From Schizochytrium sp. TIO01 (taxonomy: Eukaryota; Sar; Bigyra; Thraustochytrida; Thraustochytriidae): a DNA stretch of 64,000 nucleotides. The position numbers and the translations under genes were made by a program. The notes beneath the pieces are model-generated. The model was given only the letters and a program-made list of their open reading frames with translations, had not been told where the DNA came from and did not search any database. The stretch is from the NCBI GenBank assembly GCA_004764695.1, contig SMSO01000032.1, forward strand, positions 394,501 through 458,500. The letters run 5' to 3'. Positions 1 through 64,000 of this stretch are shown here, piece after piece (the first letter of the stretch is position 1; the number at the start of each line of letters is the position of its first letter).

Positions 1-431
1 TCTCCTTCACTGCCGCTGTCACCACTGTTAGCTTGCGGGTTCAAGTTTGTGTCAGCATCCTCCTCGTAGCTCTCTTCTGCATAATTATCTCCTTCATCGC
101 TGCCATATACTTCTTCATTATCAATATCCGCCTCGGCATCGTTTTCTCCTGCACTGCCTCCGCTACTGCCAGGGCTGAGTTGATTTTGGTCTTGGTCCTC
201 CTGGTCCTGCTCCTCTTCGTCATCATCATCTTCTTCAAGTCCAGCCTGTAGAGTCCTCCGTCGTCGCCGCTTCGCTCCTCGAGCACCACGAGTAGCAGTT
301 CTGGTGCGCTTCGCAGTGCTTTTCCTCTGATTTCTCCTTGGCCTCTCTTCGGACGCTAGGGCGTCCAACTGAGACTCAAATCTCGACACTGTGCGGGGAG
401 CTTGTGGCGTTTCGCCTTCCTCATTTTCCAT
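1..431 (-). CDS. Acidic/basic nuclear-type protein, N-terminal part (cut by window edge)
   Basis: An open frame runs from an ATG at 431 down through base 1 with no stop, giving at least 143 residues; the rest lies outside the window. The first ~35 residues are mixed and polar. Residues ~35-60 are very basic (AKRTRTATRGARGAKRRRRR), resembling a nuclear localisation signal. From ~65 on the chain is almost wholly acidic and Gly/Ser-rich (EEDDDDEEEQDQEDQDQ, then many D/E/G/S). No domain is visible in the part present. Basic-then-acidic layout is common in chromatin and nucleolar proteins, but that is a composition argument only and I do not recognise the family. The dense D/E codons and absence of stops over 430 bases support real coding. 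Confidence 0.6.
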   Translation of the reverse strand, partial: MENEEGETPQAPRTVSRFESQLDALASEERPRRNQRKSTAKRTRTATRGARGAKRRRRRTLQAGLEEDDDDEEEQDQEDQDQNQLSPGSSGGSAGENDAEADIDNEEVYGSDEGDNYAEESYEEDADTNLNPQANSGDSGSEG

Positions 432-1268
432 TATGGTTTGATTTTGCCACGCCTTATGTATACAACCAATACGCACCAAAAGCAGAGGGCGATATCAATT
501 CTCCAAAGCCAAATCACGCAGATCTGGCACGCAACCACACGTATGTCTGTCAAACGCAAGCTCCTCTTCTGGTTTCTGTGGTCTTCTCTTTGCAGTTCGT
601 GCGTGGAATTTCACTTGCCAACTGTCGCTTCAAGTGCCTGCAAAGGAACTCTTCGTAGAAACCTGATTGTTAGCTGCCTGTACGCCACGGCTGCCGACCC
701 CCCTTGGGGCCTTCTCTCCGTGGCCTCGAAGGCCCTTGCGCTTACGCAACTCGCGCGATTGCTTCCCGATGCGGTTTTGTTTGCTTTTGAATTTTTGCCC
801 AACACCATTCCGTAGTTAAGATAACTTTTCTCTTCCGTAACTAATAGGTAACCTACTACTACTGGTGTCTACTATTACATCAATATAAATAATAAATATG
901 ATGTCGCTGTATAGACCTCCGGATAAACCTCTCTCTTTCGGTAATTCTTAATGACCTACTTTTGGAGTTACGGCATAACCATAATTTTTAAAATCCCCTC
1001 CCGGATGAACTTACTCCTCAAATTTACATATAGTGCCTTGTTGACGGCAAAAATTATATTCACCCATTTGCCCGATGTACACGTTAACCTTATGAGAAAT
1101 ATGGGGTATATTGCAACTTTGCTTGGCGCCCAGACGAGCGGTGGCAGACGATAAGCAGAGCAGCTGCAGTGCTTTAGCAGCAGCGACAGGCATCGCCAGC
1201 GGCATCGCCCTCGCCCTCCGTGGGACCTCCTTTCGTCGGCGCGCTTGTATTTTCGTCTGGCCTGCATC
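432..1268. other. Gene-poor spacer between divergent genes
   Basis: This is the presumed shared promoter of the acidic protein (-) and the mS45-like gene (+). It contains a TA-rich tract with CTACTACTA-type words at about 850-900. On the minus strand, about 633-808, a basic Met-less frame of ~58 codons ends at a stop (it includes KQSRELRKRKGLRGHGEKAP). It could be a short terminal exon, but no convincing acceptor or start was found, so it is not annotated as a gene. Confidence 0.5.
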
Positions 1269-2060
1269 ATGTTTTTCTCCTCTTCTCTCCGCCCCTCCTC
1301 TCTGCGCGCTTCGCTCCGCGTCGCGTCTTCGTCTTCATCCCGCGCAGCATCCTCCTCTTCTTCTGCTGCCGGCCCCGCACCCTCCGGTCCTCGCGCGCGC
1401 ACCTCTGGTGGACCTCGCCGTCCGCAGTCGCCTCGCCGTCCGCAGCCTGGCCGCCCCCGCCCTCTCGTGCACCCCCAACTTGGCCTGCGCCCGGACAACT
1501 GGCTCAATGTGCAAGTTGGACCTCGCCCCAACGCAGGTCTGGTGCCTTTGGACATGCGCGAGGAGCTCTACCGTCTGCACAAGTCGGACCCTAACGGCAA
1601 GGGTGACTTGAACCGTATCTCGGCTCTTACAGGACTTCCTATCCCCAAGATCCAGGGCATTATTAAGCTGCGCCAGTTTGAGAAGGACTACGAGCGCGAT
1701 GTCCTCGGAGGTGCTCCTCTTGACCAGACGCAGGACCAGGAATTCCGCAACTTGTTTGGCGAGAAGCGTTCGTGGAAGGACGATGACGCAGCTGCCGGTG
1801 GTAAGGGAGCTGACATGGGTATCGAGTATGAGTTCTACCGTGAAGGAGAGGTTCCTCCTGAAAACAGTGTTGCGCAGAACGCTCAGGGGTCTGCCAAACC
1901 GGAACCGTGGCGGGTTGTGGACCACGAGGAAATCCTTGGCAAAGAGGTCAAGAAGACCAACAAGTTCAGGTTCAGAAAGGTGGAGTCCAAGCCCGCACAC
2001 TTGAGGGGATCTCGCAGCCTCAAGAAGAAGGGACCCATCAGAGCGCCGGCAATTCACTAA
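1269..2060 (+). CDS. Mitochondrial ribosomal small-subunit protein mS45 / Bot1-like
   Basis: The 263-residue protein starts at the ATG at 1269; the in-frame codon at 1245 is a possible alternative 8 residues upstream. The first ~80 residues are Ser/Arg/Ala/Pro-rich with almost no acidic residues, as expected of a mitochondrial presequence. The recognisable core (about residues 95-145) has a MREELYRLHK helix followed by a helix-turn-helix-like ISALTGLPIPKIQGIIKL and FEKDYERD. This matches the pattern of the eukaryotic mitochondrial regulator (EMR/Bot1) family, a mitoribosomal small-subunit component (mS45, yeast Mrps35). The C-terminus is basic (KKTNKFRFRKVE, SLKKKGPIRAP), suiting rRNA contact. 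The family call rests on pattern memory, not alignment. It would act in mitochondrial translation. Confidence 0.6.
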   Translation: MFFSSSLRPSSLRASLRVASSSSSRAASSSSSAAGPAPSGPRARTSGGPRRPQSPRRPQPGRPRPLVHPQLGLRPDNWLNVQVGPRPNAGLVPLDMREELYRLHKSDPNGKGDLNRISALTGLPIPKIQGIIKLRQFEKDYERDVLGGAPLDQTQDQEFRNLFGEKRSWKDDDAAAGGKGADMGIEYEFYREGEVPPENSVAQNAQGSAKPEPWRVVDHEEILGKEVKKTNKFRFRKVESKPAHLRGSRSLKKKGPIRAPAIH

Positions 2061-2995
2061 ATGGATGGCCGCTTGGAGATTGGCAACCGCGAGGTTGGCA
2101 AATTGGAGATCTACTATATCATCTGCGTTGGTGATCAATCTGATGATCCATATCCTCTATATTACTGATTTGGCAGCTGATTTCTGGGTTGGTCCAGAGT
2201 AGAAGTCTGGAGATCTATGCCATTTTTCAATTTGGCGATTTGGTGACCCTCCTTAGCGCACTGATATAGTGAGATCCATATTCTCTATGTTTCTGATCTA
2301 GTGAATGACCTCTACGTTGGCCTGAATTGGCGGTCAAGTGGACTATTTTCTTTGCATTGATGATTAAGACCACTTAGTGATCTCAACTCGATTGATGACG
2401 GTCCACTTTACACATCGTGATATTATGCACATCCACACTCGATATGTTCAGTGACAACAAAGGAGAAACCCCACTCACTACTATTTCTACGAACAACACC
2501 GACAACAATTATGGCAACTAAACTACCCTCTCCATCATGGCTCTCGCTCGAATTCCTTAGTTTATGCCCTGCTCCCTCACAACGGCCTGCATTCATTTGT
2601 TAGGTCTCCCTGACTGATGGGGAAGGTAGATGGATGGAGGATGCTGACCAACCTCCTTTTCACCTCTCACCCACACAAGCAAAACAGAAAATCTATAAAA
2701 AAACAAAACCAGATAAAAGATAGTAACTTGTTGAAGTATCAACATACTTAACTTAGACATCACAACTACAAAAAGGCATAATTGAGTAAATGACCGGCTT
2801 GCTTCCTCGAATATCAATATGCAGCATCCAATCCATACGCTGCTGTTCCGGAGGTTTCAACATCTTGCTTTAAAACATAAATAACCTACTATGACTCACA
2901 AATGAGTTCAAAAACCAAACGACATCATACTCTTGCTTGACATAGTTTTCGACACAAAAAGCTCGTTGAACTTATTCACCCAAAACTAAAAAATA
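2061..2995. other. Spacer between convergent genes, with weak repeats
   Basis: This holds the 3' ends of the mS45-like gene (+) and the UBZ4 gene (-). No coding region is supported. The first ~250 bases contain recurring GATCTA/GATCCATAT and TTTGGC words, including an imperfect 26-base direct repeat (listed separately). Confidence 0.5.
2145..2298 (+). repeat. Imperfect 26-base direct repeat pair
   Basis: Copy 1 at 2145-2170 and copy 2 at 2273-2298 both begin GATCCATAT and continue CTCTAT...CTGAT, with about five mismatches. They lie just past the stop of the mS45-like gene, in 3' UTR or spacer. No function is evident. Confidence 0.4.
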
Positions 2996-3005
2996 CAAAT
3001 CGAAA

Positions 3006-4835
3006 CTAAATCAACATCTTGCTCTTGACAAATTGCTCGCAAATGGTCTGCACATGAGGCCGCATCTGTGCCCAAAGAACGCTAGCTTCCTTTCTCTTAG
3101 CTCGAATCTCATCACTAGCGCGCTGGCTTGCAGCTCCTTCTCTTGCAGCGGATACGTCCTTTCGTATATGCGCATAGTCTGTAGCACTCATCCGACGACG
3201 TCCATTGATCGAGCTGTGCAGAAACCACATCGCTGAGCGTAAACTATCCTCATTTGCACCAGGAACCAAAATGCTGAGCTTTTCCATTAACCAAGGACTG
3301 ACGTGAAAATCAATACCTGCAATAGGAATCGAAGGGGCTTTTAGCAGTTTAAATTCATGAGTGCCCATGCCATGAAGACTCTCCAAGGCTTGCATCCACG
3401 TTACGGGTGCGGAATTGTTGGTAGAACACTCGAACGATCGATATGAAAACCGATTCAGCCAAAGAGCCGACGCACGACGCAGCATCAGCGTGTCTCCTTT
3501 CATGCCTCCAAAAGATGCTCGGCAAAGCATCGCACGAATCACCGTAGCTTCACGAGCATCTCCCAGTCTATCCGCACGCTCTAGTAGTGCCTCAATGCTT
3601 GGTGGAATTGACTTATTTCCAAAGTCATCCTCATCACCCCATGAGATCGTATCTTGAAGAGGACTACTGCATACTTGCTGGACGATACGTAAAGACTGCT
3701 CGTAATCTTCCGTTCGAGGAGTATAACCGACAGTCAACGCAAGCATGAACCAGACAAGTTCATTTAAACCCGGGTGTAGAATACTGTCTTCGATGATTAC
3801 CACAGGCATGCGTCTATAAAATGCTTCTTGGTCCACCATAAGTAGCTCTGTAGCGCAAAATATAGCTGCGCTCGAAAGTCGTCTTCGAACAGCTTTTTGC
3901 ATCAGAGATTTCAGAATACCAGGACTAAACTGAGAGCACCGTCTCCCTTGCTGCCACAATTGTTGAAGTTTATGAGCGTCCGGACTGAATAATTTACATC
4001 CCGCACGCCCGACACGCTTGCATATGTCCTCGGCGTTATTATCTAGTTTCGAGAAATTCGCACTTCCGTGTAGCTCGAGTTCAACTCGACAACCACGGAA
4101 ATCGCCCTTGCCAACACTAGTCTTCTTGTATAGAACAGTGTTTTCTTTCCATGAGATGCAGTCAGGACGATGCTCAGCAGGTTTGATGTACCATTTACTT
4201 TGACCCTTTGCATCGAATTGGAAAACCTCTGGCCGTGGCCGCAACGAGGCAGAGTGCATCATAATTGCCATTGCATTGCGTCCGGTTTGCGGCTTCAAGG
4301 GCTTCTTAGTATGTGTTGCGGTAAAAGAGCCACCTGTAACAGCACTGCTTGTAGCAGCATTGGCAACCACAGTTGGGCTTTGTGTGGCCGATACGCGAGC
4401 AACTTTGGGTCGTGATGGCAAAGCACCTTGGTTCGATGAATCATCAACGTTGACAACATTATCGCCTGCAAGACCATCTTCGTCATCATCACCTATGCTA
4501 TCTTTAGTAAAGTCAAAAGTTGCACTTTGAGACTTCAAAGTAGATCCAGCTTGAGTTTTGACCTTCAAAGGGAAATGCGGAGATGAGAGAGATGCTCGTT
4601 TCGCTTGCTCCTCACCGCAACGTTCAACATGTAGCTGCACTACAGATGCGAGCAGATCTTTATTGCAAAAAGGACAAGTGACGACCTCACTTGGTTGCTT
4701 GCTTTCATCGCGCACGCGCTTCCGTGTTGGTGTCGTGCTGTTTGCCTTTCTAGCGCCGGCCAAAGGTGAAGAAGACAGAGACCTTGACAGTTTCGTAGGA
4801 GCGCTACCCGGTTTCTTGATCAGAAACCGGTCCAT
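3006..4835 (-). CDS. UBZ4-type zinc-finger protein, function unknown (DNA-repair-like layout)
   Basis: The first ATG is at 4835; the frame extends upstream without another ATG, giving 609 residues. The protein begins MDRFLIKKPGSAP, a short hydrophobic/aromatic N-terminal patch of the kind often found in PCNA-interacting or repair proteins, although it is not a canonical PIP box. A UBZ4 ubiquitin-binding zinc finger follows at about 54-73 (C54-x2-C57-x11-H69-x3-C73, as in Rad18). A Ser/Thr/Lys-rich linker leads to a long ordered C-terminal half (about 195-600) with no family I can name. It holds a helical segment LMQKAVRRRLSSAAIFCATE, then FYRRMPVVIIEDSIL, and further on CRASFGGMKGDTLMLRRAS. 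The middle segment loosely recalls the C-terminal helical region of MgsA/WRNIP1 clamp-loader relatives, but no AAA+ Walker motifs are present. A nuclear ubiquitin-linked repair or replication role is an inference from the UBZ4. Confidence 0.65.
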   Translation of the reverse strand: MDRFLIKKPGSAPTKLSRSLSSSPLAGARKANSTTPTRKRVRDESKQPSEVVTCPFCNKDLLASVVQLHVERCGEEQAKRASLSSPHFPLKVKTQAGSTLKSQSATFDFTKDSIGDDDEDGLAGDNVVNVDDSSNQGALPSRPKVARVSATQSPTVVANAATSSAVTGGSFTATHTKKPLKPQTGRNAMAIMMHSASLRPRPEVFQFDAKGQSKWYIKPAEHRPDCISWKENTVLYKKTSVGKGDFRGCRVELELHGSANFSKLDNNAEDICKRVGRAGCKLFSPDAHKLQQLWQQGRRCSQFSPGILKSLMQKAVRRRLSSAAIFCATELLMVDQEAFYRRMPVVIIEDSILHPGLNELVWFMLALTVGYTPRTEDYEQSLRIVQQVCSSPLQDTISWGDEDDFGNKSIPPSIEALLERADRLGDAREATVIRAMLCRASFGGMKGDTLMLRRASALWLNRFSYRSFECSTNNSAPVTWMQALESLHGMGTHEFKLLKAPSIPIAGIDFHVSPWLMEKLSILVPGANEDSLRSAMWFLHSSINGRRRMSATDYAHIRKDVSAAREGAASQRASDEIRAKRKEASVLWAQMRPHVQTICEQFVKSKMLI

Positions 4836-5054
4836 CTCCGCCACGCCTTTGCAAAACACCCGACTGATGTTTCCAATGTTCGCACGCAGCACTAAGTTAA
4901 CTTCCTCCTGCACTCGCCACCGAATGGTCTGATTCTGCTTTGGCCAGGGTCTCCTTATCTTACGAGTCCGTCTTCGTCTTCGTCTCCATCTTCTTTATTG
5001 TCAAGAGCTTTCTTACGCCGTAGTTGAGTAGCTCCGATACACATACTCTCTGTC

Positions 5055-5322
5055 TTGTTAAATGTCTCTGCGCACCACCTCTCCTCTATGTCATCAAGAC
5101 GGCCAATATCTCTGAGTCTTGTACGTACAATTGCGATGTCTTATGTCTCCAAGTTCTTAGTTGTTCTCCTCCGAGTCCGACTTGGAGTCCGAGCCCAAAG
5201 AACTCCACGTCCACCAAGCTCAAGATTTGTCCTGCTCGACATTCGCTCTCATGTCATCCAACAAGCACCTCGCCTTGATTTTCAACAAGAGCCGCCTTTA
5301 CGTACGGACCTACTTTGCTTAA
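5055..5322 (+). CDS. Possible small two-exon gene (weak)
   Basis: This is a tentative model. Exon 1 is 5055-5120 (its first codon is TTG; the usable in-frame ATG is at 5088). The intron would be 5121-5160, 40 bases, GTACGT...TTCTTAG. Exon 2 is 5161-5322, ending TAA. In this frame exon 2 reads SSESDLESEPKELHVHQAQD and then a hydrophobic/aromatic tail ending RLYVRTYFA. The donor is strong, but the unspliced frame also stays open to 5396, so the model is ambiguous. No family is recognised. It would be divergent from the UBZ4 gene. Confidence 0.2.
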
Positions 5323-6718
5323 GAACTTATGTTCAAAGCACTCCAAGTGACAACAAAGAAGAGTCTTTCGATTCCCCAAAAGCACCGCAGCAATAGCTTT
5401 CTAAATGCAGCGCCTACTGTGGACGGGGTACTACTAAACGAGTCCTACGGATTTAGGTTGAGAGGCACAGGACCTGCGGGTTGGTTGTTGCGGGGATCCT
5501 GACACGGCAGAAGCTGCTTAGGACTCGCTATGGGCCGGATAGCAATCGCTTCTCGTGGGAACTGGGTTGAGTATTATATTTAGCTCTAGTTCAAGAATGT
5601 CTTCGCAACCTGGCATGCGATGATGATGTGGAGGTGATGGCGGAGGAGGAGATTGGAGGAGAAAAGCGAGGGATGGTGGAGTGAGCGAGATTGGGGCTGG
5701 ACGTGGTGGCTTCAAGGGACTAGGAGGCGAATTTGGATAAGGTTTGGTTTTTTACTGACTAGAATTTGCAGAACTTCGTAGCACATCTGGACAGCGTAGT
5801 GTCTAGACATGGAAAAGCTTGTGGAAGACAACCATCGATGATCGACTTTTAAGACAGGAGGTGAAGAATATGAAACCTAGAGTTCTATTTGCATCGCGGA
5901 TAGAATGTTGAGTGCTGGGGAGATCTTTCCAAGGGTGCATTTGGATGCATTCAACAATACAGAATATGTGCAATCTTGTAAATGAAACTCTCGATGTTGA
6001 GTTGGACTATGAGTCGGACTGCGACTTCCCTTGCTATTATGACTATCATGGCCTTCTTGAAGTTGCCCGAAGAAGCCGTGAAGGAGGTGTTTGAAGAAGA
6101 GAGTGAATATCATACTGAAGAGGGAAGAGCCAACGAACATCACTTTGCTGCAGTATCGTTTTTCCGTGTTACCTACCTCTCCACAAAACCAAAATTATTA
6201 TCAGGACCATGTATACCTTGCTGGCGTTCATTCCCTTGAAGTACAAAACGCAAATATATCAATACATCATTGATATCGATACGCATGTGTGCTACTGATA
6301 GGTCCCTAGCGACCCCTATGTATCAACTAGATATTACTACTACAAATCATCTTGCTTTTCAACGGCTTACCATCCCTCAAACTTGAAAGTCCATCAATAC
6401 AGTTCGGGTTTCCGTTCGCTACGAACCATTTGTTGAACATTCTGAGCTGGGAGAGTACATGCGATAGTGTCATTGTCGGCTGCGATCAACTTTATTTACG
6501 AGACAAAGGAGTCTTGAAGTAAAGCTTGATCGGCTGTCAACGGCAGCTGATCGACTGATTTTCTCGTCGTGCTCGGCAAAGTTGGGATCGACATATCAGA
6601 GGAGGCTCGCCGCAATTATTTTAAGGAAATAGCGAGACAAATTTAGAGGCTTTTAAAGCGTGAAGGCGGAACTTGAGAGGCTCAGTTGACTCGTGGTCGT
6701 GTCCTGAAAGAAATTGAT
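5323..6718. other. Spacer upstream of the kinesin gene
   Basis: Only short overlapping frames without protein-like composition are present. A tract with CTAGATATTACTACTAC-type words lies at about 6325-6350, roughly 380 bases before the kinesin ATG. I see nothing else that can be supported. Confidence 0.5.
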
Positions 6719-9494
6719 ATGAAACGCACAATGGAAGGTCTTCAAGGCATGCGTCAAAGCATGCGTGAAGAGGTTGCAAAAAAGAATCCTGTGCGCGTGG
6801 CAGTACGCTGTAGACCGTTGAATGATCGTGAACGTCGCGAAGGTCGACCAGCAGTTATCGATGTTGTTGGGCGTACTGTGCATATGCTAGGCACAAATAG
6901 TAATACTGGTGCTTCTGAGAGCTTTGATTTTGACTTTGGCTACGGGCCACAATCTTCGCAAGATCAGGTCAACACCGACATTGGCAACGAGGTAGTCACT
7001 AATGCGTGCGGTGGATACAATAGTGTTGTTTTTGCTTATGGAAAGACTGGCTCTGGAAAAACGTACACAATGACCAATCTCATTGAGTATGTCCTGTCTG
7101 AGCTTTTGGACAAGGTCCAGCAACAAAAAGATGCATCGGAAAAGAGCGGATCTGTACGTCCCCCGTCGATTCGCCTGAGTGCGTACTACTTTGAAATATA
7201 CAACGAAGAGATTTATGACCTGTGGGCGCCTTCCGGAAGACGCAAAATGACCCGCCCGATGTTTGTAAATCGAAAAACTGGATACATTGATTTACAAAGT
7301 CTTGGACTCACACGAGAAGCCGTGTCAAATTTGCAAGATATGCAATCTTTGTTAGATCGTGGCCGTGCTTCACGTGCAACGTCTGCAACGAAGCTAAACG
7401 CTCATTCAAGCCGAAGTCACGCAATTTTACGGATTGAGTGCATCCAAACAGAATACATCTACGGTGAAAACGAAAATTGTTACCGCGCGGTAGACACCCT
7501 GTCCTGTCATGATCTTGTCGATTTGGCAGGCTCAGAGAACACCCGCGCCAGCGGTGCTACTGGTCTCAACCACAAGGAGGCGGGTAAGATCAATCAGTCT
7601 TTGGTCACCCTACAACGTGTGATAGAGGCGCTCTTCCGAATGTCAAAGCTTGAAGCCTCCAAAAACCTAGATACGTCCTCCTCTGCTTCAGCAAATCAGC
7701 AGCAGGCTTCGCAAATTTTTATTCCTTATCGTGACTCCAAGCTAACCCATTTGTTAAGACCTTCGCTAGGTGGTAATGCCAAAGCTTTTATGATTGCCAC
7801 TGTCAGCCCGGTAGACCATCAGGCCAGCACTTCAACGTTAGACTACGCACGGAAGTGTGGGCAAGTTGTGAACCATCCAAAGATTAATAAAAATGATAAT
7901 GAAAAGGCACTCAATGAATGGAAGGCTGAAGTGGACTTGCTCTCACGAAAGCTGCAGCTTACACAAGCAAAACTTGAGGAACGTGCAGAGATTGATGAAG
8001 CCTCCTGGAAACGTCAATTGGTTAGCAAAGATGCACGTATTGCTGAACTCGAAGCAACTCTTGCTCAGCTTCGTGCCCAGGATGCATTGAAATCAAAGGA
8101 GCTCCAAGAGATGCAGAAGCGCACTGATAGCATCATGAAATCCAGCCAAGAGCTACGTGCGGCATTGGATCGAGAAGCAGAACGTTCTAGTCGAGCTCAA
8201 CAGAAGGCCCAAGATCATGAAGAAAGTATGAAGCACTACCGCACTGTGAATGAAGCTTTATGTACTGCAATCGACAAGCTTCAAGCCGTTGGTTTGGATT
8301 CAAACTACTCCCCCCATAAATCCATGTTGATGATTGGGACGCCCACAGAAAATAGTAATCCCAATGCTCTATCAAAGGTGAAAAATATCAGCCTCGAAAA
8401 GTGCTTCTAGAATGATGCGAGACTTTTCCGATACCTTAGAAACATTGACTAGGGAACGTGATTTTGTACGTCAAGTTGCTGCAGTTCACATCCACAACAT
8501 CGAGAAACAACTCGAGTCTGCTGTATCAACAAGAGATGAGGTCTACCACATTACTGTAGATCACGTAAGTTCAGCGATGGACCATGTTCAAAGGCTTGAA
8601 CAGTCTGTATTCTCTGCCAAGGATCGTTTAAGTGAGGCATTTGAACAGAACGATCAGGGTGAACTTTCCTCAGACGACTTGCAGGAGGTATTGGCAACCA
8701 GCCTGACTGTAATGTTCATCGTTGCAGAACGTTTGTGCGGCTCCATGAGTGAGGACCTTGATGCGCTGCGTCTGCGTCTCGAGAAAGCATATACTCCTCC
8801 TGTAGCTGCGCCCACCGCCATCAAAGTAGACGCTAGACCTATGCGTCGTCCTTCGTCTCCAGTTGCTCTTGACCTTAATACTACAGATTTCTTTGATCCA
8901 ATCAACGAAAGTGACCTCGACAGTGATGTTGACGATGACGGTGACGATGACGACGACGACGACGACGACGATGATGACGATAATGAGCAGGATGTAGAAA
9001 GTAGGGCGTCTACTTTTATTGATGGCTTTGATGTGATTGATGAGGAAGACGATTATTATGATGACAAGGAAGAAGCTACTTCTCATAACTCACAGACAAA
9101 TAATCTGGAATGCCGTGGAAATTTTCTCATCAGTGTCAACAATGATCTCCATCCTGAGGATGTTGGCAATAGTAGTCGCAAATCTAAAAATAGCCCTGCG
9201 GGGTCCATTGCAAGCCCTCTGACTGCTCTTAGCCCTTCAATAGGGCATTGTACCAAATTGAGTCCTAGTCAAACCCGGCAGTTGCAGGCTTCACCTGGCG
9301 TGAACGCGTTTCTTCAAAGCATAAGCGCGATGGCTGAGGAAGACTTCGCGGAGCTTGGCATTACACTTGTGGACGACCAGGAGGAGCAAGAACAAAGCTT
9401 TTTTGGACGTGGAAAGCCAAGCTTGCTTGACTTGACGCTTGATGATGGTGATATCGACGATGGATTTGTCACACCTGTAGGAACTCCACGATAG
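6719..9494 (+). CDS. Kinesin heavy chain (kinesin-5/BimC-like), broken by a one-base frameshift
   Basis: The gene starts at the ATG at 6719. An in-frame TAG ends the first frame at 8410 and a second frame runs 8412-9494. Dropping one A of the A5 run at 8381-8385 joins them seamlessly into about 924 residues. The motor domain (about 18-395) has the P-loop AYGKTGSGKTYT, switch I NAHSSRSH, switch II DLAGSE and IPYRDSKLTHLLRPSLGG. The loop after the P-loop is short: the usual GxxxGIIP segment is missing. The neck-like YARKCGQVVNHPKINK resembles kinesin-5. A coiled coil covers about 400-560 and continues past the frame break. The tail carries a near-pure Asp run (about residues 735-755) and Ser-Pro sites. 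It would move on spindle or cytoplasmic microtubules. The break is either an assembly or sequencing indel, or a real mutation. Confidence 0.85.
8922..8990 (+). repeat. GAC/GAT trinucleotide run coding poly-Asp in the kinesin tail
   Basis: In-frame (GAC)n with GAT interruptions encodes a stretch of mostly Asp in the kinesin tail. Such a tract is prone to length change and could vary between isolates. Confidence 0.8.
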
Positions 9495-9590
9495 CTTGCG
9501 TGCTTTAGTCCGTACCCGAAGCTTTTAGAACAAGATTGTGTCATAAAGACTAGCAAATAGGCATAAAAGAGAGAATCGGCTTTAAAGCAA

Positions 9591-9596
9591 AATAAA
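9591..9596 (+). terminator. AATAAA polyadenylation signal of the kinesin gene
   Basis: AATAAA lies about 100 bases after the kinesin stop codon, in the narrow gap before the convergent dehydrogenase gene. It is the usual distance for a 3'-end signal. No transcript evidence is available. Confidence 0.4.
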
Positions 9597-9702
9597 TTGT
9601 ACTTATCTCTATTCGCTATCCACATACTCTCCTTGTGTAGAAATATCGTTCGAGGGAGTCTTTTGACAGGTGGCCTGATTTGTCAAGTTCTACTTCTCGC
9701 GT

Positions 9703-10587
9703 TTATTTAGAAGGTGCTGAAACAACATCTGAGTTCTTATCAGCGGCCTTGCCTCTAGAATTCATGATTTTACGTAGAGTGCCAGGAAAATGTGCCTTGA
9801 GCCATAATGCGAAGAGAGCTTTGCCTTGAGCAATGATGATATACTCTTTCCCTCGCTTAATTTCATCGAGTGCACGATGTGCAAGGTAACTAGGCTCGTA
9901 GCCACTTGCTGTAGTGGCATCAGTTTGCGCATATTCGTTTGTGGCGCTTGTTGTAAGTGCCTTGTTGGACAGGTTTGTTTTTACATAGCCAGGACAAATA
10001 ATATTGACATGGACGTTGCGATGTGCAACCTCAGCACGAAGTGATTCAAAATAGCCATGAATTGCATGTTTTGAAGCGGAATAAGGCGCCCTTTGTGGAA
10101 GGCCCATGAAGCCTTGCACACTACTGACTACCACGAAGCGACCGCCTCCGTTCTCAAAGAAATGGGGCAACATAGCTTTAGTGATGGCGATAGTGCCAAA
10201 AAAGTTGACTTGAAAAAGTCGCTGCTCCACGCTGATGTCAGTCTCTGCGACTGACCCTCGGTTGCTAATACCTGCGCTAAGCACAACAATGTCAATCTTG
10301 CCGAAAGCCGCAATCGCAGCTTGGGCAAATTCAGGGGCCTTCTCCAGGTCAGCACTATCCATAGGTACAGCAGAAATATCTGCACCAGACGCCGCCGGCG
10401 AGCTTTTCAGACGTTGTACAAGAGACTCGAGGACCTCAGCTCTACGAGCAGAGACGACCACCTTAGCGCCCCTGCGGTAGTATTCCTCCGCGAGGGCCTC
10501 GCCAATTCCAGAGCTAGCACCAATCACCCACACAGTCTTGCCAGAAAATTCATTCGCAGAAACTCCAGAACTGAAGAAACTACCCAT
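9703..10587 (-). CDS. Short-chain dehydrogenase/reductase (DHRS7-like)
   Basis: The 294-residue protein is a classical SDR. The Rossmann glycine motif is GASSGIG (about 23-29). SARR at the end of the second strand suggests NADP(H) preference through its two arginines. LSAGIS stands in for the NNAG motif. Asn is present in FQVNFFG, the catalytic Ser in VVVSSVQG, and Tyr/Lys in APYSASKHA. After the core, NIICPGYVKTNLS is the usual substrate-side loop. A C-terminal hydrophobic patch (ALFALWLKAHFPG) may sit on a membrane, as in DHRS7/7B-type enzymes of the ER or lipid droplets. The N-terminus MGSFFSSG could be a myristoylation site. The substrate cannot be told from sequence; retinoid, steroid or lipid carbonyls are typical for the family. 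The gene is convergent with the kinesin, with a gap of about 210 bases. Confidence 0.85.
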   Translation of the reverse strand: MGSFFSSGVSANEFSGKTVWVIGASSGIGEALAEEYYRRGAKVVVSARRAEVLESLVQRLKSSPAASGADISAVPMDSADLEKAPEFAQAAIAAFGKIDIVVLSAGISNRGSVAETDISVEQRLFQVNFFGTIAITKAMLPHFFENGGGRFVVVSSVQGFMGLPQRAPYSASKHAIHGYFESLRAEVAHRNVHVNIICPGYVKTNLSNKALTTSATNEYAQTDATTASGYEPSYLAHRALDEIKRGKEYIIIAQGKALFALWLKAHFPGTLRKIMNSRGKAADKNSDVVSAPSK

Positions 10588-11509
10588 GGTTGAGACTGCA
10601 GAAGAACAATATGCTTCTGTCGACTCAGACGCGTAAATCTGCAGAAACGAGCTAGCTCGCTGTTTACTATTTCTTCAAAGGAGGGATCTGTACTTCACGA
10701 ACTCGAAATCGAACTCTGTCCTTGACGACAAAGATCTATTTTATCATAAACCCACTGTCCGTCGAGAAGCTCCTGAGAAGTTTTGCCTAGCCCGTGTTGG
10801 ACTCTTTGTTCCTGCAATCTATGAGCTCGGAGAACGCCAAGGACGCCTTGAGTTGCAGGATTGCCAAAAGTTTGGTGACTATCTATATGATGGATCGATA
10901 GATCATACTAGGCCCTACTACTCTGATTATTAGGCCTAGTGTGAATATGCGATTTTTAATAAAAACAATTAGTCAGAACGCCTACGAAGGCCACCTTAGA
11001 AATTGCTCCTGTTAGAGAGGCACAAACAATATCTAAATTTGCTTCTCACCATTTCATTTAAAAAAAAACTATTATGTAAGGAGAGGGCCAGAAAAAGCAG
11101 GAATTTTATCCAAGAAGAGTACAAGAAGGCGATGTTTGAACAAATGTGAAAGAATTTTGAAGATCTTAGAAGTTTACTACATTATAGGTATGGGTTTGTG
11201 TGTGTGCCTGAATAACCTTGTGGAGAAAAGCAGTGTAGCGAAGTTTTTCTCATAGTAGCACCTGGCAACATGCGTTTTCCATATGCTGTACAATGACCAG
11301 AATTGAGGTCGAATATGTTATCTAACAAAGCAGAAGTGTTTTCCCTTCAAGAGTTTTTGGACAATTTCGAGTTGTTTAAATCACACACAAGTGAAATGAG
11401 GCCCAACAGGCTTATCGCCGTAGGGCCCTCGCCGAGGCAAGTGATTCTCTAGAGGCCACCGATCGTGGACAAAATAGAGAAATGAATCCAATTTGGTTCT
11501 CAAAGCAAT
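10588..11509. other. Spacer between dehydrogenase and Hsp78
   Basis: No coding region is supported. A CCTACTACTCTGATTATTAGGCCTAG tract is present at about 10910-10940, about 330 bases upstream of the dehydrogenase ATG. AT-rich sequence after 11050 is presumably the 3' region of the Hsp78 gene. Confidence 0.5.
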
Positions 11510-13927
11510 TTAGTTCTCAACCTTTTCACCGACAACCTCAACCTCAATGTCAAGGCCAGAGCCATCAGCGGCCGGTGAGATGGTAATGTGGGAAGCATCG
11601 AGAATGTCGCCCTTGAGAAGCTTCGTAGCAAGCGGGGAAAGGAGCTTGCGCTGGATCACACGACGTAAGGGACGCGCACCGTACGCTGGGTCGTAAGAAG
11701 CCTCAGCGAGCCAGTCCACAGCACCAGGGGCAACCTCGAGCTCGATGTTCCGGTCATCCTTGAGACGCTTCTTAATCTCGTCAAGCTGGATCTCCACAAT
11801 ACGGTCCATATCCTCACGACGCAAACGGTTGAAGATGGAGATCTCATCCACACGGTTGAGCAACTCCGGAGAGAAGAAGGCACGCACGCGTTCCATCACG
11901 AGCTCACGAACGGCCTCATCCTGTGCAGTAGCAGTGTTCGAGGCAAGGACATCGCTACCAAGATTTGAGGTCATGATGACAATAGTGTTACGGAAATCAA
12001 CGGTGCGACCGTGGGAGTCGGTAAGGCGTCCTTCATCAAAAAGCTGGAGGAGAATGTTGGAGACATCGCGGTGAGCCTTCTCAAACTCGTCAAGAAGAAT
12101 GATCTGGTACGGCTTACGACGAACTGCCTCAGTCAAAGTGCCACCTTCCTCGTAGCCAACATAGCCGGGGGGAGCACCAATGAGACGCGAGACGGAGTGC
12201 TTTTCCATGTACTCGGACATGTCGATACGGCAAATTGCGGACTCGTCATCAAAGAGAGATTGAGCGAGAGCCTTCACAGACTCGGTCTTACCGACACCAG
12301 TGGGTCCCAAGAAGAGAAAGACTCCCTGAGGTCTGCTGTGACCATGAAGACCAGCACGGCTCTGGCGAATGCAGTCTGCAACAGCATCGATAGCCTCGTC
12401 TTGACCTACAATACGCTTGCGGAGGGTCTCGTCAAGGTGCAAGAGCTTTTCGCGCTCACCGTGCATCAAGGAAGCAATGGGAATGCCAGTAGCGTGGGCC
12501 ACAACCTGAGTAATAAGGTCGCGTGTGACCGAATCCTCGAGCATGTTAGAGGACGAGGCAGCATTTTCAACCTCGGCAGAGTCCTCACGCGCAGCCTTGG
12601 CCTCGAGGTCTGGGATAATGCTGAAGCGGAGCTCACCTGCACGCTCAAAGTTGCCCTGCTTCTGGGCACGCTGGAGCTCGAGTTTGGCCTCTTCAAGACG
12701 AGACTTGGCGCCCTTGACTTCCTCGAGGCGGTTCTTCTCGCTCTGCCACTCATCACTGAGTTTCTTAAGCTCCTCTTCCATCTTGTCAACGTCAACCTGA
12801 ATCTTCTTGCGGCGATCGACTGAACCTGGGTCGGTCTCCTTCTTGAGAGCCTCGAGCTCAATACGCTTAGTGACAATGTCGCGCTCGAGCTTCCAGATGG
12901 GCTCAGGCTTAGACTCTTGCTGCATTCGCAAGCGACTGGCAGCCTCGTCGACAAGATCAATAGCCTTGTCAGGCATCTTGCGATCAGTCAAGTACCGATC
13001 GGCGAGAGTTGCTGCAGCCACGAGGGCCTCATCCTTAATGGTAACACCATGATGGATTTCGTACTTCTCCTTGAGGCCTCGAAGAATGGAAATAGTATCC
13101 TCCACGTTGGGCTCATCGACCAGCACAGGTTGGAAGCGGCGAGCAAGAGCAGCATCCTTCTCCACATACTGGCGGTACTCATCAAGGGTGGTGGCTCCAA
13201 TGCATCGGAGCTCGCCACGGGCAAGAGCAGGCTTGAGGATATTTGCAGCACTGACGGAGCCGTCTCCACCACCTGCACCCATGAGCATGTGGAGCTCATC
13301 AATGAAGAGGATGACCTTACCATCGCTCTCCTCGACGTCCTTCAGCACAGACTTGAGACGCTCCTCGAACTCACCTCTAAACTTAGCACCTGCCACGAGT
13401 GCCGCAAGGTCAAGAGAGACCACACGTTTGTCTTTAAGAGATTCAGGAACCTCTCCAGAGTAAATACGTTGAGCCACAAGTTCTGCTACAGCTGTTTTAC
13501 CCGTACCAGGGTTACCAATAAGCACAGGGTTGTTCTTGGTGCGCCTTGAGATGACTTGGATTACACGACGCAATTCGGCCTCACGACCAATCACCGGGTC
13601 CAGCTTGCCCTCCTTGGCACGTTCCGTAAGATCCACACCGTACTTTTTCAAGTTCTCTCCTTTGGGGGCAGCTCCAGGAGCCACCCATGGCTGCGATGGC
13701 GGTCCTCCGTGTTGCCAACGCCTCTGTTGGAGATGCGAAGAGTTTTTAGAGTTCGTCAACGCCGAGTTAAGCGAGCCTCCAAGTTGCTGTGTCATTGCTG
13801 CCATTGCAAATCTCGAGCGGGAGATCTGCGCAGGTGAGTTGTTCGCGAGCACCGATAGGTCACGACGCGTTGCCATGCGAGCCATCCGCGCAGGCCCTTC
13901 CGCACGACGAGCGGCGAATCTGAACAT
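11510..13927 (-). CDS. HSP78: Mitochondrial ClpB-type disaggregase (Hsp78)
   Basis: The 805-residue AAA+ chaperone opens with a ~90-residue Arg/Ser/Ala-rich presequence ([19 protein letters not shown]) and goes straight into NBD1 ([20 protein letters not shown]). The Clp N-domain is absent, as in yeast Hsp78. NBD1 has Walker A GNPGTGKT and Walker [17 protein letters not shown] coiled-coil middle domain lies at about 360-490. NBD2 has Walker A GPTGVGKT, Walker [12 protein letters not shown], pore loop [11 protein letters not shown], and the sensor-2 region [11 protein letters not shown]. The first pore loop reads [12 protein letters not shown], with Phe where ClpB normally has Tyr. The protein would act in the mitochondrial matrix with Hsp70 (Ssc1-type) to recover aggregated proteins. 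A 270-codon antisense frame inside the gene is a codon-bias shadow. Confidence 0.95.
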
Positions 13928-16808
13928 GATTCCCCACGAAGATATCTATGTACTTTGCTAACCTAGAGGTAAATTATTACCGAAAAGCCTGCAGCCACTG
14001 CAGACAAAAACAACCGACCGGTCAGTCGATCGACGACAATCAACGTTTCCTAAGCGTGTCCGCGATGCAGTCGCAGACGAGGCCTCTCTCGCAATTGCTC
14101 GCGCTTTGCGGAGCGTTCTATTCGGGTTTTGCTGCTGCCGCTGCTGTCCTTGCGATTCCTCTTCTCTGGTCCTTCTACTGCCTCTTGGTAATTCCTACTA
14201 ATGCCCTCCAAAGTTCAACTTCAAGGACTTCTACCTGGGTCTTAGGCGGTCCTAGGCTTTTCCTGATTTTATTTCTTCTTCAAAGTTGTCTCTTGAAAAC
14301 TTAAATTTGCGCGAACTATTCATAATGATAATATGACTTTTGAAGGGAAAGTTTTTTTTTAGTTTTTTTTTCCTCGGCCTTTTCTGGATCTTCTGGATTG
14401 TTCCCTGTGTGGATCTCAGTGGATACAGTGTCATACTCTGACACACGAGACAAGAACATTCCAGAAATACTGGTTATCTGAAGGGTGTACGCGGGTCCGG
14501 TATTACGGCCCTGGTTCAAAGGCTTGCCATGATTCACGGCGATGACGGATTTGCAGAACTTGAAGGCGAGTGGGTTATTTGAGAGAACCAGCACAGCGGA
14601 CGTCGTTCTGGAATTCGGCGAGGTCAGCCTTGCTCTCTAAGCATATGCATGCCACCAGCAGCATTGTTGCGGCTCGCAGCCGAGACCGTACTTGCTCTGC
14701 CAGAGATCTCAAAGATGACTTGTTTTGAGGGGATCTCAGATCTTCAAGTCGATGAACTTTTTTCTTTTTCAGTAAGATAATTAATTTATTTCTTTCTTTC
14801 TTTCTTTCTTTTTCTGTCTGCTTAGTCAGAATTAAAGAGAGAGATCGATATTTTGTTACTTATCTTCTCAGTCTTCTCTCGAGTACTTCTGTGGGACGCG
14901 CAAAGGACGCTCGACAGCGCATTCTTTGGACTCAATGCCGTTTCTGCAGGTTCCTCTTGTTCTGGACGAAGCGCCGCCGACTCGGCCTCAGCCTGCTAAC
15001 TTGACTTGGCGGGCTTGCCAGCTTGAAGTTTGCGAGGTCTTAATTCTGCTCTTCTTCGCGCGGTCGCGGGTGACCTTCGGAGGAGACCAAAGGATGACGC
15101 AGGAATAGGAATTGTCGAGAACTGCAGTGCTCGCTCGCTTTCACGCGAGGTGAGGCCTGATTTACAGGCTAGAGATAATGACAAAGAAATGACGTCTATC
15201 GCGTGGCTGCTTGCTCTGCTCAGTGAGCGGTGGTGCCTGCTCGCCTCCAGCTTGTGGCGAAGCTAGACGTTGTGCTGGTGGTGACAGGAACTTTGCTGCT
15301 TGCTGAGGGGGATTCTGATGCTCGCTCGTACAGGAACTCTGAAGGGTCCAAAGCTGACGTTGTGCTCTTGAGCTTCCGTCGAAGAACCGTGTGGGACGCG
15401 CTCAGCTTCTACGCCGACCAGCAGCTGTAGTGAAGAATGGCTCCAGAAGGACGGCGCCGGGACGATTTCTCCGGAGCTCGCGAAGATCCACAGCGCAGCG
15501 TTGACCTTCGTGACAACGTGACAGACAAGCGAGCTTTCTAGCTATCGAGCCTCCGACTTGGAGCAGGATCTCTTCTTGCTGCACGCCCCTGGCATTCGCA
15601 GGACCGTGAGCTGTGCGCTACTGAGTACGGTTGATCAAGACTGCCTGGGAGGTGTTTATATCATTTTAGGTACCTCGTTTTATTGTGCTTGGCCAAGCTA
15701 TTTGTGTTATCATTTATGTTTATAGTAAATGGAGACCCATATCGTGCTTAATAAAGACCCAAGGGAAAATTAATTCCAATGTTGCATAACGATGATCAAC
15801 TGCATTTGAAGGGCCATTTTTTCTCTTGCTATCATAAGCGGGGTGGCTTTATCGGGAGCGAGGGGAAAGGGGGATGCCTCAATGCTTTGAATATCCTTGC
15901 ACGACGTGAGCCAGTTCTGCATCCATACAATATCTGTAATTGCTACTGTTACTTGAGGACAAAGGCCTTCGCTCGCCTAGGACATGAGGTACATATTACG
16001 AATTTTGTTAACAGCCTCCTTTATTCTTGACTAGTGTTGTTCTTTATTTCAAGAGTCTGGCAAATCTATGCGATAGCAAAATAGCAAGTGCATCACAAAT
16101 GGCCGATGAGCTCATTTAACGTGATCAGATGAAAATTGTGTGCTGAGAACAATAAACCCCACGTTCTACAATTTTAATTCACTCTTCCCAACGCATCAAG
16201 TTCAAACTCCAACCAACGATGGTCTATCCAAAACGGTGTTAACGTCGCCATTCGAGACAACAGCTATGCAGGTAGATATAGCATAGTCATTGGGTTTCTC
16301 TCTTAAACCGTCAGAGGTCATTAATGACGCTTAGATAGCTTTCAACAAAGTCTCGGCAACAAAATACGAAAACTTCCATCACGACAAGAAAGCCAACAAG
16401 TTACGAAGATAAACTTAATTTGCAAAATTATGATCAGCTGAGAATTCTTTTTTAGCACTTTCTTTCCCTTTTCTCCAAAAGAGCAGAACATGTTAACTCT
16501 GACATTTGAACCGAATTGTAAAAAAGGATTCTTCGTGCCGAGTGGCCAAACAAGGACACTAAAAAAGCTATGCAAATACATACTTGAAGTTAAGTAAGAC
16601 TATATTCCGCGAGCATCACTTCACTGCGGCCTAATATAGAACAACGTAGAAGAGTACATGGACGAAATCAAAGGTTATTTTAAATCTATAATTCACATAT
16701 TATATTTGTCAACATTTTGTCAGAATACTTTTATAGGTAGGCGTATACTACTTCGCTTACAAAGTCCATATCTATGTTTCATGGCAGATAGTACTAACTA
16801 TGCATATT
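13928..16808. other. Gene-poor stretch with a GC-rich block
   Basis: No gene is supported over 2.9 kb. A (TTTC)n run lies at 14788-14816. Between about 14880 and 15600 the base composition shifts to GC-rich, and three same-strand frames overlap end to end (ATG 14935 to stop 15108; about 15030-15266; about 15230-15430), which may be a decayed or frameshifted gene. The remainder, about 15650-16800, is AT-rich with nothing visible. Confidence 0.45.
14788..14816. repeat. (TTTC)n microsatellite
   Basis: Seven near-perfect TTTC units lie in the spacer upstream of the GC-rich block. The opposite-phase (GAAA)n repeats appear at 46.6 and 47.0 kb. Confidence 0.8.
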
Positions 16809-18536
16809 TCAACGACGACGCCTTAGAATAGCCTCGACGCGGCGTTTGTCCTCGCCAGAGCCACCGCAGCCGTCGAGGTGGATCGCCTGCAAGCTCGCAT
16901 ACTGTGCAAAGTCAGCAAGCTTAGAAATACCAGATGCTGTAATGCCTCGGTTACGGCTGAGATCCAGCTCCTTCAATGTGTTGTTGTTTTCTAGAGCGCT
17001 AATCAAAGACAACACACCTGAGTTACCGATAGCATTCTTGCACATTCTCAGTTCCTTGAGCCCCGATGAAGTATTATCTCCAAGGCTTTCGACGAGTGTT
17101 TCGAGATGCTCATCGCTAATGTGGTTGAATGAAATGTCCAAAGACTCAACGTGCGATTGCGATGCCAAAAGGTTCGCTACGGCAGCTACTTTCCCATGGT
17201 CATCGCCGAGTTTGATGCCTTCAAAGCAAACCTGACGCACTGACGGAGTCTGGCAAATGACTTTGCATAGCACAGAGAGTTCTTCTGCACTCACGATGCA
17301 AGAGTCGCACAGATCAATGCGTTCACACCCAGCCTCTACTGAGCGAATAGCATCATCTAGAAGGGAGGTACTTGTCGGCTCTACATATTTCATGTGTGAG
17401 GCTGAAGAAGAGCTCGATTGGGAAAGCGATGCAGATGCACCTGAGCTGCGACGCAGGCGTGAAAAGGCGGGCATCGAAAGTCTCTTGAGAGACCTGTGCT
17501 TTACCTCTGATTTGTGTTGCTCTTGGCATTCTCCGCCGTGCAGAGGGAACTGCTCACCATGCGCCGAAACTCCAGGGATAAGACCTGCATCCTCCATCTC
17601 TTGCAAGCTCAAGACAGAAGCTCCGGAGGACGATTCTGCCTTTGAGCAAGCTGTTCCTCGCCTTTGTGGTGCATCGCTATCTGAGGGAGATTTGATAGAC
17701 TTACGGCGCAGGCTAAACCTCTGTGACAAGGACTTGCGAGAGGAGGTGCGCGCATAATGCTCGCCATGAGCAGGTACACCCGGAACGAGGCCACTGTCTT
17801 GCATTTCTTGCCAGCTCATTTCCCCGCTGGAGTGTGCTGTGCTCGTTCTACGACGACGAGGGACATCTTCGTCACGATCTTCTTCATCGTCTGCATCAAC
17901 ATCCTTTTCGACGACGAACACGGGATCTTGCACCTTCTCGCGGCCTTCTTCAGAGTCTACGGCAGGAGTGGGAAGTCTGCTTAGTCTCGCACTCCGACGC
18001 TTCGATCGAGAAACTCGACGTGAATCTGTGATGCGACTCGGCTGGCGGCTGGTGAGACTGCTGTTCAAGCACAACTCTGTCTCAGAGTCTGACTGGTGAT
18101 GGTTATCGTAGAGCCCGCTGTACAATGAGTGACTGTGAGAGTGCTTGGATGTGATGCTTTCAAGATCGTCATCCATAATGTTTTGTCTTGCACCGCGAGA
18201 CCCGCGAGAAGTTACGGAACCGTCGCTTTCATATGCACCACTGTCATATCCAAAACCTCTGGCTTCATTGTTTTGGCGAATTGTACCATGTGAACGCGAA
18301 ATTCGGAGAGCACGGGAGCGGTTTGCGGTCTGTACAGGACTGAGGGCAGCCTTAAGATCTGCTTCAATATCAGAGAAGTCTTCTCGGTCACTCAAATCGC
18401 TGCCGAATTCCTCAGCAGCAGGGTCACGAAGACGCTTGACAAGGTCTCTGTGAGAGTGAGAGATGTGACTCGGTTGTCCATTGTGAACAGAGTTTTCTTC
18501 GCCACGGTGGCGCCGTTGGGTTGTTCGGACAGGCAT
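16809..18536 (-). CDS. Ser/Arg-rich leucine-rich-repeat protein with two internal repeats
   Basis: The ATG at 18536 is the first Met in frame, giving 575 residues. The N-terminal ~350 residues are low-complexity (Ser/Arg/Asp-rich) and probably disordered. They contain two copies of a short motif about 70 residues apart: WQEMQDSGLVPGVPAHGEHY and LQEMEDAGLIPGVSAHGEQF. The C-terminal ~180 residues form RNI-type leucine-rich repeats (LDISFNHISDEHLETLVESL, LRMCKNAIGNSGVLSLISAL, LDLSRNRGITASGISKLADF), ending in a basic RRVEAILRRRR tail. RNI-type LRRs make curved protein-binding surfaces, as in RanGAP and NOD-like proteins. No catalytic domain is visible. Many RS and SR dipeptides suggest phospho-regulation. 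I infer a scaffold or adaptor; no precise family is recognised. Confidence 0.75.
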   Translation of the reverse strand: MPVRTTQRRHRGEENSVHNGQPSHISHSHRDLVKRLRDPAAEEFGSDLSDREDFSDIEADLKAALSPVQTANRSRALRISRSHGTIRQNNEARGFGYDSGAYESDGSVTSRGSRGARQNIMDDDLESITSKHSHSHSLYSGLYDNHHQSDSETELCLNSSLTSRQPSRITDSRRVSRSKRRSARLSRLPTPAVDSEEGREKVQDPVFVVEKDVDADDEEDRDEDVPRRRRTSTAHSSGEMSWQEMQDSGLVPGVPAHGEHYARTSSRKSLSQRFSLRRKSIKSPSDSDAPQRRGTACSKAESSSGASVLSLQEMEDAGLIPGVSAHGEQFPLHGGECQEQHKSEVKHRSLKRLSMPAFSRLRRSSGASASLSQSSSSSASHMKYVEPTSTSLLDDAIRSVEAGCERIDLCDSCIVSAEELSVLCKVICQTPSVRQVCFEGIKLGDDHGKVAAVANLLASQSHVESLDISFNHISDEHLETLVESLGDNTSSGLKELRMCKNAIGNSGVLSLISALENNNTLKELDLSRNRGITASGISKLADFAQYASLQAIHLDGCGGSGEDKRRVEAILRRRR

Positions 18537-21500
18537 CTTAGTGAATGATGTGTGTATAATGTGTAATAGAGCAATTATGTGGACCTCCAATGTTATCTTG
18601 GTGTACACAACGAACTGCCTTTGCTGGAATAGACTTTGTTGCTAGTTCGAGCGCTGCTATGAGTTGAGGTTTTGCTTTGCCCAGCTCAACTGAGATTGCT
18701 CTTGCTTTACCCTGACCCTGTTAAATCCCTACTAATACCGCTTCTGGTTTAAGTTTCTTGGTTTTGGGGTTTATGATCTCTTCCAACTTTAAACATAAAA
18801 GAAAAGTTCATCTGAACTTTGCTAGTATACTAGTAGTAGTCTCAACATATTTCTACAGCTCAAGGAGAAAGAATTTAATTTTTTGTAAGAATAAAAAACA
18901 ATTTATTTTAAAAAAAACGTGCCGTGCTTGAGTTTAATTAAGTTCTATTATACCCCCTATTTCTGAAACTACTATAATTAACTGCTACCCCTTTTCTCAC
19001 CTTCGAATGGCTTAGAGTAAGTTTTGAGCAGGTTATCTGTGACCTCTTTTGGGCCTCCCTTCCCATTGAATGACCCTTTATTCTGCAACCAAGCCCTATT
19101 ATATATGTTTGAGATTTTATAGCGCCTTCTGCAATTTTCTTGGTTAAGCTTTTCTAAAATTTTGAGTATCCTAAACATCAAATGAAGTAGTTTCACGTTT
19201 AGCGAGCAGGCCATCAATCTATAAATATTGGGCTCTTGCCTGTTGTTGCAGTTTGCCAATGGTTGGTTGCTTTAAACCGTAAGAACCCATATCTTACAAA
19301 AATCTGGTGGCAAATAGTAGAAACAAGGAAGCACCACGATGATGGGTGGTAGCACCTCGTCTGGTCAGTTATCTTGGCGAGAAACTGCGATGCGGACGCC
19401 TTTCGAGTGTACTTTGGCGACAAGGCGCTGCTGTGCTGCTCGAAGCTTCTCCAAGCTTTCTACAGTTGCTCGATTGTGGCAGCTCACACCAGCTTTTGAT
19501 GTGAAACTCCAAAGTGCTTCCCATTCTCGCTAGATACATCTTGAGATCCCTCGCGTCCCAAGCAAGCAAGTCTAGACCTAGTCGTTGTGACGCACTAGCT
19601 TGGACATTTTATTCCCACTCCATTGCAGTGCCGTGAGTGTCCTTCATTAGTTCTTCCTCGGACAGAAGCACTACCTACAGCGTTAGGTAGGGTACTAGGG
19701 AACCAGTAAACAATAGATAATAGTGCTTAGCATCATATAATAGTACTACTCGACCAAGGTAATTTCTTTTCTGCGCAGAAATTAAAAAGGGAGGCGAACC
19801 CAACACTGACGGGACCTTTCGCTCCGTTCATTCAGAGAGTGTTGTTACCGTCACCGCTATCATCGCTGCCATCACACCACTGCCAAGTCGTTATCACCAA
19901 GCTTTTATAGGGACTTTGTATTGTCTATAGTCAGCGAGAGATTAAAGTGTAGTGTACTTCAAGTGCAACTCGTTTTCTCACATCTTGTCTCACTTTCCCT
20001 TCTATTTCCTACTTTCGTACTTGGAATGTCTCTATTTTGACTTTGAATAAGTGCGCAAGTTTCAGAGGGCACAACGGCACACAGCATCGGAACGGAGCAC
20101 TCATTTTCGATTGTTCTTTCTACGATAACACCGATACTGATTGCGAACCTGTGAAAAGAAAAAATGGTCCAGAGAGGTAAAGCAGCACACCGTTCTGAGT
20201 AGAAAAAGCTAAAGTTAATAATAAGAACTATGGGAGTACTGGAAAGCTTATAGTACGATCGGAAACTATGAGAAGAGTCTACTAGTATAGACAAGAGTTC
20301 GACACTTAAAAAAGTTACCATTGAGCAGTATGAGAGTCGCAAATATATAAGAAAGGCGTCGCTCAAAAAAATGCGTATCAATGGGCTGGAAAGGAGGTAC
20401 ACTATCTAAAATGAAAATAAACTCTAGCGTCACAATGAGGAGGCATGGCGTTGCGAAATCCTTGCAGGATCTTATTGATGAACAATCAGAACTATATTTG
20501 AAATGAGTGGTTTGTCGATGTCTTGTTGTTCACTTCATGGAATCGTTTCATAGAATTAAATAAATAAAATGAAATGTGGAATATCGAAACGAGAAATCTA
20601 GATAAGAATTAAGTCAAGCCGTCCGCCGTAATTACAATTCAAGCAAACCCGCATGGATGGACGCTGTCTTTAAAATGCACTCGAAATACTCAACCTGGAC
20701 GCGCAATTGAAGCTGCAATCATGATGACTTTTCCTCGGAACATCACGGGAAACGTAAATTACGGTAAGATATACTCAAAATACAACTTGCTTCTGTTCGA
20801 AGGAAACTCAATAGTTATCCGTACAATTTTCCGACTAGAAAACTCGCCTTCTGTAACAAATAAAGTCTTGTTCAATCACCCAAGTTCATCTTAAGATATG
20901 AGACTACTAGTAATCTTGAACTGGCCGCTCTAGGAAGCCAATTCTCTCATAGCCATAGGTACCTATCAGTTAGATAATATATAAATTTATAAAGAAAAAA
21001 GTAATAGTACACACAAGGGACGCCTCGCCAGGCAACGGAAGAAGTTTGATAGTTTTGTCCAAGGAACCTTTCACGAGATCCAATTGAATGGTTACGATGC
21101 TGCAACTTACATCTAAATCTCAACTGAAGATCGTGCGGGTATGCAGTAGTTGCTTTTAGGTATTCCTGCGTCCTCACGCAAACTTGGCTGATTTCAAAAG
21201 GGACAAACGATAAATAAATAAATAGATATCGTGCTCACCCAATTTATATGGGTGGCACATGATAGAGGTAGTTTATTATACTGCTTTGTAGCCTGCAGCT
21301 GATGCATTGATACAGTGTTAGCGCAATTCAACTGGGCAATCACTTACTTCAGATGTACTATATCGGAATCGGAGTCCTTTGATACTTTCGTATCGCGTGC
21401 AGCTTCCAATTGACTCGCACTTTTTTTCTCTCTGTTTTCCTCTCCTTTCTTTGATCATCATAGCGTTTGAGCATCGTCACTGTGCAAAGTTTCTGACGGA

Positions 21501-24261
21501 CTCAGCTTCTGGTTGGGTCAATTGTAGACGCAACGACAGGTCGCTTCTGTGGCATGGTTGATCGCGGTTTTTCATCGGTGATGTCGTCAATATCATGATG
21601 CAAAGCTACAAGTTTGTTGTCTCGATGAAACGCAATACTGGAGCGTCATAGTTAATTCTAGCGAACATGACACGGTAGCGGAAGCGGACTCTTTGAAGTC
21701 AAGCACTAGACTTTTATTTGGAGGCCAACCATCATCAGATATGTAATGTTCTTTAGCAAGCATCAGAGCAAGAGACCTGAGCAGACTGAGCAGAGCTCTT
21801 CATTGTTCGTGGTTCCGTTCCTTTCAGACTGAACAGTTTTGGCTTGCATCCTTGGCGTGAGATTCGTGTGAAGTATAAGTGAAAGTATGATAGAGGCAAG
21901 CTCGGAGGTGCACTACTCACTGTCTCGCAGCGACCATACTGCATATAATTCGGCAAGAAGTGGAAAGCAGGTGGGTGAAAATCAAAAGTGGATTGAAACC
22001 GGTTCTAATCTCTAAGCTAAACCTCATCGAAATCGAATCGAAAAGCAATCTCACGAAGATGTCATCCAAAACAACCAAAGCATTTCTGGCCAAAATGTGG
22101 TGCAAGAAAATTGCGTCACCTGAGGCTATACATCGCAGAGTCCTTATAAATCCCTGCGGTTTCCTACTACTCCTCCTTCTACTACTAGTACTAGATAGAG
22201 CCTCTTAGCCTATTGCACATTACTTGTTTCTTCGTAGGAGTGTCTTCCCTAGATCATTTATTTTAGATTAAAAGATTATGTTACCTTAGTACCGCAGGAA
22301 CTTCTCATTAGGTTGTCTTTCACTTAGCTTTTATACCAATTAGCTACTCCTATTGTGAATGATGAATGATGAATGAACAGCCCCCCTTCACTTTCAATGA
22401 TAACTAATTGTTTTAGCTTAAGCCCAAGTCAAATGGTCGATAGGAGTTGAGAGTAGGTACTTTAACTTCTTTCAGCTGTCCATAATAATCCCACGTTCAA
22501 CGCGACTTTTCTCCTACCTAGCAGCGCTCGTAGCGATCGAGTCTCACAAGCCTTTTACATAGATAAACATGGTAAGGACTATCGAAACTGAATTGGCGGC
22601 GAGTCCTCCAACGTACGAGGGATTCTTTTGTATGACCTCACAACAGCTCAATCTCTCCAAGCAAGTTGTGTGATTTATGTTGTAGAACTAAGCCATGAGT
22701 GCTAGTAGGCCTAGTTGAATTAGTATCTGATTGCACTCATTGCGTTGCTCTGGTGATAAATGAGACGGTCGGGACGTTTCCATCTAACAACTCGAAGCCT
22801 CCTTTGGTAGTCCAGAACTCCGACCTTATTGAAAAATGCAATGATATATTATTCTTTATTGTGTCAAGTTAGAGGTCAAGCTGGGAATATAATATATCTC
22901 TAGGACTCTACTACGATAAGCTAGCCACAGTACTGGGCTTTAATTGCGGTCTAAAGCGATGTTGGACGCATCGATAGTTATCCGCCCAACAGTGAGTTCC
23001 ACTTCCAGCTCGATGAAGGTTGAAGTTTTGAGAGCGAGGAGCCAAGTACTTGCCGAGAACAACCTTTGAAAATATGAAAAGGCTCATTTAAACCTTTGTG
23101 ATTGCATACACCGTCGTTGAACATGTTGTACTATCCTAGAATTCAACTTTTATCAGATCATAGTCACGGAATATTTCCTCTATACCACAAAGCTACATAT
23201 ACAAATTTCCATATATATAAGAGAAGCAGAGAAGTGCAGGACAAATGAACGTCCCTTCTTGTGCGTTTCGTAATCTCAGGTTGAAAATGGAACAATTCTT
23301 GCAACTTTTTGGAAAGTAAAAGACTAAAAAATCAGAAAAATCTACGGCAGCTTCCTTTATCAAGCAATTTTCAAGAAAGAATGTGGCGTCCCGATACAAA
23401 AACATAATCAAGTCAAAGATAGATTGTACTACCAATGTAGTGGTTTATGGACGATACTTATAGGTTCGGCAGGACCTTACATAATTAGGTGTTCATGAAG
23501 TAAGGATTTTTTCTACAGTTTTGGAGGCTTTTCGTTTTCATTCTTGAAAGTGCTATCAATTACGTCCCTGGTAAATTTAGAAATTCATTTCCTCTAAAGG
23601 TTATAACCCTCAGCAAATACCAGCGTTATATTGAAGAAGAGTACGCGTCAATCAGACGTCCGTGCTCTGCGTAATTTTGCAATTTGCCTCGAAAACTGCG
23701 ATCACACTCTTGCGAAACAAAAAGATCTCAGACGAGTCCTGGGAACAATCCCTCTGCGCTTAAAAATTTAAGAATAAACTTTATTCCAAGGGCTAACATG
23801 CAACTGGGACACGTAATCAAGTCATTAGAGTTATGTTATTATGGGAATACTCCGGTCTTCATGTAGCATGCGACGCATTGCACCATAAACAGGAGCCCGT
23901 GCAAAACTGTTAGTTATCTTTTCACATAAAGTTCAATTCAATCTCCTCTACAAGATTCCTGCGCTGAAATATAAGCAAGTTCAAGCGAGTCCCAAGTCTC
24001 ATCTCAAAGAGTGCTTTTGCGCAGGTCTACAGTGCTACTTATAATATGAGCAGGTATAGTTTTATTACATTGTCGTTAAAGCAATTTGAAAAAGAAAAGA
24101 ATTGTAGCAATGCAAGACAAATACAAAATTTGGACAATGAGGAAGAGTTTGGTAAAATGTATAGAAAAGCAAACATGCTTGCTGAAATGAATTAGATCAT
24201 GTTAGAGATTAAGTTAAATTCTGACATGACCGCACGGCATGCATTAGACTTGGACAATGCT
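18537..24261. other. 5.7-kb gene-poor region
   Basis: No coding region is supported. The longest frame (147 codons, minus strand, ending at 19959) is Ser/Cys/Leu-rich with no domain and looks random. A GCTAGTATACTAGTAGTAGTC tract lies at about 18820-18840, close to the LRR gene start. Other TAGTACTACT words occur at 19740 and 22160-22200, and GAATGAT is repeated three times at 22357-22376. No tRNA, transposon ORF or long terminal repeat was found by eye. Short multi-exon or non-coding RNA genes cannot be excluded. Confidence 0.45.
22357..22376. repeat. GAATGAT tandem triplication
   Basis: Almost three copies of a 7-base unit lie in tandem in the gene-poor region. No function is evident. Confidence 0.6.
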
Positions 24262-25776
24262 TTAAAGCTTCGGCTTGAAAGCGGGGAGTTTGATGCCACC
24301 CGGTACAGCAAATGTGGCACCGAGCTCAGACAAACGGCGGTGAGCATCCGCATAATCGTTGAAAAAGGCACCCTGAGACTTGGCGTAAATGTCAAAGTAA
24401 GGCTTGAAAGAAGGGTCTTTAGAGATAATGTCATCAGTCTCAAGCATCATAAGCTCTTTGTCACCAGTGCGCTGGAAGTAACTGTTGTCAAAGCTCAACC
24501 ACTTCTTCGTCCAGCTCTGGCCGCCCATCATGCCCAGGCCTTCGCCGCCATCAGCACGAGCATGGTTTTCTTCGTTCGACGTGTAACTAGTACCCTTTGA
24601 GCCATAGCCGTAAGTGCTGGTACCACTGCGCTCCTTAAAGGCACGGCCAACTGTGTGAGCACCAGAGAGGGCTACAATGTCGCGGTCCGAAAAACCCATG
24701 CGGTGAAACACATCGCGCAAGTGTTGCTTTGAGTTTACGTCGCGAGGGAAGGGCGCGTTACCAGCAGGCAAGTTACCCTCGGCAGGACACTCGTCAGCAT
24801 CAAGGCGGCCATAACGCATGTCGATGGCAGGTCCACCCATGAGTGCGATTGCCTCTGCACTGGCCATTTGGAGAATATCAGCCACAGAGAGAATCGGGTA
24901 CTTGTCTTTAAACTTTTGGGCATAGCCCATAGCCTTGTCAAGACCAGCGTTGGCAGCGTGCCCAATCTCGTTCGAGAGACGGATACTGCCGTTAGCACCA
25001 CCGATGCCAGGCTTGTTCACATCGTAAGTGCCAGAGTCATGCCAAGCGGCACGAATCATGATAGGACCACAGTTAATTTTATCAATGAACACACGGAGAT
25101 CCTCCCGGCAGTCCAGGAGGGCTTTAGTGTAAGCCTATAGATATGGTATCATATCGTTGCAAGCATGTACATGTTCATTCATTGCACGCAGGCCCCAATG
25201 TGTCCATCATACACATTCACACGAGAAAGCAATATCACGATACATTAATTCCCAGGATCACCACAGCATCAGAATGAGTAAACAGGCCAAGCCCGATGCA
25301 CCAATCATAAACGTAGAAGCAAGTAGAAATCACCATCATTAAGCAGCAACGTAGTTGTGATGTATTTCCATATAAGGCGGGATTCATGTTAATGATATCC
25401 CATCATAGGATGATTACACATTAGGGGTCGTCAGACATTGTCGGTCCGTCAGCATGTTTTTCACAATCATACGTCAGTCTTCTCTTGGCTATTAAGATTG
25501 TCTCAAGCTAGAGAACCCCAGCCTGCATCGCTCAAGCTCGCTCTTGTCAGCAATATTCATGATGCTTGTGTTCTTTGAGGCTCGAAAACCAGGAGTCTAC
25601 TGCAACATCCGCCCTTTCGTATAGGCCTCCTGGGAGCTCATGCCGCCCATTCAGAGCCAAGATCTTCTATGGCACATGGGACCCGCGAAGAAAAGGGAGA
25701 CAACGCCTTCCGTGCCTACGCTATGGCATGCGCGAAGGAATCGTGCGACGCGACTTACCTGCTCGTCAAAGCCCAT
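24262..25776 (-). CDS. APX: Ascorbate peroxidase, plastid-type sequence, two exons
   Basis: Exon 2 is 25134-24262. Its frame is open to a CTATAG acceptor, and the protein pattern continues upstream of any Met (AYTKALLDCREDLRVFIDKI). Exon 1 is 25776-25759: CACC-ATGG context, encodes MGFDEQ, then a GTAAGT donor. Both joins are phase 0, giving 296 residues and a 624-base intron. The class I haem peroxidase motifs are IRAAWHDSGTYD (distal Arg, Trp, His), LSGAHTVGRAF (proximal His) and FDNSYF (Asp partner). The ERSG...GGQSWTKKWLSFDNSYF segment has the longer insertion seen in chloroplast stromal/thylakoid enzymes, not the short cytosolic form. Even so, the start found has no transit peptide, so a cytosolic product is predicted unless another first exon is used. 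It reduces H2O2 with ascorbate. Confidence 0.85.
25135..25758 (-). other. Predicted 624-base intron of the ascorbate peroxidase gene
   Basis: The donor is GTAAGT at 25758-25753 and the acceptor CTATAG ends at 25135, both on the minus strand. Flanking codons are phase 0 on both sides. An additional internal exon cannot be ruled out. The intron is long for this otherwise intron-poor window. Confidence 0.6.
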
Positions 25777-28160
25777 GGTGCTCAATCCACGAAGTAGAAG
25801 TTTTCGCGAGGACAGAAATGCGCAATTCGGGTCTGCCTCTTTCGAACGATAATTGATTCTTCTTTCTTTCTTCTTCTCTGTTTATTACAAATACTATACT
25901 AGATACTATCATTAATACCTTCTAAGAGTAACCTTTGTAAGAGTGATTTTAGAACGCTCAACAATAATCTAGCAGATGCCACCAACTTGGAGAAAGCAAT
26001 TGGTCCTACGATGTATTGCAATCTACTGCCAAGCTATTGGCCATTGGCAAGAAAATAAAGTCTTAGCAATGTCTTGCAATAAGCTGCTTTGTAACCAGAG
26101 CATTCGGATTATTATAAGAGAGGAGGATACTTTTTAATGTTTGCTACTTTCAAAGCGAGGCTGGCGCTAGGGGTAAATAGAGGCGCGACTAGTGGGTGCC
26201 GGGGTGCGGGATTTCTTTTCTTACATGAAAAAACTCATTAAAATCTTGGGTAAAAACTAAGCCCAAGACAGTCATTCGATATGCATGATAATCGCACAAA
26301 GTACCTGAGTACCTAGGTACTACCACATTACTTTCGATTGGTCAGAGGTTATTCATCTCAAACACTCCGTTCACCTGCTTCAGTATCACTCGTAGGTTTA
26401 ACTTGCTGCAATTTTTGCTTGAATGTAAGTCAGTTCATAAGTCCTGCTAGTTTTACAGTCCAGGGTTGCTACTTGAGCACCATGATCAACGAAGCTTTTG
26501 CATGGGTATACCGAGATTGTAAAGCGACAGTTGTCTAGAAGGCGGGGTGAAGCATGCTTTGCCGTGGGGTGAATTGGTTTCTTGTATTTCGCTATCTTGA
26601 AATCCCTCCATGTTCTTATGTTGCACAGAGCCTAGAGCAAGGTATCGCAATGCGACATTGGCATGTAGAACACCTGGACATTGCAGTGCGGAAAGTGCTT
26701 CTTATATTGCTTTGCTTGCTTCATCACTCTTGGGTTGAAGGAACTTCTCTAACCGAGGAAGTTCTACCAATTATAGTGCGACCGTGAACCTTGTCGTTGT
26801 TTACCAGAAATGCGTCTGCCGAGGAATAGCAAAGCAAGACAGAGTTTTGCCTTATCTAAAAAGATAAGATTCATTAACTTTGTTGTCTTCTATCGACTAT
26901 CTCGACCTCCCCGAGCCTTCACAAAGACGGTCCTGGTGATATATTTTTGACTGAATGCCAAGAGATTCAAACTACGCAATTTTTTTACGATCTGATAAGG
27001 TAGCTGCATGCGAATGCTTCCTTCTTTCTTTGGAGGTAAAAGACCAATAAGGCTAATGCCTAGCTCCTTGAGACTCCATAGAGGCTCGTTTTATCAGTTT
27101 GGTTCTCACAAAATTCTAAATGAAGTTCGCAGTCTTGTCAGCAACTGACTTTGTTAGGTCCTACATCGTGCTTCCCCTGATGCACCTCAGTCCACCCGAA
27201 TCTTTTTCGCGAAGTTGATAATATCTGCCGGAATTCCACGTATGCGCGGCCTCCGCATGGGCAACCCATGGGAAAACATCCCATTTGTAGGACTCCCGAG
27301 ACAACCTCTTATAAATGCGATCATGACCTTGTTGGTGCTCATTGAGTCTTGCCTCGCACTCTGAGCCCCGTCGAAATCAAAGATAATTTACAGTATACCC
27401 TAGCTCTTGTCCTTTCACAAGTGGTTTCTGTCAATGTGAGAGGTGAGGATTCAAGTGCATAAAGTACCATCTAACCAAACTATTGTTGAAATGTTTGATT
27501 GCCTTGTAGCCTGTAGAACTCATCGATAACGGCTGCAAAGGGTTTCTGGTCTGCAACTCCCACTCGCCTCAGTTGTCATTTATAGTCACTTGCTTCCCCT
27601 TTCTCTACTTGCAAAACCTGATGGATCAGACAATTTTGACAAAGCTTGCAAAGATAGAGGCCACTTCTTCGTTGTCTGTTGCACTTTGCATCACCAAGGA
27701 AAGCTATCTGTGACCGAAATAACAATTGCGAGTATCAAATTAGGAAACTCTTCTACATGCCCATCCAGACCTATGGATGGCTTCCAGTCCTTCCTGAGAA
27801 ACTCAGCGTTCCCTTTATACTGCTTCTTACACCAGTTCTTTTATATGAGCTTGAAACAAGAACTTGAATATTAGGTTGATGAGTAAATTTGACTCAACGA
27901 GTGGGCTTGGATTTCATCTTTAAAAGTGGTTCAGAAGTAAAGTCCGAAGTGGTCACACCATCAGTATTTGAGTAGAGATCTATGAAGTGTGTTGATGATT
28001 GATAATCACCGAACGCAAAGCATCACGATCTAAAGAATCCCACTCGATCTCATCCCTATACCAGAGGCACATACAAAAAATTTAACATCTCCACCATACC
28101 ATCTGAATCTCGGCAATATCCTTACTCTTCTACAGTATTGCAAATCATCATCAAGTACCA
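25777..28160. other. Gene-poor stretch
   Basis: Only short frames without protein-like composition were found. An ACCTGAGTACCTAGGTACTACC tract lies at about 26302-26325, one of several TACCTAGGTA words in spacers of this window. A possible donor (TGTAAGTCAG) at about 26428 has no supporting exons. Confidence 0.45.
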
Positions 28161-28850
28161 CTAATTTCTCTTCGATCTTCTCTTCACGTAGTTAATAATC
28201 TTTGTTTTCATAGCATTTTCACGGGCAAGCAAATGATGTTCAACAATCATCATGTTTGTGGCTTCATCCTAAAATGCACAGCCGTTTTCTCATCTCCTAC
28301 CCACATAGGCGAATGTCTTACCGCAATCTTATTATCTCTTGAAGTCGGCTAATTGCATAGTTCCGGAATTCCGGGATTAATTTATGACCCTTGTAAGGGT
28401 CAGCAAACTTCGGAGCCTTTCTCTCATCGAGTGGACGAGACTGCGAAGAAAGTAAGACTACATAGGTTCTTCTCGCGAAGGCGGAGGCGCCAGCGACGAG
28501 AGAGACCCCTCTACCGCGAGCACGGTTGCTCTGCAGTGTGTCTCCCCTTAGTTCCACAGTTACAGGGTTACTTTTGGCTGTCTGAGCCGTGCGATCACTC
28601 GGATCAAGTGGAGATCAATCTTTTCGGAGCCACTTGGTTGCTCAGTCCAGCGCTGCAAAGTCACGCACCCCTCATTTCTGCATTCAACAATACGCTTGAC
28701 ATAAGGCTGAGCAGATATAGACTTCAAAGTCTTGATTTTTCTTCTGGGGTTTTCTTCAAAGTTTTGGGCAGCCGGCGGTTTCGTGACTTGCAATAGTTTG
28801 TGCTTCAATATGACAGAAATCCTGGCTGAGGTTTCGCATGCTTTGCGCAC
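28161..28850 (-). CDS. Small spliced gene candidate, LYR-family-like C-terminus
   Basis: Three minus-strand segments look coding. The upstream segment (to 28572) ends IDLHLIRVIARLRQPK at a GTAACC donor; the intron is 28571-28531 (41 bases, ...CACTGCAG). The middle exon is 28530-28322, in phase, with FARRTY then KFADPYKGHKL and IPEFRNYAISRLQEIIRLR. A GTAAGA donor follows, with the intron at 28321-28269 ending TTTTAG. The last segment, 28268-28161, reads NMMIVEHHLLARENAMKTKI and ends YVKRRSKRN-stop, but it is one base out of phase with the middle exon. FRNYAISRLQ followed by a basic helical tail resembles the FReYAlrRi core of mitochondrial LYR (Complex1_LYR) proteins, which help Fe-S and respiratory complex assembly. 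The LYR tripeptide and the start codon were not located. Gene structure is therefore tentative, as is the family. It lies head-to-head with RRN3. Confidence 0.4.
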
Positions 28851-31161
28851 TAAAGTTGACAGAAGCCCAACTTCCTCTCAGTCTGCATATGACTCTCTCA
28901 TGGAAGAGCTGAGGACTGGCGAGGACCCTCAACGTTTCTGCGCTCTGTTCCGAGCTCTTGGTCAAAATGCAGCACTTATCGCTAAGAACCACGCAAGTTT
29001 TGAGGACCTATTGGCTTTGACGTTTGTCTTTAACTGGACATTCGAGGACTCTGTATGTGAATCATTTGAGCTCTTCTTACGTAACTTAGTCTCCGCTCAT
29101 GCAGGTTTCCTACAGCCTGTACTGGAGCTTCTCATCAAGAACTTTTTCCCTCCAGGAGCAAGCTTAGAGGCAACTGCAGGTCGACTTGGAGAAGATGATT
29201 TTGACGATGACGACGATGAGGACGAGGAAACCGGAGGACTCAATGGTGAGCAACTTGCTCACAGAGCAGAGCGAGTTCACAACACCATCAGGTCCATTTT
29301 GCGGATCTTGCCTCTTGGGTGCACGACGCTGCTGTCTGTGCTTTTGGCAACCTTTCCCAAGCACCGACACTCTACTTCGCTACAAAAGGCTTACTTTGAG
29401 CAGGTGCTGCGAGTTTGCGACTATGTCCCTATTTTGCGAGACCGCATCCTTGCAGCTGCTGTGGAAAAGCTGCTTCATCTTGACGCACTCGTGCGCATCG
29501 ACGAGCTAGAACAGCAGCAGGAAGCCATGGCTGAGGCAAATGCTATCAGTGGCGGTAGCAACGCAGTCTTCTCCATGGAGGAGGACGACGAGCTCAACAA
29601 CAATAATATCGAAGGAGATGTTGATGCCTCCATGGCTGGAACAGGGTCAGATTCTCAGGCAGCAGAAAATGTTCCGCTTGCTTCACAGGACCCAGCTGTG
29701 GCAGCAGATCTTGCCCTGATTCGCGAGTACGCCGATAAACTAGATGTACTGCTAGATCTTTTCTTTCAGTACGCAGACTTGCAAATCGATGCACGTGGGA
29801 GAACAGCGGACATTTTTGTAAATCTAATGCTCAATATCTTTGACCGTATGATCTTGCCCCGTCGCAACGTAAGTAGCACCCAGTACATCATCTTTTACGT
29901 TTGCCGTAAGCGTCCAGAGTGGGTTGATCGCTTTCTGCAGCGCCTAGCTGAACGTGCCTTGAATCTGGCCAATAACACCCCAGCGCCGGTGCGCTTTAAC
30001 GCTGCTAGCTACCTGGCTAGCTTCCTCGCCAGAGCCCTATATGTAAGCAAGGAAGCTTGCGAGAACGCAGTTAGTCTCATGTTCCGTTTTCTAATGGATT
30101 ATGACCAGAGGTTTGTCACTAACAATGCTGGAGCCATTGCAAAAGGAGGTTTTGTCATTAACCCTGCGGAGCATATCCAATTTTTAGCTGTGGCTCAGGC
30201 TGTTGTGTACATTCTTACCTTTAAAGGAAACGACTTCTCGCCTGAAACCCTGCACAAGTATGATCTTGGGAAGTTGGTTAACTCTCCCTTGAGTCCACAA
30301 GCATATATTTCAGAGGATATTGTTGCCGAGTTTGCTCGCTTTGCTTCTGCGCAGCAGATGCTTTCACAGGCTGATCTCGATATGCTCATGAGTGGTGTTC
30401 AGGCTTCGCGGAAAGTGGATGCGAATGGCCACACCCGCTTGCAGCATGGCGCAGAACGTCGCGAGGTTTTGCACGCCTTGTCTACACACTACCCATTTGA
30501 TCCGTGTGTTTTGAAAAGGACTGCTACACGTGTGGCACCACTGTACCAGTACTGGTTCAGTAGTGAAGGTGGACTCCATGCTGATGAGTACGAAACAGCT
30601 CAAGCAGACATTGATACCTCTATGGCCACAGAGGAAGCCTCAGAAGCAGAATCGGATGTCGATGCCCCTGCACTTGGTGATGATGAGATTAGGGATGCTC
30701 AGAGACGTCTTCCCCCTGCTATTCAAATTCCTGGTCTTTCAGAACGTGCTGCCCGCATTCTAAGCCAACTTGGTGCCTTGAACCATTCTCCAAAATCTTC
30801 CGGTGGAAGGTACAATGGCTCAGATTTGATCGGTAACAATTTCTGGGCCTTGGATAATGTCGTGTCGACATCTCTTGCATCATCTCATGATGATGCGATG
30901 TCTTTCACGAGTAGCAGCTACCCACGTGGGGCATCCCCGTCAGGAAGCTCGATGGCAGCTGTTGCGGCATCAAACTTTGGTGGCGAGCCTGGTTCCATGC
31001 GCTCTGAGCAATCTGTCCCTTCCTCCTTAGGCTCTCAGATTTCTTCCACGCCCCCTCTTTTGGCACCTAAGACTCTGCCAATTTCTGTCCCTGAGAACAA
31101 ACATATGAAAGATGAAGATGAAGATGACAACAGTGACAACGAGCTTGCGGGCTCGTGGTAA
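28810..31161 (+). CDS. RRN3: RRN3 (TIF-IA), RNA polymerase I transcription initiation factor
   Basis: The ATG at 28810 is the first Met that suits (MTEILAEVSHAL), giving 783 residues, somewhat longer than the ~630-650 usual for RRN3. The core is an all-helical HEAT-like fold. Recognisable blocks are the segment around LPLGCTTLLSVLLATFPKHR (about 165-185), AVEKLLHLDAL, the DVLLDLFFQYADL helix (about 310-325), FYVCRKRPEWVDRFLQRL, RFNAASYLASFLARALYV (strongly conserved), and ALSTHYPFDPCVLKRT near 560. RRN3 bridges the Pol I stalk to the core factor (SL1/CF) and sets rRNA synthesis by TOR/MAPK phosphorylation. Acidic inserts occur at about 125-140 and 255-300. The C-terminal ~170 residues are Ser-rich and acidic, a plausible regulatory tail. 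The gene lies immediately beside a divergent small gene. Confidence 0.9.
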   Translation: MTEILAEVSHALRTKVDRSPTSSQSAYDSLMEELRTGEDPQRFCALFRALGQNAALIAKNHASFEDLLALTFVFNWTFEDSVCESFELFLRNLVSAHAGFLQPVLELLIKNFFPPGASLEATAGRLGEDDFDDDDDEDEETGGLNGEQLAHRAERVHNTIRSILRILPLGCTTLLSVLLATFPKHRHSTSLQKAYFEQVLRVCDYVPILRDRILAAAVEKLLHLDALVRIDELEQQQEAMAEANAISGGSNAVFSMEEDDELNNNNIEGDVDASMAGTGSDSQAAENVPLASQDPAVAADLALIREYADKLDVLLDLFFQYADLQIDARGRTADIFVNLMLNIFDRMILPRRNVSSTQYIIFYVCRKRPEWVDRFLQRLAERALNLANNTPAPVRFNAASYLASFLARALYVSKEACENAVSLMFRFLMDYDQRFVTNNAGAIAKGGFVINPAEHIQFLAVAQAVVYILTFKGNDFSPETLHKYDLGKLVNSPLSPQAYISEDIVAEFARFASAQQMLSQADLDMLMSGVQASRKVDANGHTRLQHGAERREVLHALSTHYPFDPCVLKRTATRVAPLYQYWFSSEGGLHADEYETAQADIDTSMATEEASEAESDVDAPALGDDEIRDAQRRLPPAIQIPGLSERAARILSQLGALNHSPKSSGGRYNGSDLIGNNFWALDNVVSTSLASSHDDAMSFTSSSYPRGASPSGSSMAAVAASNFGGEPGSMRSEQSVPSSLGSQISSTPPLLAPKTLPISVPENKHMKDEDEDDNSDNELAGSW

Positions 31162-31832
31162 ATTCTTAGTAAAATGTACCTTTGTGAATATATCAAACAA
31201 TCCGTACACCAACGATGACTCAAAATGCAATAATGAAGAAAGCGAGCGGCGGAGACCTTTGCTCCAAAGAAGTCCGCTTCTGTTTTTGACGCCACGATTA
31301 AGTTGGCTGATTTCTCTGGATGCGTTCTTAAATATTGTAGAGTACCTTTTGTCACGAATTTTCTGTTTCCTGTTTCCTTCTGCATACTGATGTCGCTAAA
31401 TGCCTTGCAGAATAATTTCGCGCATGTTTAGCTTGACCTCTGCATCTGTGCGTTCATGTCTACATCTCCGCGTAGTCTCTTCTGTGTACATTGATTATCA
31501 TGAGATCCGTACCAAGCCCAAACGACCTGGCCTTTTCTTTCAATGCTTGATTCCCATTAACAGTTGTCTTTCAAACCATGCACTTGTCAATTGCACCACG
31601 TTTGATGGACTAACCCTCCCTGTATGTTTTGCAGTGGTTGTAAACAATATGTATCAAAATGAGCAGCTCATGTTATATACCCCGCAGAGTGTTTCTGTAC
31701 AGAGAAATTACTAATATGAATAAGAAGATAAAGAACTCAACCACCTACGAGTTGTTTCCATGACAAGATTATTATTTTTTACCATTCTTAGAGCTAACCT
31801 AAAGAAGGGCACGACGTTAACAATCAGTTGAT
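31162..31832. other. Spacer between convergent RRN3 and carboxypeptidase genes
   Basis: 3' regions of both neighbours. A 104-codon frame here (31400-31714) has no domain and is not supported as a gene. Confidence 0.5.
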
Positions 31833-33302
31833 TTAAAAAGTCTCATTCTCAATAAGACGGCGAATCATTTCGAAAGCCTGTTCCGGGGCAGTTTCAGGCA
31901 CTTCATGACGCCCTCCCTTCACAGTTGTCACCACGAAACGGTTGCCCTTTTCGGGGGTCTTGTAGTCAATCGCATAGCCAGCTACCTGAGGACCAAGGCC
32001 ATCCTTTGGCGTGTACGTCCAAGGGTGCCAAGCCTTGGTGCGCTCAAAGCCAAGCTTTTTTGTCCACCCGAAGGCATCGGTCCAGGGTACACAAGCATCC
32101 CAGTCACCGTTGTAGATAATAATACGGTCAAGGTACTCTACCAGAGCAGGGTACAAGTCACGCGGGAGATTCTCACGGTTGCTCGTGTAATTCTTCAGTT
32201 GGTTCGAGCAAGTGCCCCAAACAAAGGGTTGCTTCTTGACATGGAACGCATGCATGACCTCAGGGATCGTAAGATAGTTGGTCGCAGCACGAGAATCAAT
32301 GCAGGCCACAGGGCCATCCCACGCACCTAGCTCGCGAGCCATGCGCGGTGTCATGGACGGTTCCTTAAGCAAAGTATGGTGACGAGATCCAATGGGCGCC
32401 TTGAAGCCGACAGTCGTGCCATTGTAGCATTCACCATAAACGTTGTACAAGTTAACATTACCTACCTCAGAGTGCATTTTGGCAAGCGACTCGGCGCACG
32501 CTCCCTTTGCATTGGGAAATTGCCCAGTAAAGTCGCCGCACGTAGCGCGGAGCTCAGCCTTGATATCCTCAGAGATAAGAGCAGTCTGGCTTAAGAATGG
32601 TGCAACGTACTGCTCACGTTGAGTTCCATCTGCACAAGCGCCCACTTGGTTCCCAGAGCATCCATTGCCAACGGCCATACCAATGAGTTTGGCACCATCG
32701 TACTTCCCAGCCTTATCTGCTTTCATGATAGCCTCTGCAAGTGTCGGCACGTAAACTCCTGCATAAGACTCACCGGAGAGGAAGAAGGGGGAGCTCTTGA
32801 GCTCTGGGTACAGGGAGAAGAACTTCTGGATGGCTGCAAGATTATCATTGGCGGTCTTGTCATCGTTTGTGTAATAGTCAGCTGCAGGATCATCAGAGTA
32901 ACTGAAGCCAACACCTACGGGCGCCTCAAGGTACAGCATGTGCGCCATTTTCGTCCATGCGAACTCGAAGGGCGTAAGCTTGCCGGGCTCCTCGACGGTC
33001 ACGCGGAATGGGCCATTCTCGTAGAGAAGGCCGTCAAGAGAAGAACATCCAGGGCCACCGTTAAACCAAGCAACGAGAGGAAGAGTCTCATCAGTTGAAC
33101 TAGCCTTTTCGCTTTCAATGTAGACGTAGTGGATGTGCTTTCGCCCATTGGCGATATCTAGATAGCCTGAGTACATCTTCAGAGGGGGGCCATCGTATCC
33201 CGGGATTTCGTGAACACGATCTTTCTCCACGGCAGACTCCGCGCCCATGATCAAGGCAAGGTAGGCGACTACGAGGAGCACAAGGGCGGAAAATTGCGTC
33301 AT
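31833..33302 (-). CDS. Secreted/vacuolar serine carboxypeptidase (peptidase family S10)
   Basis: The 489-residue protein has a signal peptide (MTQFSALVLLVVAYLALIMG, cleavage near 20-24). The S10 blocks appear in order: LVAWFNGGPGCSSLDGLLYE (oxyanion-hole region, about 77-96), LYLEAPVGVGFSYS, the nucleophile elbow GESYAGVYVP (Ser179), the catalytic Asp in YNGDWDACVPW (about 413) and the catalytic His in VKGGRHEVPE (about 470). Several Cys are available for the family disulfides, and a few NxT/NxS sequons are present (for example YNGT, ENETF). It removes C-terminal residues at acid pH in the lysosome/vacuole or after secretion. Length and layout match plant and yeast carboxypeptidases. The C-terminus ENETF shows no retention signal. 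Confidence 0.93.
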   Translation of the reverse strand: MTQFSALVLLVVAYLALIMGAESAVEKDRVHEIPGYDGPPLKMYSGYLDIANGRKHIHYVYIESEKASSTDETLPLVAWFNGGPGCSSLDGLLYENGPFRVTVEEPGKLTPFEFAWTKMAHMLYLEAPVGVGFSYSDDPAADYYTNDDKTANDNLAAIQKFFSLYPELKSSPFFLSGESYAGVYVPTLAEAIMKADKAGKYDGAKLIGMAVGNGCSGNQVGACADGTQREQYVAPFLSQTALISEDIKAELRATCGDFTGQFPNAKGACAESLAKMHSEVGNVNLYNVYGECYNGTTVGFKAPIGSRHHTLLKEPSMTPRMARELGAWDGPVACIDSRAATNYLTIPEVMHAFHVKKQPFVWGTCSNQLKNYTSNRENLPRDLYPALVEYLDRIIIYNGDWDACVPWTDAFGWTKKLGFERTKAWHPWTYTPKDGLGPQVAGYAIDYKTPEKGNRFVVTTVKGGRHEVPETAPEQAFEMIRRLIENETF

Positions 33303-34812
33303 GGTTGCTTTGCAAAGGTTCTGCTCTGCAAGTCTATATATCTTCTAGTCTTAAACTATCACAGATCTCGTTTAGAAGCAGCGATCAAACACCCAGACTT
33401 CGTAGTGAAGAGGAGATCTCTACAGACCCCCTTGAGGTTTTATTAAAACGAGATCCTTTCGCTTCGGCTCTACAAGAAGAGCAGACAAGCGAAGCGGTAG
33501 TACTTTGGCAACAAGCGATCCCAAAAATATCAAGATTCGAACCAAAGATAGAGCGCTCCGATATCCTCCAGCAAAATTACAACTAGGGTTGTTGTTTAAA
33601 GGCTCTACCAGTCAGCGAGCTCTAGCTAGTTCTGTTCTACCTCGAAAGTAGCGGCACGGCCCACGAGATCGGTCTTGATCCCGCACAACCAATCCGGGTC
33701 TACTGCGATCCTTCCCCGTGTATCTAACTGATTTATTATTTTTTTTATTTTTATTTTTTTTATAAATCCCCTTTAGTTTATTTTCTTGTTATTCTTCTTC
33801 AATAGAAACAGCCTAAATCAAACTCTGTTTCCTAAACTAGGCCGAATTGGTCCTTCTTCAGAACAAGAAACCAATACATCTTATGTTTTGTTATCTAATG
33901 CAGTGGTAACAGAAATCCACAATGCAAAGAACTTGGATCGCGTTGGTGAGGCACACTTCTGAGAGATCAAATCAAAACATCACAGCATCACTTGTAAAAT
34001 ATTATGTCCTGAAAGCTTGTGTATCTCAACGATCAAAGGGAAGGGAAAGTTTGAGACAAATCATTCAGACCTCTGGCTATTTAATGTAAAATATTCTCAC
34101 AGTTTTGGTTCATTGTTCTGCTGTTGCAATCTGAAACCCAAGATGACCATGGTCACTTTGGCTTTACCAGTGGCACGCGGCGATTTCATACCAACGTATT
34201 TGATTATTTGATTCTAAAGGTTCTGTAATTTAATCGATCCAGAAGTATACAATTAAACACTGGCGAATCCTGTCGTCGCGCAACTGGACAAAGTGGGATC
34301 AATTTAGTGGGGAAATTCTGTACTATCGTGCTACATAGTTTCTTTGCTCTTTATATCTCACCAATCTGATATTTTGTCCTGAGCGAGGTCACTCTTATCC
34401 TGCCCACTCAAGCAAAATGACTCTTTTAATCACCTGTTTACTTCAGTGCAAGGTCAAGCTAAAGCATATGCATGCAGCGGTGCATTCCTGAGCTCAAATC
34501 TGTACACCAAATTTTCCACTTGCCAACTCTCCCTTAAGTCGGCTATTTTCATACTCGGAAGCTTTTTGTATTGTAAGCGAATCTGTCTAAATAGAGAATA
34601 AAAACTCATAAAGAGGAAATGAAAATGATAGAAAATGATAGAAAACAGAGAAACCAACAAATCATACTCGAGACCAAAACCCGAGACCGATCCCGCGGCC
34701 TCCGGAGGTGGCGTCTGGAGCGCGAGGGGCGAGGACCTCGCGGTACCCGACGTTCCTTTGATCCTCCTCGCCTTTGAGACAGTTTTGACTTTGGCCCGTG
34801 GCGGCCTACGTG
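33303..34812. other. Divergent promoter region of carboxypeptidase and dual kinase
   Basis: A T-rich run (mostly T with single A) lies at about 33735-33765. The last ~130 bases before 34812 turn sharply GC-rich and are open in several frames, so an alternative or additional 5' coding exon of the kinase gene there is possible. Otherwise nothing is visible. Confidence 0.45.
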
Positions 34813-37800
34813 ATGGCGGAAACGTCGACGACCACCATGGCGGCCTTGGCAGAGGCCTTCTCAAGCCAACTCCGAGGCGGCAGTGAATATACCCAGAGTC
34901 GAAGACTCGAAGGTGAAGGAGAGCAAGTCTTTTTACATGGAAGGAGTCTCGCTACAGATATGAGTGCTAGCTCCATCGTCGCTATTGTCCTTGGAATTCT
35001 ACTTGGTCTCGCTATTGGCGTTATCGTGTTATTGTGGTTTAAAGCACGTGCAAGAAGCTCTCGGAATCAATGGAAATACGCATCAAGTACCGAAGAAGAT
35101 TTTTCCAAGAACCGCAAGTTTACGCAGGGCCCTGATGGAGATGATGTGAACTACGAAGCTGATGCAGAAGGCGATACAGGTCTACGCTCCGAGAGCAAAA
35201 CCCGAAAGCAGAAACCAGTGTGTGCGAGGTCCAAGACACCGCAAATGTCACCTCAAAATGAAGATGTGGATATGGATGATCCTAACCAAACATTTAATGC
35301 AGATGGAGCCCTTATAAATGCCCAGGGTAGCACTCAGACAGACTCTAGAAATTTGAGGAGGCGTGGTCGCAAAACCCCCAATGCGAAGTCTAACCCTGAG
35401 GATGAGTTTTATGGGCGCATTAACGGCTTGAGCGCAGCCTCTGTCTTTGGTATTGATCTCACAAAGCTTAAAATTGGACCTACTATTGGAATGGGCGCTA
35501 ATGGACGTGTTTTCCGTGCTACCTACCTTGGATCTGCAGTGGCGGTCAAGGAGATCATGTCATTTGCGCCAACAGATGACGTCGAGCAGCACTTCATGAC
35601 CGAGCTTGAGGCTTTACGCCGACTTCGCCATCCGCATGTCGTGGAACTCTACGGTGCTGCAGTGAGCCGAAGCCTTGAGTCTGCGCAGCAAATGCGATAT
35701 CTTCTAGTTACAGAGCTGGCACCATGTAGTTTGCGGGATCTACTGGACTCTGATGAGGTTATCACCTTCAAGCAAGCACTACGTCTGGCTACAGAACTCA
35801 GCAAAGGCTGTGCCTACATTCATGCAATGAAGGTAGTCCATTTTGACATTAAGCCTGCAAATGTCTTATTGTCTGATTCAGGAAAAGTCAAGATTTGTGA
35901 TCTGGGCGTCTCGCGCCTCGGAAGTAACGCAGTACAGCAAAAAGGCGGCGAGACAGGAATACGTGGAACACCAACTTATGTAGCCCCAGAGATTATGCGT
36001 GGAAAAACTACAATGCTTTCGTATGGTGTAGATGTATACAGCTTTAGCATCTTGTTTTGGGAACTCTTGCACCGCCGCAACCCATTTCCCAAATCGTGGA
36101 CCTTGGCTGTACTTTTCAATCGTGTTTTAGATGGATACCGCCCCACAATAGGTCCTCTAGTTCCTGCTCGTCTACGCCGCCTCATTATGCAATGCTGGGA
36201 CCCGATTTCTATTCGTCGACCCGAGTTTGAGCAGATTCTTGTTGAGCTTGCGTGGGCAGACAATGAGTTAAGACATCCCGAGCATGCCTTCCTATCCACA
36301 CACCTAGTCGAGGTTTGGTTTGAAAACCAGTTTCGTAAGGGCCGCATCAGTCGCAACGTTGGTATGGGTAACTATGAAGTGGTTCTACACGGAGAAATTG
36401 AAGAGCGCACATTTCCTGCAAGTGAGATTGTGCTTACGGATGGTGGTGGTGGTGTTTCCACAACCAAAGCTGTTGCTGCCCAAGTGGAGGGGAGAGACGA
36501 AGTAGCAGAAGACGGAATTGTTTTCCATGTAGTGAATGATGAAGGCCCCCATACTCGTAGTGGGGGTAGGCGACAGCAACGTAATTCCCGCCAAGCACGC
36601 AGCCCTCGTGTACAACCTGATCCTGGTGGTGAGCATCGAGGCAGCGGTGGTAACAACAGTGACGCTGGGGGGAGCGATAGCCTTATTTCAAGTACTGGAT
36701 CGCGGACCAAAGACATTGCCCGCCGGCTAGCAGGGAAGCGAGGTTGGCGCAAGGGCGACACGGAGAGCAGCGAGGGTTGGCAAACCACGAGTACAGGATT
36801 CACAACAACATCAAACACACCAACACCAACTTCTAAAATTAGTGGCTCATCTGGTACAGATGATCTCTTAAGTGACGAAGCAAGTTGGACGAAGGATAAT
36901 TACTCGGTCGATATTGAAGGCATTCGTATTGGCGAATACGGTATAATGACTCCAACAGGGCAGGACGAAGATGATAACATAGGCGGAGGAGGTTTATCTA
37001 ATACCCACCGTGGTAATTTTCGTGTTGATCTAGTCATGCTCAACGAGATCGGCCGTGGAGCCTCTGGTGTGGTTCATCGAGCTTTGCAACTACAAAGCTT
37101 CCAGCTTGTAGCGCTAAAGTCGATCCGTGTAAAGGATAGCTTGAGCCGTTATCAAATTGCCAAGGAAATTCGAGCACTTGACGCTGTGGTGAAGACATCC
37201 ACAGCAAATGAGGCAACCTCTACTCTAACACAAATGTTTGGTGCCTATTGGGAGCCCGAAGATGCATCTGTTCGCATTGTCCTTGAGTACATGGATGGTG
37301 GAAGTTGTGATGATATGCTTATCAATTGGCGGCCACCTTCTGAACACATGCTGGCTGCTATAGCAATTGGTACTCTCAAGGGTATGCAACAATTGCATTC
37401 TTCATTTCGTCTGCATCGCGATATCAAACCCGCCAATATTCTAATTGACAAAAGCAAGGGAGCTAAACTCTCTGATCTAGGTCTTGCTCGTGATCTGATG
37501 GCACAGGAAGGTGCAAAAGATAACATTAACGATGCGCTAGCCGAGACTTTTGTAGGTACAATATCTTATATGAGCCCAGAGCGCCTCGAGGGTAAATCTT
37601 ACAGTTATGCAGCTGATGTCTGGGCTCTGGGTATCACATTAACAGCGCTTGGCCTAGGCCGTAATCCGTTTCGGAACTACAGCTTTTTCCAGCTACTTGA
37701 ACACTTCCAAGAGTCTACTGTACCAGAGATTCCCGCCCTGTACAGCGACTTACTTCACGACTTTATTGCGCAATGTACCCAGAAGGCACCGCAAGACCGT

Positions 37801-38103
37801 CCAACTACAGAACAACTCCTCAATCACCCCTGGGTCACCCAGTACGAGCGTGGCGAGAAACCTGATCCACTTGGGTTTTTGCGACAGTACATTACGGAGG
37901 CCTCAGAAGGTTCTCGCTATAAACGCAATGATCTTAATTATATTGCTGCCCGTGTCAACGAACACCTCCGTCAATATGTCGGTAGCCAGAACAATGACTC
38001 GCCTACGCAAGTTGTTGTACCTTTATCGAAAGTACGCAGGCTTGCAACACAGCTTGACTTGCCGACACGGCACGTCATCAAAGGATTTAAAACCCGCAAG
38101 TAA
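34813..38103 (+). CDS. Single-pass membrane protein with tandem TKL/MAP3K-like and MAP2K-like kinase domains
   Basis: From the ATG at 34813 the protein has 1096 residues. A short N-terminal region (about 1-53) has no signal peptide. It is followed by one membrane helix (about 54-76, IVAIVLGILLGLAIGVIVLL) with basic residues after it, so the kinases are cytosolic. Kinase 1 (about 218-490) has IGMGANGRVF, VAVKE, HFDIKPANVL (His-Phe-Asp, not HRD), DLG for DFG, and GTPTYVAPEIM; its closest look is TKL/Raf-like. An SH3/Tudor-like strand-rich piece follows (about 497-545, VWFENQFRKGRIS). A Gly/Ser/Thr-rich linker then leads to kinase 2 (about 737-1015): IGRGASGVVHRA, VALKSI, HRDIKPANIL, DLG, TFVGTISYMSPERLEGKSYS, typical of MAP2K. 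Near the C-terminus KVRRLATQLDL fits a MAPK docking motif. Both kinases keep the Lys and Asp needed for catalysis. The true N-terminus is uncertain. Confidence 0.88.
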   Translation: MAETSTTTMAALAEAFSSQLRGGSEYTQSRRLEGEGEQVFLHGRSLATDMSASSIVAIVLGILLGLAIGVIVLLWFKARARSSRNQWKYASSTEEDFSKNRKFTQGPDGDDVNYEADAEGDTGLRSESKTRKQKPVCARSKTPQMSPQNEDVDMDDPNQTFNADGALINAQGSTQTDSRNLRRRGRKTPNAKSNPEDEFYGRINGLSAASVFGIDLTKLKIGPTIGMGANGRVFRATYLGSAVAVKEIMSFAPTDDVEQHFMTELEALRRLRHPHVVELYGAAVSRSLESAQQMRYLLVTELAPCSLRDLLDSDEVITFKQALRLATELSKGCAYIHAMKVVHFDIKPANVLLSDSGKVKICDLGVSRLGSNAVQQKGGETGIRGTPTYVAPEIMRGKTTMLSYGVDVYSFSILFWELLHRRNPFPKSWTLAVLFNRVLDGYRPTIGPLVPARLRRLIMQCWDPISIRRPEFEQILVELAWADNELRHPEHAFLSTHLVEVWFENQFRKGRISRNVGMGNYEVVLHGEIEERTFPASEIVLTDGGGGVSTTKAVAAQVEGRDEVAEDGIVFHVVNDEGPHTRSGGRRQQRNSRQARSPRVQPDPGGEHRGSGGNNSDAGGSDSLISSTGSRTKDIARRLAGKRGWRKGDTESSEGWQTTSTGFTTTSNTPTPTSKISGSSGTDDLLSDEASWTKDNYSVDIEGIRIGEYGIMTPTGQDEDDNIGGGGLSNTHRGNFRVDLVMLNEIGRGASGVVHRALQLQSFQLVALKSIRVKDSLSRYQIAKEIRALDAVVKTSTANEATSTLTQMFGAYWEPEDASVRIVLEYMDGGSCDDMLINWRPPSEHMLAAIAIGTLKGMQQLHSSFRLHRDIKPANILIDKSKGAKLSDLGLARDLMAQEGAKDNINDALAETFVGTISYMSPERLEGKSYSYAADVWALGITLTALGLGRNPFRNYSFFQLLEHFQESTVPEIPALYSDLLHDFIAQCTQKAPQDRPTTEQLLNHPWVTQYERGEKPDPLGFLRQYITEASEGSRYKRNDLNYIAARVNEHLRQYVGSQNNDSPTQVVVPLSKVRRLATQLDLPTRHVIKGFKTRK

Positions 38104-38630
38104 TATACTATCTAACCTGATAACCCATTTTTTATTTCATGTGCTAACGTTAATCTTTTGAATTCTTTTTTCGATACCCGAAATTATTCGTGAAAAACAG
38201 CTGAACTGTAATTTGTATTTCAGATTTTATTCGCAACTTAGGTCTATCATCCGTGATCGCTACTATGAGAGATATTTGGTAGAACGTATGCAACAAAAGA
38301 ATGGTGCTATATAAGTATTACGATTTTTTCAAATTAGATTGAATAACGCAGAACCTACTCAGAATGCACTCTAAAGCCCTTTTGCAGAAGCATAGAAAAA
38401 GGGGGGGAGGGGGGGGAGGAAGAAACATTAAGGATAGTGGTAGTGGTTTCCATGGGGAAGTTTCTTATTGCAAAAGCGGAGAAAAAGTTAGACTTTAGAG
38501 TAAACCTATCTATGAAGTTGAATAAAAGCCTTGCAGAATTATACTAAGTTTGTTATGGCTTTGGGGTTTTGCACATAGTGTATATACATAGATATCTATA
38601 TATCTATATACATAGATATATAGATAGATA
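38104..38630. other. Spacer between convergent kinase and F-box genes
   Basis: 3' regions. It contains a G-rich run at 38401-38419 and an AT palindromic repeat at 38577-38632, both listed separately. Confidence 0.6.
38401..38419 (+). repeat. Poly-G run with single-A breaks
   Basis: Two runs of seven or more G separated by A lie on the plus strand, downstream of the kinase gene. The run could form a G-quadruplex and pause transcription, but it is short. Confidence 0.6.
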
Positions 38631-38632
38631 TT
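38577..38632. repeat. ATAGATA/TATCTATA palindromic repeat abutting the F-box gene 3' end
   Basis: Alternating TATATACATAGATATCTATA-type units, partly inverted, run right up to the stop codon of the F-box gene. The block can fold into AT-rich hairpins and may act as a 3'-end or cleavage-site element for one or both convergent genes. Confidence 0.5.
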
Positions 38633-40529
38633 AACCATAAACACCATCCGGCAAAGCAGCGCCAACCAGGACTTGCTTTTGCAAATAAGTGCGCTGGAGA
38701 CGATCAGCCGTCGCCTTGTCTAAGGAGGTCCCGCGGATATTCAACGATTGTAGAGACTCCAGCTTAAGAACATTCTTGATACCTGTAATGCTGATCTGTT
38801 TACATCCATAAAGATTAAGGTTCTCGAGTTTCGGACACGAACGCACGACCTTATCAAGAAACTCATCCGTCACTTGTGTTGTAGCAACATTTAAATGTGT
38901 AAGATGGACAAGAATGTCGATACGCACAAATGCTTCATCCGTTAAACGTCGACAACCTCCCAGAGCAAGTTTTCGAAGAAATTTGCACTTCATGATTTGC
39001 TGGGCCACTTCTTCATCTAGCAAATCATCCAAGTTACGAAGAGTTAAGCTTGTGAGATGTCTGCAACGCAGCATAAAGTCAAGCAAGTGGCGTCGCTCTT
39101 CCAAAGTCGAGACAGCAGCATACTCGCCGTTAACGCGAATGCCAAAAACATGTTGCTCCGCAGCACGACACCAATCTTTCGATACAAGTCGCGCAGTACG
39201 CACCCATCGACCCTTATACTGAAGGATTTTGTATACCAGATCATGTGGAAGCCTTTGCAAAAGGCGAAGCCATTCTGCATCTTCTTTGCTGATTTTTTTG
39301 GGCGCATCAAGCTGAGTGAGACGCTCTGGTGGCTGAGCATTTCCACTTAGTCGAACCAAATGCTTCAGTTGAGGAGGTGCTACAACAAAGAGCCCTTCTT
39401 CAATAGAACTTAGCTGGAGGTGCGCGTGCCCTGGCTTAGCTACAAGAAAACAACCAGGCCGACTACAGCTTTCTAACGTTACGATATCCCCAAAGCACAA
39501 TGTACGATCATTCAACTCAGACGTCATGCTAAGTAACAGATTGTCTGCATCACTTAGTTGAACTTCTTCTGTCGATGAGCGCTCTGAGGGTGCAGTTTGC
39601 GATCTAGCAGAATAATGTTGGTGTTGGGACAGAAGCTGAAATTCTAAATTAGGACGCGCCGTTAATTGACGCGCGTCGTTTGATCCTGATCCTCCTTGAG
39701 GCGGAGTTCTGGAACGTGATCCTGCATGCAAATCGCTTTGGGAATGACGACGCATTGTAGATGCCCCACGTTCCCCCCCACCTGTCGCAGGTGAAAGTCC
39801 AGGCCCATATCGCTGCATAGATGTTTCATCAAGTGAAGGGCGTCGTAACCCAAAGGTTTGCAAGACCTTGAGCTTACGCCGAAAGTAGCTTGGTGATCGC
39901 TGAGCTCGCTGTAACCTTTGTTCGTCAGCATCTGCATTTTGCCCTGCAGAGTATCGCCGCACTTGCCATTCATATAGACGAGGTTCTTTGGCCATGTGCT
40001 GGGCGTTTGATCTCCAGTGCAAGCGGCGCGTGGATTGAGCACCAGGACAAAGATATTTCCCGGAACCAATATTTGCGTATATTGTGACAACATGGCCATC
40101 TTCTACGTTGATAAGATCTTTATCACCACGAAAATTGATTTGTTCAGCACCCTGTGAATGGAAAGTGATGAGGCTTGTAGCATCGACAATTTTGGTCTGG
40201 CCTACGGTCTGGCCATCGGAAGAATACAAGTAGAATGTAGACTCCAACCCTCGCAGGAAAAACGTAGATGCATAAGCCACAGGGCTTCCAAAGCCGCGTG
40301 CTTCATCAATGTTTAAATTGTTCAGTTCCTGCGAGCGTGCATCTGGATCGCTATTGTTTCCTCGATACACTCCTGCTGCATACAGATCATGCTCGTTGTC
40401 ATCGTCACCATCATCAAAGTCAAAACCATAATCATTGTGAGTTTGCGGGAGAAATGTGGGCTCTGGCCCACATTCTACAGTACCTCCAACAAAGGAGGGC
40501 AGCGGAAGCAAGCTTAGCCGGTTACCCAT
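38631..40529 (-). CDS. F-box/leucine-rich-repeat protein with a myristoylation-type N-terminus
   Basis: The 632-residue protein starts MGNRLSLL, a good N-myristoylation sequence (Gly2, Ser6). After an acidic stretch come two strand-rich blocks: about 95-200 (STFFLRGLESTFYLYSSDGQ ... IYANIGSGKYLCPG) and, after a disordered Ser/Arg insert, about 345-390 (GDIVTLESCSRPGCFLVAKP). Both look like parts of beta-trefoil or fascin/AbfB-like folds. An F-box follows near 430-470 (LLQRLPHDLVYKILQYKGRW, then TARLVSKDWCRAAEQHVF). AMN1/FBXL-type LRRs then run to the end (RKLALGGCRRLTDEAFVRI, LENLNLYGCKQISITGIKNV). F-box proteins recruit SCF ubiquitin-ligase targets through Skp1. Here the LRRs and possibly the trefoil would bind substrate, at a membrane if myristoylated. 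Confidence 0.8.
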   Translation of the reverse strand: MGNRLSLLPLPSFVGGTVECGPEPTFLPQTHNDYGFDFDDGDDDNEHDLYAAGVYRGNNSDPDARSQELNNLNIDEARGFGSPVAYASTFFLRGLESTFYLYSSDGQTVGQTKIVDATSLITFHSQGAEQINFRGDKDLINVEDGHVVTIYANIGSGKYLCPGAQSTRRLHWRSNAQHMAKEPRLYEWQVRRYSAGQNADADEQRLQRAQRSPSYFRRKLKVLQTFGLRRPSLDETSMQRYGPGLSPATGGGERGASTMRRHSQSDLHAGSRSRTPPQGGSGSNDARQLTARPNLEFQLLSQHQHYSARSQTAPSERSSTEEVQLSDADNLLLSMTSELNDRTLCFGDIVTLESCSRPGCFLVAKPGHAHLQLSSIEEGLFVVAPPQLKHLVRLSGNAQPPERLTQLDAPKKISKEDAEWLRLLQRLPHDLVYKILQYKGRWVRTARLVSKDWCRAAEQHVFGIRVNGEYAAVSTLEERRHLLDFMLRCRHLTSLTLRNLDDLLDEEVAQQIMKCKFLRKLALGGCRRLTDEAFVRIDILVHLTHLNVATTQVTDEFLDKVVRSCPKLENLNLYGCKQISITGIKNVLKLESLQSLNIRGTSLDKATADRLQRTYLQKQVLVGAALPDGVYG

Positions 40530-43413
40530 CCTTGCTCTACCAGCTCAAACTTGGAAATTGAAGTTAAAAATCTCCGCTGCAGTTCTGAAATGAGGAGAAA
40601 CTTGAGTCGCTGGTTTGGAAGGGTAGTTTACCAACGCCCTGTAAGTAATCCTTAAAGCAAATTGATCCGTCTAGGCAAATGTTAAGTATGGTTGGTCTAC
40701 AACTTCGAAGGAAAGGTTTCAACTGAGTATGCGAACCTTGCTTTAAGCTGACAAGGTACCCATGAAAATAACAGAAACAATACCTTTGCAGTATTCTTGC
40801 AGAATAAAGCAGCGGTGAAGTGGTGTAGCCAACTTTCTGCAGTATGGAGAGAACCTTCGCTGCCAAAAGTTAATAATGCGTAGACACGATCAGGTTGGGG
40901 TACTAGCAAAGTTGTACTCCCCAAATGGGACTTGAAGACTGGGGAGGGATGGGTTAGCAATATGCAGCTAGCACAACGGGCCAAGCCTCTTTCTTATCGA
41001 TGAGTCGTTGAACCGAGACTCCCTGGTAGCGCAGACACACAGGGGGGTTGTCAAGTTCGCAAAATCGCCCACCAGATTCCGTCCTCACAGTCCACCCAAG
41101 CTCCGCAAGGTTCGCTTCGCAAGCTCCCGCCCAAAGTTCGTCTTGGCTTGGCAGTTCTCGCTTTGCTTTTACTTTTATTACAGAATACTACTTCTATGTT
41201 AGAAACAATACTCAATTATTCATTGACTCGTCCTCAAAATGACAACTTGGTTTCGACTCACCACGAGTAAGCTAAATAAGGAAGTGGTGGCATTTCATTG
41301 CAGATACAGAGCGTAGCGACCTCCGAGCTTATTTTGTCTTCACAGTAGGAATCAAATTGATCTTTTTGTGGGTTACCTTCGTTTTCAGCTGTGCCGTTCT
41401 CGCAAGTTCGGATCAGGCAGGTATGCAATTTCCCTAGGTATTTTATTAAGGGATACCCTAGGCCACTTGTAAGAAATTCTTTTCTTTTCTTTCTTTTCTT
41501 TCAAGTTCTCTAGATGAAATAAAATAAGATTGGCGGCCTTCGGGACAGACTTTCTAACCCGGTACATAACGTGGACCCCGATAGTCACTTGCGCACGGAG
41601 AAGAGTGTAGGACTCGCCTCAGACACTATATAAAATGCCAGGGCTTTGTGGCATGCCACTTCTAATGGCCCCTCTTACAAAAGATCACGGTGGAGAGCCG
41701 CTCATTCTAGTTACCGGTTGATTCTAGTAAATGTCAATGTCATTTGATAGCTAGGAGTACTCACGTTGGTTTCGTCCACGATGCATGTGAGAGAAACCTA
41801 TGAACACACATTGTTTCAACCGTGAATAAACTAGTATTCTTATGTTCTTTTATCAAAACACTCGGCTGCTCATGCCAATCTCAAACAAATGAAGATCCCT
41901 TCCATTTTGTAAAGTGTGTTTTGAGAATTAAGTTACCCGATAAATTGTAAATGACCGGAATAGTTGGTTCCCAATAACAACAACTAGGTAGGCAGTTTCT
42001 CGAGGGTACGTAAGAATTGCCAAGCGAATGACAAATGTGAAGGCTCGCATTAGTGAGCACAAGACAGACAAAACAGGGTCTGTGGGGTGAAAGGTGGTCA
42101 GTATCGCAAGTAGCAGTTCGGGGAAGCCAAATTATACTAGGCGCGGAACACGATGGTTTTGCAGGAGCCTGTCCTGTGCAAGTAGTCTGAGTTTCAGGTG
42201 CAGCCTCGCTTAGCCTAACTGGCGTCTTGATCCGAATCGAAAATTGCTTTGCGAGTAACAGTTGCTGCCAGTGAGAGAGAGAGGCATTCTAGTTACTCAC
42301 AAGATAAAAAGTATGATCTGGCAATCAAATAGCTAGGTTGTACAACATTTCAAAGCGAATCTTTTCGACAATGGCACGTGCGTTCCCAGTTCCTGACTTG
42401 GTACATAGGAAAAGAGTTGGAGTAATCAAGGCATCTGGCGTTTTTGCTATTTTGGAGATTTTTCAGAAGGAGATGATGCACACGATAGGATAGGAGAAGA
42501 AATTCAAGCTAAGAGAAATCAGATAGAAGGAATAAAAGTTCAATCAGTAGGATATATGGGCAACGACCGCGAAGTGGGCCGCATGCTCCACAGCCAAGAT
42601 GTAAATCTTGAGAGTAGATTTGCGCGCTGACAAGCGGCGATATGTCAACGCAACACTCGGGAGCATATAAACTTCGCGAATAATCTAGTGCATCAGGTCG
42701 GGATGCTTCCTGAGTTGCCATGCTCGGACTGTAAATCGTCCGAACTAAGGCTTGAATGAGAGAATGAATACGATATGTGCGCCTCATTAAAGAGAGAAGT
42801 TGATGTAGATAGCTTTCCCTACGCCTCGAAGTCTCTGACGATATAGGCATTTTCATGAGAATCAGAAGGCAATTTCCCCTTGTAGAGGGTCCGTCTCCAA
42901 CCCTACAGCAGGGACTTTGACTGAGATTCATTCTTGAGGTACTATCGTAGATTGTACAAAGCGTCCTTGCCAATCCGACTATCGAGGGTGATAGATTTGT
43001 TTTGTTGCTCGAAATCCAGGGAAATACACTGGGACGCACATCTCTGAACATTACCAAAGGCTGTTTGACTGCTTTGATTTCTTTCAGAGAAAGATAGTAA
43101 ACGAGCTGATGAAATAAACGGATACCTTGCATGGACGATGATAAGATGAGTGAACGGAAAGAGGAAGCAGAGGTTCAGCAAACACCAAATGTACTAAAGT
43201 CGGCAGATAAAGCATTGAAGAAAGAGTAGGGATCGGGAAACGAATTAGAGAGAGACAGGTGAATCATTCAGTACAGTAACAACGAGCCAGCAGGGCAAGT
43301 CATTTTTGTATGTAGAATTTGCATCAAAAGAGAGGTGAGCAATAGAATGCAGGACAACGTGTTTGCTATTGGGTCGTAGAACTGCGGATCAATATACTGT
43401 TGCGAGGGATCGG
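40530..43413. other. Gene-poor stretch between F-box and MetX genes
   Basis: A 207-codon minus-strand frame (43132-42509, true ATG) is the longest here. Its composition is rich in Ser, Leu, Arg and Cys with few acidic residues and no domain, so I do not support it as a gene. A CTTTT/CTTTC run lies at 41478-41502. Nothing else is visible. Confidence 0.45.
41478..41502. repeat. Polypyrimidine CTTTT/CTTTC run
   Basis: A short TTTTCTTTTCTTTC-type run in a spacer, without evident function. Confidence 0.6.
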
Positions 43414-44952
43414 TCATAAGGAGGCCCGGGGGGCCTCGTTCAGGCGGGAGTACACGTGCTTCTCGAGAAAGGTCCGTGCCACTGGTACAATTTCGTCTTG
43501 GCAAAGAAGGAAGCCGTCATGTCCGTGATCGGAGTCAATGATGAAGAGCTCAGAGTTGGGGAGGTTATCATGAATAAAGAACTGCTCTTCAGGAGGGTAC
43601 AGCGCATCACTGCTAATTGAGACGACAAGCGCAGGCTGGGTCATGCGCTGGAGAACGCCCTCGACACCGCCTTCGCGACCGCGTCCAAGGTCATGGGTAT
43701 CCATCATACGAGTGAGCTTGATGTAACTCAGTGCGTCGAAACGTGAGACGAATTTGGTGCCTTGGTGGCGCAGGTAGGACTCGACCTCAAAGAAGCGCTC
43801 TTGGTCATTTCCTGCAGAGCGAGAGTGCACCTGGCGGCGCCCGAACTTACGTCCGTAGCCAGCGTGAGTGCGGTATGAGATCATAGCCATGGCACGCGCT
43901 ACGCTGAGGCCCCGTGCAGGGAAGGTATTGTGTAACATGTAATCCCCGTCACACCAGTCGGAATCTGCATAAATTGCCTGTCGCTGTGCCTCCGAGATAG
44001 CGATCTGCCATGGGTGGTGTTGAGCACCGCAGCTCATGGGCATGATGGCCTTTACATAATCGCCACCACACGCTGCCCACTCGAGGGTCTGCATACCTCC
44101 AAGTGAACCACCAATGACACATGCGATGCTGCTAGCTTGAAGGTGCTCGCGGACAAGCTTGAGGTGAAGGTTGACACTGTCACGAACAGTGACATCTGGA
44201 AAGCTGCGCCCGTACGGCTGTCCTGTCTTGGGGTTGATGGAGGTCGGACTCGTGGTTCCATAACATGATCCAAGCACGTTCATGCACACGATGAACATCT
44301 TGGAGTCATCAAACAGCTTGCCAGGGCCCAACATGGAACCCCACCACTCATCGAGAGCAGCATTCCCGGTCAGCGCGTGGCATACCACAAGCACATTAGA
44401 TCTGTCCTCATTCATACGTCCATACGTGCGGTAGCGACAAGTGACATCTTGAAGCAAAGCTCCGCTCTCCAGCTGGTACTCAGCAAGCTCGAAAGTGTCA
44501 CCGCTGGCATCAACATTCTTGTACTCATCCTCCTCGTCGTCAGAGAGTCCGTCACTGCCATTTTCGGCATAAATCGGTTGAGGTTTAGCAGCTGAAGCCT
44601 CGCTAGACGTGACGGTGGCCACGCAGCGTCTTTGGTCACGGTTCGAAGAGGACATCTTTGAACTGGTTGGAATCAATGCCTCGTGGCGGGTTGAAGCTCC
44701 TCGACCTGAGTGTAGAAACCTATCCAGGCGATGAAGGTGTTGCTGCTGGCTTCGGCTGAAAGGCTTTGAGGCCACTTCGGCAGAGTCCACGTTGACGGCC
44801 ACAGCAGCGATGCCCCGACCGTCGATGGCAATGGCGGAGAGGTGGTCTTGCAGCGAAGACGCAGCACGAGGAGCGGCAGCAGGGCGTAGGCTCGAGTTCC
44901 GAAGCCCGCCGAGGGGGGCTGCGCGAGCAGCGGCGGCAGACAGCGCACGCAT
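43414..44952 (-). CDS. metX: Homoserine O-acetyltransferase (MetX-type), organelle-targeted
   Basis: The 512-residue protein starts at the ATG at 44952. About 160 residues precede the enzyme core. The first ~50 are Ala/Arg/Ser-rich (MRALSAAAARAAPLGGLRNS), like a mitochondrial or plastid targeting sequence, followed by low-complexity acidic sequence. An internal Met at 100 could give a cytosolic form. The core is an alpha/beta-hydrolase of the MetX family: CRYRTYGRMNEDRSN, VVCHALTGNAALDEWW, NVLGSCYGTTSP, nucleophile elbow IGGSLGGMQ (Ser about 282), SYRTHAGYGRKFGR, catalytic Asp in SSDALYPPEEQ, catalytic His in DSDHGHDGF. It transfers acetyl from acetyl-CoA to homoserine, the activating step toward methionine by direct sulfhydrylation. 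Serine O-acetyltransferase activity in a MetX relative is the main alternative, since some family members have shifted substrate. Confidence 0.9.
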   Translation of the reverse strand: MRALSAAAARAAPLGGLRNSSLRPAAAPRAASSLQDHLSAIAIDGRGIAAVAVNVDSAEVASKPFSRSQQQHLHRLDRFLHSGRGASTRHEALIPTSSKMSSSNRDQRRCVATVTSSEASAAKPQPIYAENGSDGLSDDEEDEYKNVDASGDTFELAEYQLESGALLQDVTCRYRTYGRMNEDRSNVLVVCHALTGNAALDEWWGSMLGPGKLFDDSKMFIVCMNVLGSCYGTTSPTSINPKTGQPYGRSFPDVTVRDSVNLHLKLVREHLQASSIACVIGGSLGGMQTLEWAACGGDYVKAIMPMSCGAQHHPWQIAISEAQRQAIYADSDWCDGDYMLHNTFPARGLSVARAMAMISYRTHAGYGRKFGRRQVHSRSAGNDQERFFEVESYLRHQGTKFVSRFDALSYIKLTRMMDTHDLGRGREGGVEGVLQRMTQPALVVSISSDALYPPEEQFFIHDNLPNSELFIIDSDHGHDGFLLCQDEIVPVARTFLEKHVYSRLNEAPRASL

Positions 44953-45086
44953 CAGGAGGGATCGGGATTGCCGCCGCCACCACGAATGGAAACAGAATCA
45001 GCGAATTAATTAAAAATTTGTTGGTCTTTCTGACGATGAATTATGCTAATTAAAAAATGATGATGAAGAAAAAAAAAAGTGACAAT

Positions 45087-45114
45087 CAAACAAACAAACA
45101 AGCAAACAAACAAA
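45087..45114. repeat. (CAAA)n microsatellite
   Basis: CAAA units with one AGCAAA interruption, about 130 bases upstream of the MetX start. Confidence 0.8.
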
Positions 45115-45365
45115 TGTTTATTACTTATCATAACATGAACTCAAGACCTCCTTCGAAACTCGCCAAATGACCTGAGGGTACAGGGTATCAAGCAACAAGA
45201 AACGTATATCTAGGCATGCCAAAATCCCAACTCAGCGTAGAGACGCCGCGCATCAATGAGTAAAGAGGTTATTTTATTTCCCTGAGTGCAATTATTACCC
45301 ATAAAATGGCGCGGCACTCCACCGATATTTTTATTTTATTAAAGATTAAAAAGAGTGCTAAAAGG

Positions 45366-45403
45366 ATGAAAGAATGAAAGAATGAGCGAATGAAAGAATG
45401 AAT
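45366..45403. repeat. GAATGAAA-type tandem repeat
   Basis: Several 4-8 base GAAT/GAAA units in tandem with slight drift. Spacer sequence. Confidence 0.7.
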
Positions 45404-46587
45404 AGGCCAATATTGCTCACCTCTACGCAGAGTCTCTGTCGCAAAGCTCTGCCCACGCAGCGATGCTGACACACATACGAGATTCGGAATAAGGGTTTCA
45501 CGAACCAACTGAGGAACGTAGTACTGAGGTCCTGATCGGTTTCCCAGGTATTACGAATGCAACGTGCAACTGCTTTCTCGTGCCTACCATAATGATTGTA
45601 GGTATTGAGAGTGCTTTGCGCCAATAATTCTGAGACTCGAAAGTTCTTTCTATTACATAATAATGTTAAAATACATAGAAACATATGTTTTAATTCTTTT
45701 TCTTTCTTTTCTTTTTTAATGTAATTAATTTCTAAATGAACTACAAATAGTTTGTGGATGGTTGGCCATTCCCTAATGTTAACCGTAGTTGAGCCAATAG
45801 CGCAACTTGTCAATCGATGCATACTGACCTGGCTGGTTCGTCTATTTCTTGGCTGCCTGTGGACTGATGCTATGAATACCAAGAATTGGCAACTGCGCAA
45901 GGACTAGCAGCACTTGGAGAGGTTTCCAAGCTCTTGGACGGAGATAATAATCGCGACTTTACAGTTATTGCCAGCTTCGAGAAGGATTCTCAAGCTTGAG
46001 ACTGAGCAATCCTGAGACTTCTTGGCAAGGGAGGAAAGAGGCCCACTTATAGTAGAACTAGTAGTAACTGCTTAGGTATCCCTAGCAAATTACTATAATT
46101 ATTGTAATTATTGTTAATGTTATTATTACTATTATCATGCCTAGTAATCAATTAATTAATATACTGTTTGGTACGTCTTGGGCATTCCTAATGAGAGAAA
46201 AAGGGAAAGGAAACATTTGTTATGATTTGCCTATTGCTCGACGAAGTGTTTTTTATTTTTAATTTTATTTCATTTTTAAATAATACAGTAAAAGGAGACC
46301 AAACGTCTATAGATATCTATTGTTCGTAGGTATTTAATTTTATGACAACATAGTACGTAAACTCTTTCTCTTTGCATTCTATGAACAAACTCAAAAGCTT
46401 TCCTGTTTTAAAGATTGTTTTTATTTTTATTTATTTTTTAACTTTGGGGAAAGGTAAAAAGGAAGAGGAAGGCGCGGAGGGCCATAGGCCCATATAGTCT
46501 TTCATTAGGGGTCAGGGTCGCCCAAAGGAAAAGTCAAAGTGAGATATGCGTAGGCGACCTTATCTGACTGTTACTGGTTGACAATGG

Positions 46588-46620
46588 AGAAAAGAAAGAA
46601 AGAAAGAAAGAAAGAAAGAA
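46588..46620. repeat. (GAAA)n microsatellite
   Basis: About eight perfect GAAA units on the plus strand in a gene-poor region. Confidence 0.85.
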
Positions 46621-47018
46621 CAGAGAGAAAAGCCATCGACTTTCGTCACGAAAGCCATCTACCCTAAAAACTAGGCTTACATAAGCCTCTACCACTCGCT
46701 ACAGGTTCGTTAATGGAGGTGGGGAAAGAGTTCACAGCGCTCGTCTCCGATCTCTTCACCCTCCCTCGCTGCTGCAAAAGCTCTCAATGAGCGAATGGTT
46801 CTAGACAAAATCACCCTCAATAACCTGCAAGCGACCTTCCAAAGCGAGGCCACCATGCGGCCTGACGCCACAGCCTGAGGGCGTGGGAAATGCCAACCTC
46901 CAGAGTTGCTTTTACTCTAGGAAGAAAGGCACCTGCCTATATGAATGTGTATATGCATCTATGTATATGCATACATATACATCATACAACTTTAATTAAA
47001 AACGAATAAACAACTAAG

Positions 47019-47020
47019 AG

Positions 47021-47051
<31 letters not shown>

Positions 47052-47095
47052 AACTAAGAAAGTGAAGAAGAAAGAGAGAAGGAAAGAAGGAAATT
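47019..47095. repeat. (GAAA)n microsatellite with degenerate tail
   Basis: About eight perfect GAAA units to 47053, continuing as a purine-only drifted tail to about 47095. The all-purine strand bias is compatible with triplex formation. Confidence 0.8.
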
Positions 47096-48674
47096 AAGAA
47101 AGTAAATAGAACAAAATCTTTGATGAAAGATCACCTCTGTCATTCCTAATTGTGCTTAGTAGGAAGAGGAGGAAAGCAGCGAAAGTGGAAATGAAAGAAA
47201 GGCTCGCAGAGAACGGGACCCAAAAGACCCAATGCTCGATGACAATGACCGACGCCGACGCCGACGCCTGCGAGAGCAGAGGGCGAGTGAAGAAAATGGT
47301 AAGCCAGGCAACCAGGGAAAAGCGGAGCTGCGGCAGGTATCTTTCTTTGCCAAGGCTGCGGCGGCGAGTTTGCAGGGTTGACTGGGTATCTGAACGAACA
47401 CCCACCGTCGATCAGCTTGCCAGAGAAAGACCTTGGTACGGACTGGCTGAGCGTGCCTCAGCTCCTAGCATGTTTCGAGCAAAAGCCAAGCAAAAGCGGG
47501 CTTTGCATTGCTTGACCTCCTAGGGTCGAGCAGACTCAGGGCGAGGCATAAGCTCGCTCTGGTGCAGCAATTGGGCGGTTTTATGCTCGAAGTCTGCATG
47601 TGATCATGATAGATCGCTTCGCACACTTGGAGGCTATATACAAATGGAATGCACAAAAAAAGCATGAATTGGATGTTGTAGTAGGTACTACACGTCTCAG
47701 GCACAAGTCGAAGATCGACTGCTGCCAAGTTAACTACACGTGTACGTACCTAGGTACCCTCTGCCAAATTGCGAGCAAACTATCCCAGCTTGAAGACAGG
47801 GGTAGAGCGATCCCCGCAATTTGATGTCTGCATCTGCAAATCGGAGGGGCAGTAGTTACCTACGTGCGTATTCACAATTCTAGCTATTGTGGAAACTCGA
47901 AGAGATCAATGGTCTCACTCACTCACTCTACTCTACGGGGGATTGCAAACGTACTCTCTCTGACGACGGCTCTGGGTTTCAAGAAATCGGGTTGAACCTA
48001 ATCCACCATTCAGGTCCGATTCTACTGTATCTGGTACGACGATGGTCGTGAGTTCGAGAAAGCTCTCGAAGATTAGCAAGTTTCACGCACCCTCAGCGTT
48101 CCATTGCCGAAGTTCTCGTTCTCGGGCACATTGAGCGTCACCGACAGCAAAGAAGACCTTGAAGTGAGTTTCGGATGCACGCTCTGCGATTTTGCCATGT
48201 ATCCTTCTCTCCAACTCCGAGTCACACGGAGATTATGGCCTTGAATGTCCTTGTAGAAAAAATCTTATAGAGAATAAATAACTTGCTACAAGGCCATGCC
48301 TAGCTCGCAGGTGCTACAAACTCCTGGTTTCGTTTTTGCATATGCTCTGACTTGCGTTTTATCCAAGTGGCTTGATGGAAAGCTGAGGGTGGGTAATCAC
48401 TATCGACTTGTACAACTTGAAGAAGCTAGCTAGCTACATTCATCTGCTTCTCTAGACTAGAAGAGAGAGAGAGAGTCCTAACTAAGAGCAATGGGCGCCT
48501 TCACTTGCTTGAAGATGGTAGAAGCTCGAGCAAAGAACATCATTTACTCTTGGGTGCTACAGGCTGGAGTCGATTTTAGTTGTCACTGACTACCAAATAG
48601 ACATAGGTAGTCAGAGGACCGCCATCATCGTCATCATCACTACATCCACTGACACACTCGCTCCTTAGAAACCA

Positions 48675-48702
48675 ATCTATCTATTTATCTATCTATCTCT
48701 CT
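48675..48702. repeat. (CTAT)n microsatellite
   Basis: About six CTAT units with one TTAT change in the gene-poor region. Confidence 0.75.
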
Positions 48703-49669
48703 TGCCATGGTGCTGGAGGCTTTGCAAGCTTTACTTGGTCTCAAAAGCTCAGCTCCGGGCCTTTGACAACTCATAGGTGTGCCTAATTTGATGGCTTCAT
48801 CGATTGCAGAATGTAAATCTTCTTAGCGCAGCTAGAGAGCTAGAGGCACTTACTATGAAGTTATATGGAACATGGTTCGTACTAGTTAGTCTGTAATAGT
48901 GTTTGACACTTACTAAGTTCGATAGACGTAAGTAATTATGCATTACATTATTTGGCTTATTCCTTGACTGATACGACGACAACTTTTGCCATTGTTATCA
49001 CTTAGGATTTTGACTCCGACTTGCTTGCACGTGGCGGTGGAGCCACTGGGTAGAGTTCGAACTGCGAAGCTGTGATAATCATGATGATGACGATGATTAC
49101 CGACTAGCGCCGCCAAGATGGTTAACTAGCAACAGGAAGTATTATTAAGCATTGCTCAAAGCAAGTGAAGTCCATCTTAGTTTATAAAATAAAGTTTGAA
49201 GTTGTGTGAAAAAACTTACTTGCAAATATCCAAAGAGTCGCTTCGTGCCAGGTCCAGACGAGCCAAGAGAGCGAAAATCTCCATAAAGTTGCTCTGTGTT
49301 GGACTTTAAGCAAATTTCATTGAACATCAACAATAGAAGAAGCAAGTTAATCTATGGAGAAAAATATGAATAAATCACGAGAAGGTCTATCAATGAATCA
49401 AATCTTAGATTAAAGTACAGTAAATCTGTTTATATAATAGAGAAAACCTGAGGATACAATAGAGAAAAAAACTCAATCATAGTTCACTCAACCTTGCAGA
49501 GGTTGGCACTTTGACTAGTTGGGCAATCAATATTCATGCGCGTACCTATACAAACTTTCGCCTGAGAGATCGAGGAGGCCGAGGACTGCAGCAAATAGCA
49601 CGTAGTCCTGGTTGTGAAGTGGAAAAGGACCTTGGTTGGACTGATCAAATCTAACAGCAGATACGCAGC

Positions 49670-50347
49670 ATGACGACAATCTTGTACGCCATCGTGGCAC
49701 ACGGCTCGCTGGTCCTGGCAGAGTTTAGCGCGGCAACGGGCGGAAACTATACGCAAGTGGCACAAGAGCTCCTTGAAAAGATCTCGATCGAAAAAGATGC
49801 CCGTATGAGCTACGTTGCAGAAGGTAAATATACTTTCAATTACATCGTTCGGAAGGAGCTCGTGTACCTTTGCCTGGCTGAGCTGTCCGCAGGCAAATCT
49901 GTGCCCTTTGCTTTTCTTGATAAGGTTGCCCGGCTTTTTGAGGAGCGCCATGGTCATGAAGCACGTCAAGGAAGTTCATCGTTTGCTTATAATGCTGACT
50001 TTGCACCAGTGTTGCGCGCTCAAATGGAGTTCTTCTCGTCCAAGGGCAGTACCAAGCTTCAAGAGGTACAGGACAGTTTGGCAAATGTCAAGAGTGTGAT
50101 GCAGGAAAACATCAGCCTTGTGTTGGAGCGCGGAGATAAAATTGATGACCTGGTGGTTCAGAGCGAAGGCCTCATGGACACCTCAGCCAGCTTTCGCACC
50201 GGCGCCTCGCGTCTTCAACAAAAGCTCTGGTGGCAAGACTTTAAAACCAAGATTATCATTGCTGTCATTATTTTGATTGTTCTCGTCCTCATCCTGGCTA
50301 ACTACTGTGGAGGTACTGCCTTTCCTGAGTGTAGTACCGGCTTGTAG
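49670..50347 (+). CDS. VAMP7: VAMP7-type longin R-SNARE
   Basis: The 225-residue protein has the full VAMP7 layout. An N-terminal longin domain (about 1-115) begins ILYAIVAHGSLVLAEF and includes YNYIV-like FNYIVRKELVYLCLAE. A SNARE motif (about 125-185, KLQEVQDSLANVKSVMQENI) follows, with the zero-layer Arg in VLERGDKIDDLV. A C-terminal anchor helix spans about 192-212 (KIIIAVIILIVLVLILANY), with 12 residues after it. R-SNAREs of this class drive fusion of late endosomes, lysosomes or secretory vesicles by pairing with three Q-SNARE helices; the longin domain folds back to inhibit assembly. The short lumenal tail is normal. Plant-type VAMP72/71 naming would be equally valid. Confidence 0.93.
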   Translation: MTTILYAIVAHGSLVLAEFSAATGGNYTQVAQELLEKISIEKDARMSYVAEGKYTFNYIVRKELVYLCLAELSAGKSVPFAFLDKVARLFEERHGHEARQGSSSFAYNADFAPVLRAQMEFFSSKGSTKLQEVQDSLANVKSVMQENISLVLERGDKIDDLVVQSEGLMDTSASFRTGASRLQQKLWWQDFKTKIIIAVIILIVLVLILANYCGGTAFPECSTGL

Positions 50348-52008
50348 GAACACAATTTAAGACAGGCGAAATTGCATTATACTTTTTGTAAACAATAATT
50401 AGCACCATCTAGTGTCGCGAGTTTGCTTGTTGCAGAATACTTTCTATCTTCAAAACCTCTGCAATGGTAAGGCCTATGAAGCCTTATCCTGTTTACTGTT
50501 AAAACCTCCTTGAACGAAAATGCCAATCAGCAATTGGAGTTTGTCTTCTCAGACCAGCTGATTTAGGTGCATCCTTTAGAAAGTCCATCTCACAAGAACT
50601 GACACATTATTTTCTCAAGTCGTTTTGTACAATCCTGCAAACTGTTTTTTGTGGAGCAGCAAACTGTACATTTGAGCGGTTGCTGTAGAATATTGGATGG
50701 CCAAGTCTAAGATTCAGCCATCGAGCATGTATTAAAGTCGGCAAGAAGTTTGAGTAAAAGAGACAGCAAGAGACAGCTGCAATAAATGTGTACACTAATA
50801 TTGTTCAATGACATTTTAAGTTCATATTTTTTCTTTCTATAAAACCGACTTCGCAAAGCCAGTGAGCATGGTTGATAGATGATGCTGAAGGGAGGCTCGT
50901 TTTCAAAAGATAGCACCTTATTTTGATTTTCTTTCTTTTAATACCCATATTCTTTCCCTGTTGCTTAGTCATATGAAACATATTAAGACCAAGTGATCTG
51001 TTACCTGAGGATCTTGCCTAGTTGCGTAACCTTTCAAAGCTTGGGATCAGTTATATGTAGAATAATTGTAAGAGTAGTATGCTGGAAAGTTAACGAATCG
51101 AGGCCATGCAACATCAAATTATATCATGGTATTTAAACTCTCTATCTTAAGTGCAAGTGGTTTCAAGTGGCTAAACTTGCGGAATTCTCATTATTTTGTT
51201 CGTATGCTTCCCACTGTGGGAGGTTTTGCTGCGAAGTTTCAGGTTAATCTTTCCCATTCACATTATTCTTGGGTTCGCTGCATCTTGCAACTCAGTTCTT
51301 ACAGCTTCTGCGTAACGACTCGCTCTAGCCAGCGAGCTTCGTCGCTGAGTAACTCGCTGAGTAACTCGTCAGTCTCAGATACTTCTTCCGCACCCCAGGC
51401 TCTGGAGGTTAGATAGCCGTCGCCAGGCGTCTCTGTCGATAGTAAATATGCACCTCTCCGCTTCCACCTTGCGCACTCGGTAACTTATACATACATGGAT
51501 CATCATTATAGTCATGATGCTTCACATTATTTGTTCCAATCAGAACAGTGGACTTCCACACCGTTTTCGCGGCCAGCCAGCTAGTAGGCAATAAGTACTA
51601 CAAGCATCAAGAAGTACCTACCTAGGTTTCTGGTAGTGTCCATGGCAAACGAGCACAGAACCGCGGCAGAAACTCGCCGTAATATGGTTTTCAGCCTAAG
51701 AAGCCAAACCGAAGCCCATTTTGCAAGCGTGTCTGTAGAAAACGGCTGGGTTAGCACCTTTATGAGGAGGGGTTTGTCTAGGCACCTAGCGTATCAATTT
51801 CATTCGCGCTCTAGAATTACAATCTTACAACCTGTGCTACACTGTGTCTTTTAGTTTTTGCCACCCCTCGAGCCGGACACGGCAATTTCTTCGATGATGA
51901 TGATAATGAAGAAACAGAATTGCAGCAGAACTTGAACTTAAACACGGAGGCGCATCGAGGGTTAGATTGAGCTGGCGTGCCTTGAGATAGCGGCTACAGG
52001 GTGCTAGA
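50348..52008. other. Spacer upstream of the TPR gene
   Basis: A 12-base direct repeat (GCTGAGTAACTC twice) lies at about 51344-51369. AGTACCTACCTAGGTTTC at about 51611-51630 is one of the recurring CCTAGG spacer tracts, about 390 bases before the next ATG. A 96-codon frame at 51126-51416 has no domain and is not supported. Confidence 0.45.
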
Positions 52009-53850
52009 ATGAAGAGAGCCTCGCTGACGGCAAGATTTCGCTCGTTGCGAACGAGCTCGAAGTCAGACGCTGGCGATGAGACAGCAAGGTCTATCACAGA
52101 CAGTCCAAGATCAAGCAAAAGGAGATCCTCTTCGGGTGCAACAACAGGATCCCGGGGCCATCAAATGGCATTCTCTGTAGCATCGCTACGAGCCGTACGG
52201 GATGCTCTTGTAAATGGGAAGATTGCTGGGAACGTTCAGCTTGCAGTTGCCATGGAGGATGTGAATTCTGACGTCATGAAGAATGAAACACTGATCCTAG
52301 TTGACGCTTCATCATTTCCAAATTTCAAATGCGCCCGCAAGATCAAGCCTAAACGTCGATTCAATGTACAAGCCAGTATCTTAAGGACTAAAAGTAAACA
52401 TGAATGGACAGTAGAGGACGTCGCTGATTTTGCAATGCAGGAAAAAGAGTGGGCGGAAATTGCCAAACCAATCCCATTCGAGGAGATTCCCACCGAAGAA
52501 GCTAGTGAGGACATCATCTGCATCTTAGTAGGCCCTACTTGCTCGTTTGACATGTTAGTAAAAGCTCTTGAAGATCTTGCGGACACTCGCGGTGTTCCTT
52601 ACACAGGTCTGAAGACCTACGTGAATCTATTACCAGGAGCTGGAATAAATATTGGCACAGTGTGGTCCCAAGATGTGCCCAAATGGTTTGCTGAGCCAAC
52701 CCCAATATTTAGTGAAGTTGCTCTTGTTGTTGATCGTTTTGCCTCCCCTGCCACAAGTATCACGATGGCTAACATGTGGGCGATCTATTATGCTACCAAA
52801 GATGACCGCCCTATTCACGTCATTGTGCCCGCTGATGTTCGAACATTGATGCGTCAACAGCTTCCAGAGCAAGCACAAAATGTATTTGCATGGATAAACT
52901 CCATTCGAATCGAGCACTGCAAACTTCCGTCATTCTGCAGTGCTGATTCTGAAGAATCGAAATGCGAAATGAATTTATCTGTGGAGCAAGATATTCTTGC
53001 TCGAGCCCGACAAACTGGATTGGGCCCTGTCACTAAAGCAACCAAAGATGCACTTCTTGAATGGGCTCTGCAAAATACCCGTGTAGTTCTTGATCGACTC
53101 AGTATTCGTTTGGTGCAAGAGAAAAATGGAAATTATAAACCAGAGGCTAGGGCGTATGCCATGCGCGCATTAATACTTGCAGAAACAGCTGCCTTAACGC
53201 TGCTCTCGGCAGCGCGCCCAGAAGAATCCTTGAGGTATCTTTCGGAAGCCCTACGTTTTCAGACGATTGCGGACCCGCATCCTTCAGCTCTGGCTACTAG
53301 CCAGCTTCTATGCCATCGTGCAAGGTGCTCCATGGAGTTGAAGCAATATCAGAATGGTTTAGTTGATGTAGAACGAGTTGACGGTATGCTTTCTGACCTA
53401 ACCGAACCACACGGCCCCAGCATTGGGCTTTGTCACATCGATGCATTACAAATCCTTGCTGACCTGAAACGCCGTTGTGGTGCACGAGAGGAAGCGGTCG
53501 AAGCACTCTCCAGACTTCTGGCTCTCAAGACTAAAATCTATGGTGAAGAGCATGTTGAGGTATTAGCGACTATGGAAGTTCTCGTAGAACTACAACTGGA
53601 GTTGCGACACGGCAGCTTTGCTATTCTTACTGCTGTCAAAGCATTGCAGCTCTCCAAGCATCTCAACGGCGAAAAACATCCTCATACTGCCCGTTGCTAT
53701 AATCTTATGGGTCGTGCGATGGCAATGCAAACCCGTAAAAATGAAGCTTTACAAATGTTGAGTAAAGCTATTGAGATTCATTTATCAATCTTTGGAGAAA
53801 ACGATCCTCGCCTTGCAGAGTTTCGACATGACTTAGCGAAGGTGAAATAA
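52009..53850 (+). CDS. TPR protein with a TIR-like N-terminal half
   Basis: The 613-residue protein starts at the ATG at 52009. Residues 1-55 are basic and Ser-rich. The middle (about 165-305) has a Rossmann-like rhythm of strands and helices: ICILVGPTCSFD, ALEDLADTRGVPYTGLKT, VALVVDRFASPATSITMANM, WAIYYATKDDRPIHVIVPAD, then VR. The last part mirrors the plant TIR pattern (S..Y..S.WC..EL ... IPVFY.VDPSDVR), but the catalytic Glu and the WC pair are missing. If this is a TIR-like fold it is probably not an NAD-cleaving one. From about 380 to 605 there are TPR repeats of the Fis1/kinesin-light-chain kind (YLSEALRFQTIADPHPSALA, NEALQMLSKAIEIHLSIFG). TPRs usually dock partner proteins. A signalling-adaptor role is inferred; no exact family is recognised. 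Confidence 0.65.
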   Translation: MKRASLTARFRSLRTSSKSDAGDETARSITDSPRSSKRRSSSGATTGSRGHQMAFSVASLRAVRDALVNGKIAGNVQLAVAMEDVNSDVMKNETLILVDASSFPNFKCARKIKPKRRFNVQASILRTKSKHEWTVEDVADFAMQEKEWAEIAKPIPFEEIPTEEASEDIICILVGPTCSFDMLVKALEDLADTRGVPYTGLKTYVNLLPGAGINIGTVWSQDVPKWFAEPTPIFSEVALVVDRFASPATSITMANMWAIYYATKDDRPIHVIVPADVRTLMRQQLPEQAQNVFAWINSIRIEHCKLPSFCSADSEESKCEMNLSVEQDILARARQTGLGPVTKATKDALLEWALQNTRVVLDRLSIRLVQEKNGNYKPEARAYAMRALILAETAALTLLSAARPEESLRYLSEALRFQTIADPHPSALATSQLLCHRARCSMELKQYQNGLVDVERVDGMLSDLTEPHGPSIGLCHIDALQILADLKRRCGAREEAVEALSRLLALKTKIYGEEHVEVLATMEVLVELQLELRHGSFAILTAVKALQLSKHLNGEKHPHTARCYNLMGRAMAMQTRKNEALQMLSKAIEIHLSIFGENDPRLAEFRHDLAKVK

Positions 53851-54149
53851 ATTCTACTTCGTCCAAGCATCACAAGATCCATGTAAATCAAGCTGAATTA
53901 CTGTTTTCTCATGCAAATAATCAGAGAATATGGCCGTCTTTCTTACGTTTTCTTTTTTCTTTGTTTTTTTAACAATGTAACATTCAACTTGTAAAGTTTG
54001 AAGATTTTTTTTATTTCTAGTGGGTCTTGGGTGCGTTGATTAGCAAGGAGATCTACACGAGTGGAGAGAAAATTGCACAGGTATATTTGGGTTGAATTTA
54101 ACATGAAAAGAAAGCCTCTAGGTGAGCGCTTTAGTCGCACAGATCCAAA
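53851..54149. other. Spacer between convergent TPR and Zwilch genes
   Basis: This short 3' region contains a T-rich tract at about 53945-54015. Nothing else is visible. Confidence 0.5.
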
Positions 54150-56420
54150 TTAGGTTAGACACAATCTTCGCGTCTGTATGCACATGCACTTTCGCGAGGC
54201 AAGGGTAGTGAAATCATCATCATCGTTGACACTGGAGTTTCCACCGCTCATCTGAGATGCGCTGGAGCTCGACATGGAAGAACCTATTGATGCGGGATAA
54301 GAGATCATACTGCGAAGAATGCCATCTGGTTCAGAATCAAGCATAGAAACTGCTTTGCGTGCCGCATCAACTGGCACTACATTTTCAAGGCTCGGTAAAT
54401 CGAATTGTACAAGCGGGGTCAGGCGCAAAGTTTGTACCATCTCACCTTGCTTATCGTGTTGCTCGAGTTGCCATGAGCGCGCAGTGGGTAAACTGGCATC
54501 CCCCTTTACCCACGGAAGCTGCGAACGTAAAGGTACCAAAAACGTCTTGGCGTTTTCGTGACAAAGGCAAGCCTGCGCTAATTGCTTCGCTTCAATAAGT
54601 GGACATTGCACAGCAAGTGCTGTGGCAACCGTTTGAAGAGCATTGCGAAGCCGCACGAGATCAGGTATCGCATCAGCACCTTCTTGTGTGGCATCAGTTG
54701 AAAGAGATGGCATTTCCATGCCAATTTCAGAAAACCACCCCTCAAAGTCACGTTTAAGCTTGAAGGTTCCTAAGCGGATTAAGTGCTTAACCACAACCGC
54801 TTGCATGGTGGGTTGAATTTGATGCTGTGCAAAAATATTTGAAAAACTTGCAAAGGTCTGCGCACCATTGCTCACACTATCCACACTATTGGCTCCAGTG
54901 TTGGCTTGTCGCTGAACGACGTGACGACAGATGACACCTAACATGCTCATGTTTGACTTGTGAATGTAGGGTAGTAATCGTCCCTGGTCAAGTAAAGTCA
55001 CAAGTTCGCGTAGGGCATACATAATATCCTCAAGCTTATTCGCACGCGCAATGATCATAGTCCATAAATGTTCTGTGAAGTCAAGATTTGTACGGGGTTT
55101 CAGCATACGGTGGTCTGCGTCAAACACCCCTCCAAGATCAGAATCGTTAAGATCGATCTCATCTTGGTCTTGGAAAATATCCATGTCCCCATCGTCACCT
55201 CCGTTAGCCGCCTTGGAATTTGCATTCCGTACGCTACGCACACGTGAAAATAATGTGCCCGATACAGCCGAACGAAAGAACTCTTGCACCCTTCGCGCCC
55301 AAGTTGCGTCTGGCTCATAGACGTCAAGGTTAATAGCAGTTTCAGGCGTAAAATGGTGCAGTTGATTCAACACAATAAGACTCGAATCAGGTAAAAAGCT
55401 TGCACTAGCGCGATCAGAGGGAACGTTTTCACCGTCTAAATTCGTTCCTCTCACTAGTAAAAATGCTTGAGAAGGAATCAATGCAGGCGGACTTAGCAGT
55501 CGACATGGGGATGCGCGCGAACCAGCCCATTTCGCTAGCAAAGTTACACAGCCACTTGTATCAGCCACATTACCAAGGAGTTCATATGTAGCGGTTGCCT
55601 CCATCTTGAAGACATCCTTACCATCATCTTGAAAGGTTGATGCCAGCAACTGTGTGGTGAGTTGTCCATCGGCGCGCATGGACGTAGGGAGGTCAGAAGA
55701 GATCAGCGTGCATGCATCTTCGTCTGCACAGTCGTCACTCCAGGCTCCTAAAAGGGCTCCACGATCAGCTACGACAACGATAGGATCTTCCAGGTCAGGG
55801 GCAAGCTCAGCAAGTCTAGCTACAAGCTCTCGAGCAGTGGCCTCGTTGCCAACGGGTCTGGCGTTTCTCAGGATCACCCTGTGCGAAGCCAGAACCTCAC
55901 GCAGGATGTCCAAGTCCTCACGACGCAGTGCCTCGGCTCGCGAAATAGCTTGGTGATCATGCGCAGAGCCAACAACAACAATTTGGGCATCCTCTGGAAG
56001 CAAATCTGTGGGCTCAACAAGGCCAATAGCACATAGTTGTGCTAGTACAAATGGGTTTCCTGCATCTTCACAAGCCTGTGTCAGACCCGGATCTAGTCCA
56101 AAGCAAAGCCAGAAGCCTCCTTCACGAGTACTCTCGTTATCCTTTGAAAAGGGATTCTGCGAGCTAATTTTGTTGCCATTGTCAACGTTTTCACTTTGTG
56201 TAGTAGCGCTTTGAAGGCCCTCATTGTCCTGTGGTTTCTTAGACTTGGATTGTCGCAATGTCACAGCTGCTCTCAAAGCTGATGCAGCTGGGTGAAAAGT
56301 GGCTGGCCCAACCCTCAGAAATCCTACTCCACGATCATCATCCACGTGAACACAGCCATCTCCTAGTGCCAACAACTCGCTCGAGAGGCCCTCCGCTCGT
56401 GCGTCAACATCACGTCCCAT
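54150..56420 (-). CDS. ZWILCH: Zwilch-like kinetochore protein (RZZ complex)
   Basis: The 756-residue protein starts at the ATG at 56420. The clearest family block lies at about 445-500: RTNLDFTEHLWTMIIARANK then ALRELVTLLDQGRLLPYIHK and SNMSMLGVICRHV, closely following the Zwilch pattern (DfTE.LW..l..c.sy.dl...l...f..l..g.i.P.vh..N.t.l..li). Upstream, FHPAASALRAAV and the alpha/beta segments fit the two-domain Zwilch N-terminal half less closely. The insert at about 395-440 is acidic and disordered, and the C-terminus is Ser-rich. Zwilch with ROD and ZW10 forms the kinetochore corona that recruits Spindly/dynein and Mad1-Mad2. The call depends mainly on one block, so a distant paralogue remains possible. 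The gene is head-to-head with topoisomerase II. Confidence 0.7.
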   Translation of the reverse strand: MGRDVDARAEGLSSELLALGDGCVHVDDDRGVGFLRVGPATFHPAASALRAAVTLRQSKSKKPQDNEGLQSATTQSENVDNGNKISSQNPFSKDNESTREGGFWLCFGLDPGLTQACEDAGNPFVLAQLCAIGLVEPTDLLPEDAQIVVVGSAHDHQAISRAEALRREDLDILREVLASHRVILRNARPVGNEATARELVARLAELAPDLEDPIVVVADRGALLGAWSDDCADEDACTLISSDLPTSMRADGQLTTQLLASTFQDDGKDVFKMEATATYELLGNVADTSGCVTLLAKWAGSRASPCRLLSPPALIPSQAFLLVRGTNLDGENVPSDRASASFLPDSSLIVLNQLHHFTPETAINLDVYEPDATWARRVQEFFRSAVSGTLFSRVRSVRNANSKAANGGDDGDMDIFQDQDEIDLNDSDLGGVFDADHRMLKPRTNLDFTEHLWTMIIARANKLEDIMYALRELVTLLDQGRLLPYIHKSNMSMLGVICRHVVQRQANTGANSVDSVSNGAQTFASFSNIFAQHQIQPTMQAVVVKHLIRLGTFKLKRDFEGWFSEIGMEMPSLSTDATQEGADAIPDLVRLRNALQTVATALAVQCPLIEAKQLAQACLCHENAKTFLVPLRSQLPWVKGDASLPTARSWQLEQHDKQGEMVQTLRLTPLVQFDLPSLENVVPVDAARKAVSMLDSEPDGILRSMISYPASIGSSMSSSSASQMSGGNSSVNDDDDFTTLASRKCMCIQTRRLCLT

Positions 56421-57321
56421 GGCGGCGGTTGCGAATTTGCTGTATACTTATTTAGTCCAGATTAGTAATTTATAATAGATAACCTACTACGCCTAGTTAT
56501 CAAATCTCTCTATTTTCATGAAGGTTATTATTATGTATACTACCATGACCTAAGTCGGTAATCGAAATTTTGGGAGGTTTATCACTAGCTTCTTTCAATC
56601 GTCTCGAAGAGCAGTTTTTGAGACTTGTCGTTGACTATAGCATCAGCATCACTTAATCTATTGAGGAAATGAGGAAATGCAAACTAGAGCTAGATTATTC
56701 TGGTTTTGTCCATACTATGAGAATTCTTGTTGTTGCCCAATTGTGACTTGTAGAAGAGAATAACCGCAACTTAAAGCGATGCCGAAGGGTAACAACAAGC
56801 TTGAGGGAGATCTCATAGCGGCTGAGGAATAGTCTAAGGCTACCAAAACATCCTTACGGCATTATCAAACTAATTGCAACTTGAACGATTCGAGTGAATT
56901 TATTTCTTGTTGAAAAATAGAAAAACGCATCTCCGTCATCATTGGTTTCGTCAAACTTCTCCGCGGATCTTACCTGTCGTCATGCTTTGCATATTCTTTC
57001 AATTAATCTTTCAGAGGTGTGAATAGATTCATGTGTTGCGTTCAACAGAAGAGCACTTCATAACTTGTATGAACTTATAGACCTTTACTTGTGATATATA
57101 TGATACTTAATAACTTATTCTCCTCACCCTTTTTGTTATAGACCTCTACCTGATCGCATAGTAAAAGCTTTGTTTCCATTTGTTCCATTCGTTCATTGAT
57201 TGGCGACTGGATAGAAAATCATTCCATAACAATCAATTCTCCATAAATTCCTAATCAGCCGAGTGCTGGACGCGAGCCGGGGTCGCTCCGGTTGCTTCCA
57301 CGGCGATAGGATTCGCAGACG
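56421..57321. other. Divergent promoter region of Zwilch and topoisomerase II
   Basis: AT-rich, 0.9 kb. A TAATAGATAACCTACTACGCCTAG tract lies at about 56473-56497, only ~55 bases upstream of the Zwilch ATG. No gene is supported. Confidence 0.5.
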
Positions 57322-60300
57322 ATGTTGGGATCGTCTCTCCTGCGCGGCAAAGGCAAGCGACTTCCCGCTCGGCTGCTGCAGTCACCTCCACAGCCACTTC
57401 AACGCCAACATCAACCTCGGCATCCCTCGACCTGGTTTCACTCGCTTTCCCGTCGGCCTCAGTCACATTCCAAAGCTAGCTTGAAGCTCAATACTTGGTA
57501 TGCGTCTTCTTCGCAATTTCTTCGTCAAGTTATCTTGCCATGGCAGCTCATTGAACGCAGAGCATTTTCCGCTAAGGACCTTGCTTCTCAATACGAACGC
57601 AAGACTCCAGAAGAACATGTTCTGTTACGACCTGGTATGTACGTTGGCAGCGTGGACGCCGTCGAGGAAGACCTCTTCCTTTTCAACAAACGTTCCAAAC
57701 GCATGGAACTTGAGAGAGTCTCATACTCTCCTGGTCTAGTCAAACTCTTCGACGAAATCCTCGTCAACGCCGCAGATAATGTTGAGCGCTCCAAGAAAAT
57801 GACTGCAATTCATATTGACGTGGACAAGAAACTTAACAAACTCACCGTGCGTAATGATGGTGCGGGAATTCCTGTGGTGATGCATGAGAAGGAGAAAGTG
57901 TATATTCCTGAGCTAGTGCTGGGCAACTTGCTGACTGGATCAAATTTTGATGACACAGTGGAAAGGTTCACGGGTGGAAGACATGGTTATGGTGCGAAAC
58001 TTGCGAATATTTTGTCAAATTATTTTCGTGTTGAGACCCTTGATGCAGAGCGCGGCCTGCTTTTTGAGATGGAGTGGGAGAACCACATGAAACCTGTTGG
58101 CTCTGGTGCCAAAATTACAGAACTCTCCAAAGCTGAGGTTGAAGCTCGTGGAGGAGGATACACCGAGGTTTCATTTATACCAGATCTGTCGGTCTTCAAT
58201 ATGAAAAAACTTGATCAAGGTACGCTCAAAGTTATTGACCGTCGAGCTCGTGACGTGGCCGGTCTGCTCTCACCCTCCATCCAGGTCTTTCTGGATGGAA
58301 AAGCAATCCCCGTAAATTCTTTTGAGGAATTCGCAGCCCTTTTCTTTCCTGAGACCAAATCGCAAGTCTTGAAGAATATGGCTACCTACACAGATGATAA
58401 GTGGCGTGTTCTGGTGCTCCGCTCGCCCTTGGAGGGTGATGCGCTTCAGCAAAGCTTTGTTAACCGCATGGCTACTTCTCGCGGTGGACAACACGTGAAT
58501 CACATTATGTCACAGATTGAGCCAGCTATCTTGGATGCGGTCACCAAGAAGATCCCCAAATCGTCTGAGGCTAAAATTACTCGCAAATCCATTCGCCAAA
58601 AAGTTGCCGTTTTTGTGGACTGCCGCATTCCCAACCCGTCATTTGACACGCAGGTCAAGGATAAATTAACATCCACAATCAACGCCAAAAGTGGGTGTAC
58701 GCTGAGCAAGGATTTTATGACATCCCTCGTAAAGAAAACCAAGATTGTCGACGGAATTGTTGCAGAAATCCTGGAAAAGGAAGAAAACGTTTTAGCACGT
58801 GCCCCTCGCAAGACTTCACGAAAGGCTATCTTGGGCATTCCTAAGCTTGAGGATGCAAACTGGGCTGGTACAAACCAATCAAAAGAAGCCACTTTGATTC
58901 TTACGGAGGGCGACTCTGCCAAAGCCCTTGCTGTGGCGGGTTTGCCTGTAGTTGGCCGTGACCGTTATGGTGTCTTTCCTTTGCGAGGCAAACTTTTAAA
59001 CGTTCGTGATGCTACCAAACGCGCCATTCTCAAGAACGAAGAGGTTAACAATCTCTGCGCAATCCTCGGTCTTGACTTTAAAAAGAAGTACACAACAGAG
59101 AAGGAGATCTCTACATTGCGCTACGGTCGCGTTATGCTTATGACCGATCAAGACTATGATGGCTCTCACATTAAAGGTCTTCTCATCAATCTCTTTCACT
59201 TCTTCTGGCCCGAGCTTATCAAGCGACCTGGATTCCTTTGCGAATTTGTGACTCCTCTGGTGAAAATTTCCCCAGGTCGCAAGTCGGAGGGTCGACTTAG
59301 TTTTTTTACCATGCAAGACTATGAAAAGTGGCTCATGTCAAATCCTAATAAACGAGGAAGCAACCTCAATGTCAAGTACTATAAGGGTCTTGGTACAAGT
59401 ACATCGGCAGAAGCCCGCGAATACTTTGGCAACCTTCCAAAACATGTCTTAGATTTTGCGTGGCCCTCTACGGAGGACACTAAGCAAAGCGCAAAGGCCA
59501 GGGCTGCGGATGCAGAAGCTGACCAACGTGATAGTGCCGTACTCACCGCCGAAAATGCTGGTGAGCTCATTGATCTTGCCTTTAATAAGAAACGTGCACA
59601 GGATCGTCGTGACTGGATTTCTTTGGCAATGAGACAGCAGGCGCTTGGAAACTTCCATTATGTGGATCACAGCGAGAGTCTTTTGCGTTTTGATGACTTC
59701 ATCAACCAAGAGTTAGTCTTGTTCTCTCAACATGACGTTGCGAGAAGTTTACCATCTTCTATTGACGGACTCAAGCCGTCGCAGCGCAAGGTTCTCTTTG
59801 CCAGCTTTAAACGGAACCTTGTATCCAAGGAACTCAAGGTCGCTCAGCTTGCTGGCTTTTGTGGCGAACAAACAGCATACCACCACGGTGAACAATCCCT
59901 GCACCAAACTATCATTAATATGGCACAAGATTTCGTAGGTAGTAATAACCTTCCATTGCTCTATCCGGCAGGTCAGTTTGGTACGCGTTTACAGGGTGGG
60001 CGCGATGCTGCTAGCCCGCGTTATATTTTTACGCGACTCCAATCTTATACACGAGCTCTCTTTCCAAAAGAGGATGATGCTCTGCTAGAACGTAACGAGG
60101 ACGACGGCATTCTTGTGGAACCTGTTGTTTACAAACCAGTCATTCCAATGGCTCTCATTAATGGTGCCGAGGGTATTGGCACAGGTTGGTCAACTTATGT
60201 TCCGGCACATAGCCCACTCGATGTCATCGCAAATGTACGACGTAAGATTCATGGCGAACCCATGATACCGATGAAGCCTTGGTATCATGGCTTTAAGGGT

Positions 60301-61197
60301 GAGATTAATCCGTTGAAGTCTACTAGCAAAGGTTTCCGATATTCTGAGGGTTTCGAAAGCTCCGGGATTATAGAGCGCGTCGCAACTACCCGAGCACGCA
60401 TCACAGAGCTACCCATCGGACGATGGACAGAGGACTTTAAAATCACCCTGCGCAACCTGGTGACTGAGGATGTCCTGACAGATTTCACTGAGCATCATGA
60501 TGAGCGCACTGTGTGCTTCGAAATAAAAGGAAAGAAGGACAACCTTGATAACATTTTGAAGGATTCTAGTGCCTTACGCACAACGTCACGCATGCTAGCA
60601 AGTAATATGCATCTCATCGATGGTGACGGCCGTGTGCAGAAGTTTACAACTCCCGAACAAATCATCGAAGCCTTTTATCCTGTCCGTCTAGACCTTTATG
60701 TGAAGCGTCGGGAAGTCATGTTGGCTGACATGCAGTATCGCGTGAAACGTCTTCAGAATCAAGCCAGGTTTGTGCGAGAGATTGGAGATGGGAAGCTTGT
60801 TGTACATGGCAAGTCAAAGGCTGCGATTTTGGAGTTATTAGAGACTAATGGCTTCCTTGCGGAACATGCTCTAGGCAACCCTGGCGATTCAAAGAATGCT
60901 ATTAAGACTTCTATTGATCCCCAAGATGCCCTCGAGGAAGAAGAGAAGGAGGATGAATCAGAGACTTCCGGGATTCCGGCTAATCTTACAAAAGGGGGTC
61001 TCGAGGCAAAGGCGTACGATTATCTTCTCAATATTCCGATATGGGATCTGACAAGGGAAAATGTCGACAAAATTGAACGTGAGCTTGTGGATATTGAAAA
61101 GGAATATGCTGATCTTCTTAAAAGCCGTGCCGAGGACCTTTGGCTGAGGGACTTGGACAACTTGGAAGAGTTGCTAGCAGGGTACCTTGCAGCATAA
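57322..61197 (+). CDS. TOP2: Type IIA DNA topoisomerase II, predicted organelle (mitochondrial) form
   Basis: The 1291-residue, single-exon protein is eukaryotic-type topoisomerase II. About 85 Arg/Ser/Gln-rich residues without acidic residues (MLGSSLLRGKGKRLPARLLQ ... LIERRAFSAKDLA) precede the GHKL ATPase, which starts QYERKTPEEHVLLRPGMYVG. ATPase motifs are EILVNAADN and RHGYGAKLANI. The TOPRIM domain has LTEGDSAKALAV (about 528) and DQDYDGSHIKGL (about 610). The breakage-reunion domain has SPRYIFTRL with catalytic Tyr901, and INGAEGIGTGWST. The chain ends soon after the core (ELLAGYLAA) without the long charged, NLS-bearing C-terminal region of nuclear topo II. Presequence plus lost tail argue for an enzyme that decatenates mitochondrial DNA. 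It passes one duplex through another using ATP. A nuclear paralogue should exist elsewhere. Confidence 0.92.
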   Translation: MLGSSLLRGKGKRLPARLLQSPPQPLQRQHQPRHPSTWFHSLSRRPQSHSKASLKLNTWYASSSQFLRQVILPWQLIERRAFSAKDLASQYERKTPEEHVLLRPGMYVGSVDAVEEDLFLFNKRSKRMELERVSYSPGLVKLFDEILVNAADNVERSKKMTAIHIDVDKKLNKLTVRNDGAGIPVVMHEKEKVYIPELVLGNLLTGSNFDDTVERFTGGRHGYGAKLANILSNYFRVETLDAERGLLFEMEWENHMKPVGSGAKITELSKAEVEARGGGYTEVSFIPDLSVFNMKKLDQGTLKVIDRRARDVAGLLSPSIQVFLDGKAIPVNSFEEFAALFFPETKSQVLKNMATYTDDKWRVLVLRSPLEGDALQQSFVNRMATSRGGQHVNHIMSQIEPAILDAVTKKIPKSSEAKITRKSIRQKVAVFVDCRIPNPSFDTQVKDKLTSTINAKSGCTLSKDFMTSLVKKTKIVDGIVAEILEKEENVLARAPRKTSRKAILGIPKLEDANWAGTNQSKEATLILTEGDSAKALAVAGLPVVGRDRYGVFPLRGKLLNVRDATKRAILKNEEVNNLCAILGLDFKKKYTTEKEISTLRYGRVMLMTDQDYDGSHIKGLLINLFHFFWPELIKRPGFLCEFVTPLVKISPGRKSEGRLSFFTMQDYEKWLMSNPNKRGSNLNVKYYKGLGTSTSAEAREYFGNLPKHVLDFAWPSTEDTKQSAKARAADAEADQRDSAVLTAENAGELIDLAFNKKRAQDRRDWISLAMRQQALGNFHYVDHSESLLRFDDFINQELVLFSQHDVARSLPSSIDGLKPSQRKVLFASFKRNLVSKELKVAQLAGFCGEQTAYHHGEQSLHQTIINMAQDFVGSNNLPLLYPAGQFGTRLQGGRDAASPRYIFTRLQSYTRALFPKEDDALLERNEDDGILVEPVVYKPVIPMALINGAEGIGTGWSTYVPAHSPLDVIANVRRKIHGEPMIPMKPWYHGFKGEINPLKSTSKGFRYSEGFESSGIIERVATTRARITELPIGRWTEDFKITLRNLVTEDVLTDFTEHHDERTVCFEIKGKKDNLDNILKDSSALRTTSRMLASNMHLIDGDGRVQKFTTPEQIIEAFYPVRLDLYVKRREVMLADMQYRVKRLQNQARFVREIGDGKLVVHGKSKAAILELLETNGFLAEHALGNPGDSKNAIKTSIDPQDALEEEEKEDESETSGIPANLTKGGLEAKAYDYLLNIPIWDLTRENVDKIERELVDIEKEYADLLKSRAEDLWLRDLDNLEELLAGYLAA

Positions 61198-61708
61198 GCC
61201 AGCTCATAAACCAACTCAATTTTTATCTCCTGTACCCAAGCGTTTCAACTCTCATCAAAAGCTGATTGTGTATATTTCGCCATTCAATTTCTATGTAGTG
61301 TGTACCGTCACCTATTTTCACTCCTGACTGAGCATTAAGTTGATGTTCATCTCCTCGTCTGACACAAGTATAAAAAAATTACGACTTGAAAGTTCAATTA
61401 ATAAGTACTGATAACATCTTCATTATCAAAATTTCTTATTATATTCACATTATATCATGATCAATACGGAGCGAAGGCTAACCAAGAAAGGTATCAACTT
61501 ATGAACTACCTAGACGAGTCCAGAATATACAAAAAAGAGTAAATGCACATGTATGTATAACAACAGGAAAATTAAAACTTTCGTATCAAACTATGACTTA
61601 AACTTGTCAAGAGGTCAAAGTTCCCCCTTAAAGATATAAAAACTTTTCCCTGCAGGGTTCCAAGTCCTAGGTTGGTGAATATGCCAACACTTTTAAAAAT
61701 CTATCTAA
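61198..61708. other. Spacer between convergent topoisomerase II and IFT20 genes
   Basis: AT-rich 3' regions. No gene or distinctive element is supported. Confidence 0.5.
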
Positions 61709-62110
61709 TTAATTTAATTCATTATTACTGAGTTTTTCAATGAGAGCAAGCTGATCAGCTTCAACCTTCTCTAATGAAGCGATTTGGGTTTCCAGACGTT
61801 CCAGCTCTGCTTCCTTCTCACGTAGCAAGAGCATATGCTGACGCTGTTTCGTCTTCCTTGTCTCAATTTCTGCATCCACCAAGTTGCGTTGGCCGATAGC
61901 ACGAAGTTTTTCCTTTTCAATAATCTGTGCTTGTGCATCCAAAACCTGGACAAATGTTTGAACGTTGTCTGTGAAGTCACCGACCTTGGTCGCAAAATCG
62001 CGGCATTCATCGCGCAGCTCGGCTGTGCTCTCGAACTTGTCTGCGTCAAACACACGAATGTTCGCTGCGTCATCAAAGGAGATGGTCACGTCCTTCAGCG
62101 GTTCACCCAT
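61709..62110 (-). CDS. IFT20: Intraflagellar transport protein IFT20
   Basis: The 133-residue protein matches IFT20 in length and pattern throughout. NIRVFDADKF (about 18-27) corresponds to the N-terminal L..LDP block, ELRDECRDFATKVGDF to the central ECKdFv.ki..F block, and EKEKLRAIGQRNLVDAE to the conserved EkeKmkAIGaRNLL. A predicted coiled coil then runs to the C-terminus (RQHMLLLREKEAELERLETQ, VEADQLALIEKL). IFT20 is an IFT-B peripheral subunit that also sits on the Golgi and helps sort membrane cargo to the cilium by pairing with IFT54. Its presence means this organism, at some stage, builds a flagellum. The gene is intronless and head-to-head with a methyltransferase gene across ~570 bases. 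Confidence 0.92.
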   Translation of the reverse strand: MGEPLKDVTISFDDAANIRVFDADKFESTAELRDECRDFATKVGDFTDNVQTFVQVLDAQAQIIEKEKLRAIGQRNLVDAEIETRKTKQRQHMLLLREKEAELERLETQIASLEKVEADQLALIEKLSNNELN

Positions 62111-62322
62111 CCTCTCTATAGGTTTCTTAGTTCTGAAGTACCACGAACAATCTGGCTGACCTTTGCCGACAAACCCTATGGCTTCCGCCCTTCAAGTATA
62201 AAGGTTTGCTGGAACTTGAGTTTCTGAGGTTTGCCAAATCAGCAGATGCAAAGCACTGTTGCCCAGTTCTGACCGACCCTACCCCAAACACAATGACAAC
62301 AACTACAAACTTTCGCTGCCGG

Positions 62323-62342
62323 CAGTTGCAAAGTCGCAACTG
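62323..62342. promoter_or_regulatory. Inverted repeat CAGTTGC-N6-GCAACTG
   Basis: Seven-base perfect arms with a six-base spacer, about 213 bases upstream of the IFT20 ATG. The GTTGC/GCAAC half-sites resemble RFX X-box halves, but the spacing is wider than the canonical site and RFX factors are not established in this lineage. Candidate dimer-binding site only. Confidence 0.35.
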
Positions 62343-62409
62343 GGAAAGGAGGGATCCAATCCGTAAACCGAGTTCCTAGTTTCCTTTTCCGAGGGCAGAA
62401 AAGTCTCTT

Positions 62410-62428
62410 GATTCCGTCTGACGGAATC
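62410..62428. promoter_or_regulatory. Inverted repeat GATTCCGT-CTG-ACGGAATC
   Basis: Eight-base perfect arms with a three-base spacer, midway between the IFT20 and methyltransferase starts. The tight dyad fits a symmetric transcription-factor dimer. As RNA it would be a short stable hairpin. Confidence 0.4.
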
Positions 62429-62684
62429 GGCGATTCGCAATAAAGCACTAGCTAGTCACATAGTACGTGCTATTATTTTGATGAAAATAGTCTAACGGCA
62501 CTTTTCTTTTCCATATTATGAGGCAACCTGGGACACAACTTATCGTGTTTAGAGCTATTCTGCAGAGTGAATGATAGGAATCGAGAGCGGAGTATAAAGC
62601 AAGCCATACTCAAATTGAGGGCTGCTTCAGGGATTGTCTAGTTAAAATTTGTGCCAAGCTCTGCGCTGGGTTCTAGTATCTACC

Positions 62685-63748
62685 ATGCGGGTCACCGATG
62701 GGCTCATAGCAGACGAAGAGACGCGAGGCCCTTTTCGAAAGGACTGGGAAAGTTTTGCTGTGCCAAAATTCTTTCGCCCGTCTTCAAAGGATGACAAAGC
62801 CGATGGAGTAAGCGCTAATGCATCTCGACTTGGTGTTGACTTTATGCGGGCCTGCCAGGATCAGATAGTGCTATCTGTGGGCAACGGAGCCCAACTAATA
62901 ATCAATCAACTCCCTGCAGATGATACACAATTAGGAGCTGTTGTGTGGGATTGCGGAGTCGTACTTTGTCGTGTTTTACATTACTTGAGAGAATGCATGG
63001 GTCAGAACTGGCTTCAAAAGGCTCTGGTTGTGGAATTCGGAAGCGGCACTGGAGTTGGTGGACTTTGTGCATCCCACCTTGGTGCTGGTCGCTGCATTCT
63101 TAGTGATCAAGAGGGTCTACTAGGGTTGTTGAGAAAAAACGTTGTCTGTAACCCCAAATGTGCGTCCACCGTGAGCGTGCAAGTATATCATTGGTAAGTT
63201 TGGAGAGTCGTAGCACTGTGTTTTAAGCCTTGGAACGTTTGAGGAGCAGTATAAAATTTAATACGATCGTCTAACAACAAAACCAACAAAATTGTGCAGG
63301 GGGGCGCCGTTCCCCAACGAATTCGAGCTTAATGTAGATGAAGAATTCAGGCTTGTTCTTTGCTCAGACGTGCTTTACGCAGCTGCTGCTCATCCCCAAC
63401 TATTAAAAAGCTTGGATTTAATCCTAAATTCGAGAACACTTGTTTTACTATCCGTAAAATATCGCAATACTGAGTAAGTTTTTATATGTTTCGAGGGATT
63501 GAAGCGATCCAATGTCTATAGTCATTATGTTGTGCTTGTCAACTGTCTGTACCTAACTTTGAGCTCTTTGATGACAATTAAATTCCATTCTTAGACAGGA
63601 AATATTATTTTTAGAAGATCTTTCAAAATTGAACGTATGTGTCCACGCAATCCCCTTGGAGTGGTGCGCGGAGGCTGTGCGACACGAAGGCAACACAACC
63701 TCACTCGCAGTATTCCTACTTTCGCGGCCACATCACTCTGCTAGTTAA
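62685..63748 (+). CDS. METTL21-like protein-lysine methyltransferase, three exons
   Basis: Exons are 62685-63193, 63300-63473 and 63595-63748, with GTAAGT donors for both introns and GTGCAG and TTCTTAG acceptors. All joins keep frame, giving 278 residues. The seven-strand methyltransferase core has VVWDCGVVLCRVLHYL, then the SAM-binding motif I LVVEFGSGTGVGGLCASHLG, motif II CILSDQEGLLGLLRKNV, and in exon 2 the post-I region FRLVLCSDVLYAAAAHPQLL. CSDVLY corresponds to the (D/A)(D/V)xxY motif of METTL21/METTL23-type lysine methyltransferases. Those enzymes modify chaperones or translation factors in the cytosol or nucleus. The exact substrate cannot be told. An upstream in-frame TTG at 62649 was not used. 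The gene is head-to-head with IFT20. Confidence 0.85.
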
Positions 63749-63751
63749 AGA

Positions 63752-63773
63752 AATAAAATAAAGAACAATAAAC
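63752..63773 (+). terminator. Clustered AATAAA polyadenylation signals
   Basis: Overlapping AATAAA hexamers begin 4 bases after the methyltransferase stop codon. The position is close to the stop but fits a short 3' UTR. Confidence 0.35.
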
Positions 63774-64000
63774 TTAACAAGTTGAAAACGAATATTCGCA
63801 ACCCATGAGAATCATCAAATTTGTGATTTTCCGCTGTATATTACTGAACCAACATTTAAATAAAAGCCTCATCCGCAATTAAGCACTAAACCTATATAAT
63901 TGAGCTTTAGTCAATTATGACACCTTATGCTTACTCACAGACCAGATTCATTGTAAACATTTCTTCTCTTGCAACACGCTTTCAACGGCTTCTTCAAGGG
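63774..64000. other. Right-edge spacer
   Basis: AT-rich sequence with no supported gene. The next gene lies outside the window. Confidence 0.5.

Follow-up and report, generated by a model that had tools for sequence, protein, structure and literature searches.

Results

A membrane helix and two kinase domains share one reading frame

The window analysed here is a stretch of 64,000 nucleotides from Schizochytrium sp. TIO01. A gene for a protein with two kinase domains lies at positions 34813..38103 (+), as indicated by a single open frame of 1,096 amino acids, by its Pfam domains and by a layout shared with paralogues on contigs C6 and C34. The chain consists of a transmembrane helix, a TKL kinase (kinase 1), a small tail piece, a linker, a MAP2K-like kinase (kinase 2) and a C-terminal element. 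At the 5′ end the frame is bounded by an in-frame TGA (34786..34788, +) that was read in the sequence. Translation could start at the ATG at 34813 or alternatively at a GTG at 34798, and the frame stays open up to the stop ending at 38103. Pfam found PK_Tyr_Ser-Thr at 225-483 and Pkinase at 748-1013, which amounts to two ePK domains in one chain; these limits are counted from the GTG, and all other residue numbers from the ATG. The neighbouring genes in the window encode a ClpB-type AAA protein (11510-13927), RRN3 (28732-31161) and a serine carboxypeptidase (31833-33302), with no evident tie to the dual-kinase gene. The genome as a whole comprises 64 Mb, has mostly long open frames and contains a polyketide-type PUFA synthase (PfaA family) on C4 with a match over the cut-off. 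Together with the PT-repeat ectodomains described below, these features would fit a thraustochytrid (Labyrinthulomycetes).

The first-pass annotation had described a transmembrane helix, a first kinase with HFDIKPAN and DLG, a linker and a second kinase on one chain. All these motifs were located where it implied, with HFDIKPAN at residue 343, DLG at 363, HRDIKPAN at 868, DLG at 888, ALAETFVGTISYMSPER at 908 and KVRRLATQLDL at 1073. When the residues were checked, the VAIK lysine, the helix-C glutamate, the catalytic-loop aspartate, the DxG aspartate and the glycine loop were intact in both kinases.

We also considered whether this arrangement could come from two genes read as one or from an error in the gene model. 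The assembly does contain indels, introns or decay, as seen from the frame changes in L025, L047 and C34. Against this, the window frame runs through 1,101 sense codons without a stop (chance about 1e-23 by a simple 61/64 estimate), and the same order of domains is found in the 2,147-aa frame of C6. In addition, the only Met codons between the kinases are 518 and 712, the latter of which falls within the kinase-2 module. Because the same plan recurs in the paralogues, it is neither an accident of the gene model nor a product of two genes, and we regard this explanation as highly improbable. A search of viral contigs revealed no close relatives.

The transmembrane helix comprises residues 55-73 (34975..35031, +) and is the sole segment of its kind in the protein, with a Kyte-Doolittle value of 3.19. 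It is followed by the basic stretch KARARSSR, so that both kinases are predicted to be cytoplasmic. The 54 residues ahead of the helix hold no signal-like segment; the C6 and C34 paralogues have both such a segment and a sizeable ectodomain. It is possible that a 5′ exon, so far unseen, lies upstream of the window gene.

Kinase 1 belongs to the TKL group

Kinase 1 covers residues 213-486 (35449..36270, +) and was assigned to the TKL group by Pfam (PK_Tyr_Ser-Thr), by profile matches and by its position in a tree. Its catalytic loop, HFDIKPAN (35839..35862, +; motif position and residue check), is non-RD (HFD), and its residues predict an active kinase. When kinase 1 alone was compared with the PDB, the best matches were TAK1, MLT/ZAK and CTR1, aside from an EGFR record with two kinase copies. 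A profile built from seven related domains of the same genome gave TAK1 (199 bits), CTR1 (189 bits) and ZAK/MLT (170 bits). In a maximum-likelihood tree of 45 domains, kinase 1 fell into the TKL clade together with TAK1 and the TKL kinases of the genome itself (100/100), in line with the MAP3K/TKL-like kinase that had been proposed. MAP3Ks are a functional class, whose members phosphorylate and activate a MAP2K, and several of them belong to the TKL group; what makes kinase 1 a candidate MAP3K is its kinship to this group.

Directly after kinase 1, a small tail piece (residues 491-544; 36283..36444, +) aligned in five TKL paralogues, where it occupies the same position and has one invariant tryptophan. 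This piece had been called SH3/Tudor-like. Its conservation as a tail is clear from the paralogues, and the likeness to that fold is one of pattern only: the best Pfam match was the 53BP1 Tudor domain, under the cut-off (E=0.097), and a single-sequence AlphaFold model reached a pLDDT of 46 and was set aside. A linker rich in Gly, Ser, Thr and Arg, and flexible as judged by its composition, follows at residues 546-697 (36448..36903, +).

Kinase 2 falls within the MAP2K clade

Kinase 2, an RD kinase with the catalytic loop HRDIKPAN (37414..37437, +; motif position and residue check), covers residues 736-1015 (37018..37857, +). It is likewise predicted from its residues to be active. Searched alone against the PDB, it matched MEK1 (133 bits) and STK25 (127 bits), and a six-member kinase-2 profile matched MEK1 (278 bits), the plant-type MKK5 (244 bits) and MST1 (230 bits). 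With a profile from the three catalytically intact receptor kinase 2s, MEK1, MEK2 and dSOR1 led the best 40 matches at 172-185 bits, and PAK and MST came behind at about 147-150 bits. A position outside the MAP2K clade would have spoken against the proposed identity of kinase 2. Instead, the 45-domain tree joined it to MEK1, to four free MAP2K-like kinases and to L011, the genome's short MAP2K (100/99), and the genome's STE20-like and STE11-like kinases fell elsewhere.

The activation segment of kinase 2 contains SYMSPER, as in MAP2Ks, and DLG replaces DFG. MAP2Ks have two activation-loop phosphosites, spaced S/T-x3-S/T in animals and S/T-x5-S/T in plants. In alignment with MEK1, the corresponding positions in the window protein (37534..37548, +) are Ala908, opposite MEK1 Ser218, and Thr912, opposite Ser222. 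Only the second site is thus of the phosphorylatable kind, since the first position has Ala908/Asn906 in place of a serine or threonine. The kinase-2 module includes an N-terminal strand motif, SVDIEGIRIGEYGIM (36904..36948, +), that aligned with a similar motif in free MAP2K-like kinases; the motif, which reads SVDIEGIRIGEYGI in the window protein, is common to the receptor and the free kinases. A single-sequence AlphaFold model of the module had a pLDDT of 37 and was set aside.

Kinase 2 could also be a diverged relative of the MAP2Ks that no longer has a MAPK as its substrate, so that the protein would combine a receptor TKL kinase with a Ser/Thr kinase of another specificity. Its long branch, with a highest identity of 42% (to a free kinase), the loss of the first phosphosite and the lack of an above-chance D-motif (see below) are in keeping with this idea. 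Its position inside the MAP2K clade and its SYMSPER segment argue against it, and we consider such a change of substrate quite improbable.

The C-terminal element is shared with free MAP2K-like kinases

The protein ends in a conserved C-terminal element, VVVPLSKVRRLATQLDLPTRHVIKGFKTRK (38011..38100, +), which matches tails of free MAP2K-like kinases above shuffled sequences. With a profile of four receptor tails, the tails of L022, L023 and L025 exceeded the shuffles (0, 0 and 1 of 1,000 shuffles, respectively, reached the score), while those of L047 and L011 did not match. The element gave nothing above the cut-off in Pfam. L025 and L047 are free MAP2K-like genes, and each shifts frame inside its kinase domain through an assembly indel, a small intron or decay.

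KVRRLATQLDL lies within this element and had been put forward as a D-motif for MAPK docking. The letters are present, but ELM-type docking matches in the whole protein were at chance level (8 starts against 6.2 expected; 4 against 4.2 with the strict pattern). The leucines of KVRRLATQLDL are conserved because they are part of the C-terminal element, and its basic pair is not conserved. As it also sits in an element shared with free MAP2K-like kinases, we rejected the D-motif reading; docking of a MAPK is conceivable but unsupported. D-motifs of MAP2Ks are usually N-terminal, and in the short MAP2K L011 the D-like MRRPGNLTL lies close to the N-terminus. The same ELM-type scan detected no D-motif in the linker ahead of kinase 2.

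Related proteins are encoded elsewhere in the genome

At least two sister proteins in the genome, on C6 and C34, have the same plan of transmembrane helix, TKL kinase and MAP2K-like kinase. One frame of about 2,147 aa encodes the C6 protein (L021). In this protein, a signal-like segment and then a large PT-repeat-rich ectodomain precede one transmembrane helix, a TKL kinase, a tail piece of the same kind as in the window protein and a MAP2K-like kinase. Its TKL kinase has the loop HFDVKCEN and its kinase 2 the non-RD loop HLDIKPAN; this kinase 2 retains both phosphosites as S-x3-T. The C34 protein (L024:271-2619, -) shows the same domain order with a large PT-repeat ectodomain, and its kinase 2 lies in a frame other than that of its TKL kinase. 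This frame change reflects an intron, an assembly indel or a frameshift: 49 GT-AG joins would keep the frame open, and none of those examined began with any of a few favoured donor words. The C34 kinase 2 is a pseudokinase that has lost the catalytic aspartate and the DFG aspartate (HGEVKPSH, GFG).

A further relative on C31 (L056:597-6869, -; G000:C31:2315300-2322600), encoded in a frame of 2,091 aa, lacks a TKL kinase. It joins seven hydrophobic segments to a MAP2K-type kinase whose loop, HLDVKPAN, is non-RD. Its ectodomain gave weak LRR matches. With a MAP2K built into a seven-helix receptor, the C31 protein may be stranger than that of the window gene.

In the 45-domain tree, the receptor kinase 2s formed one group (91/73), with C31 as sister to C6 (99/89). 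The kinase 1s branched as the window protein followed by C6 and C34, with weak support (82/9), and a smaller tree put the window kinase 1 beside L003 with no clear placement. In the best tree, kinase 1s and kinase 2s branch alike, the window protein first and then C6 and C34. The simplest reading of these trees would be one fusion, after which the front half was lost or exchanged in C31. Two fusions are a possible alternative.

The genome also holds other kinase arrangements. In another tandem kinase (L013:1-2310, +; G000:C34:2676940-2680749), a single frame encodes two TKL domains, with the motifs HNDLKSLN and HRDMKSPN. Three TKL kinase matches that are evenly spaced at about 5.3 kb (G000:C30:178551-189818) probably form a tandem gene array. 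Two pairs of kinase frames have identical score and length across contigs (C9:109520 and C33:3536041; C14:87072 and C31:41391) and are probably haplotype copies or duplicated assembly ends.

The C34 protein bears on the question of what kinase 2 does, since a module that persists there without its catalytic residues can evidently be retained for a non-catalytic role. Regulation of a kinase by contact is known from JAK pseudokinase domains and from STRAD. Kinase 2 might similarly be a regulatory or scaffolding module that holds kinase 1 off or on by contact, with kinase 1 giving the output, and an HLD loop, as in the C6 and C31 modules, would suit such a role. We find this unlikely, as the checked catalytic Lys, Glu and Asp are retained in the kinase 2s of the window protein, C6 and C31, and as C31 carries the module without any TKL kinase to regulate.

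Components of an ordinary cascade are present in the same genome

Separate cascade components were found in the genome, namely ERK-like MAPKs, STE11-like kinases and the canonical short MAP2K L011. The ERK-like and STE11-like searches used approximate plant kinase sequences, which served as probes only. Since a separate MAPK, STE11-like kinase and MAP2K exist, the fused proteins supplement the ordinary cascade rather than take its place. These separate parts allow for parallel outputs, in which a soluble MAP3K would activate kinase 2 while kinase 1 serves another branch, and the fusion would merely place a MAP2K-type kinase at the membrane. Besides the STE11-like and free MAP2K-like kinases, the C31 protein, a seven-helix receptor that carries this module but no TKL kinase, fits this arrangement. 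Three genes with a constant order of TKL then MAP2K suggest, on the other hand, that the pairing matters, and parallel outputs therefore seem to us an improbable account.

Discussion

The first-pass annotation was right about a TKL-type kinase 1 and a MAP2K-clade kinase 2 in one chain, and its proposed docking motif was not supported. The reading that we prefer, with a probability of about 0.45, is a membrane-anchored dual kinase in which a receptor-type TKL kinase is joined to a complete MAP2K module and a signal would be relayed from kinase 1 to kinase 2 and on to a MAPK. The analysis shows the single chain, its membrane helix, the family of each kinase, the intact catalytic residues and the recurrence in the genome; the order from kinase 1 to kinase 2, the MAPK output and control by a ligand are what we infer. 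The starting point would be the joining of a receptor-type TKL kinase to a MAP2K kinase domain that brought along its N-terminal strand and its C-terminal element. At the membrane, the non-RD kinase 1 would then be switched on when the receptors cluster or change conformation, and it would phosphorylate the RD-type kinase 2 on Thr912, either in the same chain or across a receptor dimer. Kinase 2 could then pass the signal on to a cytosolic MAPK, for which the ERK-like kinases of the genome are candidates.

Several observations would fit such a relay, namely the shared frame, the TKL and MAP2K placements of the two kinases, the recurrence of the plan with like branching of both kinases in the best tree, the ERK-like MAPKs, the combination of a non-RD kinase 1 with an RD kinase 2, the retention of Thr912 and the presence of both phosphosites in the C6 kinase 2. 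The alanine at the first phosphosite, the lack of an above-chance docking motif and the weakly supported common origin of the kinase 1s (82/9) count against it. Because kinase 2 is non-RD in C6 and C31 and a pseudokinase in C34, the relay cannot serve every member of the family. Ala908, the HLD loops of C6 and C31 and the dead C34 kinase 2 together keep our confidence in the relay below one half. We hold only tentatively to the fuller version, in which one polypeptide would serve as receptor and carry out both the MAP3K and the MAP2K step, kinase 1 would activate kinase 2 within the molecule or dimer, and the MAPK alone would be a separate protein.

In the usual cascade, scaffolds hold MAP3K, MAP2K and MAPK together as separate proteins. 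Engineered Ste11-Ste7 fusions were reportedly made in earlier work. RSK-type kinases, like the window protein, have two kinases per chain, and in them one kinase domain is activated by the other; their domains, however, are of the AGC and CAMK types, and they are soluble and act downstream of ERK. Kinase 2 shares its clade and the SYMSPER activation segment with the MEK1/MAP2K (STE7) family, and differs from it by its membrane chain, its C-terminal element, the alanine at the first phosphosite and the absence of a D-motif before the kinase.

Among the closest counterparts in the literature are those of Dictyostelium, where ZakA and DPYK4 are STE-TKL dual-domain kinases that were read as fusions of distinct domains (PMC1420674). 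They resemble the window protein in having a TKL and a STE-group kinase in one chain, whereas they belong to Dictyostelium-specific families, and the sole Dictyostelium MAP2K is the separate Mek1 (PMC1420674). Dictyostelium 7TMK1, with seven transmembrane helices fused to a kinase, is like the C31 protein, but its kinase is a TKL, while that of C31 is of the MAP2K type and is combined with a weak-LRR ectodomain (PMC1420674). In the Phytophthora infestans kinome, all 99 transmembrane kinases are TKLs, and both domains of each of the three tandem kinases come from the same family (PMC3019232). Its receptor-like TKLs, in oomycete-specific subfamilies, likewise have a transmembrane helix, a short or long ectodomain and a cytoplasmic TKL kinase, but no MAP2K domain is described in the same chain (PMC3019232). 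A text search with partial coverage of the published literature found no natural chain of a TKL/MAP3K and a MAP2K. Relative to the literature found, the membrane chain of TKL and MAP2K kinases appears new, and the oomycete and Dictyostelium kinases as described there differ from it.

Two steps of a relay that normally involves several proteins may reside in one receptor. The relatives stand at different stages, with both kinases intact, with a dead kinase 2, or with a seven-helix receptor in place of the TKL half. A natural chain of a TKL and a MAP2K-type kinase would allow a direct test of tethering in place of scaffolding and amplification between tiers. The family would also reveal how MAP2K modules move among receptors in a protist.
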